A stretch of 64,000 nucleotides of DNA. Origin: Marinilabiliaceae bacterium ANBcel2. Its GTDB lineage: Bacteria > Bacteroidota > Bacteroidia > Bacteroidales > Marinilabiliaceae. Shown piece by piece: positions 1 through 64,000 of the stretch; position 1 is the stretch's first letter, and the number at the start of each line of letters is the position of its first letter. A model generated the notes under the pieces. It was not told where the DNA came from. It saw only the letters and a program-made list of their open reading frames with translations, and did no database searches. Made by a program: the position numbers and the translations under genes. The stretch lies in assembly GCA_029688995.1 (NCBI GenBank), contig JARULA010000007.1:62001-126000 (forward strand). Reading direction: 5' to 3'.

Positions 1-268
1 CACTGCACAAATTAAGAGTATAAAGGGGATCGGACTAAAAACGGCTCAAAGGGTAATTGTAGATTTAAAGGATAAGCTAGGCAAAGAGCATGCCGATGAA
101 AAATTATTTGGCAAAGCAGACAATACCATGCGCGAAGAAGCGTTATCAGCATTAGTAATGTTAGGTTTTGCAAAATCTGCTTCTCAAAAAGCAGTTGATA
201 AAATATTACAATCAAATCCTGACAGCCGCGTTGAGGATATTATCAAAAAAGCATTAAAAATGCTTTAA
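1..268 (+). CDS. ruvA: Holliday junction DNA helicase subunit RuvA, 3' end
   Basis: Partial gene, cut by the window start; the visible 88 residues begin at base 2 and end at a TAA at 266-268. RuvA is the tetrameric Holliday-junction-binding protein that loads the RuvB branch-migration motor. The visible part contains the second helix-hairpin-helix (IKGIGLKTAQRVIVDLKDK), a short linker and the C-terminal three-helix domain III (NTMREEALSALVMLGF) that contacts RuvB. The 31-bp gap to sprA suggests possible co-transcription. A ruvA-sprA-gcvH order is one I recall from other Bacteroidota. Confidence 0.9.
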   Translation, partial: TAQIKSIKGIGLKTAQRVIVDLKDKLGKEHADEKLFGKADNTMREEALSALVMLGFAKSASQKAVDKILQSNPDSRVEDIIKKALKML

Positions 269-299
269 AAATACCGGTATATAAACTTTAAAGTAATTT

Positions 300-3200
300 T
301 TGTCTAAGTTGAAACAAAAATTTGCATATAGTATTGCGCTTCTTTTTTTGGCTACTGCTTTTACCGGGGCTGTAACCAATATTTCAACCGTGTGGAAAGA
401 TGTTGACCAACAGCAACAGATTGATCAGCAGCCCGAGCAGGAGTTTGATCCAAACCAACAGCAAGAGTTTGACCAGCAGCCTCAGGATGACTTTCAACAA
501 GATGACACTCCTGCTCAAAGAGAAGATGACTTTATTGAGAGCCGCGAAAACATCTTTGACCTGGAGAGTGAAGAAGATGATAATATTCAACAGCAGCAGG
601 ATCAGTTAAGAGAAGAGCAGCAACAATTAAGAGAGGAGCTGCTGCAACAGGAGGAACAGGTTGCAGCAGAAACAGAAGATGTAGAAATTTTCTCCCCTTT
701 TAACCCATCAAGAGTAATTATCCCCTCATCTCTTTACAAACCCGATAAGAAAGAGAGAGAAGGGATAAGATTGCAAGATCCTGAAAATATTACCTACCAT
801 TATGAGTATGATCCTGATAACAAATTGGTAACCGTATATCGTAAAAGCGGAAACATAACCACAAGACTCCCCTACACAATGTCACTTGAAGAGTATAACA
901 ATAAAAAAATGAGGGAGTCGATGGAGCAATATTGGGACAGAAGCTCATTAGACAGCGAAATAGAAAGTGAAGATCAATTTGGAAGATTTGATATTGACAG
1001 TGAAGGATTTGAATCAATTTTTGGAAGCAGTACAGTAAATATACGACCAAGAGGTACGGCAGAACTTCAGCTGGGAGTTAACCGCACAAACATTGACAAC
1101 CCAACACTTCAGGAGAGAATGCGAAAGACAACAACTTTCGATTTTGACCAGCGAATTCAGATGAATATAGATGGTGATGTAGGGGAGAGATTAAACCTGG
1201 GAATTAACTACAACACAGAAGCAACCTTCGATTTTGAAAATCAGATAAATGTCGAATATGAAGGTCAGGAAGATGACATTCTTCAAAATATTGAAGCAGG
1301 TAATGTCTCTATGACTCTTCCAGGCACATTAATAACGGGAAGTCAAAACCTTTTTGGAGTAAGAGCTGATATGCAGTTTGGCAAACTTTCTGTTTCAACA
1401 ATTTTCTCTCAACAAAAAAGTGAAACATCGGTTATGAATATTGAAGGAGGGGCTCAAACCAGAGAGTTCGATATATCAGCCGATGAATATGACCGCAACA
1501 GACACTTTTTTCTATCTCACTACTTTAGAGACAACTATGACAGGGCGCTGGAGAACTTACCGGTAGTCAACTCAGGCATCAACATTACAAGAATTGAAGT
1601 GTGGGTAACTAACCGCAGCAATAACTTTGATCACTCCAGAAACATTGTAGCATTTACCGATCTTGGTGAACATCCCGAAAATATGTCAAAACCCGAATTG
1701 TGGGGCGGAACTCCAAATCAGATACCTTCAAACAGCAGCAACAACTTATATGAAGAGGTTACTACAACATATAGCGGAATAAGAGATTTTACTCAGGTAA
1801 GTTCTGTTTTAGGTGCTCTCTCAGGATCGGGATTTACAACATCAAGAGATTATGAGAGAATAGAGAATGCGCGACTGCTTTCTGAGTCGGAATATACAGT
1901 AAATCGTAAACTGGGTTATATATCCCTTAACAGTCGGCTCGATTCAGATGAGATCCTGGCAGTTGCCTATGAATATACCTATAACGGAGAGACCTACCGT
2001 GTTGGAGAGATGAGCACCTCGGGCATAGAAGCTCCTAAAAGCCTCATTTTAAAGCTGATAAAAGGAACAAGACTATCGCCGGGGATGAAAACATGGGATC
2101 TTATGATGAAAAACATCTATTCATTGGGTGCCTATCAGGTAAGCCAGGATGATTTTAGATTAAATGTTGTACACATGAGTGACTCTTTGGGATCATACCT
2201 CAACTATTTTCCTGAAGGCCCCATGCCATCCGAGGGTGGAGTAAACGGAGAGCTCTTTATAACATTAATGAGGTTAAATAACCTTAACAGCCGGATGGAA
2301 CCCTACCCCGACGGCACATTCGATTTTGTTCCGGGATATACAATTCTTCCCGAACAGGGTCGTATTATATTTCCAGTAACAGAACCATTTGGCTCCCACA
2401 TGGAAAAAAAACTGGAAAACCTCTCTCCCGAATTACGCGACAAATACACTTTTACAGAACTTTATGACTCAACCAGAACTGTTGCAACACAAACAGCAGA
2501 GCGTAATAAATACCATATAAGAGGTTCCTATAAATCATCAGCCGGTGCAGAGATATCTCTTGATGCATTTAATATTCCAAGAGGGTCGGTAATTGTAACT
2601 GCAGGAGGATTAAAATTAACCGAAAATGTTGACTATTCAGTAAACTACACATCAGGAACGATAACAATACTTAATGAGGGACTTCTTGAATCGGGAACAC
2701 CTATACAGGTATCATTAGAGAGTCAGGATATGTTTGGAATGCAAACAAAGACTCTTTTAGGAACACATTTAAACTATCAATTTAATGATAACTTCAATAT
2801 TGGCGGAACTATTATGCATCTAAGAGAGCGCCCGCTAACCCAAAAAGTAAATTATGGCAGTGAGCCCATTGCAAATACAATTTGGGGATTAAACACTTCG
2901 TACCAAGCCGAGTCAAATTTTATCACATCTATGATTGATAAAATTCCTCTTATAAATACAACAACTCCTTCGGCAATATCATTTGAAGGTGAATTTGCCC
3001 ATTTAATTCCAGGACACCCCAATGTAATTGATCGACAGGGAACATCATATATTGACGATTTTGAAGGGACCAAAACAACCATAAATCTTAAACAGTGGAC
3101 ATCATGGCACCTTGCAAGTACTCCGCAAGGGCAACCCGACAAGTTTCCCGAAGCAGAAAGGATTAATGATCTAAGCTATGGATTTAACAGATCTCGTTTG

Positions 3201-6200
3201 GCGTGGTATGTTATAGACCCCCTCTTTTTGAGAAATAACAATCTAACGCCATCGCACCTCAGGCGAGACCCCGAGAGCCAATCAAACCATTACGTGCGCG
3301 AAGTGTATCAAAGAGAAATATTTCCATACAGAGACACTCCATACGGAGAGCCCTCCAATATTCCAGTACTAAATCTGGCCTACTACCCCACCGAAAGAGG
3401 CCCCTACAATTTTGATACAAACATTAATGAAAAGGGAGAGCTCAATAATCCTGAAGAGAGGTGGGGAGGAATGATGAGAAGAATTGACACAAATGATTTT
3501 GAATCGGCAAATATTGACCATATAGAGTTTTGGGTAATGGATCCGTTTATCTATGATGATGGAACTCATTCAGGCGGTGAACTCTACATAAACCTGGGAG
3601 ATATATCTGAAGATATATTACGCGATTCCAGAAAGTTTTTTGAACAGGGATTGCCCGGACCCAATGAACCATTTGATGTGGACAGTACCGCGTGGGGTTA
3701 TATACCTAAAGATCAAAGCATGGTAAATGCCTTTAGTAATGATCCTGAAACAAGACTCATGCAGGATGTAGGTTTAAATGGAATGAGTTCAGAAAGGGAG
3801 AGAGAGTTCTACAGCAGAGGTGATCACCCCTACATAACATATATAGAGGAGATGTACAGCCGTGGAGATATAACCGAGGAGACTTATCAAAAAATAATGG
3901 AAGATCCTGCAGCCGATGATTTTGTTTATTACAGAGGTACCCATCACGATGAAAATGAGACAGGGATTCTTGAACGTTATAAATACTTTAACAATCCCGA
4001 AGGAAACTCTACTCCTTCTGAATATTCAGAAGAGTCGTACAGCACAGCAGCAACAACAACTCCCGATGGAGAAGATATAAACAGAGACAATACTTTAAAC
4101 GAATCGGAGAACTATTACCAGTACAAAATAAGACTTCATCCCGATGAAATGGAAGTGGGGAGCAACTATATAACTGATGAAATGCGAAGTACTGTCACAT
4201 TAAAAAATGGAGAGACAGAAACAATAAGCTGGTATCAGTTTAAAATTCCGGTTAATAATCCCGATGATGTAATAGGAGAAATAGATGATTTACGCTCGGT
4301 AAGGTTCATGAGAATGTTTTTAAATAACTTCTCCGACTCGGTAATACTAAGATTTGCAACATTAGACCTTATACGCTCAGAGTGGCGTAGATATGATAAA
4401 GAGCTATTCGAAATTGAAGATAATGTAACACCTAATCCCGAAACAGAATTTGAAGTTTCGGCAGTAAACATTGAGGAGAACGGAAACAGAGAACCTGTAA
4501 ACTATGTTTTACCCCCGGGAGTTGACCGGGTGATTGATCCTGCAAACCCATCAGTTAGGGAATTAAACGAACAATCTATCTCTTTAAAAGTAACAAACCT
4601 TGCAAGTGGTGATGCAAGAGGTGTTTATAAAAGGATGAATACCGATATGCGTCAACATAGCCGTTTAAAAATGGATATTCATGCCGAAGCAGTACAGGGT
4701 CACCATCTTAATGACGGCGAAGTTTCAGCATTTATCAGAATAGGAACAGACTATCGTGATAACTACTATGAATATGAGATTCCTCTTGAATTAACTCCAC
4801 ACGGACAATACAGTAACAACTCCACAGCTCACCGAAATATAGTATGGCCCGAAAACAACCGTCTTGATGTTCCACTTGAACACTTTCAAGAGATAAAGCT
4901 TAGAAGAAATAAGGCAATGCGCGATGAAGACTCTAAGGTAAGGCTAACAGATCTTTTTCAGTGGTACGATCCCGACAAGCCCGAAAATAGTATCAGAATA
5001 AAAGGAAATCCCAATCTGGCTAATGTTCAAACTATCATGATAGGAGTCAGAAATACCTCTATTGATGAAAAAACTGTAGAAGTTTGGATGAACGAGCTTC
5101 GACTCTCGGATTTTAACAATCGTGGAGGCTGGGCTGCTAATAGCAGAATGAATCTCCGTCTTGCTGATTTGGGAACAGTTTCACTTGCGGGTAAAATGAG
5201 CACTATCGGATTTGGAAGCATAAACCAAAGTGTTACAGAGCGCAGCCAGGAAGATTTTCACCAGTATGATTTCTCTACAAACCTTGAACTGGGTAGGTTA
5301 ACAGGAGAAGAGAGCAGATTATCGATCCCTTTTTATATGGGATATAGTGAACAGGTAGCAACTCCTGAATATTATCCTCTCGACCCTGATATTCTTTTAG
5401 ATGATGTTTTAAGTAACACTGAATCAAGTAGTGCAAGAGACAGCATAAAAAAGGTGTCACAAGACTTTACAAGGCGTAAAAGCTTTAATTTTACGAATGT
5501 GCGTTTACAAAGTGAAGATAACTATCCCGCTTTTTACTCCCCCTCAAACCTTAGTGCAACATACTCATATAGCGAAACATATCGCAGAAATATTGATACA
5601 GAGTATCTTCGCGATAAAAACTACAGGGGTATTCTTGCTTACAACTTTTCGAATCAACCCTCGGCAATTGAACCATTTAGCAATATAGGAGGAGGAGAGT
5701 ACACCTCACTAATTCGTGACTTCAATTTTTATCTGGCTCCCACACAGATAGGATACAGATGGGAAGTGTTAAGAGGCTACCGCGAAGAACAGTTAAGAAA
5801 TTTAAATGATCCCAATTTTATTATTCCGGTAAATGTAAATAAAGAGTTCTATTGGAATCGCCATTTTGAAATGAACTACAATTTAACAAGATCTCTGCAG
5901 TTAAGCTTTAGATCCTCAAATAATGCAGTAATAGATGAGCCCGAAGGAGTTGTAAACAGAGATTTATATCGTGATGAGTATCGTCAATGGAGAGATTCTG
6001 TATGGAATAATATAAAAGATATGGGACGTACAACCAACTACCAGCACAATATAAATGTAAGCTACAATGTTCCGATAAACAAACTTCCTTATATGGACTG
6101 GACATCAGCTAATATAACATACGGAGCAATGTATAACTGGCAACAGGGACCTGTAACTACACAAGATTTTGAATGGGGTAACACTATAAGAAACTCAAAC

Positions 6201-8018
6201 AATATTCAAGCAAATGGTCAACTAAACTTTAACTCTCTCTACAACAAGTCTGACTACCTTAGAGGATTGAGCCGTAATGGTAGAGGGCGTCAACAGCAAG
6301 GAGGTGATGAAACAGTAAGATTTACACAGCACAATCTTGAGATGGAGGCCGACGAACCATTTTTAATAAACCACCGCTTAGGAACATCAGATGTTACAGT
6401 ACGTGTTTTCAATGAGTCGGGTCATCCCGTTAGAGGTGATCAGGATGTGGTTGATGATAACAATGTCAACTTTAAACCCGATACCGATGTATCAGGTGCA
6501 AGGGTAATGGTAACCGGACGAAAATCTGCAGCTGACCAGGAAAATGCTCTTGATATATTTAAAGAGTATAGTGCCAGAATAATTACCAGCATAAAAAATC
6601 TATCCATTACCTATTCCGAAAATAACGGAACAATAGTTCCCGGATACCTGCCCGAAGCAGACTTTATGGGCTATGAGAATTTTAGGGGTACATCGGCTCC
6701 CGGACTACCATTTATGGTTGGTATGCAGGATAGAGATTTTGGTTTTGATGCTGCAGAAAGAGGATGGCTTACATCCGATTCAACACTCAACTCGGCATAT
6801 AGAATGAATCACACCCGTAACCTTACAATAAGATCAACTATCGAACCTATAGAAGGTTTAAGAGTTGAGCTTAATGCCAACCACAGATACAGCAATAATA
6901 TTGAAGAGTACTACCTGTTCAATAACGAAGGGTTCAGAGGAGCATTTAATACAATGGAACAGGGAAATTTCTCTATGACCTTTAATATGTTGGGCTCCAC
7001 CTTTAACAGCGTAGAGACAAAAGGTGAGTACAAATCTGAAACATTTGATGACTTTTTACAAAACCGTTCTGTTATATCTCAACGCCTTGGTGAAAAAAGA
7101 CGGGGAGTATCCCATCCCGAAACAGGACAATATCTAAATTCAGAACTTGCAGGAGTAGCCTATAATCCCGAAGGTTATCCCGAATTGGGAATCGAACCTG
7201 AAAGAGGTGCTGATGGTTACTCCCTAACCTCACAAGAGGTGATGATTCCCTCTTTTTTAGCAGCTTATTCAGGAAAAAGCGCCTCAAATATATTTCTTGA
7301 TCCAATACCATCAATTGCAAAAATGATTCCCAACTGGAGAGTTTCATATAACCGTTTAAACGAACTACCATGGATAAAAGATCATGTTCGTTCATTCGAC
7401 ATAAACCATGCATATCAAAGTACCTATACAATAGGCAATTATATAACAAACAGTGACTGGAATGAGCTGCGCGACGGCTTCAGCTTTACAAGAGATGCGG
7501 GCGGCAATTTTATTCCCGAATATGAGATAAGCGGAGTATCACTTTCGGAACAGTTCTCTCCACTTATTGAATTAAGCATAACCTGGCTTAACAACCTCTC
7601 CACCCGAGCAGAGTATCGCACAGGAAGAGTTATCAATTTAAGTTTAAACAACAACCAAATAATAGAAAATTACAACAATGAGTGGGTTATAGGATTGGGT
7701 TACAGATTTGATAAAATGGATATGATTATTGGCTCAGGTAACGGCTCAAGAGAGTTCTCCTCTGATCTAAACATAAGAGCCGACATCTCAATACGTGATA
7801 ATTACTCAATAATACGTCGAATTGAGGAGGGAAGAAACCAAATGACAGCAGGACAAAAGATAACAACCCTTAAACTAACAGCCGACTATGTTTTAAGCGA
7901 AAGATTTAATGTTCAGCTTTTTTACGACCGACAAGTGAGTGATCCATACATCTCAACAAGCTACCCTATAACTAACAGCACATTTGGAGTTAACTTCAGA
8001 TTTTCTTTAGCGCAATAA
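300..8018 (+). CDS. sprA: Type IX secretion system outer-membrane translocon SprA/Sov
   Basis: SprA (Sov in Porphyromonas) is the giant 36-strand outer-membrane beta barrel through which T9SS substrates cross the outer membrane. The 2572-residue product is slightly longer than the roughly 2400-2500 residues usual in the family. It has a signal peptide (residues 1-24, SIALLFLATAFTGA core), then a Gln/Glu/Asp-rich stretch at about 37-115 that accounts for part of the extra length, followed by the family body rich in alternating beta-strand segments and ending in a strand terminating in Phe (FGVNFRFSLAQ). The start is TTG at 300: an in-frame TAA lies at 294-296, and no ATG occurs until well past the signal peptide, so TTG is the only start giving an exportable protein. 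It lies between ruvA and gcvH. Confidence 0.95.
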   Translation: MSKLKQKFAYSIALLFLATAFTGAVTNISTVWKDVDQQQQIDQQPEQEFDPNQQQEFDQQPQDDFQQDDTPAQREDDFIESRENIFDLESEEDDNIQQQQDQLREEQQQLREELLQQEEQVAAETEDVEIFSPFNPSRVIIPSSLYKPDKKEREGIRLQDPENITYHYEYDPDNKLVTVYRKSGNITTRLPYTMSLEEYNNKKMRESMEQYWDRSSLDSEIESEDQFGRFDIDSEGFESIFGSSTVNIRPRGTAELQLGVNRTNIDNPTLQERMRKTTTFDFDQRIQMNIDGDVGERLNLGINYNTEATFDFENQINVEYEGQEDDILQNIEAGNVSMTLPGTLITGSQNLFGVRADMQFGKLSVSTIFSQQKSETSVMNIEGGAQTREFDISADEYDRNRHFFLSHYFRDNYDRALENLPVVNSGINITRIEVWVTNRSNNFDHSRNIVAFTDLGEHPENMSKPELWGGTPNQIPSNSSNNLYEEVTTTYSGIRDFTQVSSVLGALSGSGFTTSRDYERIENARLLSESEYTVNRKLGYISLNSRLDSDEILAVAYEYTYNGETYRVGEMSTSGIEAPKSLILKLIKGTRLSPGMKTWDLMMKNIYSLGAYQVSQDDFRLNVVHMSDSLGSYLNYFPEGPMPSEGGVNGELFITLMRLNNLNSRMEPYPDGTFDFVPGYTILPEQGRIIFPVTEPFGSHMEKKLENLSPELRDKYTFTELYDSTRTVATQTAERNKYHIRGSYKSSAGAEISLDAFNIPRGSVIVTAGGLKLTENVDYSVNYTSGTITILNEGLLESGTPIQVSLESQDMFGMQTKTLLGTHLNYQFNDNFNIGGTIMHLRERPLTQKVNYGSEPIANTIWGLNTSYQAESNFITSMIDKIPLINTTTPSAISFEGEFAHLIPGHPNVIDRQGTSYIDDFEGTKTTINLKQWTSWHLASTPQGQPDKFPEAERINDLSYGFNRSRLAWYVIDPLFLRNNNLTPSHLRRDPESQSNHYVREVYQREIFPYRDTPYGEPSNIPVLNLAYYPTERGPYNFDTNINEKGELNNPEERWGGMMRRIDTNDFESANIDHIEFWVMDPFIYDDGTHSGGELYINLGDISEDILRDSRKFFEQGLPGPNEPFDVDSTAWGYIPKDQSMVNAFSNDPETRLMQDVGLNGMSSEREREFYSRGDHPYITYIEEMYSRGDITEETYQKIMEDPAADDFVYYRGTHHDENETGILERYKYFNNPEGNSTPSEYSEESYSTAATTTPDGEDINRDNTLNESENYYQYKIRLHPDEMEVGSNYITDEMRSTVTLKNGETETISWYQFKIPVNNPDDVIGEIDDLRSVRFMRMFLNNFSDSVILRFATLDLIRSEWRRYDKELFEIEDNVTPNPETEFEVSAVNIEENGNREPVNYVLPPGVDRVIDPANPSVRELNEQSISLKVTNLASGDARGVYKRMNTDMRQHSRLKMDIHAEAVQGHHLNDGEVSAFIRIGTDYRDNYYEYEIPLELTPHGQYSNNSTAHRNIVWPENNRLDVPLEHFQEIKLRRNKAMRDEDSKVRLTDLFQWYDPDKPENSIRIKGNPNLANVQTIMIGVRNTSIDEKTVEVWMNELRLSDFNNRGGWAANSRMNLRLADLGTVSLAGKMSTIGFGSINQSVTERSQEDFHQYDFSTNLELGRLTGEESRLSIPFYMGYSEQVATPEYYPLDPDILLDDVLSNTESSSARDSIKKVSQDFTRRKSFNFTNVRLQSEDNYPAFYSPSNLSATYSYSETYRRNIDTEYLRDKNYRGILAYNFSNQPSAIEPFSNIGGGEYTSLIRDFNFYLAPTQIGYRWEVLRGYREEQLRNLNDPNFIIPVNVNKEFYWNRHFEMNYNLTRSLQLSFRSSNNAVIDEPEGVVNRDLYRDEYRQWRDSVWNNIKDMGRTTNYQHNINVSYNVPINKLPYMDWTSANITYGAMYNWQQGPVTTQDFEWGNTIRNSNNIQANGQLNFNSLYNKSDYLRGLSRNGRGRQQQGGDETVRFTQHNLEMEADEPFLINHRLGTSDVTVRVFNESGHPVRGDQDVVDDNNVNFKPDTDVSGARVMVTGRKSAADQENALDIFKEYSARIITSIKNLSITYSENNGTIVPGYLPEADFMGYENFRGTSAPGLPFMVGMQDRDFGFDAAERGWLTSDSTLNSAYRMNHTRNLTIRSTIEPIEGLRVELNANHRYSNNIEEYYLFNNEGFRGAFNTMEQGNFSMTFNMLGSTFNSVETKGEYKSETFDDFLQNRSVISQRLGEKRRGVSHPETGQYLNSELAGVAYNPEGYPELGIEPERGADGYSLTSQEVMIPSFLAAYSGKSASNIFLDPIPSIAKMIPNWRVSYNRLNELPWIKDHVRSFDINHAYQSTYTIGNYITNSDWNELRDGFSFTRDAGGNFIPEYEISGVSLSEQFSPLIELSITWLNNLSTRAEYRTGRVINLSLNNNQIIENYNNEWVIGLGYRFDKMDMIIGSGNGSREFSSDLNIRADISIRDNYSIIRRIEEGRNQMTAGQKITTLKLTADYVLSERFNVQLFYDRQVSDPYISTSYPITNSTFGVNFRFSLAQ

Positions 8019-8066
8019 TAAAAAAATAACTACATTTGGAGATGAACCAGAAAAAAACAACATACC

Positions 8067-8450
8067 ATGAATTTACCTGAGAATTTAAAGTACAGTAAGG
8101 ACCACGAATGGGTAACCTTAGAAGGCAATATAGCCACAATAGGGATTACAGATTTTGCTCAAAGTGAACTGGGCGATATAGTATTTGTAGAAATAGAGAC
8201 AGAAGATGAAGAGCTTGAAAAAGATGAGGTTTTTGGTACAGTTGAAGCTGTAAAAACTGTTTCTGATTTATATATGCCTTTATCAGGAAAAGTGATTGAA
8301 GTAAATGAGAATCTTGAATCTCAGCCCGACTTAGTTAATAAGGAGCCATACGAGGGGGGATGGATGATTAAGGTTGAGTTAAAAGATAAAAGTGAAGTAG
8401 AGGCTCTTCTTTCAGCAGCAGAGTATAAAAAACTGACCACCGAAGAGTAA
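8067..8450 (+). CDS. gcvH: Glycine cleavage system H protein
   Basis: GcvH is the lipoyl carrier that shuttles the aminomethyl intermediate between the P, T and L proteins of glycine cleavage. The 127-residue length is normal. The lipoyl-lysine motif is intact at [12 protein letters not shown], with the modified lysine at residue 63. It starts 48 bp after sprA with no obvious promoter and probably shares the sprA transcript; a hairpin terminator follows at 8478-8509. The other gcv genes are not in the window. Confidence 0.96.
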
Positions 8451-8477
8451 AATAGAGTATTCTTGTAACATTTTTAT

Positions 8478-8509
8478 ACCGGGTATGAAGTTATTTTTAC
8501 ATACCCGGT
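8478..8509 (+). terminator. Rho-independent terminator of gcvH
   Basis: A perfect 10-bp inverted repeat, ACCGGGTATG (8478-8487) and CATACCCGGT (8500-8509), is followed by the U-rich run TCTTTTCT. The right arm lies inside the last codons of the opposing response-regulator gene. On the minus strand no U-tract follows, so it acts mainly on the plus-strand transcript. Confidence 0.7.
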
Positions 8510-9849
8510 TCTTTTCTCCCCTCCTCTTTAAGATAATTGTATATAGTTGACTTACCTATATCAAGCTTTTCGGCAACCTTAAAAACATTATCATACTTAT
8601 TAAGATAGTGAAAAATTATTCTCTTGTTATACTCCTTTAAAGTAAGCTCCTCATCAAAAATATCAACAGGCTCTCCTGCCGAATGAAATACAATATTATC
8701 GCTCTCAACTTTACCATTACTGCTTAAAAGAGCTGCAAGCTCAATAACCGATCTCAACTCTCTTATATTCCCCGGGAAAGGATAGCTAAAAAGCTTTCTC
8801 ACTGCACCGGGAGATAAAGTCTTAACATCCAAATCATTAGCAGCGCAAAATCTGTTTAAAAAATAGCGTGAAAGAGAGATTATATCTTTCTGCCTCTCCT
8901 TTAAAGAAGGAAGATAAAAAGGTAAACCGGCAACCCTGTAATAAAGCTTTTCATTAAACTCTCCTAATTTAACAGCCGCAGGCAAATCAATATTTGTTGA
9001 AACAACAATGCGACACCTTAACTCTTTCTCTTTAGTACCACCTTGCCTCATAAACCTGCGGCAATTAATAATTTCAGCAAGCTCCTCCTGAAACTCTCTA
9101 TCTAAATTATGTATCTCTTTCAAATAGAGAGTTCCATCCTCCGATTTCTCAAACAATCCGGGCCCTTGAGGTAAAACCACAGATAACTCATGCTCTCTCT
9201 CTACTCCTTTAAGAATTCGCCTCAACTCATCAGCAGATAACCCGGTAACATTCAAAGAGTTAAATGGCCCGGCACTTTTTTCAGAATTATAATGGATTGC
9301 ACGAGCTATAAACTCTTTACCTGTACCGGGCTGTCCATTAATTAAAACATTAACCAAAGGATATAAAACAGCTTTATTGAGAAGACGCACAACCTTTCTA
9401 ACAGCTTTACTTTCACCAATAATAATGCTTTTCAAGCTATATTTTTCATCAATCTGATTTTTAAGTCGGGTAATCTCTCTTTTAAGACTCTTTTTTTGTT
9501 CAACATTGCGAATGCAATTTTGCAATCTCTCAAGAATATTCTCATCTTTTGATATATAGTCGTAAGCTCCCTTCTTAAGCAGATCAACAGCAAGCTTTAT
9601 ATCATCCATTCCCGATACTACAATTACCTCGATATTCTCATTAAAATATTGTATCTCTTCTAAAATATGGTCTCCCGAATAATCTGGCAATCCAATATCG
9701 AGAGTAACAATATCAGGCATTTGAGAAATATTATCCAAAAACTCCTTGCCATTATAAAAGAGAGATACCTCATAATCTCCTAAAGATTTTATAACTCTCT
9801 CTATGGCAGCAGCAAAAAAAATGTCATCCTCAACTATATGGATTTTCAT
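8497..9849 (-). CDS. NtrC-like AAA+ response regulator lacking the GAFTGA loop
   Basis: A 450-residue response regulator with the NtrC layout. The receiver domain (1-115) has acidic pocket D8/D9, phospho-acceptor D51, S79 and K101. The AAA+ domain (about 140-375) has Walker A GQPGTGKE at 172-179, an arginine in YYRV (R305) and sensor II GNIREL at 360. A Fis-type helix-turn-helix (about 405-442) closes the protein. Two key features are missing. The GAFTGA loop that contacts sigma-54 is replaced by unrelated residues at 208-231. The Walker B aspartate is lysine (GTLYLKEI, K244). It is therefore unlikely to remodel sigma-54 holoenzyme and may act as an ordinary DNA-binding regulator. It is divergent from porW and convergent with gcvH. 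No adjacent histidine kinase is present. Confidence 0.85.
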   Translation of the reverse strand: MKIHIVEDDIFFAAAIERVIKSLGDYEVSLFYNGKEFLDNISQMPDIVTLDIGLPDYSGDHILEEIQYFNENIEVIVVSGMDDIKLAVDLLKKGAYDYISKDENILERLQNCIRNVEQKKSLKREITRLKNQIDEKYSLKSIIIGESKAVRKVVRLLNKAVLYPLVNVLINGQPGTGKEFIARAIHYNSEKSAGPFNSLNVTGLSADELRRILKGVEREHELSVVLPQGPGLFEKSEDGTLYLKEIHNLDREFQEELAEIINCRRFMRQGGTKEKELRCRIVVSTNIDLPAAVKLGEFNEKLYYRVAGLPFYLPSLKERQKDIISLSRYFLNRFCAANDLDVKTLSPGAVRKLFSYPFPGNIRELRSVIELAALLSSNGKVESDNIVFHSAGEPVDIFDEELTLKEYNKRIIFHYLNKYDNVFKVAEKLDIGKSTIYNYLKEEGRKEPGM

Positions 9850-9936
9850 TATCTCTTTAATAAAATTAAATTTGATTCTCTCTCTAAATTAACAAATGTT
9901 TTTAACGATTAAGCTCTTTTTTACCAACTAATAAAA

Positions 9937-9944
9937 TATTTTTG
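9937..9944 (+). promoter_or_regulatory. Candidate -7 element for porW
   Basis: TATTTTTG matches the Bacteroidota -7 consensus TAnnTTTG, about 50 bp before the porW ATG, in the divergent spacer with the response regulator. No good TTTG -33 box lies at the usual 19-21 bp spacing, so support is weak. Confidence 0.3.
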
Positions 9945-9993
9945 TGAAAATAATGTTTTAATAAATAGAGCTATTAAACTATATACAAGTTAA

Positions 9994-12900
9994 ATGAGAT
10001 ACAGTTTTATAAATAGAGGTTGTCTATTTTTTTTTATATTAATAATTACATCTTGCTCCACTCAAAAAAATACATGGTGGTCGAGAAATTACCATAGTAT
10101 TACCGCCAGATATAATGCTCTTTTTAATGGAGAACAGAGCTTTAAAAGAGGGGAACAGACTCTAATAGATGCCAATATAGATGATTTTACCACCATTTTA
10201 CACCTTTTCCCTTATGAAGGAAGAGAAAAGGCACAGCTTGTTGAAAGCAATATGGCAAGAGCAATTGAAAAAGCAGAAAAAATTATTCGTAACAAATCCA
10301 TAACAGCTCCTCCCGAAAACCCACCATCCCCCGGAACAGTAAGATATGAATCATTTAAAGATCGCAGAGAATTTAACAGGGCAGTTGATGAAGCCTACAT
10401 ACTACTAGGCAAAGCCCACTTATACAATCATGACTACTACAATGCTCTGGCCGTTTTTAACCGTACAATAAGAGAATTCCCTGCTCAAAGCGCAAGATTT
10501 AAAGCCTTAATATGGATGGCTCGCACATACATTGAGATGGGAGATTATAACAATGCAAGAATATCTCTTGACAGATACCGCTCAGAGGGAACTGCCCCAA
10601 CATCTTTCAGAGGAAAATATGCATCAACCTATGGTAGTTATTTAATCCATACAAACAACTACAATGATGCTATTGAATATATAAAAATAGCTTCGGAGAA
10701 CGCTCCCGGAAAATGGCACCGGGTTAGACGCAAATATATTTTGGGGCAACTCTATGAGGGCACAGGCAACCATGTTAAAGCTAAAGAATCATTTAGATCA
10801 GTTTTCCGCTCTAACCCCAATTATGAGATGGCTCTAAATGCACGAATAAGACAGACAATAAATAGAGGTATCGCAAACAGCAGTGATGCCGAAAACACCG
10901 TGAAAGAGCTTGAAGAAATGGCAGCACACCCCAACAACCGCGAATATCGCGACTATATTTACAATGCGATAGCACAAGTTTGGATTGAAAAGGGCGAAAA
11001 AGAGAGAGCCATTACAAATTTAAAATTATCAGCAGGTTACAACGAAATAAACAACTCTCTTCTTGCAGAGACCTACATCCAACTTGGGGAACTAACTTTT
11101 GAAGAATCCTCCTACTCAGAATCTTATAGTTACTATAACAGCTCTCTAAACCTTATACTACCAGATGATCCCCGACGAGAAACCATTGAGTCACGCCATA
11201 ATGGATTAGAGAGACTCTCAACAGAATTTGATACTATAGTACGTGAAGATAGTCTGCAAACCCTTGCGCTAATGAGCGAAGAAGACCTTAACATCTTTAT
11301 CGACAACCTGCAGGAAGAGATGCGACATGCACAGATGCAGAGCACAGAAGAGGAAGATATAGGCAGAAGACTTTCAGCTGCACCTGCACAGAGAAGAGGC
11401 GCCGGACAAAACCTTTTTGGCAGAGAAGAGGCACAATGGTATTTTTATAATAACTCTGCTGTTAGTCTGGGTAAAATGGAATTTGAAAGAAGATGGGGCA
11501 ACCGCACTCTATCGGATAACTGGAGACGCGCCGATGACTCTTCAACAGAGTACCGCACCGAAGAGATTACACAACCGGGAATGCCGGGATTACCCGCTGA
11601 AGATGCTCAAAGCATACCTGGAGACAGTGACAATGGAGAGATTGCTCTGCCAACCAGAGAGGAGCTTTTAGCAGATATTCCACTTACACCAGAAAAACTG
11701 GACATCTCACACAACAAACTGGCTCAATCACTATTTAATGCAGGTATTATTCTCTATAATCACTTTAAAGATTACTCATCTGCAGCAGAGATGCTAACTA
11801 ACCTGTCAACTCAATATCCAAACCACCATCTTGCAGAAGAAGCACTCTTTTGGGCATACAAAGCCTGCCAGGAAATTGACAATATAGAAAGAATGGAGCA
11901 GATTAAAAGTGAACTGCAAAACAGTTTCCCTGCAGGACGCTATACTGCTTTTATAACCGACCCTGAAACAGTTGAAGCCGAAAGAGAGATGGCCAAATCA
12001 ATGAATGAATTATATAAAGAGGCATATAACGATTTTAGAAGCAATCGCTTAAATGAAGCTATCAATAAGAGTTCAACCATAAAAGCCGAAGCAAGAGACT
12101 CCTCCCTTATAAGAAAAGCTTCCCTATTAACTGCTGTTATAACAGGAGCAGAGGGAGATACAACAGCATTTAGGTCACATCTGCAAGAGATTGAACTCCA
12201 TTTTCCAAATACAGAGGAGGCAGAAACAGCAAATAGATGGCTGGCTTTACTTAAAGAAGGGAAAGTGCCGGCAAGCTCTCTTGCCTTAACAGAAAGAGAA
12301 CCAACAACTACCGGGGAGTTAACAGAAAAAGCAGAAGAGGAGGATAGATTAAAAGAGATATACATATTCAACCCTGAAGAGGAACATTTTGTTTTTGTAA
12401 TATCAACAGATGAAACAGATATCAACAGACTGCAATTCAATATAGCTGAATACAACTTCTCAAGATATACAATGTCCGATTTTGATATAGAAAATTTAAA
12501 GCTGCCACAGGGAGAAAATATCACCATAACAGGTCCTTTCAAAAATTCAGATGAAGCAATGGACTACTTCTACTCTTTACGATCAAGACCCTTAACATTT
12601 AATGTAGATAATATTGATACTCCCCAACTAATGGCAGCCTCAGAAAAAAACCTCAATACCCTTAAAGAGCGTGATACCCATAGTGACTACAGAGAATTCT
12701 TTACAGAGCACTATTTAAGAGGAAGAGGAGGCACAGAAATTATGATTCCCGAAGAGCAGGTAGCCGCAGAGGAAGATGATGAAATCAACTATAAAGTTGC
12801 TGATAAAGATAAAGAGCATCTCGCGATGATTTTGGTTACCGAAAGAGCAGATATAAACCGGGTAGCAGGATTTTTAACAGGCCATGCGTTAAATGAATTC

Positions 12901-13140
12901 AATATTAATGTATCATCATACGACATCTCCTTAGAAAATGGAGAAACAGTTGTTGTAGTTGAGAAGTTTCCCGATAAAACAACCGCTCAAAAGTTTACAG
13001 AGAGCCTGGGAAATGTTAACTTTTGGAATACTCGTCTGGGAGGAGCATCATGGCAACGGACAGTTATAACAGAAGATAATCTGGAGTTGATTAAAAAAGA
13101 GGGGAGCACCAAAAGTTATTTTGAATTTATTAAGGAGTAA
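9994..13140 (+). CDS. porW: Type IX secretion lipoprotein PorW/SprE, TPR-rich
   Basis: PorW (SprE in Flavobacterium) is an outer-membrane lipoprotein needed for type IX secretion and thought to link the periplasmic ring to the translocon. The 1048-residue product has a lipobox ending at C21 (IITSC) followed by the family's conserved N-terminus (NTWWSRNYHSITARYNALFN). Tetratricopeptide-like helical repeats fill about residues 120-400 and resume at 570-770 (for example LAQSLFNAGIILYNHFKDYS). An acidic, low-complexity linker lies near 430-560. The C-terminus carries two diverged copies of a domain of about 110 residues (798-907 and 942-1047), each opening with a hydrophobic strand and DINR and closing with a Tyr/Phe-rich segment. 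porX follows 4 bp downstream, implying one transcript. Confidence 0.88.
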   Translation: MRYSFINRGCLFFFILIITSCSTQKNTWWSRNYHSITARYNALFNGEQSFKRGEQTLIDANIDDFTTILHLFPYEGREKAQLVESNMARAIEKAEKIIRNKSITAPPENPPSPGTVRYESFKDRREFNRAVDEAYILLGKAHLYNHDYYNALAVFNRTIREFPAQSARFKALIWMARTYIEMGDYNNARISLDRYRSEGTAPTSFRGKYASTYGSYLIHTNNYNDAIEYIKIASENAPGKWHRVRRKYILGQLYEGTGNHVKAKESFRSVFRSNPNYEMALNARIRQTINRGIANSSDAENTVKELEEMAAHPNNREYRDYIYNAIAQVWIEKGEKERAITNLKLSAGYNEINNSLLAETYIQLGELTFEESSYSESYSYYNSSLNLILPDDPRRETIESRHNGLERLSTEFDTIVREDSLQTLALMSEEDLNIFIDNLQEEMRHAQMQSTEEEDIGRRLSAAPAQRRGAGQNLFGREEAQWYFYNNSAVSLGKMEFERRWGNRTLSDNWRRADDSSTEYRTEEITQPGMPGLPAEDAQSIPGDSDNGEIALPTREELLADIPLTPEKLDISHNKLAQSLFNAGIILYNHFKDYSSAAEMLTNLSTQYPNHHLAEEALFWAYKACQEIDNIERMEQIKSELQNSFPAGRYTAFITDPETVEAEREMAKSMNELYKEAYNDFRSNRLNEAINKSSTIKAEARDSSLIRKASLLTAVITGAEGDTTAFRSHLQEIELHFPNTEEAETANRWLALLKEGKVPASSLALTEREPTTTGELTEKAEEEDRLKEIYIFNPEEEHFVFVISTDETDINRLQFNIAEYNFSRYTMSDFDIENLKLPQGENITITGPFKNSDEAMDYFYSLRSRPLTFNVDNIDTPQLMAASEKNLNTLKERDTHSDYREFFTEHYLRGRGGTEIMIPEEQVAAEEDDEINYKVADKDKEHLAMILVTERADINRVAGFLTGHALNEFNINVSSYDISLENGETVVVVEKFPDKTTAQKFTESLGNVNFWNTRLGGASWQRTVITEDNLELIKKEGSTKSYFEFIKE

Positions 13141-13144
13141 ACTT

Positions 13145-14701
13145 ATGGAACAAAACAGCAAGTTCAAACTATTATGGGTAGATGACGAAATAGAGCATCT
13201 AAAACCCCATATTCTCTTTTTAAATGAAAAAGGGTATAGAGTGGAGACAGCTACAAATGGACAGGATGCTATCTCAATGTTAGCAGAAAAGAGTTACAGT
13301 CTGCTTTTTCTGGATGAAAATATGCCCGGACTAAGTGGATTGGAGACCTTAATGCGAATTAAAAAAGAGCATCCCACTCTACCGGTTGTTATGGTAACCA
13401 AAAGTGAGGAGGAGGATATTATGGATGAAGCTATTGGAAGCAAAATAGCAGATTATCTTATAAAACCGGTAAACCCAAAACAGATCTTATCATCTATAAA
13501 AAAGATACTTGGACGACAATCACTGGTATCGCAAAAAACAACCACCGATTATCAATCTGTCTTTTCAGGGTTGGGAATGAAGATAAATGAAAACCTCTCT
13601 TACAGGGAATGGTATGACATCTACCGGCAATTGGTTTTTTGGGAGTTAGAGCTTGAGATTGCAGATAGTCCGATGAACGAAGTTCTGTTAATGCAAAAGA
13701 ACGATGCAAACAATCAGTTTGCAAAATTTATTAAAGAGAACTATACCAATTGGCTCAATAGTGACGACGCCCCTCTTATGTCACACACGCTACTGAAAAA
13801 AAGAGTGGTTCCCCTTCTGAATGAGAAAAAAAATCCCGTTTTAATTGTTATCGATAATTTTAGATATGATCAGTGGGAAACTATAAAAAGCATAATAGAC
13901 CCTTACTTTGAAATATCAAAAGATGAGCTATATTACAGCATTTTGCCAACTGCAACGCAATATTCAAGAAACGCTATTTTTTCGGGACTGCTACCATCTC
14001 AAATTGAAAAGATTAATCCTGAATTATGGATAGGAGATGATGATGAGGGAGGTAAAAATCAGTTTGAAGAGGAGCTGTTAAATGACTATTTTAAAAGAGT
14101 AAGAAAAAAAATCAAAATCAGCTATAATAAAATAACTGATAATGAGAGTGGAAAAAAATTAACAGAAAATATATCATCCCTTAAAAATTACGACCTTTCG
14201 GTAATAGTGGTCAATTTCGTAGATATGCTTTCACATGCAAGAACCGAAATGAAGATGATAAAAGAGCTTATTTCAGATGAGCCGGCATATCGCTCTATGA
14301 CAAAATCATGGTTTATTTACTCCCCGGTTCATGAACTACTTAAAAAACTTTCTCAAGAGAAGGCAGATGTGATAATAACAACCGATCATGGAACTATAAG
14401 AGTTGAAAAGCCTGTTAAGGTTATAGGCGATCGTAAAACAAATACCAATTTAAGATATAAACAGGGAAAAAATCTTGCATGTGATTCAAAAAACATTTTT
14501 AAAATTACAGAACCTTTAACAGCATACCTGCCACGACCAAACCTCTCGACCTCATATATTTTTGCTACAGGAACAGATTTTTTTGCATATCCAAACAACT
14601 TTAACTATTATGTAAGTTATTATAAAGATACTTTTCAGCATGGAGGAATATCTATGGAAGAGATGCTTATTCCTTTTGCAGTTCTTAAAGGAAAAGGTTA
14701 A
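13145..14701 (+). CDS. porX: PorX: T9SS response regulator with PglZ/alkaline phosphatase-like domain
   Basis: PorX is the cytoplasmic response regulator of type IX secretion, in which the output domain is a PglZ (alkaline-phosphatase superfamily) nucleotide phosphodiesterase domain. From the ATG at 13145 the 518-residue product shows a receiver domain with D13/D14, phospho-acceptor D57 (LLFLDENMPG), T85 and K107. A helical linker follows, then a PglZ domain with D237 (VLIVIDNFRYDQW), nucleophile T271 (TATQYSRNAIFSG), TTDHG near 418 and a late FQHGG. T271 falls at the position known for characterised PorX proteins, which supports this start over the TTG at 13121 inside porW. It is 4 bp after porW and 5 bp before tsaE, so the genes are probably co-transcribed. 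Confidence 0.93.
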   Translation: MEQNSKFKLLWVDDEIEHLKPHILFLNEKGYRVETATNGQDAISMLAEKSYSLLFLDENMPGLSGLETLMRIKKEHPTLPVVMVTKSEEEDIMDEAIGSKIADYLIKPVNPKQILSSIKKILGRQSLVSQKTTTDYQSVFSGLGMKINENLSYREWYDIYRQLVFWELELEIADSPMNEVLLMQKNDANNQFAKFIKENYTNWLNSDDAPLMSHTLLKKRVVPLLNEKKNPVLIVIDNFRYDQWETIKSIIDPYFEISKDELYYSILPTATQYSRNAIFSGLLPSQIEKINPELWIGDDDEGGKNQFEEELLNDYFKRVRKKIKISYNKITDNESGKKLTENISSLKNYDLSVIVVNFVDMLSHARTEMKMIKELISDEPAYRSMTKSWFIYSPVHELLKKLSQEKADVIITTDHGTIRVEKPVKVIGDRKTNTNLRYKQGKNLACDSKNIFKITEPLTAYLPRPNLSTSYIFATGTDFFAYPNNFNYYVSYYKDTFQHGGISMEEMLIPFAVLKGKG

Positions 14702-14706
14702 AACAG

Positions 14707-15141
14707 ATGGATAAAAAAAGTAATAAAGAATTTATCGTTAAAAAAGAGAGCGAACTTGAGAGGGTTGCATCTGCAATAATTGAAGAGATTAAAGAGACCC
14801 CGGTAGTAGTAATTTTTGGTGAGATGGGCGTTGGCAAAACAACCTTTATAAAAGAGATATGTTCACACTTAGGGGTTAAAGAGAGCGTTAACAGTCCGAG
14901 CTACTCCATAATAAACCACTATCTTAACAACCAACAGCAATCTATTTACCATTTTGACCTATACCGACTTAAAAATAGTGAGGAGTTTTTTGATATAGGG
15001 GGCGAGGACTATTTATACAGCGGCGATATCTGCTTAATTGAGTGGCCCGATATTATCCGGGATATTTTGCCCGACAATATATTAAAAGTAACAATTACTT
15101 CAGATATTGACCAAACAAGAAAAATTGTATTCTCAAAATAA
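14707..15141 (+). CDS. tsaE: tRNA threonylcarbamoyladenosine biosynthesis ATPase TsaE
   Basis: TsaE is the P-loop ATPase that works with TsaB and TsaD in making the t6A37 modification of ANN-decoding tRNAs. The 144-residue length is typical. The Walker A motif GEMGVGKTTFIKEI lies near residue 38. The conserved SPSYSIINHY and YHFDLYRLKN segments and LIEWPDII (family signature LIEWPE) are all visible. The ATG at 14707 lies 5 bp after porX. Confidence 0.95.
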   Translation: MDKKSNKEFIVKKESELERVASAIIEEIKETPVVVIFGEMGVGKTTFIKEICSHLGVKESVNSPSYSIINHYLNNQQQSIYHFDLYRLKNSEEFFDIGGEDYLYSGDICLIEWPDIIRDILPDNILKVTITSDIDQTRKIVFSK

Positions 15142-15150
15142 CTATCTGGT

Positions 15151-16377
15151 ATGACCGACATAGACAAAAAAGCCTCCTATTTTGCAATAAGTCAAAATCA
15201 AGTGATTCCCGGAGAAGAGATGCTTGAAACCGGCAGAAGAAAGAAAAAACTAACTATAGGAATGCCGCTTGAAATTGATAAAAACGAAAATAGAATAGCG
15301 CTCTCTCCTCAGGGGGTTGAACTATTAACCGGTAACGGTCATGAAATTATAATGGAGAGTGGTACCGGCGATCGTGCCAACTATTTTGATAAAGATTTTT
15401 CAGAAGCAGGGGCTATTATAACTAAAAACAGAGAAGAGGTTTATAAAAGTGAAATTGTTCTAAAAATCTCTCCTCCAAATCAAGAGGAGACAGAGCTTCT
15501 TCATCCCAACCAACTACTCCTTTCATACCTTAGAATATCAAGCCAGTCGGCAAAAAGTATCAGGCAGTTAATGAGTAAAAAAATAAATGCCCTCTCCTAT
15601 GAGTTTATGAAAGATAGCCACGACTGCTACCCTGTAATAAGAAGTATGAGCGAAATAGAGGGATATGCAGCAATAACCATTGCCTCAGAATATTTAAGTA
15701 AAGTTCATGGTGGTAAAGGAGTTCTTCTGGGAGGAATAACAGGAGTATCACCTGCAGAAGTAGTAATTATAGGAGCAGGAACTGCCGGCGAATTTGCTGC
15801 AAGAGCTGCTCTTGGTTTAGGATGTCAGGTTAAGATCTTTGACAACTCCTACCAAAAACTTAAAGATCTGGAGCGAAATACCGGACAAAAACTCTTTACC
15901 TCCATACTGCATCCTCAGGTTCTTGTAAAAGCATTAAAATCGGCCGATGCCGTTATTACCAGTCTGCGCTACTTCGACTCCGACTACGGATTTTTAATAA
16001 CCCGAGAAGATATAGAGAAGATGAAGCCGGGATCAATTATTATCGATTTAAGTGCAGGAAACGGAGGCTGTTTTGAAAGTGACACAACATTTAAAGCATC
16101 AATCCACCCGGTTGTTGATAAAAGGGGTGTTATTTGCTATTCAGTGCCCAATGTCTCCTCAAGAGTGGCAAGAACAGCATCAATTGCACTAAGCAATATT
16201 TTTGCTCCGGCCTTACTTAAAATGGCCGATGCAGGAGGAGTTCATCAGCTGCTAAAAGAGAACCCGGGAGTAAGAAATGGCACATATATCTATAAAGGAA
16301 TATTAACCAATAACCATATAGCCAACAGGTTTAATATTCCTGCAAAAGATATCGGACTACTTTTAGCTGCATTCTAG
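15151..16377 (+). CDS. ald: Alanine dehydrogenase
   Basis: Predicted NAD-dependent L-alanine dehydrogenase interconverting alanine with pyruvate and ammonia. The N-terminal AlaDh/PNT domain (about 30-165: IGMPLEIDKNENRIALSP, then ILKISPP-type segments) precedes a Rossmann NAD domain (about 170-340) with VVIIGAGTAGEFAARAALGLG. The 408-residue length is longer than the classical enzyme of about 370 residues because of an N-terminal extension typical of Bacteroidota homologues. It starts 9 bp after tsaE, as the last gene of the porW-porX-tsaE-ald run. Confidence 0.85.
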   Translation: MTDIDKKASYFAISQNQVIPGEEMLETGRRKKKLTIGMPLEIDKNENRIALSPQGVELLTGNGHEIIMESGTGDRANYFDKDFSEAGAIITKNREEVYKSEIVLKISPPNQEETELLHPNQLLLSYLRISSQSAKSIRQLMSKKINALSYEFMKDSHDCYPVIRSMSEIEGYAAITIASEYLSKVHGGKGVLLGGITGVSPAEVVIIGAGTAGEFAARAALGLGCQVKIFDNSYQKLKDLERNTGQKLFTSILHPQVLVKALKSADAVITSLRYFDSDYGFLITREDIEKMKPGSIIIDLSAGNGGCFESDTTFKASIHPVVDKRGVICYSVPNVSSRVARTASIALSNIFAPALLKMADAGGVHQLLKENPGVRNGTYIYKGILTNNHIANRFNIPAKDIGLLLAAF

Positions 16378-16423
16378 AGCAACTTATTACATATTTCAAC
16401 AAAAAAACGGCTCTATAAAAAGA

Positions 16424-16663
16424 TCAATTCACCGAAACCACCTCTTTTACAGAGGGCACTTTTGATTTTAAAACCATTTCAACTCCATTCTTTAATGTTT
16501 GAACACTCATGGGGCAACCATCGCATGCTCCCAGGAGCTCAACCTTAACAACAAAGTCATCGGTAATATCTACAATAGAGATATCGCCGCCGTCCGACTG
16601 CAAGTAGGGGCGTATCCCTTCCATTGCTGCTTCAATCTCTTTTACAATCTTCTCTCTTTCCAT
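16424..16663 (-). CDS. NifU C-terminal (Nfu) domain iron-sulfur carrier
   Basis: A stand-alone 79-residue Nfu domain. Such proteins bind a [4Fe-4S] cluster across a dimer through a CxxC motif and pass it to target enzymes. The motif CDGCPM is present near residue 47, with the family N-terminal region LQSDGGDISIVDI. It follows mrp by 1 bp, so both are surely co-transcribed, consistent with a joint role in Fe-S delivery. Confidence 0.92.
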   Translation of the reverse strand: MEREKIVKEIEAAMEGIRPYLQSDGGDISIVDITDDFVVKVELLGACDGCPMSVQTLKNGVEMVLKSKVPSVKEVVSVN

Positions 16664-16664
16664 A

Positions 16665-17771
16665 TTAACCTCTCTTTACCTGAACTATTTTTGTAGGTGG
16701 CAGATCCTCGTTACGCTTATTAACAGCACTTATCACCTCCCGGGCAATACTATCAAAAGAGCTCCCGGTAATAGAATCTTTATTTAAAGCCATTGGCTGA
16801 CCATCATCGCCACCTTCGCGGATGCTTTGAACCAAAGGCAGTTGCCCCAATAGAGGAACTCCAAGCTTTTCTGAGAGCTTTTTACCTCCATCTTTACCAA
16901 AGATGTAATACTTGTTATCGGGTAACTCAGCAGGAGTAAACCATGCCATATTCTCTATCAATCCGAGCACCGGCACAGCTACCTGCTTGCCGGTAAACAT
17001 ACTAATTCCCTTACGCGCATCAGCCAATGCAACCTCCTGGGGAGTAGTAACAATAACGGCACCTGTAAGAGCAATAGTTTGTACAACTGTTAAATGCACA
17101 TCACTTGTACCGGGCGGCATATCAATCAAAAGGTAATCCAGATCATCCCACTTTGCATCTCCCAACAACTGCTTTAAAGCATTAGTAGCCATAGCACCCC
17201 GCCATACTAAAGCATCTTCAGGATCAACAAAATATCCAATACTCAATAGTTTTACACCATACTTTTCTACAGGAATAATCCTCTCCTTACCATCATACTT
17301 TTCAACAACCGGACGAGCATCTTCGGTGCCAAACATTTTAGGGATAGAAGGACCAAAAATATCTGCATCCAAAAGTCCGACCTTATATCCCATCTGAGCC
17401 AATGATACTGCAAGTGAAGCAGTCACAGTAGATTTACCCACACCACCTTTACCAGATGCTACAGCTATTACATTTTTAACATCGGGCAAAAGGGGCTTCT
17501 GATTAATCTCCCGTTTTTTAACCTTTACATATATATTACCCTCTATCTGCGCCTCTTCTCCAACATATTTTTTTATAGCCATCACAGAGGCCTTCTTTAT
17601 TTTAGATATAAGGGGATCATTTGCACGATCAAAAATAAGGGAAAAACTTATCTCTTTACCATTAATGCGTATATCATCTTCAACCATGCCAAGTGAAACA
17701 ATATCCTTATTTTTAGCAGGATGAACAACATGTTTTAACGCATCAGTTATAAGAGTAGGATAGTAATTCAT
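16665..17771 (-). CDS. mrp: Mrp/NBP35-family P-loop ATPase (ApbC-like Fe-S carrier)
   Basis: A 368-residue Mrp protein: MIP18/DUF59-like N-terminal domain (1-90), then a ParA/MinD-type ATPase domain with deviant Walker A GKGGVGKST, switch DADIFGPS and YLLIDMPPGTSD. The family carries a bridging Fe-S cluster for delivery. The C-terminal CxxC that classical ApbC/NBP35 proteins use as cluster ligand is absent; the region reads ENMAWFTPAELPDNKYYIFG. I recall this as the usual Bacteroidota form. The next gene encodes a CxxC-bearing Nfu protein. Confidence 0.92.
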   Translation of the reverse strand: MNYYPTLITDALKHVVHPAKNKDIVSLGMVEDDIRINGKEISFSLIFDRANDPLISKIKKASVMAIKKYVGEEAQIEGNIYVKVKKREINQKPLLPDVKNVIAVASGKGGVGKSTVTASLAVSLAQMGYKVGLLDADIFGPSIPKMFGTEDARPVVEKYDGKERIIPVEKYGVKLLSIGYFVDPEDALVWRGAMATNALKQLLGDAKWDDLDYLLIDMPPGTSDVHLTVVQTIALTGAVIVTTPQEVALADARKGISMFTGKQVAVPVLGLIENMAWFTPAELPDNKYYIFGKDGGKKLSEKLGVPLLGQLPLVQSIREGGDDGQPMALNKDSITGSSFDSIAREVISAVNKRNEDLPPTKIVQVKRG

Positions 17772-17830
17772 AGCTTACCTTTATTTAAACTTTATAAATA
17801 TAAGCACAAATTTAATAAAAAAATAGGATC

Positions 17831-18163
17831 TTACAGAGAAGCAGGATTCCAAAATAGCTTTTTAAACTCAACAACCCGATTGTCAGAGATAATAACACCC
17901 TCATTCTCAAGCAACTCTTGCATCATTTGCTCCCCCGGAAAAGCATGTTTGCCGGTGAGGTATCCATTACGGTTAACAATACGATGAGCAGGTATAAACT
18001 CACCACCCTTAAACAATCCATTATTTAGAATATACCCAACCATGCGAGCCGATCGCGGCATACCCAAAGCAGCAGCAATAGCCCCATAGGATGTTACACG
18101 TCCTTTAGGAATCTGCTTAACTATAGCAACTACATTATCACAAAAACTTTTGTTTTGAGTCAT
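17831..18163 (-). CDS. Alkyltransferase-like (ATL) / MGMT-family DNA-binding protein
   Basis: From the ATG at 18163 this is a 110-residue single-domain protein of the O6-alkylguanine-DNA alkyltransferase family. It has the helix-turn-helix (PKGRVTSYGAIAAALGMP), the finger SARMVG (R40), and the active-site region FIPAHRIVNRNG. The acceptor cysteine of PCHR is alanine (A59), so it cannot repair by alkyl transfer. Like other ATL proteins it probably binds alkylated bases and flags them for other repair systems. The ORF extends upstream to 18265, but that would overlap trmB. It is separated from trmB by 1 bp. Confidence 0.88.
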   Translation of the reverse strand: MTQNKSFCDNVVAIVKQIPKGRVTSYGAIAAALGMPRSARMVGYILNNGLFKGGEFIPAHRIVNRNGYLTGKHAFPGEQMMQELLENEGVIISDNRVVEFKKLFWNPASL

Positions 18164-18164
18164 C

Positions 18165-18953
18165 TTATGGATTAAAATCTCCAAGATTACCGGGAGCCTC
18201 AACGTTACTCCCAAAAATTTTAACCGATCGACCGGCATTGTGGTAGATATCGTAAGGAATATCAACTACCGGCTCTTTAAAAGGAGGTTTTGTCTCAATT
18301 TTAAAAGAGAGATATTTTATAGGAATATTATGAGACATAAACCGCTCCTCATAATAGGTACGGATAGATGTAAGTTCATCACCGGCGTTGGAGAAGTGTA
18401 AATTTTTATTATCGCAAATAACTTTAAATCTATTTTCATCTGCCACAGCCTTTGTATAGCAATATAAAAAGTTACTGTCTGTTTTAAGATGAATTGATCC
18501 CCCACACTTTAAAAATTGTGCATAGCTGTTTAAAAAACGAGTTGAGGTTAATCTTTTGCGCGTTTTATTCATTTGCGGATCGGGAAATGTAAGCCAAATC
18601 TCATCTACTTCTGATGCATCAAAGAAAGAGTTAATATGTTCAATTCGGGTACGAATAAAACCAACATTCTTTAACTTATCCCTGTACGACTCCAGAGCAC
18701 CTTGATGCATACGGGCTCCCTTAATATCAATCCCTATAAAGTTTTTATCCGGATATCTGCGAGCCAATCCTACAGTATATTCACCCTTACCACATCCAAG
18801 CTCCAGAACCACGGGGTTTGGATTACAAAAAAAATCTCTGGCCCATCGCCCCTTTAACTTATAATCGGTACGAAACACCTCATCAAAATCGGCCTGCACA
18901 ACATGACGAAACCGATTCATCTCAGCAAATTTTTTAAGCTTGTTTTTTGACAC
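18165..18953 (-). CDS. trmB: tRNA (guanine-N7-)-methyltransferase
   Basis: TrmB methylates G46 of tRNA at N7 using S-adenosylmethionine. The 262-residue product shows the SAM-binding motif LELGCGKGEYTVGLA, the catalytic-site motif LTFPDPQMNKTRKRL and the late SIRTYYEERF signature. It sits between gldH (14-bp gap) and the ATL gene (1-bp gap) in the minus-strand operon. Confidence 0.96.
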   Translation of the reverse strand: MSKNKLKKFAEMNRFRHVVQADFDEVFRTDYKLKGRWARDFFCNPNPVVLELGCGKGEYTVGLARRYPDKNFIGIDIKGARMHQGALESYRDKLKNVGFIRTRIEHINSFFDASEVDEIWLTFPDPQMNKTRKRLTSTRFLNSYAQFLKCGGSIHLKTDSNFLYCYTKAVADENRFKVICDNKNLHFSNAGDELTSIRTYYEERFMSHNIPIKYLSFKIETKPPFKEPVVDIPYDIYHNAGRSVKIFGSNVEAPGNLGDFNP

Positions 18954-18967
18954 CTCTACAAAAGATT

Positions 18968-19474
18968 CTAATTAAAAATATCTACCTGTTCACCATCCTG
19001 CACCCATAACTGCAAAGAGTGTATCCCGGGTAAAAGCTCACGTCTCATACCATGAACCAACCGCCAGGTAAAATCACCCTCTTCTGCAATTTTTACATCG
19101 TGCTGATAAAGAGCAGACACCTCAATTGCTCCATCACGTTTTCGCCCCAGCCACTCTCCTTTGTTATCCGAAATATAGAGTTCCAAAGTATCAACGTAAC
19201 CTGTAGTTCCCGGAGCATCAACTTCTAAAAAGAGCCATATATTACGATAAGGATAATCTTCACTATGACGTAAAGTTACACCAATATCCAATACCCGGGA
19301 GGTATCCGATAGTGAAAAGGTGAAAGCTGCACTATCACTATACAGCCAACCGGATTCATTAACTTCATAGGTCTCCTCATAAATTACAGGAGAGCTGCAT
19401 GAAATAATAAGACCACATTTAACCATCAATATCCAAAAGGTGGATGCTCTAATTTGACTTTCTATTTTTAACAT
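18968..19474 (-). CDS. gldH: Gliding motility lipoprotein GldH
   Basis: GldH is a lipoprotein first found as essential for gliding in Flavobacterium and associated with T9SS function. The 168-residue product has a signal peptide with lipobox ending at C26 (LIISCSS) and the family features VYEETYEV-like start, FSLSDTSRVLDIGVTLRHS and YPYRNIWLFLEV. Its start lies 26 bp inside the 3' end of ricT, so translation is probably coupled. Confidence 0.93.
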   Translation of the reverse strand: MLKIESQIRASTFWILMVKCGLIISCSSPVIYEETYEVNESGWLYSDSAAFTFSLSDTSRVLDIGVTLRHSEDYPYRNIWLFLEVDAPGTTGYVDTLELYISDNKGEWLGRKRDGAIEVSALYQHDVKIAEEGDFTWRLVHGMRRELLPGIHSLQLWVQDGEQVDIFN

Positions 19475-20627
19475 TTTTATTATTTTGGCGATTCAAGGGA
19501 CGCTTTTTTCTTTTTCTGTTTTTACCCCCTCGTTTTTTACTCCCTTTTTCATCAAAACGGGTAATACTATCCTCTTCAAGAACATTGCCAAAATCCGAAA
19601 CTTTATCGGAAAGTACCGAAGAGGAAACCTCAACACCCAACTTTTCAACCTTCTCTCCACTACGATTAGCTTCAATCACCTCTTTCACCCTCTCTACAGA
19701 TAACATAACTACATTGCTACCACCTGCTTTGCCACCACTATACCACATCAATTTTTTAAAAACATCTGTTTTAAAATGAGAAAATCGTCCCTCCTCCGAT
19801 TCCAAAATAAGTGATGTATCAGGAAAATCTTTTTTTGCTTCAATATAGTTATCAAGCTCATAGTTTAAGCAACACTTAAGCTTTCCGCACTGACCGGCAA
19901 GTTTTTGAGGATTAAGAGAAATTTCCTGATCACGAGCCGAATTTGTTGTAACAGAAACAAAGTTGGTCATCCAGGTTGAACAACAGAGTTCGCGGCCGCA
20001 CGGACCAATACCGCCGATACGACCGGCCTCCTGACGGGCTCCTATCTGCTTCATCTCAATACGAACCTTAAAGCGATCAGCCAAAACTTTTATCAGCTCC
20101 CTAAAATCAACTCTCTCATCAGCTATATAGTAAAATATAGCCTTTGTGCGATCTCCCTGATACTCAACATCCCCAATCTTCATATTAAGACCCAAATCCT
20201 GAGCTATAGTGCGAGATTCCATCATAGTTCGCCACTCCTCTTTTTTGGCCTCCTCCCACTTCTCCAAATCAGCCGGCTTAGCCTTTCGATAGACTCGCTT
20301 AAACTCATACTGTGAGGGATCAAACCCATACTTTTTCATCTGCAAAAAAACAAGCTCGCCTGTAAGGGTTATAGTGCCAATATCATGTCCCGGAGAAGCC
20401 TCTACAGCTACAATATCACTCTTCGATATTTTGGTCTGACTGGTATTGCGGTAAAATCCCTTACGGGTATTTTTAAACTGAACCTCAACTATATCACTCA
20501 TACCGGGTAGCTCAGGAATATCCTGCAACCAGTCATAAACATCTAACTTACCGCAACGGTTTTCACATCTGGTACATCTGTCATGCTTATCATCTAAATT
20601 TTTATCTCTTATATCATCTGAATCCAT
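19449..20627 (-). CDS. ricT: PSP1-domain protein, RicT/YaaT family
   Basis: A 392-residue cytoplasmic PSP1-domain protein. In Bacillus the homologue (RicT/YaaT) is part of an Fe-S containing complex affecting RNA maturation. It has an N-terminal cysteine cluster (CTRCENRCG near residue 16), and the PSP1 core with IGPCGRELCCSTW and AGQCGKLKCCLNYEL, so abundant cysteines could hold a cluster. A strongly basic Lys/Arg/Asn tail closes the protein (last 30 residues), which suggests nucleic-acid contact. holB lies 23 bp upstream and gldH overlaps downstream by 26 bp. Confidence 0.88.
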   Translation of the reverse strand: MDSDDIRDKNLDDKHDRCTRCENRCGKLDVYDWLQDIPELPGMSDIVEVQFKNTRKGFYRNTSQTKISKSDIVAVEASPGHDIGTITLTGELVFLQMKKYGFDPSQYEFKRVYRKAKPADLEKWEEAKKEEWRTMMESRTIAQDLGLNMKIGDVEYQGDRTKAIFYYIADERVDFRELIKVLADRFKVRIEMKQIGARQEAGRIGGIGPCGRELCCSTWMTNFVSVTTNSARDQEISLNPQKLAGQCGKLKCCLNYELDNYIEAKKDFPDTSLILESEEGRFSHFKTDVFKKLMWYSGGKAGGSNVVMLSVERVKEVIEANRSGEKVEKLGVEVSSSVLSDKVSDFGNVLEEDSITRFDEKGSKKRGGKNRKRKKRPLNRQNNKNVKNRKSN

Positions 20628-20650
20628 ATTATAAACATCAATTTAAATTC

Positions 20651-21769
20651 TTAATTCTTAAAGCAGATAATCAACTTTACTGCCATATCAAAGAGAACAA
20701 TTTTGGCATTACCGTTTTGTCCAATATGATCATATGCAAGATGGAACTGATCAGCCATCTTTTGCGCTATTTCAAAATCAATAAAAAGAGAAAACTTTTT
20801 TACAAAAAGCTCCTCATTTGTTGAAAGATATCTAAGCTCTGTTTTACCCGTTTGGTATATAGCACTTTCCCGTACCATATCGACAGCATAATCAAAAAAG
20901 CTCTTTATCTTATCACGCGAGAATGGAGCAACAGTTTCAACCCAGGCAGAGATATCAAATATCTTACGCGCATAAGCCGATCGCATCAACATAGCAAAAA
21001 GATCAAAAAACTCGGAACGCTGTCCGCTGTTACTAAGAATCTCCCTGGCAGTAAGGTAGTCACCGCCCGATAGACGCACCGTGTTAAGAGACTCCTCATC
21101 GGATAGCTCATACTCCTTTAAAAGAGCCCGAGAAACAGCTTCTTTTTCAATTTTGCCAACAACGGTTTGCTGAGTTCTTGAAATAATTGTAGGCAGCAAT
21201 AAATTTACACTATCCGTCACAAGTAAAAAAAGGGTATTGCCTGGAGGCTCTTCCAATATTTTAAGCAACTTATTGGATGCCGATTCATTCATCCTCTCGG
21301 GATGCCATATAATCATAACTTTATAACTACCTTCAAATGTTTTCAGTGATAGTTTATCATATATCCTTTTACTCTCTTTAACTGATATTAATCCCGATTT
21401 TTTACCTGCCGAGATATGCTCAAACCATCCGTAAAGATCAAAGCAGAGGTTGTTTAAAACCATCTCGCGCCACTCATCCAACTTATCATCACTAACTTCT
21501 ACAGCCCCCTCTTTAATAACAGGAAAAACAAAATGAATATCGGGATGTATTAATTTGGCGGCTTTCACACATGATGAACAGAGGCCACATGAATCATCTT
21601 CTCTTTTATCCTTACAATTAATATATTGAGCAAATGCAACAGCAAGTTGCAACGAACAGTATCCATCTTTACCACTAAAAAGTTGCGCATGACTAATACG
21701 CTCCTCTTTAACAGAACGGATCAACTTTCTCTTAACTGCGCTGTTCCCGGGTATATCATTAAAATACAT
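20651..21769 (-). CDS. holB: DNA polymerase III delta' subunit-like protein
   Basis: Clamp-loader subunit of the AAA+ family, 372 residues. The N-terminal AAA+ domain begins LFSGKDGYCSLQLAVAFAQY with no functional Walker A lysine-glycine pattern, as expected for delta'. A zinc-module cysteine set follows (CKDKREDDSCGLCSSC), and ISRTQQTVV stands where sensor/SRC residues lie in the gamma complex. The C-terminal part is weakly conserved. It is the first gene of the seven-gene minus-strand operon. Confidence 0.88.
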   Translation of the reverse strand: MYFNDIPGNSAVKRKLIRSVKEERISHAQLFSGKDGYCSLQLAVAFAQYINCKDKREDDSCGLCSSCVKAAKLIHPDIHFVFPVIKEGAVEVSDDKLDEWREMVLNNLCFDLYGWFEHISAGKKSGLISVKESKRIYDKLSLKTFEGSYKVMIIWHPERMNESASNKLLKILEEPPGNTLFLLVTDSVNLLLPTIISRTQQTVVGKIEKEAVSRALLKEYELSDEESLNTVRLSGGDYLTAREILSNSGQRSEFFDLFAMLMRSAYARKIFDISAWVETVAPFSRDKIKSFFDYAVDMVRESAIYQTGKTELRYLSTNEELFVKKFSLFIDFEIAQKMADQFHLAYDHIGQNGNAKIVLFDMAVKLIICFKN

Positions 21770-21809
21770 ATAGTGTCTCTACATCAAATAAGAAATTATC
21801 TTAGTAGTT

Positions 21810-21817
21810 CAAAGATA
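21810..21817 (-). promoter_or_regulatory. Candidate -7 element for the holB operon
   Basis: Read on the minus strand this is TATCTTTG, matching TAnnTTTG, about 40 bp upstream of the holB ATG. No clear -33 TTTG is seen. Confidence 0.35.
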
Positions 21818-21908
21818 ATAAAAACAAAAAACTTAGAGGGAAACAGTTACAACTAAAATAATGTTGAAGAGAAAAGAGTGTTATGGCAAATTAGTTAATC
21901 GTTCTTAC

Positions 21909-21916
21909 TATTTTTG
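21909..21916 (+). promoter_or_regulatory. Candidate -7 element for the radical SAM gene
   Basis: TATTTTTG matches TAnnTTTG and lies 16 bp before the ATG at 21933. If used, the upstream ATG at 21861 could not be the start, which agrees with family length. No -33 box is evident. Confidence 0.33.
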
Positions 21917-21932
21917 TAAAAAACTATACCAA

Positions 21933-22712
21933 ATGGGAACTTTTCTTTTTGACAAAATAATATTCGGACCGGTAAAGAGTCGCAGATTGGGAGTGTCGCT
22001 GGGAATAAATCTTTTACCGGTAAATCAAAAAATATGCTCTTTTAACTGTATATACTGTGAATGCGGCTTAAATCCCGAACACCCACTGCCCGGTAACAAA
22101 ATGCCTTCTCGCCTTGAAGTAAAAGAAAGTCTGGAGAAACAGTTAAAAAAAATGAGTAGTGAGAATAATCCGCCAGATGTGATAACTTTTGCAGGTAACG
22201 GAGAGCCAACTCTTCATAAAGATTTTGACAAAATTGTTGATGACACAATTGAGTTGCGTAACAGTTTATCACCAAAAGCCAAAATTGCAGTCTTATCTAA
22301 CGGATCAAAAATCTCTTCTCCCAAGGTTTTTAATGCCCTTTTAAAAGTAGATGATAATATTTTAAAACTTGACTCGGCATTTAAAGAGACCGTAGAGCTG
22401 ATAGACCGACCAGCAGGAGAGTATAGCCACACCAAAACTGTTAATGAATATAAAAAATTTAAAGGCCGACTAATAGTGCAAACTCTCTTTTTAAAAGGAA
22501 CATATAACGAAAAAATTGTTGATAATACAACCGAGAAAGAGATTGATGAGTGGCTAAAAGCTATAAAAGAGATTAAACCACAGGAGGTTATGATATATAC
22601 AATAGCAAGAGATACACCTGTAACATCTTTAAAGAAAACCAACATAGAAAAACTAAAAGAAATTGCAGCAAAAGTTGAAAAACTTGGAATCCCAACTCAG
22701 GTATCAGAGTAA
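21933..22712 (+). CDS. Radical SAM protein
   Basis: A 259-residue radical SAM enzyme of the COG0731-like group. The cluster-binding motif CSFNCIYC (CxxxCxxC) lies near residue 38, followed by the SAM-binding GNGEPTLHKDF and VLSNGSKIS segments. It keeps the family N-terminus FGPVKSRRLGVSLGINLLP. I chose ATG 21933 because the conserved part begins there; the reading frame is open back to 21861, where the residues look unrelated. The substrate is unknown. The downstream glycosyltransferase frame begins inside its last 50 bases. Confidence 0.87.
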   Translation: MGTFLFDKIIFGPVKSRRLGVSLGINLLPVNQKICSFNCIYCECGLNPEHPLPGNKMPSRLEVKESLEKQLKKMSSENNPPDVITFAGNGEPTLHKDFDKIVDDTIELRNSLSPKAKIAVLSNGSKISSPKVFNALLKVDDNILKLDSAFKETVELIDRPAGEYSHTKTVNEYKKFKGRLIVQTLFLKGTYNEKIVDNTTEKEIDEWLKAIKEIKPQEVMIYTIARDTPVTSLKKTNIEKLKEIAAKVEKLGIPTQVSE

Positions 22713-23808
22713 AGATAAACCTATAGCATTGATAGCTCCCTTAAACTGGGGGCTCGGACATGCATGCCGGGATATTCCGGTAATATACCACCTCAAAAAT
22801 AAAGGATATAGAGTTATTGCTGTAACCGAAGAACCACTAACATCACTAATCAAAAAAAGTGTTCCCGATATAGAAACAGATCTTTTTAAAGGTCCCAAGA
22901 TAGTCTATTCAAAAAAGAGCCGGCAAATAGCCCGACTTATTTTACAAATACCATCGTTTATCATATGGCTCCAAAAAGAGAAGAGAAGAACAAAAGAGCT
23001 TGTAGAGATCTATAATCCCAAAATAATAGTATCGGATAATCGCTACGGAGTAAGAAATAAAAAGACCATAAATATTTTAATTACGCATCAGTTGATGATA
23101 AAAACTCCAAAACTATTAAAACCTTTTGAATATCCTCTTCACAAAATAGTTAACTTTTTAATATCAAAATTTGACAAATGCTGGATACCCGATAACAGCA
23201 AAGAGAACTCCCTTGCAGGAGATCTGGTTTACAAATACCCTCTGCCAAATAATTGTCATCTCACAGGTACTCTATCCAGGTTTAACTCGGCTATAGTTTT
23301 AAAACCATTAAAAGAGAAAGAGGCGGAGGTTATAAAAAAATATGATGTTGCAGTGATTTTATCGGGACCCCAACCACAAAAATCAATATTTAAAGCAGCC
23401 ATTAAAAAGATCTTTAAAAAAAGTGACTATAAAGTTTTAATGGTGACAGGAGAGCCCCACAGTAAAACAAGCAAACTATGTAATAATATCTATGAGATAC
23501 CCCATTTAAGCGATGCCCTTTTTAAACTGCTTTTACAAAATAATATAGTAATAATTTCACGATCGGGTTATACAACAATTATGGATCTATGGTATTTTAA
23601 CAAATCGGCTATACTGGTACCTACACCCGGACAAACAGAGCAGGAATATTTAGCAGAGTTGCATAAAAAAAGACATACAATCATAACACAAAAAAAGCTG
23701 CAAAACATTGATGATCAAACATTAATATCTTATCACCACAACAAAAGAGCAGAAAATAATGCTCAAAATAGAAGCCAAAATTATAATAATACGTTTATCA
23801 TAAATTAG
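22663..23808 (+). CDS. Glycosyltransferase, MurG/GT28-like
   Basis: A 381-residue protein with two Rossmann-like halves. The N-terminal half opens PIALIAPLNWGLGHACRDIP, the usual acceptor-domain start of GT28/GT1-type enzymes, and the C-terminal half carries IISRSGYTTIMDLWYF and ILVPTPGQTEQEYLA, the nucleotide-sugar-binding region. Donor and acceptor are unknown. There is no ATG before the conserved motif: TTG codons at 22663, 22675 and 22684 are the only candidates, all inside the radical SAM gene, so translational coupling is likely. Confidence 0.75.
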   Translation: MQQKLKNLESQLRYQSKDKPIALIAPLNWGLGHACRDIPVIYHLKNKGYRVIAVTEEPLTSLIKKSVPDIETDLFKGPKIVYSKKSRQIARLILQIPSFIIWLQKEKRRTKELVEIYNPKIIVSDNRYGVRNKKTINILITHQLMIKTPKLLKPFEYPLHKIVNFLISKFDKCWIPDNSKENSLAGDLVYKYPLPNNCHLTGTLSRFNSAIVLKPLKEKEAEVIKKYDVAVILSGPQPQKSIFKAAIKKIFKKSDYKVLMVTGEPHSKTSKLCNNIYEIPHLSDALFKLLLQNNIVIISRSGYTTIMDLWYFNKSAILVPTPGQTEQEYLAELHKKRHTIITQKKLQNIDDQTLISYHHNKRAENNAQNRSQNYNNTFIIN

Positions 23809-23877
23809 GGTCAATTCATCAAAACAAAACAACCTTTTATCACATCCAGGCATATAAAAGGATAAAAGTTAAAAGCA

Positions 23878-24465
23878 ATGATCTATTTCACTCTACTCTT
23901 TTTATTAGCATTAATTACGGGCTGGGCAGCATATAAATATTTTCCTCGCTTAGTTAGAAGAAAAGCATTTAATCGGCTTGAAGAGGTGGTATTTCCAAAT
24001 GGAGATAAGGAGAAGAGAGATACAATTAACACCCTGCATAAAATAACCAATAACAGGTTTACAACCGATCAAGTAATTAGCTACTACATTAAAATCAGAG
24101 GACTTCAAAAGTTGAATGCCAACTTAAATCGTAACTTTTGGGTTAAATCATATTTAATGAGTCCTTTAAAAATCAAATTAACTTATTACGAACAGGTGAA
24201 ATTTTATGAAACTTTTATTCAACACAGTAACAAAAAAGAGAGAAATATAGAAAATGAAAAAAAAAAGAGTTATTTAATCTCTGATGATAAAGGATATCTT
24301 AGCCCCTCGGCATCACGAAAAACAGCTTTAACAGATCCCACCAAAATATCTGATTCAACCAAAATGGGAACGCGATTTTTATCATCGGTAACCCACACTG
24401 TCATACCTTCACCCTCTTCAAAAATAGTTCCTTCAACTAACATTGGAGAAAACTTTAAACAATAA
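23878..24465 (+). CDS. Small membrane-anchored protein, unknown function
   Basis: I do not recognise this protein. The first 18 residues form one membrane segment (FTLLFLLALITGWAAY), followed by a basic, helical region (about 25-125). The last 65 residues overlap the opposing DUF3108 gene and look like antisense translation of it. Just before this, at 24257-24266, lies a run of ten A residues. A one-base shift there would end the protein at a TAA near 24276, giving about 132 residues and no overlap. Either the natural protein is short (indel or slippage at the A-run) or there is a true 196-bp convergent overlap. Confidence 0.5.
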   Translation: MIYFTLLFLLALITGWAAYKYFPRLVRRKAFNRLEEVVFPNGDKEKRDTINTLHKITNNRFTTDQVISYYIKIRGLQKLNANLNRNFWVKSYLMSPLKIKLTYYEQVKFYETFIQHSNKKERNIENEKKKSYLISDDKGYLSPSASRKTALTDPTKISDSTKMGTRFLSSVTHTVIPSPSSKIVPSTNIGENFKQ

Positions 24466-25115
24466 AATCGTCTTCCATTACGCGTTTCGGCAATCCCTCT
24501 TCCAAGATACCTTATATATAGATCGTAAAACTCTCCGTCAACCAAAATAGAGATGGGGATTTTATCATTCATATCATATTTAGAAAAATCAATATTTCTG
24601 GCCTGATAAATCATCGAAAGCATATCAAAAGAACAGTCGGGCCACTCAAAAGAGCTCTCTTCGTATGGAGCCTCTCTTTTACTTATTCGGGCATTAACAA
24701 CACTATCCTCTCTGTTAAAAATATAGTGATGATGGGCAGTATAACCCCCTTCATTTGTATATCGATTAAACTCAAAGGGTTCAAGAGATAGTGTATCTAT
24801 ATAAACCTCAAAAGAGTCTCGTACCCTAAAAAGCCTGTCATAAGCACTGCGTGTTATACCTTTTGCCTTTATATGCCAGGCAGGATCACCCCTCCATTGC
24901 GACTCTTCAAGGGTAAATGTTACATTACCCGCTCTTAGCCAAACAAACCTCCAGTTATAAAAAGCATCATAATAGACAGTCTCGCCCGGAGCAAATGAGA
25001 TATGATTTCCCAAACAGGGTTGATCCGATATAACAGTAAAACTGTTAAAGATCAAAAAAATCAATAAAAGTGCTCTCCTAAGATACTTAAAACAGTCAAA
25101 TCTTTTCTCTCTCAT
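24270..25115 (-). CDS. DUF3108 domain-containing exported protein
   Basis: A 281-residue protein with an N-terminal hydrophobic export segment (LLLIFLIFNSFTVIS), then a DUF3108 beta-rich domain (FAPGETVYYDAFYNWRFVWLRAG onwards, with GITRSAYDRLFRVRDSFEVYID in the middle; strings here are partial). DUF3108 proteins are envelope-associated with unknown function and resemble lipoprotein-carrier-like folds. It follows the Ig-like lipoprotein by 6 bp, so the two share a transcript. Confidence 0.85.
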   Translation of the reverse strand: MREKRFDCFKYLRRALLLIFLIFNSFTVISDQPCLGNHISFAPGETVYYDAFYNWRFVWLRAGNVTFTLEESQWRGDPAWHIKAKGITRSAYDRLFRVRDSFEVYIDTLSLEPFEFNRYTNEGGYTAHHHYIFNREDSVVNARISKREAPYEESSFEWPDCSFDMLSMIYQARNIDFSKYDMNDKIPISILVDGEFYDLYIRYLGRGIAETRNGRRFYCLKFSPMLVEGTIFEEGEGMTVWVTDDKNRVPILVESDILVGSVKAVFRDAEGLRYPLSSEIK

Positions 25116-25121
25116 AAAATA

Positions 25122-26921
25122 TCACCTTCGGTTTCGCTCAACAAAATCATGGACATCAAACTCAGCCGGATTCCAATCAATAACCCTCTCCCAATTTGAT
25201 CTTATATTTAAACGATCGGGAAAATAGATCACCTTTTCGGGCTCAACTCCTTTCATAAAATTACCCGGATCCCATCTTCCATTCTCATTTTGATCATCCA
25301 CAATTCTTAAATAATAGTTTGCAGGTTGTAAATATCTAAATGCTACTCGTCCATTTTCTGGAACCGGCATACTTCGAACCACCTCTTCACTTGAATTTAA
25401 CAACTCTATAAGCCATTTCTCTTCAGGATTATCTATACGTACATAAAATGTACCATAACTATCAAGTGAAGGAATTTCAAATGCGCGTCTATAGCTACGA
25501 GAGATCTCTCTGTATAGTCCCTTAAAAGCTGCAGAATCGGCCTCAATACTATAACTTGTTCCTGCCTCCCTTTCAAAATCGACCCTGTAATTACGCGAAG
25601 TTAAGCTGTCTTTAAGTAGTTTAAAGGGAACATCATGTTTAACCGAATCATTTACTACTTCATACAGGCTTATCTTGGTGCTGTCAAGCTCCTTTACAGG
25701 TGTGGGAAACTGTAAAACCAATTCACTTGTAAAATGTAAGGAGCTGCCCGGACCACTAAAATTAAATGGAGGGAACTCCTCTTCATCCTCCTTCTCTTGA
25801 GCAAGCCTTGATTCTCGAGTCTCAAAATAGTAAGCGTTTATAGTATCACGACGATAAGAGACCTCTTCTAAAGAGTCAAGATATGGATACTCCAGACTCA
25901 TCAAAAGTGAATCTTTGCCAATAAGAGTAGTATCGGTAAGCCACAAAGTAAGTGAATCATAATTAAGGCTCCTCTCAAGCACAAACCAATCATCCCTGTC
26001 ATTATCAATAAGTTCAATAAGAGGTTTCTCCTCCAAAGGAGCATTAAACTCTATATCGATCCGCCTGCGCCTTGTCCGTTCCAACTCTTTCACATACTGC
26101 TCATACCCCTCCTCACTATACATATAGAGATTAATACTATCGGGTAAATAGGCCTCCTCTTGATAAATACGAACCGAATCAGAAGAGATTGAGTCAATCA
26201 CCTCTCGTGTTCCAATATAGGGAGAGATCAATTCGGGGTGAAAAGCTATACGCTCTTCGGGCATATCATAAATAAAATTTCTATTTTGATCTTCAAGAGC
26301 ATAGAGTCGATAATCACCCTCTGCCATATTTTGAATCCTAAACTCCCCTTGCGGATTTGTTTTTGTTACCCTAACGGGAACTAATGTTTGAAAAGCAGAA
26401 TCGGCTAAATTAGTATGCACCATAACAAGCGCTCCTTCAACAGGCTCAAGAGTCCTGGCATCAAAAAGAAACCCCGAAACAGATAAGCTGTCTATCTCCT
26501 CCCCCGTAGAAAAGGAGAATCTGAAATCATGCAAAACATTTCCTTCGTTTACATCACGAATTGCATCAGCAAAATCAATAGTATAAGTAGTATTTGACTG
26601 AAGCTCTTCATTAAATTCAATATGCACCTCATCTGCCCTTGCAGTAACAGTGGGCTGCTCATTAACAGGGGGAGAGACCATCAGCTTTTGAAAAATATTA
26701 TCCAACTCAACCAGCTCATCAAATTTTAAAACAATAACATCTTCGGTAAATCCTAATGCTCCCTCTTCAGGAACAGAGGAGAGTAAAACCGGAGGATCTT
26801 CATCACGCGGACCACCGGAAGGCTGCCCTGTACTTGCACAACCATAAATCAGAAGCAAACAAAATGTCACCAAATAAACAGTAGTCTCTCCAAAACTTAT
26901 ATAACGCTTTATAATATGCAT
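25122..26921 (-). CDS. Lipoprotein with SbsA-type Ig-like domain
   Basis: A 599-residue surface or periplasmic lipoprotein with a lipobox ending at C28 (LIYGCAS) and the usual Bacteroidota continuation GGPRDEDPPVLLSSVP. An SbsA-like Ig domain (about 40-135) is followed by a CNA-B/carboxypeptidase-like beta domain (VSGFLFDARTLEPVEGALV) and a second such module near the C-terminus (NYYLRIVDDQNENGRWDPG). Family members are widespread in the phylum with no assigned role. It is co-transcribed with the DUF3108 gene. Confidence 0.85.
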   Translation of the reverse strand: MHIIKRYISFGETTVYLVTFCLLLIYGCASTGQPSGGPRDEDPPVLLSSVPEEGALGFTEDVIVLKFDELVELDNIFQKLMVSPPVNEQPTVTARADEVHIEFNEELQSNTTYTIDFADAIRDVNEGNVLHDFRFSFSTGEEIDSLSVSGFLFDARTLEPVEGALVMVHTNLADSAFQTLVPVRVTKTNPQGEFRIQNMAEGDYRLYALEDQNRNFIYDMPEERIAFHPELISPYIGTREVIDSISSDSVRIYQEEAYLPDSINLYMYSEEGYEQYVKELERTRRRRIDIEFNAPLEEKPLIELIDNDRDDWFVLERSLNYDSLTLWLTDTTLIGKDSLLMSLEYPYLDSLEEVSYRRDTINAYYFETRESRLAQEKEDEEEFPPFNFSGPGSSLHFTSELVLQFPTPVKELDSTKISLYEVVNDSVKHDVPFKLLKDSLTSRNYRVDFEREAGTSYSIEADSAAFKGLYREISRSYRRAFEIPSLDSYGTFYVRIDNPEEKWLIELLNSSEEVVRSMPVPENGRVAFRYLQPANYYLRIVDDQNENGRWDPGNFMKGVEPEKVIYFPDRLNIRSNWERVIDWNPAEFDVHDFVERNRR

Positions 26922-26983
26922 CCAAAAATATTTTTTTGTAAATAATTAAAGCAAAGGTAAAAACTTTCACGATTTAATTTTAA

Positions 26984-27012
26984 CAAAGTTACGGCACACT
27001 ATTTGAACCAAA
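26984..27012 (-). promoter_or_regulatory. Candidate promoter of the Ig-like lipoprotein gene
   Basis: On the minus strand TTTG (27012-27009) is followed after 17 bp by TAACTTTG (26991-26984). The spacing is a little short of the usual 19. It overlaps the opposing promoter at 27002-27032. TACCTTTG at 26959-26952 is an alternative -7. Confidence 0.35.
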
Positions 27013-27032
27013 ATTAAAAAATAATAAATTTG
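27002..27032 (+). promoter_or_regulatory. Consensus Bacteroidota promoter for the coiled-coil gene
   Basis: TTTG at 27002-27005, a 19-bp spacer, then TAAATTTG at 27025-27032: an exact match to the Bacteroidota primary-sigma consensus TTTG-N19-TAnnTTTG. Transcription would begin near 27038, leaving a leader of about 25 bases before the ATG at 27064. Confidence 0.7.
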
Positions 27033-27063
27033 TCTTCCTTTTTTAAGAAAGAACTTTACCAAA

Positions 27064-27942
27064 ATGGATAACAGAAAAAAGAATATAATTTTATATAGTG
27101 CCTTAACAGCAGCTTCACTAATCATTATAGCAGTCACTCTATTGTACTACTATCAAAACAGGGAGATGACTCAAATTGTTAATAATTTAACAGAAGAGAA
27201 GCATATTCTTACAGAAGAGTACCAAAACCTAATATTAAATTATGATTCTCTGCAGAGTGATAACGATACTCTTAACGAAATACTTGCAATGGAGAGGCAA
27301 AGAGTGGAGCATCTTGTTGAGGAGATAAAAACAATAAGAGCCACAAACACTGCAAAAATAAGAGAGTACCAACAAGAGCTTGTAACATTAAGGGGGGTAT
27401 TGCAAAGCTATGTTGCTCAAATAGATTCGCTAAATCAACGAAACGAAGAGCTCACCCGCGAAAATATTGAGCATCGTCAAAGATATGCTCAAATAGAGAG
27501 TTCATACAAAAATTTACAGGAGGTAAAAACAGATCTTGAAGAGAAGGTTACAATAGCATCAAAACTTGAGGTAGCAAAACTTGAGGCAGACGGGTTAACA
27601 TCTTCGGGACGTACAACCAACCGAAGCCGGCGGGCCGAACAGATACGGGTATGTTTTACGCTCCTTAAAAATGTTACCACCCCCGTAGGAATGAAAGATA
27701 TCTACTTAAGAGTAGAGAGACCCGATGGACAGCTACTGATGCACTCAAGAGATGATCTTTTTGAGTATGAAGAGTCGGAAATAAACTTTTCGGCTAAAAG
27801 AACTGTCGAATATGGCGGTGAAGAGATGGAGGTATGTATCTACTATGATGCAGATGCCGGTGAACTAACAAGCGGAGAATATACAGCAGATCTTTTTGCC
27901 GACGGCTTTCACATTGCCAGCCACATCTTCTCGTTACGCTAA
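27064..27942 (+). CDS. Membrane-anchored coiled-coil protein, unknown function
   Basis: A 292-residue protein with a short basic N-terminus, one membrane segment (about 9-28, ILYSALTAASLIIIAVTLLY), a long coiled coil (about 38-180, rich in Glu, Gln, Leu, Asn), and a C-terminal beta-rich domain (about 195-292) beginning IRVCFTLLKNVTTPVG. The layout suggests an inner-membrane anchor holding a periplasmic domain. Similar proteins occur across the Bacteroidota without a defined role. Its stop codon abuts the stop codon of metA with no bases between. Confidence 0.8.
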   Translation: MDNRKKNIILYSALTAASLIIIAVTLLYYYQNREMTQIVNNLTEEKHILTEEYQNLILNYDSLQSDNDTLNEILAMERQRVEHLVEEIKTIRATNTAKIREYQQELVTLRGVLQSYVAQIDSLNQRNEELTRENIEHRQRYAQIESSYKNLQEVKTDLEEKVTIASKLEVAKLEADGLTSSGRTTNRSRRAEQIRVCFTLLKNVTTPVGMKDIYLRVERPDGQLLMHSRDDLFEYEESEINFSAKRTVEYGGEEMEVCIYYDADAGELTSGEYTADLFADGFHIASHIFSLR

Positions 27943-28869
27943 CTAAACATCATTGTTTAACTCGCCCAAATGATAAGGGGTGGATTGGTAAACATAATAG
28001 TTTAACCAATTTGAGTAAAGCAGATGAGAGTGACTTTTCCAGCTTACCAGTGGCGTTTTTTCAGGATTATTCCCGGGATAGTAATTTTCTGGAACTGCAG
28101 TCTCCATACCCTTATTTAAATCCCGCCAATACTCCTCTCCTAATGTGTTTCGATCATACTCAGGATGCCCGGTAACAAAAATATGACGTCTATCTTCGGA
28201 GACTACAATATATGGCCCCGCCTCATATGAACTACTCAATGTTATCAGCTCTTTACACTTATCAATATCAGAGTTTCTAATATCGGTATAACGTGAGTGT
28301 GGAGCCTTAAAAATATCATCAAACCCTCTTAAAAGCGGCTCGGTAACAAGCTCTACTTTATGATCAAAAACTCCAAACAGTTTTTGAGAACGCTCATACT
28401 TATCAATTCCGTAGTGATGGTATAGTGCAGCCTGAGCTCCCCAACAGATATGAAAAACCGAAGTTACATTCTTTTTACTCCACTCCATAATATCACAGAG
28501 CTCTCTCCAATACTTAACTTTTTCAAAAGGGAGCAGTTCTACAGGAGCTCCCGTTATAATCATACCATCAAAATAGCGCCCTTTAACCTCCTCAAAAGTG
28601 TTGTAAAAAGAGACCAGATGCTCTTCAGGTGTATTTTTATGTTTATGCGATTGAATCATCAAAAGCTCCACCTCTACCTGCAGAGGGGAGTTCGAAAGAA
28701 CTCGCAAAAGATGAGATTCGGTAACTATTTTAAGTGGCATTAAGTTGAGCAGAAGAATTTTTAACGGACGAATATCCTGCTTTACAGCACGACTTTCGCT
28801 CATTACAAAAACATTTTCAGCCTCTAATAAAGCCTTTGCCGGAAGAGTATCTGGAATGTTAACAGGCAT
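27943..28869 (-). CDS. metA: Homoserine O-acyltransferase (MetA fold), predicted acetyl-specific
   Basis: MetA activates homoserine for methionine synthesis. The 308-residue product has nucleophile C142 (FHICWGAQ), H235 and E237 (VTGHPEYD), and K46 in the conserved LMPLKI. The residue that separates succinyl-CoA from acetyl-CoA use is glutamate: ITGAPVE with E111, where succinyl-transferring enzymes have glycine. Homoserine O-acetyltransferase activity is therefore predicted. It lies 36 bp after the TetR gene in the rnr-tetR-metA run. No SAM riboswitch was seen. Confidence 0.94.
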
Positions 28870-28905
28870 ATTTTGCTTAATTTTATAACTATTCCTGCAA
28901 AGATA

Positions 28906-29511
28906 CTACCTCTTTAGCACACCATAAAAAAGAATGTTTAAAATATTTTCAAGTTGAGTGTTAAAGTCAGCTTCTCCACCCTTCTTAAAAAGCGGAATTT
29001 CGAGTCCGCGCAACGCAGTAGAGATACCAACAGCCCCTACACGAACATTTTTAACATGAAAAATATCAGAGGCAACCCCTTCACTTAAAACCTGTTCAAG
29101 AAAAATCTCCTCCTTATCCTCAGCATCCTTTTTAATAGACCCCAAAAACTCATACCCGCCATAAAGATCCTCTTTTAAAACTCTTTGATAATTCTCAAGA
29201 GAGGCAATGGTATTCATTCGCACCACAACATATTCTCGAAGCTTATCGTCGGCATCTTTAGATGAATTAACCACCTCCTGCAATTTCGAATATAACATAT
29301 CTGACTCCATCTGCACTACTGCCATGAATATCTCCTCCTTATTCTTAAAATAATAGTAGAGAGAACTTTTACCCTTTCGAAGAGCATTTGCAATATCTTC
29401 CATAGTAGTTTTTTTATACCCAAAACGGGCAAAAAGATCTCTGGAAGCCTCAAGTATAGTATTTCGTGTTGCATCCTGCGAAGGAGTCAACGAACTGTTT
29501 TCGGGAATCAT
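28906..29511 (-). CDS. TetR/AcrR-family transcriptional regulator
   Basis: A 201-residue repressor-like protein: N-terminal helix-turn-helix (about 15-60: ILEASRDLFARFGYKKTTME then GKSSLYYYFKNKEEIF) and a divergent all-helical ligand domain. The ligand is unknown. It lies 77 bp after rnr and 36 bp before metA on the same strand; whether it controls metA is open. Confidence 0.9.
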   Translation of the reverse strand: MIPENSSLTPSQDATRNTILEASRDLFARFGYKKTTMEDIANALRKGKSSLYYYFKNKEEIFMAVVQMESDMLYSKLQEVVNSSKDADDKLREYVVVRMNTIASLENYQRVLKEDLYGGYEFLGSIKKDAEDKEEIFLEQVLSEGVASDIFHVKNVRVGAVGISTALRGLEIPLFKKGGEADFNTQLENILNILFYGVLKR

Positions 29512-29588
29512 ATGTTTAAGCTCTTTTATTAAACCACATACAAAAATAAAAAATGTTTATTAACAATGTACTCTTTAACTAAATAATA

Positions 29589-31730
29589 TTAATCATAATC
29601 AATAACAAAATCAAGTTGACGCTTCTCAAGGTTAGCTGCTGCCACCTTAATTTTAAGCGGATCTCCCAATTGATAAACCTTACCGCTGTTACGACCGGTA
29701 ATACGATAATTCTCTTCATCAAATTGATAAAAATCATCATCCAAATCACGCATTGATACCATCCCTTCACACTTATTATCTATAAGCTCAACATAAATAC
29801 CCCACTGACTTACCCCTGAAATAACACCTTCAAAACTCTCTCCCTGATGATCCTTTAAAAACTCAACCTGTTTATATTTAATAGAGGCTCTTTCAGCATC
29901 AACTGATCTCTGCTCCATATCGGAGCAGTGTTCACACATAGCTTCATACTCATCGGCCGAAACTGATTTTTTCCCCTCCATGTATCTCTCAAGCAAACGA
30001 TGCACCATCATATCAGGATAGCGTCGTATTGGTGAAGTAAAGTGAGAATAATGCTTAAATGCCAGTCCGTAGTGACCAATATTATGAGTAGAGTAAATAG
30101 CCTTAGCCATAGTTCTGATAGCCAAAGTCTCAATTATATTCTGCTCTTTACGCCCTTTAACATCTTCGAGCAAACGGTTAATGGCCTGACTAACACTCTC
30201 TTTGCCCGAAGGCTCAGCCTCTAAGCCAAACTTTCTTACAAAAGAGGTAAAAGAGTCATACTTATCGGGATCGGGAAGATCATGAATGCGATAAACAAAA
30301 GTTGGAGCACTATTCTGTTTTGTTTTTGAAATCTCATTTTTGCCAACAAGTTCAGCAACTCTTTTATTTGCCAAAAGCATAAACTCTTCGATAAGCTTAT
30401 TAGCCTCTTTTGACTCTCTAAACTTAACACCCAAAGGTTTACCCTTCTCATCAATATCAAACTCCACTTCAATTCGTTCAAAACTTATTGCCCCCCTGTT
30501 ATAACGTTTAGCTCGCAACTTTTGAGCAATCGAATTTAAAGCAGTTAACTCTTCACTGTAATCACCCTCTCGGGTTTCAATAACCTTTTGAGCCTCTTCA
30601 TAAGCAAATCTTCTATCGGAGTTAATAATTGTTCTGGCAACCTGCGAAGAGACAATATCACCCTCTGGGGTTAACTCAAAAACAACCGAAAAACAGAGTT
30701 TATCCTCTCCCGGTCGCAATGAACAGAGCAAATTACTAAGACGCTCGGGCAACATAGGCACTACACGATCAACCAGATATACCGAAGTCGCCCTCTCATA
30801 TCCCTCTTTATCAATAACAGAATCGGGTTTTACATACCATGTAACATCGGCAATATGAACACCAACCTGATAATTGCCCCCCTCAACGCTTTTAACAGAG
30901 AGAGCATCATCAAAATCCTTAGCATCGGCAGGATCTATAGTAAAGGTAGGAATATCCCTAAAGTCAACTCTCTTTTTTATCTCCTCATCGGGAATTGTCT
31001 CTGCAATTTTATCTGCCGCCTCAACAACCTTTTGAGGGTAGGTGTATGGCAAATTAAACTCTGCAAGAATAGCATGCATTTCAGCCTCATTATCGCCTGT
31101 ATCACCTAAAACATCAACAACTTCACCTACAGGATTTTTCGCCTTACCGGGCCACTCAACAATTCTTGCCACAGCTTTTTGTCCGTCCTTTCCATCCTTA
31201 AGCTTCTCCCTGGGAATAAATATATCTTTCATAATAACCTTTGAATCGGCTACCAAAAAAGCAAAATTGTCACTAACTTCAAGTACTCCAACAAAAAGCT
31301 CCCTGCTGCGTTTTACTATCTCAACAACCTCTCCCTCAAGCTGACGTCGTTTGGGTCGTGCATATTGTAAAACTTTAACCCTGTCTCCGTTAAGAGCATT
31401 ATTTAAATTTGACTGCGAAACAAAAATATCTTCAGCTCCATCATCAGGAACTATATATGCTGCCCCTGAAGCCGTCATATCGACAACTCCTGTAATATAT
31501 GAACTTCGGGCCAGCAATTTAAAGCGTCCTGCTGTAACCTCACTTATAAATCCACTGTCACGCATCTCAAAAAGCAACGACTCTATACGCCTTCTCCCCT
31601 TCTTTTTTTCAACCCCCAATTCCGCAGCAACCTGCTTATAGTTGAACTTCTTGTTAGGATTATCCCCAAACAACTCAGCTATGCTATTTTTCAAATCAGA
31701 TTTTCCAGCTATTTTTTTCTTTTTTACCAT
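29589..31730 (-). CDS. rnr: Ribonuclease R
   Basis: RNase R is the processive 3'-5' exoribonuclease that degrades structured RNA. The 713-residue product has an N-terminal winged-helix-like region (FNYKQVAAELGVEKKKGRRR), two cold-shock domains (about 65-220), the RNB catalytic domain (about 250-575) with FTIDPADAKDFDDALSV carrying the metal-binding aspartates, and a C-terminal S1 domain (about 625-710: FEGVISGVSQWGIYVEL). Length and order are typical. Confidence 0.96.
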   Translation of the reverse strand: MVKKKKIAGKSDLKNSIAELFGDNPNKKFNYKQVAAELGVEKKKGRRRIESLLFEMRDSGFISEVTAGRFKLLARSSYITGVVDMTASGAAYIVPDDGAEDIFVSQSNLNNALNGDRVKVLQYARPKRRQLEGEVVEIVKRSRELFVGVLEVSDNFAFLVADSKVIMKDIFIPREKLKDGKDGQKAVARIVEWPGKAKNPVGEVVDVLGDTGDNEAEMHAILAEFNLPYTYPQKVVEAADKIAETIPDEEIKKRVDFRDIPTFTIDPADAKDFDDALSVKSVEGGNYQVGVHIADVTWYVKPDSVIDKEGYERATSVYLVDRVVPMLPERLSNLLCSLRPGEDKLCFSVVFELTPEGDIVSSQVARTIINSDRRFAYEEAQKVIETREGDYSEELTALNSIAQKLRAKRYNRGAISFERIEVEFDIDEKGKPLGVKFRESKEANKLIEEFMLLANKRVAELVGKNEISKTKQNSAPTFVYRIHDLPDPDKYDSFTSFVRKFGLEAEPSGKESVSQAINRLLEDVKGRKEQNIIETLAIRTMAKAIYSTHNIGHYGLAFKHYSHFTSPIRRYPDMMVHRLLERYMEGKKSVSADEYEAMCEHCSDMEQRSVDAERASIKYKQVEFLKDHQGESFEGVISGVSQWGIYVELIDNKCEGMVSMRDLDDDFYQFDEENYRITGRNSGKVYQLGDPLKIKVAAANLEKRQLDFVIDYD

Positions 31731-31761
31731 GAACTTTCTTTTTGTTATATCACTTTATCTT

Positions 31762-31769
31762 CAAAGATA
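31762..31769 (-). promoter_or_regulatory. Candidate -7 element for rnr
   Basis: Minus-strand TATCTTTG matches TAnnTTTG 31 bp upstream of the rnr ATG. No -33 TTTG at proper spacing. Confidence 0.35.
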
Positions 31770-31826
31770 AACAAATTGTAGCTTGAATTTTGTAATTTAG
31801 CACGTTAAAAATTAAATCATTTGAGA

Positions 31827-33296
31827 ATGAGCTCAAAACTGAAAATTTTTAACACCCTTTCAAAAGCAAAAGAGACTTTTAAGCCAATAAACGCACAACA
31901 TGTAGGACTCTATGTGTGCGGACCAACAGTTTATGGTGATCCACATTTGGGACATGCACGCCCTGCAATCACTTTCGATCTGCTTTTTAGATATCTTAAA
32001 CACCAAAACTACAAAGTAAGATATGTAAGAAACATAACAGATGTAGGGCATCTGGAAAGTGATGCGGATGAAGGAGAGGATAAAATAGGTAAAAAGGCAC
32101 GTTTAGAGAAGTTAGAGCCGATGGAAGTAGTACAATACTACACAAACCGCTACCATAAATATATGGATATGTTAAATGTAGAGCCTCCATCCATTGAGCC
32201 ACAAGCCTCGGGACATATTATTGAGCAGCTTGAAACCGTTGAAAAAATAATAAAAAATGGATATGCCTATATTAAAAACGGATCGGTATATTTTGATGTA
32301 GAGAGGTACAACAAAAAACATCAATATGGGATACTATCAGGCAGGGTTCTTGAAGACCTTTACAGCACTACCAGAGAGCTGGAAGGACAAAAAGAGAAGA
32401 GGAACAGCTGCGATTTCGCTCTTTGGAAAAAAGCCGACACTTCCCATATTATGAAATGGCCTTCAAAGTATAGTGCCGGATACCCCGGCTGGCATCTTGA
32501 GTGCTCTGCAATGAGTGCAAAATATCTTGGAAAAGAGTTTGACATACACGGGGGTGGAATGGATTTAATGTTTCCGCATCACGAATGTGAAATTGCTCAA
32601 TCAACAATCGCCCATGGAAAAAACCCCGCACGTTACTGGATGCATAATAACATGATAACCATTAACGGAAGAAAAATGGGCAAATCCCTGGGTAATTTTA
32701 TTACCCTTGAGCAGTTCTTTAAAGGTGAGCATCAACTGCTTTCGCAGCCATTTTCTCCCATGACAATTCGATTTTTTATTTTACAGGCACACTACCGGTC
32801 AACCCTTGACTTTTCTAATGAAGCCCTTTTGGCTGCAGAAAAAGGGGTGGCAAGATTAACACAGGGAGTATCTCTGGCAGAAAAAATAGAGCCTGGAGCC
32901 TCAACCAGCTTTAATGTAGAAGAGTTTGAAACAGAGTGCTACAACGCAATAAATGACGATCTTAACAGTCCGATCCTCATTGCCCGCCTTTTTGAAGGAG
33001 TTAAAGCTGTCAACTCAGCTCTGGCACGAAATATAAGCTTTACAGAAAAAGATTTAACTCGATTTAAAAACATCCTCAAACTTTTCACCTTCGATATTTT
33101 AGGTCTGTCATCCCCCAATAAAAGTGGAGATAAAGAGCAAAAAACAATAGAGGAGCTAATGTCTCTTATTATAGATATAAGGCAAAAAGCAAAAAAGAGT
33201 AAAGATTGGGATACTGCAGATAAAATAAGAGATAAGCTTAAGAATGCAGGAGTAAAAATTAAAGATGGCAAAGAGGGGACCACATGGGAATTATAA
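31827..33296 (+). CDS. cysS: Cysteine--tRNA ligase
   Basis: A 489-residue class I aminoacyl-tRNA synthetase from the ATG at 31827; a TTG lies 6 bp upstream in frame. It shows [18 protein letters not shown] (zinc cysteine and HIGH-type HLGH), WHLECSAM and [11 protein letters not shown] (further zinc ligands), and the KMSKS-type [11 protein letters not shown]. The C-terminal helical DALR-like domain is present. The M28 lipoprotein gene starts 10 bp downstream. Confidence 0.96.
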
Positions 33297-33306
33297 ATTA
33301 AGAGAT

Positions 33307-34338
33307 ATGCTATCAACAAACAAACTAATTTTAACAACAGGAACTTCTGTAATAATACTTCTGGCATCGGCATGCAATTTTTTTAGCAGCAATGAGAGCA
33401 GTAATAAAACCAACAGTGACAAAAAATCGGCAACTAAACAAGAGGAGAACCGTTTAATCACCCCTGATTTTAATGCTGATTCGGCATATTACTATATTGA
33501 AACTCAGGTGAAGTTCGGACCAAGAGTGCCAAATAGTGATGAACATCTTGAATGCGCTCAATATCTTGCAGAGACATTAAAAAGAATGGGAGCCGATGTT
33601 ATCGTTCAAAAAGGCGAAGTACGGGCTTTCGATAATACCCGGTTAAACATTCGCAATATTATAGGCTCATTTGAACCCGATAAAAGTGATAGAATACTAC
33701 TATTTGCACATTGGGATACCCGTCCGTTTGCCGATCATGATCCCGACCCTTCAAAACGTAACATGCCAATAGATGGAGCTAATGATGGAGCAAGCGGTGT
33801 TGGTGTATTACTGGAAATTGCAAGACACCTTAAAGATAACCCAACAAACCCGGGAATTGATATAATATTTTTTGATGCTGAAGATTATGGCATACCCGAC
33901 CATATTGAAACTCAATGGCAACCCGACACATGGGCACTGGGAAGCCAATATTGGGGAAAAAACAATCATGTTGAAGATTACTATGCACGCTACGGAATAC
34001 TATTAGATATGGTTGGAGCTAAAGATGCTCAATTTTACCAGGAGCAAAACAGTCTGCAATATGCTCCCGACCTGGTTAACCATATATGGAACAGAGCACA
34101 CCAGCTGGGATATTCCCATTTTTTCAATTTCAACCGGGGAGGCAGAATTACAGATGATCATGTCTATGTTTACCAATATACGGGAATCCCATCGGTAAAC
34201 ATCATAGAGTATGATCCCGAATCCCCTACGGGCTTTGGCAGCTACTGGCACACTCATGATGACAATATGAGTATCATTGATAAAAAGACACTAAAAGCAG
34301 TTGGCCAAACAGTGATGGAGGTAATATACAGTGAGTAA
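33307..34338 (+). CDS. M28-family zinc peptidase / glutaminyl cyclase-like lipoprotein
   Basis: From the ATG at 33307 the 343-residue product has a signal peptide with a lipobox ending at C23 (LLASACN), a Ser/Asn/Lys-rich linker, and an M28 domain. Metal ligands are in place: H135 (FAHWDTRPFAD), D160 (GANDGASG), E192 (FFDAEDYG), D234 (LLDMVG) and a late HTHDD. The WALGSQYWGKN and HTHDDNMS features resemble bacterial glutaminyl-peptide cyclotransferases, so N-terminal pyroglutamate formation on exported proteins is possible; T9SS cargoes are known substrates of such an enzyme in Porphyromonas. An aminopeptidase role is the alternative. Confidence 0.85.
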   Translation: MLSTNKLILTTGTSVIILLASACNFFSSNESSNKTNSDKKSATKQEENRLITPDFNADSAYYYIETQVKFGPRVPNSDEHLECAQYLAETLKRMGADVIVQKGEVRAFDNTRLNIRNIIGSFEPDKSDRILLFAHWDTRPFADHDPDPSKRNMPIDGANDGASGVGVLLEIARHLKDNPTNPGIDIIFFDAEDYGIPDHIETQWQPDTWALGSQYWGKNNHVEDYYARYGILLDMVGAKDAQFYQEQNSLQYAPDLVNHIWNRAHQLGYSHFFNFNRGGRITDDHVYVYQYTGIPSVNIIEYDPESPTGFGSYWHTHDDNMSIIDKKTLKAVGQTVMEVIYSE

Positions 34339-34425
34339 ACGTTTTAAGTAAAACAGAGCAGGATAGTGTAGAGTAATATTAGTGACGAAAATAATATAGA
34401 TTGAATAAAACGACAATAGCAGAGG

Positions 34426-35022
34426 ATGTTAAAAAAAAGTGTAACAAGAGAGGCAGGATGTGATGAAGCAGGGAGAGGCTGTTTGGCCGGACCGGTTTTT
34501 GCGGCTGCAGTGATACTACCCGATAATTTTTATAATCCTCTACTAAATGACTCCAAACAACTGACAGAAAAAAAACGAGAAGAACTTCGCACAATTATAG
34601 AAAGAGAGTCGGTTAGCTGGGCTGTATCAATGGTTGATAACAGAGAAATAGACAAACTTAATATATTAAGAGCCTCAATAACGGCTATGCATAGAGCCAT
34701 TAAAAATTTAAAAACCGAACCCTCAATTATTTTGGTTGACGGAAATCGGTTTTTCCCATATAAAAAGATTCCTCACAAATGTATTGTAAAAGGAGATTCA
34801 ATATATTCATCCATTGCAGCAGCAAGTATTTTAGCAAAAACGCATCGCGATGAGTTTATGATTAATGCTCATAAAGAGTTTCCCCAATATAACTGGGAGA
34901 GTAATAAAGGATATCCGACAAAAAAACATAGAGAGCTGATATCGGTAAATGGAGTATCACCACTGCATCGCAGGTCGTTCAGACTAACAAATAATCAGCT
35001 TACACTTAATTTTAAGGAGTAA
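34426..35022 (+). CDS. rnhB: Ribonuclease HII
   Basis: RNase HII cuts the RNA strand at ribonucleotides embedded in DNA. The 198-residue length is normal. Catalytic residues are visible in [15 protein letters not shown] (Asp, Glu), ILVDGNRFF (Asp) and [17 protein letters not shown] (Asp). The ATG at 34426 follows 87 bp after the M28 gene. Confidence 0.95.
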
Positions 35023-35101
35023 AAAAAACAACAACCCATATAGAAGATCCTGATTTAATAAAGGTTTAAAATTAACCGGCAACTGAGTAAATTATATAAA
35101 A

Positions 35102-37258
35102 ATGAAAAAAACAACAACGCTAATTATTTCCCTCTCCCTACTATTACTATCAACCCCTTACACAAAAGCTGATGAAGGAATGTGGGTGCTACCCCTGATA
35201 GAGAAGTTGAATATTGATGAAATGCAGACTATGGGACTGGAACTTTCTGCCTCTGATATATACAGTGAAGAAAGCGCCTCACTAAAAGATGCTGTGGTAA
35301 TTTTTGGAGGAGGATGTACCGGTGAGGTTATTTCGCAAAACGGACTTTTACTAACAAACCACCATTGTGGATATGGTCAAATTCAGGAGCTTAGTACATT
35401 GGAAGATAATTTTTTGGATAACGGTTTTTGGGCATCATCCTATAGTGAAGAGCTTCATGCCCCATCACTTACAGCCACATTCCTAAAATATATGACCGAT
35501 GTTACAGATAAGGTGCTTAAAGATGTAAAAAAAGGAATGACAAAACAGGAGCGTATTGAAGCCATATCAAAAGCAAAACAGGAAATCTTAAACAAAGAGA
35601 GTGGCAAAAACAGCTACTCATTGAGAATAGCAGACTTTTATGAAGGTAATCAATACTACCTTATAGCCTACCAGGAGTTTAGAGATGTTCGTCTGGTAGG
35701 AACACCTCCTAACTCAATAGGAAAATTTGGATATGATACCGATAACTGGATGTGGCCGCGCCATACCGGTGATTTTGCTCTCTTTAGAATATATGCCGAT
35801 AAAGATAACAAGCCGGCAGATTATTGTAAAGATAATGTACCCTATCGCCCCGATTACCATATTCCAATTTCACTTGAAGGTTTTCAAAAAGGTGATTTTG
35901 CAATGACTCTGGGATATCCGGGAAGCACTCAAAGATATCTCAGCTCATGGGGAGTTAAAGAGAGAGTTAACATCTTCAACCGCACATTAATAGATGTTAG
36001 AGGAGCAAAACAGGATATATGGTCAAAAGCAATGGCCGAAAACGACACGGTTCGCCTACAATATGCAACAAAATTTACCAGCAGCTCCAATTACTGGAAA
36101 AACAGTATAGGAATGAACGAAAGCATTGAAGCTAACAATGTTATAGCTCAAAAGCAGCAACTTGAAGAGAGATTTCAAGAGTGGGCTTTAAGTGACAAAA
36201 AATTAAAAAGAAGATACGGTAATATCCTTGACTCTATAAAGAGCGCATACGAAAAGAGAGAAGAGCACTATCTGGCAAATAACTATTTAAGAGAAACTTT
36301 AATTAGAGGAGCTGAGATTCTCTTTTTTGGAGCATCAGCAGCATCACTGCAAAATGCTCTGGAAGATGACGATAGTGAAACTATTAAAAAAGAGGTTGAA
36401 AATTTTAAAGAGAGTGCAAAAGATTTTTTTGAAAATTACCACGCTCCAACCGATCAAAAAGTGCTGGCAAAAATGCTTAAAATGTATGGTGAAAATATAG
36501 ATGAGAAATTTCACCCACCATTTTATCAGCTAATAAAAGAGGAGTTTAATAATGATTACGAAAAATTTGCAGAGAATCTTTTCAAAAACTCCCTCTTCAC
36601 CTCGAAGAAGACTCTCAACCAATTTTTAGACAATCCCGACAGCGATCAGTTAAATAGTGACCCGGCATACTCATCAGGTGTACTTACACTACAAATGTAT
36701 CGCAACCTGTTAACAATGAACAGCGATTCACAAAACAAGTTAAGCCGTGCTCAAAGAGTTTTTATGGAGGGGTTGATGAAAAAACAAGAAGAGAAAGTTT
36801 TTTATCCCGATGCCAACTTCTCCATGCGTATGAGTTACGGCACCATAGAGAATTACGAACCACGTGACGGAGTAATCTATAAACACTATACAACATTAAG
36901 CGGAGTTATAGAAAAAGAGGATCCCGATAATTTTGAGTTTCATCTGCCGGACAGACTAAAAAAACTATACAAAAAAGGAGATTATGGTAAATATGCCAAT
37001 GAAGATAGAGAAATGGTTGTTAACTTTATAACAACCAACGACATTACAGGAGGCAATTCTGGTAGTCCGGTCTTCAACAAAAAAGGGCATCTTATAGGAA
37101 TCGCCTTTGACGGCAATTGGGAAGCTATGAGCGGAGATATCCTTTTTGAAGATGAACTACAAAAGTGTATAAGTGTAGATATGAGATACATGTTATTTAT
37201 TATAGATAAATATGCAGGAGCATCTCATCTTATTGACGAAATGACCCTTATTAAATAA
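35102..37258 (+). CDS. S46-family dipeptidyl-peptidase, DPP7-like
   Basis: A 718-residue periplasmic serine dipeptidyl-peptidase with a signal peptide (1-23, ending TPYTKA). S46 enzymes release N-terminal dipeptides and feed peptide catabolism. The chymotrypsin-type catalytic His is in LLTNHHCGYG (H88) and Ser in GGNSGSPVF (S653). The specificity position 18 residues after the serine is glycine (FDGNWEAM, G671), as in DPP7, which prefers hydrophobic P1; DPP11, which prefers Asp/Glu, has arginine there. It precedes gltX by 18 bp. Confidence 0.92.
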   Translation: MKKTTTLIISLSLLLLSTPYTKADEGMWVLPLIEKLNIDEMQTMGLELSASDIYSEESASLKDAVVIFGGGCTGEVISQNGLLLTNHHCGYGQIQELSTLEDNFLDNGFWASSYSEELHAPSLTATFLKYMTDVTDKVLKDVKKGMTKQERIEAISKAKQEILNKESGKNSYSLRIADFYEGNQYYLIAYQEFRDVRLVGTPPNSIGKFGYDTDNWMWPRHTGDFALFRIYADKDNKPADYCKDNVPYRPDYHIPISLEGFQKGDFAMTLGYPGSTQRYLSSWGVKERVNIFNRTLIDVRGAKQDIWSKAMAENDTVRLQYATKFTSSSNYWKNSIGMNESIEANNVIAQKQQLEERFQEWALSDKKLKRRYGNILDSIKSAYEKREEHYLANNYLRETLIRGAEILFFGASAASLQNALEDDDSETIKKEVENFKESAKDFFENYHAPTDQKVLAKMLKMYGENIDEKFHPPFYQLIKEEFNNDYEKFAENLFKNSLFTSKKTLNQFLDNPDSDQLNSDPAYSSGVLTLQMYRNLLTMNSDSQNKLSRAQRVFMEGLMKKQEEKVFYPDANFSMRMSYGTIENYEPRDGVIYKHYTTLSGVIEKEDPDNFEFHLPDRLKKLYKKGDYGKYANEDREMVVNFITTNDITGGNSGSPVFNKKGHLIGIAFDGNWEAMSGDILFEDELQKCISVDMRYMLFIIDKYAGASHLIDEMTLIK

Positions 37259-37276
37259 CAGATAAAAAAACTACAG

Positions 37277-38803
37277 ATGACCAATAAAAACGTACGAGTA
37301 CGATTTGCACCCAGTCCGACCGGCCCCCTTCACATAGGAGGGGTTCGCACGGCTCTATTTAATTGGCTATTTGCAAAAAAATATAACGGAACATTTATTT
37401 TAAGAATTGAAGATACCGATAGTACCAGGTTTGTTCCGGGAGCCGAAGAGTATATTAGTGAGTCGCTTAAGTGGCTGGGATTAACACCCGATGAGGGAGT
37501 AAACGAAGGTGGGAAGTATGGCCCATATCGGCAAAGTGAAAGAAAAAGTATCTATCACAAATATGCTCTCAAACTAATTGAGTCGGGTAACGCATATTAT
37601 GCTTTTGACACCTCTGGCGAGCTAGATAAAATAAGAGAGGAGTATGAGGCAGAAAAAAAGAGCTTCTCCTATAACAGCAACATAAGAGAGAGTTTAAATA
37701 ACTCACTCTCACTTTCAAAAGAGGAAACATTAGAAAAATTAAATAGTGGCACTCCCTATGTTATAAGATTTAAAATGCCTTTAAACCAGGATGTTAAGGC
37801 AAACGATATGATAAGAGGTGATATCTCATTTAACAGCTCAACGCTCGATGATAAAGTGTTATATAAATCATCCGATCAGCTTCCCACCTATCATCTTGCA
37901 AATGTAGTGGATGACCATTTAATGAAAATATCGCATGTAATAAGAGGGGAAGAGTGGCTTCCGTCTCTTCCCCTCCATATTCTTTTACACAGAGCATTAG
38001 GATGGGAAGATGATCTTCCTGAGTTTGCACATCTGCCACTTATATTAAAGCCGGGAGGAAAAGGGAAACTTAGCAAAAGGGACGGGGATAAACACGGGTT
38101 CCCCGTATTTCCCATTGAGTATCATTCACCAACGGGAGATATAGCAGCAGGTTATCGTGAAGAGGGATATTTTCCTGAAGCAGTAAACAATCTTTTAGCA
38201 CTTTTGGGATGGAACCCCGGCACAACACAGGAGATCTTCTCATTAAAAGAACTGGTAAAAGAGTTCTCGTTTGACAAAGTTAACAAAGCAGGTGCAAAAT
38301 TTGACCCGGAAAAGGCAGCCTGGTTTAACCATCAATATCTTATAAACAAGAGTGACAAAGAGTTGGCATCTCTTTTTATGCCGATTTTACAAAAAAAAGG
38401 TGTTAAAGCAGCTGAAGAGAAAGTTGCTGATATTATTAACATGGTAAAAGAGAGAGTCAATTTTGTTCATGAGCTTTGGGAACAGACCTCCTTCTTTTTT
38501 AAAGCTCCCGAATCGTACGATCCCAAAATTGTAAAGAAACGGTGGAAAGGAGAGGTTCCTCAATTTATGGAAGAGCTGGCCGAAAGCTATAGTAAGGCCC
38601 CGGAATGGAGAAAAGAGAGTTTAAAAGAGCTTACATCACAAACAATAAAAGAGAAAGGTCTTAATTTTGGAAATGTGATGAATGCCCTCCGTTTAAGTCT
38701 GGTTGGAGGGGCATACGGACCCGATCTCTTTACAATTGCAGAAATGCTCGGACGTGAAGAGTCGGTCGAAAGAGTAAGAGCAGCAGTAAAAAAACTTAAC
38801 TAA
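37277..38803 (+). CDS. gltX: Glutamate--tRNA ligase
   Basis: A 508-residue class I synthetase charging tRNA-Glu. It has the HIGH-type motif RFAPSPTGPLHIGGVRTAL near the N-terminus, FILRIEDTDSTRFVPG, and the KMSKS-type KLSKRDGDKHG; the C-terminal anticodon-binding domain is present. Because a separate glnS is in the window, it is expected to be discriminating. It is followed 14 bp later by marC. Confidence 0.96.
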   Translation: MTNKNVRVRFAPSPTGPLHIGGVRTALFNWLFAKKYNGTFILRIEDTDSTRFVPGAEEYISESLKWLGLTPDEGVNEGGKYGPYRQSERKSIYHKYALKLIESGNAYYAFDTSGELDKIREEYEAEKKSFSYNSNIRESLNNSLSLSKEETLEKLNSGTPYVIRFKMPLNQDVKANDMIRGDISFNSSTLDDKVLYKSSDQLPTYHLANVVDDHLMKISHVIRGEEWLPSLPLHILLHRALGWEDDLPEFAHLPLILKPGGKGKLSKRDGDKHGFPVFPIEYHSPTGDIAAGYREEGYFPEAVNNLLALLGWNPGTTQEIFSLKELVKEFSFDKVNKAGAKFDPEKAAWFNHQYLINKSDKELASLFMPILQKKGVKAAEEKVADIINMVKERVNFVHELWEQTSFFFKAPESYDPKIVKKRWKGEVPQFMEELAESYSKAPEWRKESLKELTSQTIKEKGLNFGNVMNALRLSLVGGAYGPDLFTIAEMLGREESVERVRAAVKKLN

Positions 38804-38817
38804 TAACGTTATCATCT

Positions 38818-39414
38818 ATGCAGTTAGACCTGTTAGAAATAATTTCAGCTTTTATCGTTCTTTTTGCTGTTATCGATATATCAGGATCAATGCCTATTAT
38901 AATTGATATAAGGAAAAAGGGAGGTGAAGTGAATGCATTTGAAGCAGCAGCATCTTCATTTTTAATCCTCATTGTGTTTCTCTTTTTAGGAGAAGCACTG
39001 CTTGGATTATTTGCAGTAGATATTGAATCATTTGCAATTGCCGGATCATTTATCCTAATGATAATGGCTGTGGAGATGATACTGGGAGTTCAAATATTTA
39101 AACATGACTCCCCCTCGGGAGCATCAATAGTACCGGTTGCCTTTCCTCTTGTAGCAGGGGCAGGCTCGTTTACCACACTTTTAGCATTTAGAGCAGAATT
39201 TGAACTGATAAATATTATTACAGCACTCTTTTTAAATATTGTAATAGTCTTTTTAGTACTCCATTACACCCACCGCATTGAAAAATTACTGGGGTCGGGA
39301 GGTGTATATGTATTAAAAAAGTTTTTTGGAATAATCCTGATGGCGATGTCTATTAAACTATTTATGTCAAATTTTACAAAGCTACTTGGCGATCTTATCT
39401 CAAATCTTAATTAA
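38818..39414 (+). CDS. MarC-family integral membrane protein
   Basis: A 198-residue inner-membrane protein with about six hydrophobic segments. Family features are AVIDISGSMPIII near the N-terminus and VPVAFPLVAGAGSFTTLL in the middle. MarC proteins have no established transport substrate. It lies between gltX (14 bp) and the RNase H gene (4 bp). Confidence 0.9.
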   Translation: MQLDLLEIISAFIVLFAVIDISGSMPIIIDIRKKGGEVNAFEAAASSFLILIVFLFLGEALLGLFAVDIESFAIAGSFILMIMAVEMILGVQIFKHDSPSGASIVPVAFPLVAGAGSFTTLLAFRAEFELINIITALFLNIVIVFLVLHYTHRIEKLLGSGGVYVLKKFFGIILMAMSIKLFMSNFTKLLGDLISNLN

Positions 39415-39418
39415 TAAC

Positions 39419-40033
39419 ATGAGCAGATCAAAATATTATGTTGTTTGGAGAGGCTATAGAACCGGAGTTTTTAATAGTTGGGAAAAGTGCAAAGAGGCAA
39501 TAAAGGGGTATGAAGGGGCTCAATATAAAAGCTACAAATCGAAAAGTGAGGCTGAATCGGCATTTAAAGAGCCTGCCTATAACCATATAGGCAAAAAAGG
39601 GGGAATCCGTACAGAGATAAAGCAGAAGAGGCCAATAGTTAACAGCTTATCGGTTGATGCTGCATGTAGTGGTAATCCGGGGAAAATGGAGTATCAGGGG
39701 GTACATACCGGAACAAAGAAGGTATGGTTTCATCAAATTTTTGAAGAAGGAACTAACAATATAGGGGAGTTTATTGCGATAGTGCACGGACTGGCAGAAA
39801 TGAAACGACGTAAAACAGATATTCCGCTCTATACCGACTCTGAAACAGCTCTCAACTGGGTAAAAAATAAAAAATGTAAAACCACTCTTAAAAAAAACTC
39901 CAAAACAGAAGAGCTGTTTAAAATGATTGAAAGAGCAGAACAATGGCTTCACAATAACAGTTGGCAGCAACCAATATATAAATGGGATACAAAAAATTGG
40001 GGTGAAATCCCGGCCGATTTTGGAAGAAAATAG
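39419..40033 (+). CDS. Viroplasmin-domain ribonuclease H
   Basis: From the ATG at 39419 a 204-residue protein with an N-terminal viroplasmin/RNase H1 hybrid-binding domain (about 1-50: KYYVVWRGYRTGVFNSWEKC) and a C-terminal RNase HI domain with catalytic residues in SVDAACSGNPG (Asp), NIGEFIAI (Glu), LYTDSETA (Asp) and PADFGRK (Asp). It degrades RNA in RNA-DNA hybrids. Its stop codon is part of the terminator hairpin at 40031-40062. The upstream start at 39386 would overlap marC. Confidence 0.93.
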   Translation: MSRSKYYVVWRGYRTGVFNSWEKCKEAIKGYEGAQYKSYKSKSEAESAFKEPAYNHIGKKGGIRTEIKQKRPIVNSLSVDAACSGNPGKMEYQGVHTGTKKVWFHQIFEEGTNNIGEFIAIVHGLAEMKRRKTDIPLYTDSETALNWVKNKKCKTTLKKNSKTEELFKMIERAEQWLHNNSWQQPIYKWDTKNWGEIPADFGRK

Positions 40034-40062
40034 AGGGCATTCAAATATTAAAATGCCCTCTA
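40031..40062. terminator. Bidirectional terminator between RNase H and GH3 genes
   Basis: A perfect 11-bp inverted repeat, TAGAGGGCATT (40031-40041) and AATGCCCTCTA (40052-40062), has T-rich tracts on either side (TTTAG on the plus strand, TTTTCTTCC on the minus strand). It serves the convergent genes on both sides and includes the RNase H stop codon. Confidence 0.75.
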
Positions 40063-40077
40063 TTTAGATACTACTAT

Positions 40078-42396
40078 CTATTCAACAAAAACAAATCCCT
40101 GAGTTAACTCACCAACATGAATTTCAAAATCCCCTGGCTCTGTTACACGCTCATTATTAGCATTTATAAAAGAGAAATCTCCGGGAGATAATACAAAAGT
40201 CACTTTTTTAGTTTCACCCGGCTTAAGATTAATCTTCTCGAAACGGCGTAAACGCATAACATCGGGAGTTATTGAAGCATAAAGATCCGAAGAGTAAAGC
40301 TGTACTACTTCCATCCCTTCACGCTCACCAATATTTGTAACCTCAACAGAAACTTCAAGCTGCTCATCACTTTTAAGAGTTGTACTACTTAAATTCAAAT
40401 TACTATAGTCAAACTCTGTATAACTCAGCCCAAAACCAAATGGATATTGTATAGCAAAGTCAGACTCATAATCGTACATCCCGGCCATTCTCTCCTGATG
40501 CTCCGAAGGCTTGTGATCATAAGTAATTAAAGAGTTTGCATATAGAGGATAGGTAAATGGCAGCTTACCCGATGGATTAATCTTGCCAAAGATAACATCA
40601 GCAATTGCCTTTCCGCCAAAATTACCTGGAAGATAACTGTTAATAACCCCTGCCATCATTGGCTCAATCTCTCTTATCAATCGGGGACGTCCCTGATTTA
40701 AGACTAAAATAACAGGCGTACCGGTTTCAGCCAAAGCTTTGGCTAAATCCTGCTGATTTTGAGAAAGAGCAAGATCATGAAGATCTCCCGGCTTTTCGGT
40801 ATAACTATTCTCCCCCACTGCAAGAATAACATAATCAACCTCGGCTGCAGCCTTAACTGCAGCTTCTATATCATATGCTTCATCAACCCAATAATTGGCA
40901 TCATTATCATATCTAACCCCCTTTTTTACAACAACATTATCAGCACCAACAACCTCTTTAACAGCATCAGCAATTGTTGCATAATCAGAGGCAAACTCAT
41001 CTACCAGTTCACCCTGCCATGAGTAGGTCCAACCACCATTTAACGGCCTCATAGAATTAGAATTGGGTCCGGCAACCAGAACCCGGGACTCTCTGCTTAA
41101 AGGTAAAATATCATCCTTGTTTTTTAAAAGAGTAATCGACTCCTGAGCTGTTTTATAAGCTGCATCCCTATGTTGATCACTTCCAAAATCGGGATAATCA
41201 GAATAGTGAGTTACCGGAGTATCAAATAGTCCCAGCTTATATTTTAAATTTAATATACGACGCACAGCATCATCAATTCGCTCCTCTGAGACTTTGCCTT
41301 CGTTAACAAGCTCTATTAAATGGTCGCAAAAATCTAAGCTATAAGGAATCATAGCCATATCAATACCCGCATTAATTGCCATTTTTACAGCCTCTTTTGG
41401 AGTTTCAGCAACTCTGTCACGAGTATGAAGATGGTCAATATCGGCCCAATCGGTAATTACCAGACCGGTAAATTCAAGTTCTCCCTTTAACATTTCGGTA
41501 ATAAGTTCATAACTAATATGAACAGGAACTCCATTATTAATGCCCGAATTTAGCATCACCGAATGTGCTCCATTCTCTATTGCAGCCTCAAAAGGAGGCA
41601 AATGACGCTCCCGAAGTTCAATTTCGGGCATATTGGCAGGAGTACGATCTTTACCCGATACAGGAGTACCATATCCTATAAAATGTTTTAAACAAGAGGC
41701 TACACTATATGGATTGCTCACATCATTATTTTCACCTTCATACCCTAAAGTTAACTCAACACCCAATACCGAGGCCAAATACATATCTTCACCAAAGGTC
41801 TCCCACATACGAGGAAAACGCGGATCACGCCCCATATCAAGCACCGGAGAAAAATTCCATGGTATAGATGACGCTCTGGTCTCATAAGCGGTAATTTCAC
41901 CTGCACGCCTAACCAGTTCAGGATTCCAGGTTGCTGCCATACCTATCTGCTGGGGAAACATAGTGGCACCATCTGTATAAGTTGTTCCATGAATCGCATC
42001 AACTCCATATATAACAGGAATTCCCAAACGCGACTCATTAACTGCAATATCCTGAATTGTACTAACAATATAGTGCCAGGTTTCGGGAGTGCGCGCCCTG
42101 TTATTGGCGGTATTAAGAACAGAGCCCAGATTGTATTCAACAAGAGCCCGGCGGAGCAACTCCTTATCCATGGTAATAGGCTCATCCGACTCAAACGGAG
42201 AATCACCAACGGTTAAAGCATCAAGAGTAAGCTGAGCCATTTGCCCCACTTTCTCTTCAAGAGTCATCTGCTCTAACAGAGCCTCCATTTCGGGAATACG
42301 TTCAACTTTATCTGCAGGATTTTGTGACTCAAGAGTCGTTATCATCCCAAACATCGAAAAAAGTGTTACTACAACAACTAATGTCTTTTTCTTCAT
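40078..42396 (-). CDS. bglX: Glycoside hydrolase family 3 beta-glucosidase, secreted copy
   Basis: A 772-residue GH3 enzyme of the BglX type. It has a Sec signal peptide without a lipobox (1-24, VVVVTLFSMFGMITTLES). The (beta/alpha)8 domain carries the nucleophile in VITDWADIDHLH. The alpha/beta sandwich domain has the likely acid/base glutamate in ENSYTEKPGDLHDL, and a C-terminal fibronectin III-like domain ends the protein. It is predicted periplasmic and acts on beta-linked oligosaccharides. It is a close paralogue of the next gene, from which a terminator separates it; it has its own candidate promoter at 42424-42431. Confidence 0.93.
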   Translation of the reverse strand: MKKKTLVVVVTLFSMFGMITTLESQNPADKVERIPEMEALLEQMTLEEKVGQMAQLTLDALTVGDSPFESDEPITMDKELLRRALVEYNLGSVLNTANNRARTPETWHYIVSTIQDIAVNESRLGIPVIYGVDAIHGTTYTDGATMFPQQIGMAATWNPELVRRAGEITAYETRASSIPWNFSPVLDMGRDPRFPRMWETFGEDMYLASVLGVELTLGYEGENNDVSNPYSVASCLKHFIGYGTPVSGKDRTPANMPEIELRERHLPPFEAAIENGAHSVMLNSGINNGVPVHISYELITEMLKGELEFTGLVITDWADIDHLHTRDRVAETPKEAVKMAINAGIDMAMIPYSLDFCDHLIELVNEGKVSEERIDDAVRRILNLKYKLGLFDTPVTHYSDYPDFGSDQHRDAAYKTAQESITLLKNKDDILPLSRESRVLVAGPNSNSMRPLNGGWTYSWQGELVDEFASDYATIADAVKEVVGADNVVVKKGVRYDNDANYWVDEAYDIEAAVKAAAEVDYVILAVGENSYTEKPGDLHDLALSQNQQDLAKALAETGTPVILVLNQGRPRLIREIEPMMAGVINSYLPGNFGGKAIADVIFGKINPSGKLPFTYPLYANSLITYDHKPSEHQERMAGMYDYESDFAIQYPFGFGLSYTEFDYSNLNLSSTTLKSDEQLEVSVEVTNIGEREGMEVVQLYSSDLYASITPDVMRLRRFEKINLKPGETKKVTFVLSPGDFSFINANNERVTEPGDFEIHVGELTQGFVFVE

Positions 42397-42423
42397 GGTT
42401 ATTTATTTTAGCAATTATAGGTT

Positions 42424-42431
42424 CAAAATTA
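42424..42431 (-). promoter_or_regulatory. Candidate -7 element for the first GH3 gene
   Basis: Minus-strand TAATTTTG matches TAnnTTTG, 27 bp upstream of the ATG at 42396, giving a leader of about 20 bases. No clear -33 box. Confidence 0.37.
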
Positions 42432-42561
42432 GTTGAGAATTGAGTAACACCTTTATAAAAAACCTCATCGAAACTTCATTTTTGTACTTTTAAAAGCTCA
42501 CAAAAACTACACTCCATTTTTTTAAAAAGCTAAAAACCACACACCTAACCATTAAAACGGC

Positions 42562-42597
42562 AAAAAGCCGCTCCGAAATATTTCGAAACGACTTTTT
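42562..42597 (-). terminator. Rho-independent terminator downstream of the second GH3 gene
   Basis: Read on the minus strand, a 12-bp stem (42592-42581 with 42578-42567) is fully paired when G-U wobbles are allowed, while on the plus strand the same positions are A-C mismatches. A and T runs of five flank it and extend the stem or form the U-tract. This fixes its direction as minus, ending the transcript of the GH3 gene at 42623. Confidence 0.7.
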
Positions 42598-42622
42598 GTA
42601 ATCATGGTGGATGTGAAATAAA

Positions 42623-44938
42623 TTAATGACCAATATAAGTAAACTTTTTTGTAAGTTCATCAATATGAACTTCAAATTGACCAGGCTCAACAACTCTTTT
42701 ATTCTCTGCATTAATAAAGGAGAGATCTTCGGGTGTTATTGTAAAAGTTATCTTTTTTGACTCTTCGGGCTGAAGAGAAATTTTTTCAAAAGCTCTTAAT
42801 CGCCGTACATCGGGTGTTATTGAAGCGTAAAGATCAGATGAGTAGAGTTGAACAACCTCTTTACCTTTGCGATCACCACTATTTGTAACTGTAACTGATA
42901 CTTCAACTGCTCCACCCTCTATCAGCTCATCTGAACTCAAAGTAAGATTGCTATACTCAAATGTAGTATAACTTAAGCCAAACCCAAATTCATACTGAAC
43001 TGCAAAATCAGATTCATAGTCATAGGCACCTGCCATCTTTTCCTGATGCTCCGAAGGCTTATGATCATAAGTGATAAGAGAGTTTGTGTACATAGGGTAT
43101 GTAAAAGGTAGCTTACCCGACGGGTTAACATCTCCAAAAATAACATCAGCTATAGCCAATCCCCCGTAATTACCGGGTAAATAACTGTTGATAACTCCAC
43201 TCATTAAAGGCTCTATCTCTCTTATAATACGGGGACGCCCCTGGTTGAGTACTAAAATAACAGGCGTACCGGTTTCAGCAAGAGCCTTCGCCAAATCAAG
43301 CTGATTTTGAGATAGTGTAAGCTCATGCAAATCACCCGGTTTTTCACAGTAGCTGTTCTCTCCGAGGGCAAGAATAATATAATCAACATTTGCAGCTGCT
43401 CTAACAGCCCCCGAAATATCATACGCTTCATCCTCCCAGTATCCGCCATCATGGTTATATCTTACTCCCTCAAAAAACCTTACATTAGAGTCTCCCACCT
43501 TCTCGCGAACAGCATCCAGTATGGTTGAATAATCTGTAGCAAACTCATCAACCAGCTCACCCTGCCATGAGTAAGTCCATCCACCATTTAGGGGTCTCAT
43601 TGAATTTGCATTAGGTCCGGCAACAAGTATCCGCGAATCACTCTCTATTGGTAAAATATCCTCCTCATTCTTTAAAAGAGTGATCGACTCCTGAGCTGTA
43701 CGATAAGCAACCTTCGCATGCTCCTCACTACCAAAAAGAGGATAATCTTCATAATGAGTAACAGGCGTTTCAAACAGATTAAGTTTATACTTAGTATTTA
43801 AAATACGTCGAACAGCATCATCAATACGCCATTCAGGAACTTTACCCTCCTGAACCAACTCTATTAAATAGTCACAAAAATCAAGACTGTAAGGAATCAT
43901 AGCCATATCAACACCCGCATTAATTGCCAGCTTTACAGCCTCTTTTGGAGTTTCAGCAACCCTGTCACGCGAGTGTAAATTATCTATATCTGCCCAATCA
44001 GTAACTACCAGTCCGTCAAACCCCAACTCAACCTTTAAAAGCTCAGTAACAAGCTGATAACTGGCATGAACAGGAACCCCATTAATTAATCCGGAATTTA
44101 ACATTATAGTATGTGCGCCTGCATCAATTGCATCGGCAAAAGGAGGAAGATGACGCTCTCTCAGCTCTATTTCAGGAATATATGCAGGAGTGCGATCTTT
44201 TCCTGAGAGTGGGGTTGAATATCCAATAAAATGTTTGGGACAAGAAGCAACATGATATTTACTGCCAATATCATCACCTTCGTACCCCTTAACCATCTCA
44301 ACTCCAAGCCGACTTGAAAGATAGATATCCTCTCCAAATGTCTCCCACATACGGGGGAATCTTGGATCACGACCAATATCAAGCACCGGAGAGAAGTTCC
44401 ATGGCAGTGACGATGCACGTGTTTCATAAGCGGTAATCTCTGCCGCACGCCTAACAAGTTGAGGGTTCCAGGTAGCTGCCTGACCTATCTGTTGGGGAAA
44501 AAAAGTAGCACCTTCGGTATAGGTAACTCCATGAATAGCATCTATTCCATATATTATCGGAATTCCCAAACGGGTCTCGTTAATGGCAACATCCTGTAGA
44601 GTACTAACTATAGTATGCCAATCTTCCAAAGAACGAGCTCTGGTTGAAGCAGTATTCAAAACCGAGCCCAAATTATAATCGACCAAAGCTCTTTGAACAA
44701 GATCCATATCTAACCTTAATGGCTCTTTGGTATGATACTCATTTTCTCCTACAGTTAATGCATCCAAAGTAAGCTGAGCCATTTGTCCCACCTTCTCCTC
44801 AAGTGTCATCCGGGAGAGAATAGCTTCCACTTCAGGAATTCTCTCAACATTTTGAGCAGCTTTATCACCGGAATTATTATTTGCACATCCCGAAAAGATT
44901 AAGAGCGTAAATAAACCAAAAATTAAATGCTTTGTCAT
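42623..44938 (-). CDS. bglX: Glycoside hydrolase family 3 beta-glucosidase, lipoprotein copy
   Basis: A 771-residue paralogue of the preceding GH3 enzyme with the same domain order: catalytic barrel with VVTDWADIDNLH, sandwich domain with ENSYCEKPGDLHEL and C-terminal fibronectin III-like domain. Here the N-terminus is a lipoprotein signal with C18 (IFSGCANNN), so the enzyme is membrane-anchored rather than soluble. It starts 24 bp after the kdtA stop on the same strand and may be transcribed with it. Confidence 0.93.
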   Translation of the reverse strand: MTKHLIFGLFTLLIFSGCANNNSGDKAAQNVERIPEVEAILSRMTLEEKVGQMAQLTLDALTVGENEYHTKEPLRLDMDLVQRALVDYNLGSVLNTASTRARSLEDWHTIVSTLQDVAINETRLGIPIIYGIDAIHGVTYTEGATFFPQQIGQAATWNPQLVRRAAEITAYETRASSLPWNFSPVLDIGRDPRFPRMWETFGEDIYLSSRLGVEMVKGYEGDDIGSKYHVASCPKHFIGYSTPLSGKDRTPAYIPEIELRERHLPPFADAIDAGAHTIMLNSGLINGVPVHASYQLVTELLKVELGFDGLVVTDWADIDNLHSRDRVAETPKEAVKLAINAGVDMAMIPYSLDFCDYLIELVQEGKVPEWRIDDAVRRILNTKYKLNLFETPVTHYEDYPLFGSEEHAKVAYRTAQESITLLKNEEDILPIESDSRILVAGPNANSMRPLNGGWTYSWQGELVDEFATDYSTILDAVREKVGDSNVRFFEGVRYNHDGGYWEDEAYDISGAVRAAANVDYIILALGENSYCEKPGDLHELTLSQNQLDLAKALAETGTPVILVLNQGRPRIIREIEPLMSGVINSYLPGNYGGLAIADVIFGDVNPSGKLPFTYPMYTNSLITYDHKPSEHQEKMAGAYDYESDFAVQYEFGFGLSYTTFEYSNLTLSSDELIEGGAVEVSVTVTNSGDRKGKEVVQLYSSDLYASITPDVRRLRAFEKISLQPEESKKITFTITPEDLSFINAENKRVVEPGQFEVHIDELTKKFTYIGH

Positions 44939-44962
44939 AACTTCCTTATTTTATAATTTTTA

Positions 44963-46201
44963 TTATCTCTCAAGCTCTTTTATTACCTTTAAAGTAGCTC
45001 CAACCCTTTGTTTTACCAAATCAAAAGCTGCTACTCCGGCTCTCTCTCGCATAGTATCATTATCTCTCATTAACTGCGTCATAAGAGATAAAAACTCTGA
45101 AGATTTAGAAATAGAAAATCCACCGCCACAAATTATAAGATCTACAGCCTCTTTAAATTTTTTATGCCGCGGTCCAAAAACCACAGGAATACCATATGCA
45201 GCAGGTTCAACCGTATTGTGAATACCGCTGCCAAAACCTCCCCCTATATAGGCAACATCACCATATCTGTAAAGAGACGAAAGCATCCCGATAGTATCAA
45301 CAATCATAACGCGGGTATTTATATAACTTTCATCCTCTATGTGAGTATATCGGCAACAAGGAATATCAATCATCTCAATTAAAGAGGCAATTCCCCTTCC
45401 ACTTATCTCATGAGGTGCAATAATAAACTTCTCATTCTCTTTTGAACTATTTATATACCCGGCAATAAGTTTCTCATCGGGCACCCATGTGCTGCCGGCA
45501 ACAAGTACTCTGTCGGCACCGTTGCAAAACTTCTTTACGGCATCAACCTCTCTGGCTGAATCAACTATTGACACAACGCGATCAAAACGGGTGTCACCTG
45601 CTACAATATAATTATTAAATCCTGCTGATTTAAGAAGAAGAGCCGATGACTCATCCTGCACAAAAAACTTAGTAACGGCTTGCAATATATTTTTAAACCA
45701 GCCTCCATACCATTTAAAAAATATTTGATCATCTCTAAAGATAGCAGATACCATATAAAGAGGAATATCCCTCTTCTTTAACTCATTAAAAAAATGATAC
45801 CAATATTCATACTTAATAAAAAGTGCAGCTTTAGGGTTAATTAATGAGATGAATTTTTTAGCACTCTTTTTACTATCGGCAGGCAGGTAAACAACAATAT
45901 CAACTTCATTATAACTCTTTCGCACCTCATATCCCGAAGGGGAGAAAAAAGAGAGAACAATTTTACAGTTAGGCTTTACCCTCCTTAAAGCTTCAATAAC
46001 AGGACGCCCCTGCTCAAATTCACCAAGCGAAGCACAATGAACCCAGTAACACTCACCCGAAAGATCGGTTCCTTTAAGTGCATCCCAGACTTTGCGACGC
46101 CCTTTTACAAGAAAAAAAGCCTTTTTATTAAACAAAGAGGCAATATTAATAAAAAGAGAGTATAAAAAATTAGCAAAATTATATAGTAATCTCATCATCA
46201 T
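44963..46201 (-). CDS. waaA: 3-deoxy-D-manno-octulosonic acid (Kdo) transferase
   Basis: WaaA/KdtA adds Kdo from CMP-Kdo to lipid A precursors at the inner membrane. The 412-residue product has an N-terminal membrane anchor, the GT30 N-terminal domain (WVHCASLGEFEQGRPVIEAL, with the catalytic-region glutamate) and a C-terminal half with GDTRFDRV, VAGSTWVPDEK and VAYIGGGFGSGIHNTVEPAAYG. The start contains three consecutive ATG codons; any could be used. Confidence 0.95.
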   Translation of the reverse strand: MMMRLLYNFANFLYSLFINIASLFNKKAFFLVKGRRKVWDALKGTDLSGECYWVHCASLGEFEQGRPVIEALRRVKPNCKIVLSFFSPSGYEVRKSYNEVDIVVYLPADSKKSAKKFISLINPKAALFIKYEYWYHFFNELKKRDIPLYMVSAIFRDDQIFFKWYGGWFKNILQAVTKFFVQDESSALLLKSAGFNNYIVAGDTRFDRVVSIVDSAREVDAVKKFCNGADRVLVAGSTWVPDEKLIAGYINSSKENEKFIIAPHEISGRGIASLIEMIDIPCCRYTHIEDESYINTRVMIVDTIGMLSSLYRYGDVAYIGGGFGSGIHNTVEPAAYGIPVVFGPRHKKFKEAVDLIICGGGFSISKSSEFLSLMTQLMRDNDTMRERAGVAAFDLVKQRVGATLKVIKELER

Positions 46202-46309
46202 TTAAAATTTGAGGTTCACAACAGATAAAGTAACAGCAAAAATATATAACAAAAATCTATAGAGTAAATTAATTCTAAGAGAAAAAATAAAAGTATCTCT
46301 TATTTATTA

Positions 46310-46317
46310 TACTTTTG
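46310..46317 (+). promoter_or_regulatory. Candidate -7 element for glnS
   Basis: TACTTTTG matches TAnnTTTG, 27 bp before the glnS ATG. No -33 TTTG at the right distance. Confidence 0.37.
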
Positions 46318-46344
46318 CATTTAGAATTACAATATTAACAAACT

Positions 46345-48033
46345 ATGGATAACGAAAAGGTAAATTTTATCTACGAAGAGATAAACCAAGATTTGCAAGA
46401 GGGGAAAAACAATAAAAAAATTTTAACGCGGTTTCCTCCCGAGCCAAACGGCTACCTTCATATAGGTCATGCAAAATCGATCTGCCTTAACTTTGGAATT
46501 GCTAAATACTACAATGCAGAGTGTAATTTAAGATTTGACGATACCAATCCTGCTAAAGAGGAGGTTGAATATATAGATTCAATAAAAGAGGATATAGAGT
46601 GGCTTGGATTTAAATGGGCAAACCAGCCAAAATTTGCATCCGACTATTTTGAACAGCTCTATTTGTGGGCCGAAAAACTAATAAAAAACGATAAAGCTTA
46701 CGTTTGTGAGCACACCCCCGAAGAGATCGCAGCCCAAAAAGGTACTCCAACTCAACCGGGAACCGAAAGCAAATACCGCAATCGCCCTTTTGATGAGAGT
46801 CTGGAGCTCTTTAGAAGAATGAGAAAAGGAGAGTTTAAAGATGGTGAAAAAATATTGCGTGCAAAAATAGATATGGCATCGCCCAATATGCACATGCGTG
46901 ATCCTATAATGTACCGCATACTTCATCAAGTTCACCACCGCACAGGAGATAAGTGGTGTATCTATCCAATGTATGATTATACACACGGACAGAGTGATTT
47001 TATCGAAGGAATTACCCACTCAATTTGCACCCTTGAATTTGAAGTACATCGCCCACTCTACAACTGGTTTTTAGAACAAATTCTTGAAGGAGAGCCTCAG
47101 CCTGAAGTAAAACCAAGACAGATAGAGTTTGCACGTTTAAACCTCAACTATACAGTAATGAGCAAAAGAAAACTGCTTGAGCTGGTTCAAAAAGGGGTTG
47201 TTCAAAGCTGGGATGATCCACGAATGCCAACTATCTCAGGGCTGCGCAGACGGGGATATACACCTGAATCGATAAAAATGTTTGCCGACCGTGTTGGTGT
47301 TGCCAAAAGAGATAATGTTATAGATATAGCACTGCTTGAATATTGTGCAAGAGAGGATTTAAACAGAACAGCTAAAAGAGTGAATGCTGTTTTAGATCCC
47401 ATAAAGCTAATAATAACAAACTATCCTGAGAATAAAACTGAGATGCTTGAGACTGTAAATAACCCCGAAGATGAGTCTGCAGGAACAAGAGAGGTGCCAT
47501 TCTCACGAGAGCTATACATCGAAAGAGATGACTTTATGGAAGATCCTCCAAAAAAGTTTTTCAGACTTGGGCCCGGTCGTGAAACCCGATTAAAGAGTGC
47601 ATACATAATAAAGTGTGAAGATTATAAAAAAGATGAAGAGGGAAATATCACTGAGATATATTGTACATACGATCCCGAAACAAAGAGCGGCATGCCTCAA
47701 AGCAACCGTAAAGTAAAAGGTACTCTTCACTGGGTATCGGCAAAACATGCAATAGATGCAGAGGTAAAGTTATATGACAGACTCTTTATGGATCCCGAGC
47801 CCGACGGTCACAAGGATAAAGAGTTTAAAGAGTTTTTAAATCCCGAATCACTTAAAATATTAAAAGGGTGCAAACTTGAGCCTCAGCTTGGCAGTGCCAA
47901 ACCGTTAGACAATTTTCAATTTCAACGAATAGGCTACTTTTGTGCCGATAAAGAGTCAACAAAAGAGCACCTTATATTTAATAAAACCGTTGGCTTAAGA
48001 GATAGCTGGTCAAAAAAGAGTAAAAAACAGTAA
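46345..48033 (+). CDS. glnS: Glutamine--tRNA ligase
   Basis: A 562-residue class I synthetase for tRNA-Gln. It has the HIGH motif in [34 protein letters not shown], the KMSKS-type [11 protein letters not shown], and two C-terminal anticodon-binding beta barrels. It is a single-gene unit bounded by a terminator at 48045-48067. Confidence 0.97.
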
Positions 48034-48044
48034 TTAAAAAATAG

Positions 48045-48067
48045 AGGGGCTGCTCACCGCAACCCCT
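48045..48067. terminator. Bidirectional terminator between glnS and the LytTR regulator
   Basis: AGGGG (48045-48049) pairs with CCCCT (48063-48067), with an inner TGC/GCA stem closing a five-base loop. On the plus strand there is one C-A mismatch; on the minus strand the same position is a G-U pair. T-tracts follow in both directions (TTTTT on plus, TATTTTTT on minus), fitting the convergent genes. Confidence 0.6.
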
Positions 48068-48102
48068 TTTTCCCCTCTTTATAAAAGAGCAACTTAGAAG
48101 GT

Positions 48103-48885
48103 TCATCTATCGAGCCATTTTTTAAATTTTCCGGCTCTTAATCGGCTAACAGTAATCTTCTCATCACTATTGGAGCCATCAATTTTAACAATTAGTTTAC
48201 CTCCAAAATAGTTTTCAATACGTGCTACAGCATTAATGTTGACAATTACCTGACGATTGGCCCTGAAAAATATATCAGGATCAAGCTCCTTTTCAAGTCT
48301 CTCCAAAGAAAAATCAATAATTTCTACTTTGCCCGAAAAGGTGACGGCATGAGTAACTTTTTCAATAACATTGAAAAAAGCAATATCATTAACACTCATC
48401 TGTATATAACCATCTCCTTTAGGAACCAAAAACCTTTGTCGATATCCCTTTTGAAGCATTGCTTCACCTTTTATCTCCTCAAAACTCTTTTGAATAAGTG
48501 ATATACTCTTCTCTACACTAAAGGTATCTTTAATATTTTCTATCTTCTCAAAAATTTTTAACAGCTCCTCCTCTTTTACCGGCTTTAAAAGATAGGCAAC
48601 ACTATTGTAGTCAAAAGCATCTAATACATACTCATCATAAGCTGTTGTAAATACTATAACCTTATTGGTCATATCCACACTATCAAAGATAGAAAAGCAG
48701 ATCCCGTCTGAGAGCTGAATATCCATAAACATTAAGCAAGGACCGGGGTTGCTTTTTATCCAATGAATGGTATCCTCAACACCTGTGAGCTTAGCAACAA
48801 TTTCACATTCAGGATTAACTGCAGCTATTTTTTCTTCAAGAGCCTCAGCCAGTATAGGCTCATCTTCAACTATTACTGCTTTCAT
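48103..48885 (-). CDS. LytTR-family response regulator
   Basis: A 260-residue regulator: receiver domain (1-120) with E7/D8 pocket, phospho-acceptor D55 (LMFMDIQLSD), T80 region and K102 (LLKPVK), then a LytTR DNA-binding domain (about 150-258: FFRANRQVIVNINAVARIE). It follows its partner histidine kinase by 33 bp. Confidence 0.94.
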   Translation of the reverse strand: MKAVIVEDEPILAEALEEKIAAVNPECEIVAKLTGVEDTIHWIKSNPGPCLMFMDIQLSDGICFSIFDSVDMTNKVIVFTTAYDEYVLDAFDYNSVAYLLKPVKEEELLKIFEKIENIKDTFSVEKSISLIQKSFEEIKGEAMLQKGYRQRFLVPKGDGYIQMSVNDIAFFNVIEKVTHAVTFSGKVEIIDFSLERLEKELDPDIFFRANRQVIVNINAVARIENYFGGKLIVKIDGSNSDEKITVSRLRAGKFKKWLDR

Positions 48886-48918
48886 TGGTTCAAAATTTTA
48901 TAATTGTTTGATAAAAAA

Positions 48919-49992
48919 TCACAAATCAGTAATCCTCTCCTCAATAAAAGGAACCTTTACAATATAATAATCTTTATCGCAAAAAACTTCCAGCTCCCTG
49001 TTGGTATTTAACAGCTCAATGCGTCTGCTTAGATTTGATAATCCGGTATTAGTAGAGTAGGTAGAACTTTTGGGTCGCAAATTGTTTTTTACAATAAAGT
49101 GCTCCTTAGTAGCTGTAAGCTCTATTTTTAAAGGGTTATTGCTATCAATAATATTATGCTTAATTGCATTTTCTATAAGGAATTGCAGACTAAGAGTTGG
49201 AATTTTTTTATCTAAAAATTGCTCCTCTACCAGAGATTCAAAAACCAAACCATTAACTCTCTGCTTTTGAAGTGCAATATATGAATAGATAAAATTGAGC
49301 TCACTCTTTAATGTAACCACCTTTTTTTTACTACGCAAAAGAACATATCTATATACGTCGGTAAAATTCTCGGCAAAAGAGAGTGCTGCTTTTTGATCAT
49401 TTGGAATTATTGCCACCAAAGTACTTAAATTATTAAAAAGAAAATGGGGATTTAACTGATCCTGCAAAGCAAAATAATCAAGCTCTAACTTCTCTCTGTT
49501 AAGCCTTTCATTATCCCTTATAAATTTGCTCAAAGTTAAATGGTAGTTCCACCCTATTAATGCACATACATAAATTATTGTAAACAGGACTAATAACACC
49601 ATTAAAATACGCATATTCTCTTCACGCATACTCCGCTGCTCTATGAATAAATCCCCGAAGCGATCGGCCATAATAACAATAATAACAAGCCATACCAAAG
49701 CAAAAACAAAAAGCAGAAGCACTCGTTTTTTAACAGCAGTATGCCAGGGATAGCGATTAGCAAAACTGGCATCAAACATAAAAATTCCCTCACAAAGAAC
49801 AACTAAAGTAACAGCAGCAAAAACAATTCCTCTTAAAACCATATTTAATTCATATGCAGGATCATAGTCAACTTTCTCTTTTATAAAAAGAATATGAAGT
49901 AAAAGTATTATAAAGAGTGAAGCCAAAAGCTCAACTCCTATCCTGCGTAAATCAAAGCGTTTAATAGCTATAAAATCTTCTCTTTTGCGCAT
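48919..49992 (-). CDS. LytS/YehU-like sensor histidine kinase
   Basis: A 357-residue membrane kinase with four hydrophobic segments (about 21-38, 52-72, 91-110, 128-149) and no large extracytoplasmic domain, then the His_kinase domain with phospho-acceptor H183 (LNPHFLFNNLSTL) and the ATPase N-box LQFLIENAIKHNI. The signal is unknown. It is divergent from the CotH gene, separated by 190 bp. Confidence 0.93.
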   Translation of the reverse strand: MRKREDFIAIKRFDLRRIGVELLASLFIILLLHILFIKEKVDYDPAYELNMVLRGIVFAAVTLVVLCEGIFMFDASFANRYPWHTAVKKRVLLLFVFALVWLVIIVIMADRFGDLFIEQRSMREENMRILMVLLVLFTIIYVCALIGWNYHLTLSKFIRDNERLNREKLELDYFALQDQLNPHFLFNNLSTLVAIIPNDQKAALSFAENFTDVYRYVLLRSKKKVVTLKSELNFIYSYIALQKQRVNGLVFESLVEEQFLDKKIPTLSLQFLIENAIKHNIIDSNNPLKIELTATKEHFIVKNNLRPKSSTYSTNTGLSNLSRRIELLNTNRELEVFCDKDYYIVKVPFIEERITDL

Positions 49993-50015
49993 TTAATATA
50001 TAATATTATTTAATA

Positions 50016-50023
50016 CAAAAATA
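50016..50023 (-). promoter_or_regulatory. Candidate -7 element for the histidine kinase operon
   Basis: Minus-strand TATTTTTG matches TAnnTTTG, 23 bp upstream of the kinase ATG. A partial -33 (GTTG) lies 17 bp further upstream. Confidence 0.33.
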
Positions 50024-50182
50024 GATATATTAAAAATAAACAACTCCAATATCTCATCAAGATAAATAAAGTAAGCGTTCAAAAGTATAATTAACCAACT
50101 GAATTGCATATTAAAGTTTTTGCATCAACCATTTATTTTTATGATATTTCCGCAAAAATTTATATCAGCTTAAAATAAGTGT

Positions 50183-53100
50183 ATGAAATTACTCCGGGTT
50201 ATTATAACCATATCATCTATTCTTTTCTCCTCTTTCTATTATACAGCAACTGCTGAAAAGATCAACAACATTCGCATAACCGAAATTATGGCTTCAAACT
50301 CAAATACAATTGCCGATGAAGAGGGAGACTATGAAGATTGGATTGAAATTCACAATAGTGGCAATGAGCCAGTAAATTTAAACAACTGGGGATTGTCTGA
50401 CGATGAAACAACTCCTTTTAGATGGCAATTCCCCAATATAACAATAGACCCGGGAGAGTATATGATTGTATGGGCATCGGGAAAAAATCGCAAAAGGGAT
50501 GAACAAGATCAAAAGAGTGGTATAGTAAGAGAGGTGTGGTGGAATATTCCGGGGGCAAATGTTGATGATCTTTTAAATCATCCGGCCTTCCCGGGTAATC
50601 CAAGCCATAGAGAGATAGAGAACGAACATTTTGAAGCGCCTACAGATATTGCCGATGAATATGGTCAAAGAATGCATGGGTTAATTGAGGCTCCTAAAAC
50701 AGGAGAGTATAGATTTTGGATATCGGGAGATGACAACTCCCGTCTGTTTTTAAGCAGTAACGAAAGCAGCAACAATCAGCAGCTAATAGCTGAAGTACCG
50801 GGATGGACAAATCCAAGAGAGTGGAATAAGTTTTCTGAACAGAGATCTGATTATATTCACCTTAAAGAGGGAAAACAATACTACATTGCGGCATTAATGA
50901 AAGAGGCGTTTGGCGGAGATAATCTTGCAGTGCGATGGGAGCTGCCCGACGGTACAATCGAAGAGCCAATTTCAGCTTCACATATATATACCCCTTCACA
51001 ACAACTTCACACAAATTTTGCTATCTCATCGGATGGAGAGCCAATACTTTTAACCACTAACGAAGGGGTAACAATACAATACATCGCTCCTACAGTAATA
51101 CCGGGAGATATCTCTTACGGAACAGTTGAGGGAGAAGAGGGGTATTTCTATTTTAATGAACCCACTCCGGGAGAACCCAATAGTACTACACCCTACAATG
51201 AATTAATAAAAGAGGGACCACAATTTTCTCATACAGGAGGTTTTTACAAAGATAAATTTGATTTAACCTTAACTACCGATTATGCAGATGCAGAGATAAT
51301 ATATACAACCGATGGATCTAAACCGGATCCCAATAACAAAGAGGGTAAAACCTACTGGTACAAAAACAGCTATCCTCACGGAAACTTAATTTCGGGGGAA
51401 AAAGAGACCAAGTTATATGAGGATAAAATAACAATCACAGACAGGTCAGCATCTCCCTACTCAATAGCAGGTATTAATACACAATTTTCGAATAGTCCCC
51501 GACTACCACGCAGCAACATATTTAAAGGTACCGTAATAAGAGCCTCAATTGTAAAAGATGGAGCACTCTCTCCCAAACCGGTAACTCACACATACTTTAT
51601 AACACCAGAGGGTAAAGAGAGATTTTCATTACCTGTAATATCTATCACTACGGATGAAGATAACCTGTTTGACTACTATGAAGGAATATACGTAGCAGGC
51701 AAAGTGGCAGATGATTGGAGAGAAAATAATCCGGATGGAAATTTTACCGGCGGAACTCAGTCAAATTATAACCAAAGGGGTATGGACTGGGAAAAAAATG
51801 CCCATATCGAATATTTTGAAGAGAGCTCAAATGCGGTGTTAACACAAAATATCGGAGTAAGAGTACATGGAGGGTGGAGCCGCGCCAATTATATGAAGTC
51901 AATACGCCTGTACAGCAGATATGCTTACGATGATGATAACACATTTCACTATCCCTTTTTTGGTGAACTGCCTGCTGATGGTAACCCCGAAAAAAGAGTA
52001 ACATCTTTTCGACGACTAATGCTGCGTAACTCAGGAAACGATATGCACAGCACTATGTATCGGGATGCTTTAATGCAAGAGCTTGTAAAGGAGCTGCCTT
52101 TCACAACTCAGGCATATCAACCTGTAATACATTTTATTAACGGGGAGTATTGGGGAATTATAAATATGAGAGAGAGGTACGATCAGCACCATATCTCTTC
52201 TCATTATAATATGGATCCCGAGGATGTAGTTATTTTAGAGGCCAATGGAAATATAGACACCGGCATAGGAGGAGACAGAGAGCATTTTGATAATATATTA
52301 AATGTGGTAGAGACACAAAATATAAATTCAGAGCAAATATGGAAAAATGTCAAATCAAGTGTTGATTTAGAAAATATAGCTCACTACTTTGCAGCTCAAC
52401 TCTATTTTCATAACACTGACTGGCCACACAACAATCTGACCTTTTGGAGAAAAAGGGATTCAAACCCACCTAATAATGCGCCCTATGGACATGACGGAAA
52501 ATGGAGATGGATGATGTATGATGTTGATTTTGGCATGGCTTTAAGCGGTAATTACTATAGCAATGCCATAAACCATGTAATGGGTTCATCAGCTATATCG
52601 GCAAGACTCTTTAGAGGCCTTCTTGAAAATGATGATTTTCGTTATCTGTTTCTTAATACAGTAGCGGATCAACTAAACAGCTGCTTTAAAAAAGATTTTG
52701 TTCATAACACTATCGATAGATTTAATGATACTCTTGAACCTGAAAGAGACGAGCATTACAACAGATGGAGCAGTGGAGTAGACAGAGGACAATCAATGAA
52801 AACTTTTGCATCGCAAAGACCGCAATATGTAAGAAGTCAAACCCAAAACCAGTTTAATTTATCGGGCACCTATAATTTAATAGTAGAGAAAGAAGGAGGA
52901 GGGGGAAAAATAAAGGTCAATTCATTAACAATAGATAAAAATTTGCCTGGTCTTGAAGATTATGAAAATCCATATCCCTGGTCGGGTCAATATTTTCATA
53001 ACATTCCAATAAAACTAAAAGCTGTTGACACAAAAAGTCATACATTTTCACACTGGGAGGGAGACCATATAGGAGAAAGCAGCGAAAGGGAAATAACCAT

Positions 53101-54001
53101 TCAATCAACCCAGAATCAATCAGTAAAAGCAATATTTATTGCTTCCGAAAGAGAGGTTATTCACTACTGGCATTTTAATAATTTATCTGATGAGAGTTTT
53201 AATAGAACAGAAGCAGATATCTCAAAAACCGATAAGAAAGGTTCAATTGCGATTGAGGGAGAAGGTGAGGGATATATGGATATTGTGGATGACGGAACTA
53301 TAATAAACTCTTATAACAACACTATTGAGGGATTAGCATTAAGAGTTAGAAACCCTTTAAACAATAATCATCTTAAACTTAAAGTTCCAACTACAAATTA
53401 CGACAAACCAATATTGAGATATGCTGTTAAACGAACCACGAATGGTCCACGTATTAACAACATTTATTATCGGACTGATAATGAAGGTGAATGGAAAAAA
53501 ATTAAAACGCAAATAAAAGTAACTTCAGAATACCGGATAATAGAAGCTGATTTTTTAAATATTCCTGAAACCTATAACAATGATAATTTCTCTGTAAAAA
53601 TTGACTTTACAGGCGATCACACAGCTGGCAGTGACGGCAATAACAGATTCGACAACATAACATTAACCGGTCATAAAGCAGTTGAAGATCAAGATGAAGA
53701 GGAAGAAAATGAAGAGAAAGAAAATGGAGAGGAAGAAAATGGGGAAGATAAAAATGGGGATAAGGAGTATATACATAACATCTATCCCAATCCGGCCGGT
53801 GAGGAGATAAATATAAGGTCATCAAATAATATAAAAAGGGTAACTGTTTACAATATTGGGGGGCAAAAAATTTTACAATATCACCTGCCCGACAACAACA
53901 AAAAAATATCTCAAAACGTTTCATCTCTCACAGCGGGGATATATATTTTTGAGATAGTAACCTCTAAAGAGACCCTGAAAGAGAGAGTAATTATATATTA
54001 A
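50183..54001 (+). CDS. Large T9SS cargo with lamin-tail, PA14 and CotH kinase domains
   Basis: A 1272-residue exported multidomain protein. Signal peptide 1-24; lamin-tail domain about 28-100 (ITEIMASNS, DWIEIHN); PA14-like domain 150-272; chitobiase C-terminal-like domain 345-473 (IIYTTDGSKPDPN); CotH kinase-fold domain about 480-860 with WPHNN, TFWR (753-756) and the metal-binding YDVDFG (779-784); InlB-type beta-repeat about 895-985; a further beta domain 990-1163; a Glu/Asn/Gly linker 1166-1195; and a T9SS type A sorting domain 1199-1272 (IYPNPAGEEINI). CotH domains are atypical protein kinases; the target here is unknown. It is convergent with a DUF4956-VTC-HlyD gene group whose families often occur with CotH genes. 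Confidence 0.88.
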   Translation: MKLLRVIITISSILFSSFYYTATAEKINNIRITEIMASNSNTIADEEGDYEDWIEIHNSGNEPVNLNNWGLSDDETTPFRWQFPNITIDPGEYMIVWASGKNRKRDEQDQKSGIVREVWWNIPGANVDDLLNHPAFPGNPSHREIENEHFEAPTDIADEYGQRMHGLIEAPKTGEYRFWISGDDNSRLFLSSNESSNNQQLIAEVPGWTNPREWNKFSEQRSDYIHLKEGKQYYIAALMKEAFGGDNLAVRWELPDGTIEEPISASHIYTPSQQLHTNFAISSDGEPILLTTNEGVTIQYIAPTVIPGDISYGTVEGEEGYFYFNEPTPGEPNSTTPYNELIKEGPQFSHTGGFYKDKFDLTLTTDYADAEIIYTTDGSKPDPNNKEGKTYWYKNSYPHGNLISGEKETKLYEDKITITDRSASPYSIAGINTQFSNSPRLPRSNIFKGTVIRASIVKDGALSPKPVTHTYFITPEGKERFSLPVISITTDEDNLFDYYEGIYVAGKVADDWRENNPDGNFTGGTQSNYNQRGMDWEKNAHIEYFEESSNAVLTQNIGVRVHGGWSRANYMKSIRLYSRYAYDDDNTFHYPFFGELPADGNPEKRVTSFRRLMLRNSGNDMHSTMYRDALMQELVKELPFTTQAYQPVIHFINGEYWGIINMRERYDQHHISSHYNMDPEDVVILEANGNIDTGIGGDREHFDNILNVVETQNINSEQIWKNVKSSVDLENIAHYFAAQLYFHNTDWPHNNLTFWRKRDSNPPNNAPYGHDGKWRWMMYDVDFGMALSGNYYSNAINHVMGSSAISARLFRGLLENDDFRYLFLNTVADQLNSCFKKDFVHNTIDRFNDTLEPERDEHYNRWSSGVDRGQSMKTFASQRPQYVRSQTQNQFNLSGTYNLIVEKEGGGGKIKVNSLTIDKNLPGLEDYENPYPWSGQYFHNIPIKLKAVDTKSHTFSHWEGDHIGESSEREITIQSTQNQSVKAIFIASEREVIHYWHFNNLSDESFNRTEADISKTDKKGSIAIEGEGEGYMDIVDDGTIINSYNNTIEGLALRVRNPLNNNHLKLKVPTTNYDKPILRYAVKRTTNGPRINNIYYRTDNEGEWKKIKTQIKVTSEYRIIEADFLNIPETYNNDNFSVKIDFTGDHTAGSDGNNRFDNITLTGHKAVEDQDEEEENEEKENGEEENGEDKNGDKEYIHNIYPNPAGEEINIRSSNNIKRVTVYNIGGQKILQYHLPDNNKKISQNVSSLTAGIYIFEIVTSKETLKERVIIY

Positions 54002-54045
54002 GATAAAATAGTTAAGTAAGAGAGAGCCCTGCTCATTTTTAACAG

Positions 54046-54720
54046 CTAATCCTCATCAAAAAAGAGATTAACCTGATGTACTCCCGGCACTTTACGAAGT
54101 AAAGAGACAAGAAGGCTACCATTTTTTTCATCTTTAAGTTTAATATAGTACGAATACTCCATAAGTTGATCCATATCATCCCCAATAGTTTTAACATTAA
54201 CCAGCTTATGACCTTTACAATACTTTTTAAACAGAGCCCCAAAAGGGTTATCGGGAGTCTCTTCACTATCGGCAGCAATATGCATCAAAAACTCCTTTTT
54301 ATTTGAGAGCGAAAAACTAAACTTATTAATAAGAAGATATACTCCTCCCACCATAAAAGTTCCCAAAAATGCAATAGAGTAGAGTTTTACTCCGGCAGCC
54401 AAACCAATAGCAAGTGCAAAAAAGATAAACATTATATCAGAGGCATCTTTAACAGCAGTTCTAAAACGGATAATCGACATTGCCCCCACCATACCAAAAG
54501 CCCTGGCCAAATTATTTCCTATTACCATTATAACTATAGAGGTTATCATAGTAAGCATCACAATAGAGATGGTAAAGGCAGCAGAGTAATTAAGTCCCTG
54601 ATAAGTATGCTTATAAAGCAGCGCTATTAAAAGTCCGCACACCATAGCGACCAACACATTGGCAAAAACATCCGCTGCAGTAATGTTAAAAGTGAAAATT
54701 GTTTGAATATCCTCCATCAA
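54046..54720 (-). CDS. DUF4956 integral membrane protein
   Basis: A 224-residue inner-membrane protein: four hydrophobic segments between about residues 15 and 135, with the family signature GMVGAMSIIRFRTAVKD in a cytoplasmic loop, then a soluble C-terminal domain (about 140-224) ending in an acidic tail. DUF4956 proteins have no established activity and tend to sit beside VTC-domain genes, suggesting a membrane partner or channel. It is 10 bp downstream of the VTC gene. Confidence 0.9.
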   Translation of the reverse strand: MMEDIQTIFTFNITAADVFANVLVAMVCGLLIALLYKHTYQGLNYSAAFTISIVMLTMITSIVIMVIGNNLARAFGMVGAMSIIRFRTAVKDASDIMFIFFALAIGLAAGVKLYSIAFLGTFMVGGVYLLINKFSFSLSNKKEFLMHIAADSEETPDNPFGALFKKYCKGHKLVNVKTIGDDMDQLMEYSYYIKLKDEKNGSLLVSLLRKVPGVHQVNLFFDED

Positions 54721-54730
54721 TAAATATCTA

Positions 54731-55483
54731 TTAATAAGTTAATTTTCGATTATATTTGGCAACATCATAACCTATTGTATATTTTGAAATTGCATCGTTA
54801 CGCAGTTTAAACTCCTGAACAACTGATCGTGCCCACAAAGGCATCTCATCGGTAAAATATTTTATCTCTAAAACAAAATGGCTGTCAAATAATCTTTTTA
54901 AATCAGACTCCTGATAAAGCGCATCAAAACCGGGGAAACCCTTACTACGAATATTTTTATCAAAAGTTAACCTCACGCCACTATCCATTTTCCCAAAAAA
55001 AGCCTCTCTCTCGTAAGCAATAATATTAGTTGGCATATACTGCTTCTTTTTTAAATGATAAAAAAACCGTTTTGCATCATCAACCGGCTTTCTACTGCCA
55101 TTTGTAATAATATACTCTTCAAGATTACCAAAAACCATAGCCTTTTTAAGATCGCGATAATAGAGATTTGCCCTGTGCTTTTTTATTCTGTTACCAATTT
55201 TTCTTTTAATCTCAAGCACCACTTTATTATTGGGATCATAACTATTATAGCCTCTAATCCGCAATTTACGCCTCAACTTTATACCACTATCCTTTTGACC
55301 ATAACACTCCATATTTCGCGAATCAAGGTATATACTCCTAACAGTATATTGCCTCACACCAAATTTATTTGGAATAGTGTTTTCATCAGGAACTACAAAA
55401 GGAGCAATACGTTTGCGTAAAGGCTCCATCTGCTCATTGGGAACCAGGTACTTTCTCTCATATCTCAACTTCTCCCCTGCCAT
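54731..55483 (-). CDS. VTC-domain polyphosphate polymerase-like protein
   Basis: A 250-residue single-domain protein of the triphosphate-tunnel-like VTC family; the yeast Vtc4 domain makes polyphosphate from ATP. The tunnel-lining basic/acidic strands are visible: RYERKY (7-12), VRSIYLDS, RRKLRIRGY, VVLEIKRK, IAYEREAF and FVLEIKYF. No membrane segment, so a cytoplasmic catalytic domain relying on the neighbouring DUF4956 protein for membrane contact is plausible. It starts 3 bp after the HlyD-like gene. Confidence 0.9.
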   Translation of the reverse strand: MAGEKLRYERKYLVPNEQMEPLRKRIAPFVVPDENTIPNKFGVRQYTVRSIYLDSRNMECYGQKDSGIKLRRKLRIRGYNSYDPNNKVVLEIKRKIGNRIKKHRANLYYRDLKKAMVFGNLEEYIITNGSRKPVDDAKRFFYHLKKKQYMPTNIIAYEREAFFGKMDSGVRLTFDKNIRSKGFPGFDALYQESDLKRLFDSHFVLEIKYFTDEMPLWARSVVQEFKLRNDAISKYTIGYDVAKYNRKLTY

Positions 55484-55486
55484 AAA

Positions 55487-56575
55487 CTAACTTTGATAAA
55501 TCTTACGTGTTAACCTTTTAAGATATTCAACAATAGTTATCTCTCCACAACTAATTGTTGCCCTAACTTTTAAATTAGAAAGAACTATATCATTATGGTT
55601 TTCTAAAAGTGCAGTAACAAAAACAGTTTGGCGCTGATCCAGAGTTTGCACACTTTTATCAATATTTATAACTCTGCCCGATACAGGCGCCCCCTTAAAT
55701 AGTGAGTGAGCAACATCAACTGTCATCCCCTCATTTAAAAATTGTATCTCGCCAACCTCAACAGGCATCATAAGTACCATAGAGTCGATAGAGGCAACCC
55801 CGGCAATTAACCCTCCCTGCTCAAAAGCTAAATCTTCAATAAAAGTTCCGGTTAAAGGAGAGGTGACAACAAATGCATCTAGCCGCTCTTTAACACTGTT
55901 TATTTGTTTGTCAACAGCATCAATGGCAGTATCAATAAGATCAACCTCCTCTTTTTTTGATCCCGAAAGAGCCTCCCTGTAATTAGCCTCAGCAATTAAA
56001 ACATCTCTCTTTTTGGTCTGAAAACTATTTTGAGCCATCTCAAAATCCCGATCAGATATAACATCCTCACTATAAAGCTGCTCTGAACGCTCAAACTGCC
56101 TTTCTTCGGTCTCAAGCTGCAACCGGGCAAGCTCAAGAGCCTCTTTTGCAGCTTCTATACGGTGAGGAGTATCTCCGGTTATCAAAACATTTCGCTGACG
56201 TTTTAACTCTGCCTTTTCTCTTTTAAGCTCCATAAGCTTATACTGTTCAAGATGGGAATCAAAATGACCAATTGTATCACCCGCCCTTACCTTCTCATTT
56301 TTATCAATTTTACCATTAAATGTAAAAGAGAGGTGATCTCCTCGTTGAAACTCTGTAGAAGAGTAGCTTTTGATAGAGTTGCTAACATTACTCCTTAATG
56401 AGCTTACAACTGCTCCCCCATCATTTCGCGTTAAAGACCACTCAGCCGCAGGAAGCACAACCCCGTTACCGCTAACAGTATATGGAACCGATATATATAA
56501 CAAAACAAAAGCCGCCATAATAGTAACAGCGACTCCTATAAGCCACAACTTTAACTTTTCATTCATAAAAAACAC
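55487..56575 (-). CDS. HlyD-family membrane-fusion-like adaptor
   Basis: A 362-residue protein with one N-terminal membrane segment (about 10-30), a split lipoyl/barrel-sandwich (VSGNGVVLPAAE early, VTSPLTGTFIEDLAFEQGGLI late), a coiled-coil hairpin (about 115-235) and a beta-barrel region. Such adaptors link inner-membrane exporters to the outer membrane, but no ABC or RND transporter gene is adjacent. Instead it heads the VTC-DUF4956 group with 3-bp spacing, an unusual partnership. Confidence 0.82.
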   Translation of the reverse strand: MFFMNEKLKLWLIGVAVTIMAAFVLLYISVPYTVSGNGVVLPAAEWSLTRNDGGAVVSSLRSNVSNSIKSYSSTEFQRGDHLSFTFNGKIDKNEKVRAGDTIGHFDSHLEQYKLMELKREKAELKRQRNVLITGDTPHRIEAAKEALELARLQLETEERQFERSEQLYSEDVISDRDFEMAQNSFQTKKRDVLIAEANYREALSGSKKEEVDLIDTAIDAVDKQINSVKERLDAFVVTSPLTGTFIEDLAFEQGGLIAGVASIDSMVLMMPVEVGEIQFLNEGMTVDVAHSLFKGAPVSGRVINIDKSVQTLDQRQTVFVTALLENHNDIVLSNLKVRATISCGEITIVEYLKRLTRKIYQS

Positions 56576-56628
56576 TACATCTTAAAAAGACTTAAAAGTA
56601 TAAAAAGTTATCAGAGGAACCAATACAA

Positions 56629-56664
56629 AAGGCAGAAAACACCTTTTACGGTATCCCCTGCCTT
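56629..56664 (-). terminator. Probable terminator after nrdJ
   Basis: Read on the minus strand, AAGGCAG and CTGCCTT (7 bp) enclose an inner ACC/GGT hairpin and are followed by TTTGT. It lies in the 115-bp gap between nrdJ and the HlyD-like gene and suggests these are separate transcripts. Confidence 0.5.
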
Positions 56665-56690
56665 CAGTTTTAAACGGCACAATAAAATTT

Positions 56691-59252
56691 TTATCCGCAC
56701 TTTGAACTGCCACAATCCTGACAGATAAGGCATCCCTCCTGATAAACCAGATTATGGGAATTACAATTTTCACAACTCCCCTTTTTAACCTTTGTACCAT
56801 TAGGGATATACTTTTTAAGAGCCCTCTCAACACCATTTTTCCAGTTATTAATATTCTCATTATCAAGTTGTAGTCCGGCAACCAAATGAAGAACATCTTC
56901 AATTGGCATCCCGTGGCGTAAAACGCCCGAAATTAACTTGGCATAGTTCCAAAACTCCTTGTTAAACTTATGTGATAGCCCTTCAATAGTAGTTTTATAG
57001 CCACGTTTATTAACATACTGAAAATCGTAACGAGAGCTTTCATCCTCATCATAATTTTTTATAATACGACCCTTCGATACCGATTTAGGAACAAGTATCC
57101 CCTCCTCATCATCTGCCAGTCCGGTAAATATCTCATAAGGCCTGCCATCTAACAATCCCACAAAAGCAATCCACTTCTCCTTATTGTTTTGGAATCGCAC
57201 AACATCAGCCTCCAGTACACGAGGACGTTTTTTAGGGAATTTAGAAAGCTCCTCCTCCTCTTTTTCCTTTTTATCTGAGATAAGAACTCCGGCACGTGAG
57301 CCGTCCCGGTAAACTGTAACGCCTTTACATCCGCTCTTCCATGCCTCAACATAAAGCTTCCCTACCAACTCCTCGGTAGCACTATTAGGCAAATTAATAG
57401 TTACACTTATTGAGTGGTCAACCCACTTTTGAATACGCCCCTGCATTCTCACTTTGCTAAGCCAGTCAACATCATTAGAGGAGGCCTTATAATAAGGCGA
57501 CTCTTTAATCATAACATCTAACTCCTCCTGGCTATATTTAGCGGCAGGATCATACCCATTGGCAACCATCCAGTTAACAAACTTATGATGAAAAACGGTA
57601 TACTCTTCCCAGCTATCACCAACCTCATCAATAAAGTCAACACGTACATCCGGATCGTTAGGATTAACTTTTCGACGACGCTTATACACTGGCATAAAAA
57701 CAGGCTCAATACCGCTGGTGGTTTGGGTCATCAGACTGGTAGTTCCTGTTGGGGCAATAGTTAATAATGCTATATTACGGCGACCATGCTTTTGCATCTT
57801 CTCATAAATATCGGGCTCAGCATCTTTTAAGCGCAAAATAAAGGGGTTTTCCTTCTCTCTCTTAAAATCGAAAACCGGAAAAGCGCCTCTCTCTTCGGCC
57901 AACTCAACAGAAGCACGATAAGCGGCCAATGCCAAATTTTTATGCACCTCTTCAGAAAAATCGGTTGCTATATCAGTTCCATAACAAAGATTAAGTGCAG
58001 CAAGCATATCACCTTCGGCAGTTATACCAACTCCGGTACGACGACCCTCGGCAGCCTTGTTACGAATATTTATCCACAAATTCTTCTCAACTCTTTTCAC
58101 CTCCTCATCTTCAGGATCACTCTCTATCTTTTTAATAATAGCATCAATCTTCTCCAGTTCAAGATCAATAATATCATCCATAATGCGCTGCGCATATGCT
58201 ACATGCTCTCTAAAGAGATCAAAATTAAACTTCGAGTTTGATGTAAATGGATTTTCTACATAAGAGTAAAGGTTTAATGCTATTAAGCGACAGCTGTCAT
58301 ACGGACAAAGAGGAATCTCTCCGCAAGGATTAGTACTAACTGTACGATAACCCAAATCTGAATAGCAATCGGGAACCGACTCATTTACTATAGTATCCCA
58401 AAAAAGAACTCCGGGCTCGGCCGATTTCCAGGCATTATGAACAATCTTGTTCCATATCTCATCAGCATCAGCCTCTTTTGTAAATTTTGGATTATCAGTA
58501 TCAACAGGATATTGTTGTATATAGGGGGTTCCATCAACAACAGCCTTCATAAAATCATCATCAATTTTAACAGACACATTGGCACCGGTAATTTTACCCT
58601 GCTCCATTTTAGCATCAATAAAACTTTCAGAATCGGGATGCTTTACCGAAACACTTAACATTAAAGCTCCTCTTCGGCCATCCTGGGCAACCTCTCGGGT
58701 AGAGTTAGAGAAACGCTCCATAAAAGGAACAATACCGGTAGATGTTAATGCAGAATTTTTAACCGGCGACCCCTTAGGTCTGATATGAGAAAGATCATGT
58801 CCAACTCCACCACGCCTCTTCATAAGCTGAACCTGCTCCTGATCAACCTTCATAATACCACCGTATGAGTCGGAGGGCCCATCATTACCAATCACAAAAC
58901 AGTTTGAAAGTGAAGCAATTTGAAAATCGTTACCAATACCTGCCATTGGACCTCCCTGTGGCACTATATACTTAAACTCTTTAAAGAGTTCAAAAACCTT
59001 TTCACGCGACAAAGGGTTTGGATACCTCCGCTCGATTCTGGCTATTTCATTAGCCAAACGGTTATGCATATCATCGGGTGTTAACTCATAGAGATAACCG
59101 GCCGAATCTTTAAGAGCATACTTATTCACCCATACACGGGCCGCAAGCTCATCGCCTTTAAAATATTTTAACGCTGCTTTAAAAGCATCTTCATTTGAAA
59201 ATCGATTTACCTGCCTGGTTTCAGTTTTTTTACTCATTGCATTAACTTCCAT
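56691..59252 (-). CDS. nrdJ: Adenosylcobalamin-dependent (class II) ribonucleotide reductase
   Basis: An 853-residue class II reductase that makes deoxyribonucleotides without oxygen, using coenzyme B12. Class features: SLSNCFVIG (first active-site cysteine), STNPCGEIPLCPYDSCR (radical cysteine and glutamate), IAPTGTTSLM (phosphate binding), and no N-terminal ATP cone. The C-terminal domain ends in cysteine pairs (CENCNSHN, CLICQDCGSSKCG), which look like a redox-active or zinc-binding tail. ATG 59252 is listed; ATG 59237 (MSKKTETR) is an equally good start. Confidence 0.95.
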   Translation of the reverse strand: MEVNAMSKKTETRQVNRFSNEDAFKAALKYFKGDELAARVWVNKYALKDSAGYLYELTPDDMHNRLANEIARIERRYPNPLSREKVFELFKEFKYIVPQGGPMAGIGNDFQIASLSNCFVIGNDGPSDSYGGIMKVDQEQVQLMKRRGGVGHDLSHIRPKGSPVKNSALTSTGIVPFMERFSNSTREVAQDGRRGALMLSVSVKHPDSESFIDAKMEQGKITGANVSVKIDDDFMKAVVDGTPYIQQYPVDTDNPKFTKEADADEIWNKIVHNAWKSAEPGVLFWDTIVNESVPDCYSDLGYRTVSTNPCGEIPLCPYDSCRLIALNLYSYVENPFTSNSKFNFDLFREHVAYAQRIMDDIIDLELEKIDAIIKKIESDPEDEEVKRVEKNLWINIRNKAAEGRRTGVGITAEGDMLAALNLCYGTDIATDFSEEVHKNLALAAYRASVELAEERGAFPVFDFKREKENPFILRLKDAEPDIYEKMQKHGRRNIALLTIAPTGTTSLMTQTTSGIEPVFMPVYKRRRKVNPNDPDVRVDFIDEVGDSWEEYTVFHHKFVNWMVANGYDPAAKYSQEELDVMIKESPYYKASSNDVDWLSKVRMQGRIQKWVDHSISVTINLPNSATEELVGKLYVEAWKSGCKGVTVYRDGSRAGVLISDKKEKEEEELSKFPKKRPRVLEADVVRFQNNKEKWIAFVGLLDGRPYEIFTGLADDEEGILVPKSVSKGRIIKNYDEDESSRYDFQYVNKRGYKTTIEGLSHKFNKEFWNYAKLISGVLRHGMPIEDVLHLVAGLQLDNENINNWKNGVERALKKYIPNGTKVKKGSCENCNSHNLVYQEGCLICQDCGSSKCG

Positions 59253-59702
59253 GATGGCTTTATTTTATCTAAATATCTGTTAAGATGAATGTTACTAAAA
59301 AATGTTTTGTCTAGATTTGATGTTTGCAAGTTATTAAACCCATTAAAAATGACAAACTTTTTTTATTAACAGCAACCAAAAGTTCTCCAATTCAAAAACT
59401 CTTATCACTGATTAACAATAATATAACAACAACCGACACCCCTTAAAGTTCACCAAAAAGATAAATTTTTACTCATTTAAGTTTTTTTTTATTCCATTAT
59501 TTGGAGATCTCATTTGAGTTGAAAATTTGTCAAATAGCTGCAGTTTTAAAGAGTAATTAACAATTCTAAAACTCTTTTTAACAAAACACCATTCCATAAA
59601 TTGGAAAGGTATAAACAGATCTATTAATTAATATTTCAACAAGCTGTTTAAAACTTATTTAAACATTATCTTTGCTCTGCATTACAAACAAAACAGCCAA
59701 TT
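59253..59702. other. Intergenic region between nrdJ and the Wzi-like gene
   Basis: A 450-bp AT-rich divergent spacer, the only gene-free stretch over 300 bp. No convincing ORF, RNA gene or B12-riboswitch-like structure was found. It holds a small palindrome (TTCCA-TAAAT-TGGAA near 59592) and the plus-strand promoter element at 59667-59674. Confidence 0.6.
59667..59674 (+). promoter_or_regulatory. Candidate -7 element for the Wzi-like gene
   Basis: TATCTTTG matches TAnnTTTG, 28 bp before the ATG at 59703. A degenerate -33 (TTTA at 59647) lies 16 bp upstream. Confidence 0.42.
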
Positions 59703-61346
59703 ATGAACCCAAAACTTCACTTCTTCTTTAAAGCAGTAAAACTAACATCAATTCTTTTTTTACTGCAAACACCGGCAGTAACGCAGGTACAGACAGGAGG
59801 AGAGGCTTCAATTATAACTTTAACCGGTGGTGGTGACGCTGTCCCCTTGTGGATGTACAGCAGAGAGGAAGGCAGGTGGTCGCACAATCACACATCTCAG
59901 TTTATTACAGAGGGTTCGGGTTATTTTAACTACAACATTAATGATTCATGTAGTTTAAAAGCAGAAGCAACTATACTGCACAACAACCGTACCGACGATT
60001 TAATGCTTCATAAAGGGTATATCTCAGCTTCATGGAATTTTCTTTCATTAACAGCAGGCAAACACACCTTTGATCCAATATTTGAAGAGAGTTACAGCGG
60101 ACACGGCTCCTATCTATACGGAGACAATAACCGTCCGCTACCCCGCATTACTGCAGGCATACCCAGCTACCTTACACTGCCATCGTTTCTCTCACTTTTT
60201 GCAATAAAAGGAGAGATAAGTCATGCATATCTTGATGATCGCCGCAGCAATGCAACCCACTCACATAAAAGGACTCTTCTTCACGAAAAGTATGCTTATG
60301 TAAGGTTAAACAGTGGCAACTGGAAACCCTACTTTGGATTAAACCATTCGGCGCTCATGGGAGGTTACAGATATAACCACAGTAGCGGTGAGCATACCGA
60401 AAGCATCCCAATTGATTACTGGCCATCATTTGTGGCAAGCGGATCGGAGGAGATTGGAGGAGGAGAAGAGACTAATGCTGCAGGAGGACACATGGGACTA
60501 TACGATTTTGGAATTTATCACTCAAACAGCGCCGGAGAGTTTAAAATATATTATCAGGCTCCTTTTGCCGATGGGTCGGGGATGAACCTGAAAAGAAACA
60601 GCGATCAAATAGCAGGAGTAAACTGGCAACCGGCCAACATAAGTTTTTTAAATAACTTAACAGTTGAATGGATAAATACCCACTATCAATCGGGCAAAGG
60701 TATGCCGGATATAATAATGAACTTTCCCGATGAAGAAGGAAAAAGATTAATAATTAACAGTGAATTAGAAGATAGAGAGCTAAGAGAAAGGATAATGATA
60801 GCTATGGGACAACCCGAAGGTGACTATACCAAAAGTGAGGTACAAACCTTTCTTCGTAATGAACTAAATGAAGGTCACCGGTATGGAGGTCGTGACGGAT
60901 ACATGAACAATGGAGTTTACCCTGCGGGGTGGACTTACCACGGGAGAATTATGGGGTCACCTTTAAACCTGACTCAAAACCAACTAACTCATATAGATGG
61001 AGAGTTTGGAAGTTACAATCGAACATTTATTATAAATGACCGTTTTAAAGGTATCCATATAGGTGCTGAAGGAAATATCTCAAATTCAATCAAATGGAAA
61101 ACAAAACTTACTTATAGTAAAAACTACGGATCATATTATCAGGAATATCCGGGACGTTATACATGGAACAGGACAGTGGATTACTATTTTGACGGCGGAA
61201 AAAACCAGTTATACTCTCTTATTAATATAGAGTGGCATCCGCCAATTAAAGGAAAAAATATTATAGTATCAGCCACTTTTGCCTGTGATAGAGGAGATAT
61301 TTATGATTCTAATGCAATCAAAAGTGGAATAAAATGGCTGTTTTAA
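59703..61346 (+). CDS. Capsule assembly Wzi-family outer-membrane protein
   Basis: A 547-residue predicted outer-membrane beta barrel of the Wzi family, which in enteric bacteria anchors capsular polysaccharide on the surface. It has a signal peptide (about 1-28), repeated amphipathic strands, the family-type segments GKHTFDPIFEES and YAYVRLNSGNWKPYFGLNH, and a C-terminal strand ending KSGIKWLF with a terminal Phe. The sugar transferase gene follows 90 bp downstream, fitting an exopolysaccharide role. Confidence 0.8.
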   Translation: MNPKLHFFFKAVKLTSILFLLQTPAVTQVQTGGEASIITLTGGGDAVPLWMYSREEGRWSHNHTSQFITEGSGYFNYNINDSCSLKAEATILHNNRTDDLMLHKGYISASWNFLSLTAGKHTFDPIFEESYSGHGSYLYGDNNRPLPRITAGIPSYLTLPSFLSLFAIKGEISHAYLDDRRSNATHSHKRTLLHEKYAYVRLNSGNWKPYFGLNHSALMGGYRYNHSSGEHTESIPIDYWPSFVASGSEEIGGGEETNAAGGHMGLYDFGIYHSNSAGEFKIYYQAPFADGSGMNLKRNSDQIAGVNWQPANISFLNNLTVEWINTHYQSGKGMPDIIMNFPDEEGKRLIINSELEDRELRERIMIAMGQPEGDYTKSEVQTFLRNELNEGHRYGGRDGYMNNGVYPAGWTYHGRIMGSPLNLTQNQLTHIDGEFGSYNRTFIINDRFKGIHIGAEGNISNSIKWKTKLTYSKNYGSYYQEYPGRYTWNRTVDYYFDGGKNQLYSLINIEWHPPIKGKNIIVSATFACDRGDIYDSNAIKSGIKWLF

Positions 61347-61436
61347 TTATTAACAAAAAATAGTTTAACAACACTGCTTTATTCTAAATATCGATTAACA
61401 GATTATTTAAAAAGAGAGCAGACAAAGATCAAACTT

Positions 61437-62834
61437 ATGCTAAAAGAGAGAGCTAGATTAATAAACTCGATTATTACAATCGCAGATGTTTTTATTGCAA
61501 TTTTTGTTTTTAATATTGTTATTAATATTCTGGTTGAGCAGCCAAATATTATAAATCATAAAGACAATATAATTATACAGCTGCTTATAATTATTTATTG
61601 GGCTTTGCTAAGTGACGGACTCGGAACTAATGTGTTATACCGGTCACGTCCGAGCTCTCTGGTACTTTTCAATTGCACAGGATTAGTTATAATGGGCACA
61701 ACTCTGTTAATCCTCTCAGCATGGCTTCTCAATATTTCACACTTAAACTTCAGGTTTTTTGCTCTTTTTTCGCTTACAACTCTATTTTTAACTGCCACAT
61801 TTAAATTATCCACCTACCGCATACTTAAAAAATTTCGCAAAAAAGGGAGAAATTCACTCAATTTAATAGTGATAGCAGATAAATCAGCAAATCATTTTTT
61901 ACGTCAAATAAAAAAGCATCCCGAGTGGGGATACAAAATCACAGCAATCCTGGGGAAAGAAGAGGAGCTAAGTGATTTCAAAAACTCATTCACTATTATC
62001 AACCCTGAAACAGATATTGAACAGTTGCTAAGAGACAAGCCAATAGATGAGGTAGTAGTATGCAGTGAAAATATGGTAAGTACAAGAAAACTTGAAGAGG
62101 TGATGCAGATATGCAACAATGTAGGAGTTGTATTTAGGATGTACTCACCCTTCTTTAACATGCTGGCAAACAAAACTCACCTTCACTTTTTTGGAACAAC
62201 ACCCCTTGTTACAATATCAAATACCCCTATGGACTACCTCGCCTTAAAAGGGAAACATCTTATTGACCGTCTCTTTTCGGCAGCTGTTATAATATTAGGA
62301 TCTCCCATCTTTTTAACTATTGCAGCTGCAATTAAGATAGACTCAAAAGGACCCGTTTTCTTTAAACAAGAGAGGTGCGGATTAAGAGGCAGAAGATTTT
62401 TTGTTTATAAGTTTCGCACAATGGTGGTTAATGCCGAAGAACTAAAAGAGAAACTTATGGAGCAAAATGAGATGGACGGACCGGTTTTTAAGATTAGCCG
62501 GGATCCACGCATAACAAAAATGGGACACTTTTTACGCAAAACCAGTCTGGACGAACTCCCTCAATTCTTCAACGTACTTAAAGGAGAGATGTCAGTTGTT
62601 GGTCCGCGCCCTCCAATCCCTGCCGAAGTAAAAGAGTATGAGCTTTGGCAGCTGCGCCGACTTTCGATGAAACCGGGCATAACGTGTATATGGCAGGTGT
62701 CGGGGCGAAACAATATACCTTTTGAAGAGTGGATGAAAATGGATTTGGAGTATATTGATAACTGGTCTCTTAAATTAGACTTTATTCTATTTTTAAAAAC
62801 TATAAGAACAATGTTTCGTGGAGACGGTAAATAG
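61437..62834 (+). CDS. Polyprenyl-phosphate sugar-1-phosphate transferase (WcaJ-like)
   Basis: A 465-residue membrane enzyme that starts glycan synthesis by moving a sugar-1-phosphate onto undecaprenyl phosphate. About four N-terminal membrane segments (residues 8-130) precede a CoA-binding-like domain, a re-entrant membrane helix (RLFSAAVIILGSPIFL, about 280-305), and the catalytic domain with FFKQERCGLRGR, FVYKFRTM, LRKTSLDELPQFFNVL and SVVGPRPPIP. The sugar is not predictable from sequence alone. Confidence 0.93.
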   Translation: MLKERARLINSIITIADVFIAIFVFNIVINILVEQPNIINHKDNIIIQLLIIIYWALLSDGLGTNVLYRSRPSSLVLFNCTGLVIMGTTLLILSAWLLNISHLNFRFFALFSLTTLFLTATFKLSTYRILKKFRKKGRNSLNLIVIADKSANHFLRQIKKHPEWGYKITAILGKEEELSDFKNSFTIINPETDIEQLLRDKPIDEVVVCSENMVSTRKLEEVMQICNNVGVVFRMYSPFFNMLANKTHLHFFGTTPLVTISNTPMDYLALKGKHLIDRLFSAAVIILGSPIFLTIAAAIKIDSKGPVFFKQERCGLRGRRFFVYKFRTMVVNAEELKEKLMEQNEMDGPVFKISRDPRITKMGHFLRKTSLDELPQFFNVLKGEMSVVGPRPPIPAEVKEYELWQLRRLSMKPGITCIWQVSGRNNIPFEEWMKMDLEYIDNWSLKLDFILFLKTIRTMFRGDGK

Positions 62835-62843
62835 AGTGTAGAT

Positions 62844-63662
62844 ATGAAAAAAAGAGCTATAATAGTAATAATCCTATCAATATTTATAACTATACAATTT
62901 GGGTGCAACCGTTACCGCACACCACCCGAGTTCCCCAATCCCGATGAGATGGCCGAAATTATTGTGGATTTACAAATTCTTGAAAGCACACTATCTCATG
63001 CAACAGAAATAAGAAGATCACACAATGATAATATTGAAAATTTATACAAAGATATATTGTATAAACATAATCTTACAGCAAAAGAGTTTGATACTATACG
63101 CAGATGGTATGTAAACCATCCCGAAATATATCAAAGGGTTTATGAAAAAGCGATAACCAAACTTAGTGAAAGAGAAGCCGAGGCACGAATAGCTATACAA
63201 AGAGAGGAAGAGGAAGCTGAAAAAGCCCGACTTGAAGCAATAGAAGAGGTTCTTGCAAATTTATGGCAAGACTCAACATCTATTGATATCTCTCCCGGAG
63301 ATACAACAGATAAAAAAGTACCTTTTCATATTGAAGTTGACACATTAAATCTACAGGAAGCTGTAACGTTAAGTGCCACATACCGCTTCTTAAAAGAAGA
63401 TATTAGCAGTCTGCCCCAAATGATGCTATCGGCCAATTACAATGATAGTGTGGCAGATACTATATACACAAAGGTTCCTCACTCCTTTAGAAAAAATCCT
63501 GTATCGCTTACACTAAATTTAAAAGAGGATACATTTCCTCAATATCTTTCGGGTTATCTGTTACTGCAGGATTCTATAGAGGATGTTTCTGTTGAAATAA
63601 GAGATATTAAGCTGGAGGCAGATAGTGACTCTTTACATATAAAAATGGTTACCAGAGAATAG
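62844..63662 (+). CDS. DUF4296 lipoprotein
   Basis: A 272-residue lipoprotein with a lipobox ending at C21 (IQFGCNR) and a DUF4296 domain (about 28-115: MAEIIVDLQILEST, WYVNHPEIYQRVYEKA). A charged Glu/Arg helix (about 110-140) and a beta-rich tail follow. The function is unknown. It is 9 bp after the sugar transferase and 4 bp before the last gene. Confidence 0.88.
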   Translation: MKKRAIIVIILSIFITIQFGCNRYRTPPEFPNPDEMAEIIVDLQILESTLSHATEIRRSHNDNIENLYKDILYKHNLTAKEFDTIRRWYVNHPEIYQRVYEKAITKLSEREAEARIAIQREEEEAEKARLEAIEEVLANLWQDSTSIDISPGDTTDKKVPFHIEVDTLNLQEAVTLSATYRFLKEDISSLPQMMLSANYNDSVADTIYTKVPHSFRKNPVSLTLNLKEDTFPQYLSGYLLLQDSIEDVSVEIRDIKLEADSDSLHIKMVTRE

Positions 63663-63666
63663 CATA

Positions 63667-64000
63667 ATGAGAAAAGAGCAACTAAAAAAAATTTCATCCC
63701 ACTACATTTTACTGCCAACTAAAGGGCTTCAAAAATGGCCTGTAATTACTGTTAACAAAAAGGGAGAAATAGTATCCCTCAAATATGGCAGTCTCGCTTA
63801 CACCGAAGAGCCGGGAACCGAAATGCATCCGGGAGTAATAATTCCGGCTTTTTATGATCTCTTTGTATCTGAAAAAGAGAAGTGTGCCCCTACAAGCATA
63901 CAAGATACCATCAACCATTTTATTGGAGGAACCATCGAGCTGGGAGCAACACCAACAAACAAAACGGTAGTTTTAAAAAGTAAAGTAAAAATAGGTGACC
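63667..64000 (+). CDS. Unknown protein, truncated by window end
   Basis: Visible 111 residues from ATG 63667, running off the window. The start (LKKISSHYILLPTKGLQKWP, then VNKKGEIVSLKYG and MHPGVIIPAFYDLF) resembles the N-terminal composite domain of amidohydrolases such as cytosine-deaminase-like proteins. The metal-binding HxH that should follow GVIIPGF is absent, so it may be a degenerate relative. Too little is visible to decide. Confidence 0.55.
   Translation, partial: MRKEQLKKISSHYILLPTKGLQKWPVITVNKKGEIVSLKYGSLAYTEEPGTEMHPGVIIPAFYDLFVSEKEKCAPTSIQDTINHFIGGTIELGATPTNKTVVLKSKVKIGD

Follow-up and report, generated by a model that had tools for sequence, protein, structure and literature searches.

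A putative polyphosphate exporter formed by a VTC polymerase, a DUF4956 protein and a HlyD-like adaptor beside a CotH gene in a Marinilabiliaceae bacterium

This locus raises the question of what a HlyD-like periplasmic adaptor does beside a VTC polyphosphate polymerase and a DUF4956 membrane protein, and why these three genes face the gene of a CotH protein with a T9SS sorting domain. In bacteria, polyphosphate is mostly regarded as a PPK product stored inside the cell; to our knowledge there is no established route for its export. From sequence comparison we propose, with a probability of roughly 55%, that HlyD, VTC and DUF4956 would form an envelope-spanning polyphosphate exporter, the chain emerging at the surface where the T9SS-exported CotH may act on or with it. 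The locus lies in the window, that is, the whole stretch of 64,000 nucleotides from Marinilabiliaceae bacterium ANBcel2 analysed here, and its features are the following.

48103-49992, minus strand: genes of a LytTR response regulator and a histidine kinase, divergent from cotH (Pfam)
50183-54001, plus strand: CotH kinase-fold protein of 1272 aa with LTD, PA14, CHB_HEX_C_1, CotH and T9SS Por_Secre_tail domains (Pfam)
54046-54720, minus strand: DUF4956 membrane protein of 224 aa (Pfam, 1.7e-15)
54731-55483, minus strand: free-standing VTC polyphosphate-polymerase domain of 250 aa (Pfam, 1.7e-34)
55487-56575, minus strand: HlyD/MacA-like periplasmic adaptor of 362 aa (NCBIfam HlyD model and fold search)
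56628-56665, minus strand: terminator-like hairpin between the ribonucleotide reductase gene and the triad (terminator scan, weak)

Gene layout and conservation of the triad

The four reading frames and the families assigned to them in the original prediction agree in position with the ORF list and in domain content with Pfam. The adaptor, VTC and DUF4956 genes, called the triad here, form a leftward unit whose intergenic gaps of 3 and 10 bp are exactly those given there. The adaptor gene starts with GTG, and an alternative in-frame ATG is possible at 56566. The cotH and DUF4956 genes are convergent with 44 bp between their ends, and a ribonucleotide reductase gene (Pfam) is found upstream of the triad. 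Given the hairpin before it, the triad may be transcribed separately from the reductase gene; the terminator scan found 9 sites versus 5.5 expected in shuffles, a weak excess, and the promoter scan was of little informative value (30 found versus 23.9 expected). The LytTR regulator and histidine kinase pair is tied to the system by position only. In the 2.98 Mb window genome one VTC match and one CotH match are found, and they are mutual neighbours.

Relatives were searched with a profile of ten triad VTCs (alignment A1), which gave 326 in named genomes, and the best 80 were kept. Neighbours were counted on unfiltered reading frames. A HlyD-like frame is located directly upstream of VTC in 80/80 of these best matches and DUF4956 directly downstream in 78/80, the other two loci (L150 and L167) ending at a contig edge. 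Since the best 80 were chosen by similarity to the triad VTCs, the fixed order is shown inside that clade only. Going by their titles they are mostly Bacteroidota records, and one record each of Krumholzibacteriota, Latescibacterota and Melioribacteraceae ranks last. Cultured carriers of the triad include Alkalitalea saponilacus, Natronoflexus pectinivorans and Alkaliflexus imshenetskii. The linkage thus extends well outside this strain, so that the restriction to one strain named beforehand as speaking against the original prediction was not found, and the adaptor, which had been called unusual in the company of CotH, VTC and DUF4956, turns out to accompany the VTCs of this clade throughout the best 80 loci. 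An earlier idea of the HlyD gene as a local accident was dropped, since the neighbour counts put HlyD across the triad loci. A conserved lipoprotein-like gene adjoins 19 of the 80 triads; the four of these neighbours that were scanned have no Pfam match above cut-off.

VTC is present in 142 of 296 sampled Bacteroidia genomes. The matches listed for this class comprise 151 loci, 10 triads and 141 without HlyD, which makes the HlyD-less locus the commoner kind in Bacteroidia. Three of the 151 (L072-L074) were taken from a separate relatives search, and seven of the ten class-side triads, whose contigs are equal in length to those of loci in the 80, are probably duplicate records of these and not independent of them. 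DUF4956 lies within 3 kb of VTC in 134/141 HlyD-less loci. Neighbour-family clustering took in 135 of the 141, and one gene family is present in 85 of these, in 79 of them at position +2 and on the same strand. DUF4956 adjoins VTC in 115 HlyD-less loci, of which 101 have a same-strand gene next after DUF4956. This gene encodes an outer-membrane DUF2490 protein in 51 of the 60 scanned (the first 60 of the 101 by locus number), and outer-membrane barrel or porin models are matched by six and five of those 60, either in addition to DUF2490 or in its place. Bacteroides thetaiotaomicron has a DUF4956-DUF2490 pair of this kind in BT3498-BT3499, and VTC is not shown there in the accessible part of the source (PMC10434189). 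Judged by their gene families, the two locus kinds each add a different, predicted envelope-crossing part to a shared VTC-DUF4956 core. The adaptor in one and DUF2490 in the other, placed on the same core, are in our view the best indication of a product that is exported from the cell.

Polymerase, membrane protein and adaptor

The window VTC matches PF09359 with 1.7e-34 and 119.8 bits (cut-off 23). A single-sequence search of the PDB with this protein gave no match, whereas yeast Vtc4 (3g3q) was recovered at 2.4e-11 when the A1 profile was used. Residues Arg75, Arg77 and Glu206, invariant in the ten triad VTC sequences of A1, align with Arg264, Arg266 and Glu426 of yeast Vtc4, the numbering being checked by spacing. 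Changed together, these three inactivate yeast Vtc4, according to the accessible text of PMC9911596. The catalytic residues are thus kept on alignment, and the loss of tunnel residues that was named beforehand as speaking against the original prediction was not found. The hallmark of eukaryotic VTC4, an SPX and a membrane domain on the same chain, is absent from the window protein, whose 250 aa hold the VTC domain only. A PPK1-like gene is also present in the window genome (PF02503, 3.7e-47), and VTC therefore need not serve internal polyphosphate.

VTC and DUF4956 might instead act on a different polymer of the envelope, for example an exopolysaccharide, and release no free polyphosphate. The pel clusters of streptococci, clostridia and bifidobacteria have genes for CotH, a polyphosphate polymerase and DUF4956 next to them (PMC7112168, in the part accessible to us), L033 and L034 have a family 2 glycosyltransferase gene at a distance of some kilobases from the triad, and the window itself contains a Wzi-like gene and a bacterial sugar transferase gene 3-6 kb from the triad. 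Against this, the residues required in Vtc4 are kept, and no polysaccharide gene was recognised among the 22 most frequent triad neighbour clusters, most of which were judged by eye. The counter-evidence to a polysaccharide is little, and we still consider such a product rather improbable compared with a free polyphosphate chain.

The window DUF4956 protein matches PF16316 with 57.6 bits (cut-off 30.6), and the family match is found in 73/73 sequences of alignment A4 at E up to 0.01. Its structure model, of moderate quality (pLDDT 75.8, pTM 0.56), has five predicted long helices and a ferredoxin/ACT-like C-terminal domain. Two arginines, Arg85 and Arg87, are located close to where the third of these helices ends. 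They are conserved in 86/86 triad sequences, and in 129 and 130, respectively, of 130 HlyD-less sequences. Provided that the C-terminal domain is cytoplasmic, both would lie at the cytoplasmic mouth of the modelled protein. In yeast VTC, cytosolic synthesis is coupled to passage via a lysine/arginine-lined channel, as described in the accessible text of PMC9911596. The fold search with the DUF4956 model returned matches to the C-terminal domain only, among them MgtC (2lqj and 7qa5, Z 9.5) and many other ferredoxin-like folds, with NikR, ribosomal protein S6 and ACT domains scoring equal or higher. With the MgtC Pfam model the window protein reaches 17.5 bits versus a cut-off of 31.4, and 39/73 sequences match at E up to 0.01. 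No relative of known structure was detected with the DUF4956 profile at the sequence level, and the accessible texts of open-licence papers naming the family contain no test of its function.

The adaptor scores below the Pfam cut-offs. The NCBIfam HlyD model matches it with E 2.3e-15, yet far under the curated cut-off of that model. In its structure model (pLDDT 91.4) a membrane-anchor-like helix (residues 6-27), a long alpha-hairpin and beta parts are seen, and each of the two predicted hairpin arms has a joint, the first arm being made up of 108-133 and 137-169 and the second of 175-203 and 208-234. The best fold matches are MacA (9qgy, 1.4e-16), EmrA and AcrA. For MacA, a TM-score of 0.48 and an rmsd of 10.8 over 327 alignment columns indicate that the domain placement of the adaptor differs or is uncertain. 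The adaptor profile aligns to MacA after the hairpin, and lipoyl and barrel domains may be present there. This MacA-like fold fits the export idea of the original prediction. The hairpin turn at 169-175 overlaps R163-x3-L167-x6-S174, a spacing which we take to be that of the TolC-docking RLS tip motif. Arg163 is invariant in 77 adaptor sequences and Leu167 is kept in at least 90%. An R-x3-L motif occurs within residues 141-185 in 66/76 adaptor proteins, and in these 66 matches the serine place holds Ser in 35, Ala in 19, Pro in 6, Thr in 3 and Asn in 3.

No pump gene of the ABC, RND or MFS type is found beside the adaptor in the window, where it sits between ribonucleotide reductase and VTC; across the best 80 loci the place next to the adaptor is taken by VTC, followed in 78 by DUF4956. 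A TolC-type gene follows DUF4956 on the same strand within 1.5 kb in 10 of the 80 best-matching loci, some of which are cut by contig ends, and a wider count of OEP genes within six genes gives 12/80. None is found beside the triad in the window, and 16 OEP domain matches are found elsewhere in the window genome.

These counts bear on a simpler arrangement, in which VTC and DUF4956 would deliver polyphosphate to the periplasm only, the adaptor would be a tether, lid or regulator, and nothing would cross the outer membrane. Right after 70 of the 80 triads, some on cut contigs, the profile found no TolC-type gene, and yeast VTC likewise crosses only one membrane in the accessible account (PMC9911596). 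Such delivery would not call for a MacA-like adaptor whose long hairpin carries a putative TolC-type tip. The outer-membrane DUF2490 gene in a fixed place of the HlyD-less loci and the export tails on 13 of 18 triad-adjacent CotH proteins also speak against it. Delivery that ends in the periplasm therefore appears unlikely to us, and passage of the chain through the whole envelope is the reading that we follow.

The CotH protein and its association with VTC

The CotH domain covers residues 559-883 of the 1272 (PF08757, 3.9e-39), and the YDVDFG motif reported as intact is found at residues 779-784. The protein ends in a T9SS C-terminal sorting domain (Por_Secre_tail 1.2e-12, TIGR04183 1.5e-10). 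The catalytic-type residues Lys572, Asp746 and Asp780 are kept. In 18 triad-linked CotH proteins, of which one is that of the window and some are truncated at contig edges, the CotH match and both aspartates are found in 18/18, Lys572 in 16 and the T9SS tail in 13. The CotH protein with a T9SS tail that had been thought unusual is thus there, but such a tail is common among triad-linked CotH proteins. A single-sequence PDB search with the CotH domain gave no match, and the CotH profile (alignment A6) matches Bacillus cereus CotH (5jd9) at 3.1e-14, with the aligned aspartates 23 residues apart. In Bacillus subtilis CotH, changes of Asp228 and Asp251 inactivate the protein, and the source of its ATP is called an unanswered question in the accessible text (PMC7821199). 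By equal spacing, the B. cereus aspartate pair would correspond to Asp228 and Asp251.

Of the 80 best-matching triads, 18 have a CotH gene no more than 5 kb from VTC (11/39 with full flanks), as do one of the 10 class-side triads, namely that of the window, and 64 of the 141 HlyD-less loci (51/108 with full flanks). The convergent CotH/triad arrangement of the window is also found in Marinilabilia sp. UBA5340 (L095). At the level of genomes, CotH is present in 137/142 Bacteroidia with VTC versus 32/154 without (Fisher p 2e-45, descent not accounted for). Within the family of the window (37 genomes, window genome included) the numbers are 18/21 versus 5/16 (p 0.0016), and in the phylum of G390, a Krumholzibacteriota record (69 genomes), 15/17 versus 13/52 (p 5e-6). 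For the remaining families of this order, 23 genomes in all, the difference of 8/10 versus 6/13 is not significant (p 0.20). Genomes with VTC are larger on median, and VTC still contributes in a model that includes genome size (p 9e-5 and 3e-4). Among 42 of the triad genomes, CotH is found in 39 and is absent from G359, G382 and G390; only one of the 42 has it beside the triad (L171). For CotH and VTC, the co-occurrence stated in the original prediction holds at the level of genomes (137/142 versus 32/154), whereas adjacency of CotH to the triad is optional (18/80). The tie between the two families shows in shared genomes more than in gene position.

It might be argued that the CotH neighbour is a coincidence and that the triad works without it. 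The optional adjacency, the three of 42 triad genomes without a CotH match and the lack of a significant association in the other families of the order are in line with this, but the single CotH and the single VTC of the window genome adjoin each other, the co-presence recurs in Bacteroidia, in the family of the window and in the phylum of G390, and the effect of VTC persists when genome size is included. A chance neighbourhood is therefore quite unlikely in our opinion, and a functional tie of CotH to the putative exporter is retained below.

A proposed export route and known systems

In the proposed exporter, VTC would polymerise phosphate from ATP in the cytoplasm, and DUF4956 would move the growing chain past its conserved arginines and over the inner membrane. 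From there, the HlyD-like adaptor would lead the chain through the periplasm to a TolC-type channel, whose gene is linked in some genomes and would be encoded elsewhere in the window genome. Once the chain emerges at the surface, T9SS-exported CotH proteins may act on or with it. This would be a synthesis-driven tripartite export, in which the polymerase and DUF4956 occupy the usual place of the pump. What we infer here is which polymer is made, how it travels, that a TolC-type partner takes part and what CotH does; an assay of any member protein was not found in the open-licence literature.

An extracellular kinase has little ATP. Exported polyphosphate could be a donor or a substrate for CotH outside the cell, and that CotH uses it at all is a bold guess. 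A full scheme of ATP-free extracellular phosphorylation, with tripartite export and a secreted CotH that takes polyphosphate as donor or as a chain for attachment to surface proteins, would explain why VTC rarely occurs without CotH (5/142 Bacteroidia genomes); we give it only a small chance. Among the best-matching open-licence papers on phosphate donors and polyphosphate no mention of CotH was found. If the proposal is right, the conserved polymerase-adaptor operon would provide a direct genetic handle on surface polyphosphate, and the system would offer a way to ask how extracellular kinase-fold proteins obtain phosphate.

The linkage of CotH, polymerase and DUF4956 is already in print. The HlyD triad, its DUF2490 counterpart and the genome-wide coupling of VTC and CotH were not found in the accessible texts of the open-licence literature. 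A comparison with the yeast VTC complex (Vtc1/Vtc3/Vtc4) shows a homologous polymerase domain with the catalytic Arg, Arg and Glu kept, and, as its partner, a membrane protein whose basic residues are conserved, with synthesis plausibly coupled to translocation. Unlike in yeast, the window VTC chain has neither an SPX nor a membrane domain, the membrane part is DUF4956, with Pfam matches to DUF4956 and weakly to MgtC only, and there is a periplasmic adaptor in addition. An adaptor is not needed where the cell has a single membrane. Beside Gram-positive pel clusters the same three families, cotH, polyphosphate polymerase and DUF4956, are found side by side, in cells with one membrane and with no adaptor named in the accessible part of the paper (PMC7112168). 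In NELoc-2 of Clostridium perfringens, VTC and CotH genes are close, with genes of 222-226 aa between them; the accessible text labels these as tubulin/FtsZ and names no adaptor (PMC2879425). Our guess is that these 222-226 aa genes encode DUF4956 proteins.

The HlyD-less loci of Bacteroidia share the VTC-DUF4956 core with the triad, and CotH within 5 kb in 64/141, but they lack the adaptor and often have the outer-membrane DUF2490 gene instead. With MacAB-TolC, EmrAB-TolC and related exporters the triad has in common the adaptor fold, the anchor, the long hairpin and a putative TolC-type tip, and some of the triad loci include a TolC-type gene as well. In those exporters the adaptor works with a pump, whereas the window adaptor has no neighbouring pump gene and the polymerase and DUF4956 are found there instead.

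Genes beside the triad and cotH

In 19 of the 80 named loci, which are the best 80 of 326 VTC relatives, the triad (HlyD-VTC-DUF4956, the predicted polyphosphate exporter) is flanked by a conserved gene whose lipoprotein-like product is roughly 310-330 aa long. A Pfam scan of four lipoprotein-like members gave no match above the cut-off (0/4). This gene may be a further envelope part.

Triad-flanking lipoprotein-like genes in Bacteroidia loci
L033:10953-11939
L034:10952-11935
L035:7586-8557
L036:6210-7139

The CotH kinase-fold gene cotH may be regulated by the pair divergent from it:

Window 48103-49992, LytTR regulator and histidine kinase

Polysaccharide-type genes are also found near the window triad, but on the far side of a ribonucleotide reductase gene:

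Window 59703-62834, Wzi-like capsule assembly gene, then bacterial sugar transferase gene

A second VTC in related genomes

In two relatives of the window's family, a second, long-type VTC lies a few kb from a CotH gene, in addition to the HlyD triad:

G300:C11:6434-10075
G318:C75:13615-18526

Habitat of triad carriers

The cultured carriers Alkalitalea, Natronoflexus and Alkaliflexus are alkaliphiles. Record titles of 40 of the 80 kept loci (L092-L171), all 40 of them MAGs, bear the labels CSSed, T3Sed or CSBr, a count that may be biased by the query's own clade. In two papers, these labels denote Kulunda soda lakes.
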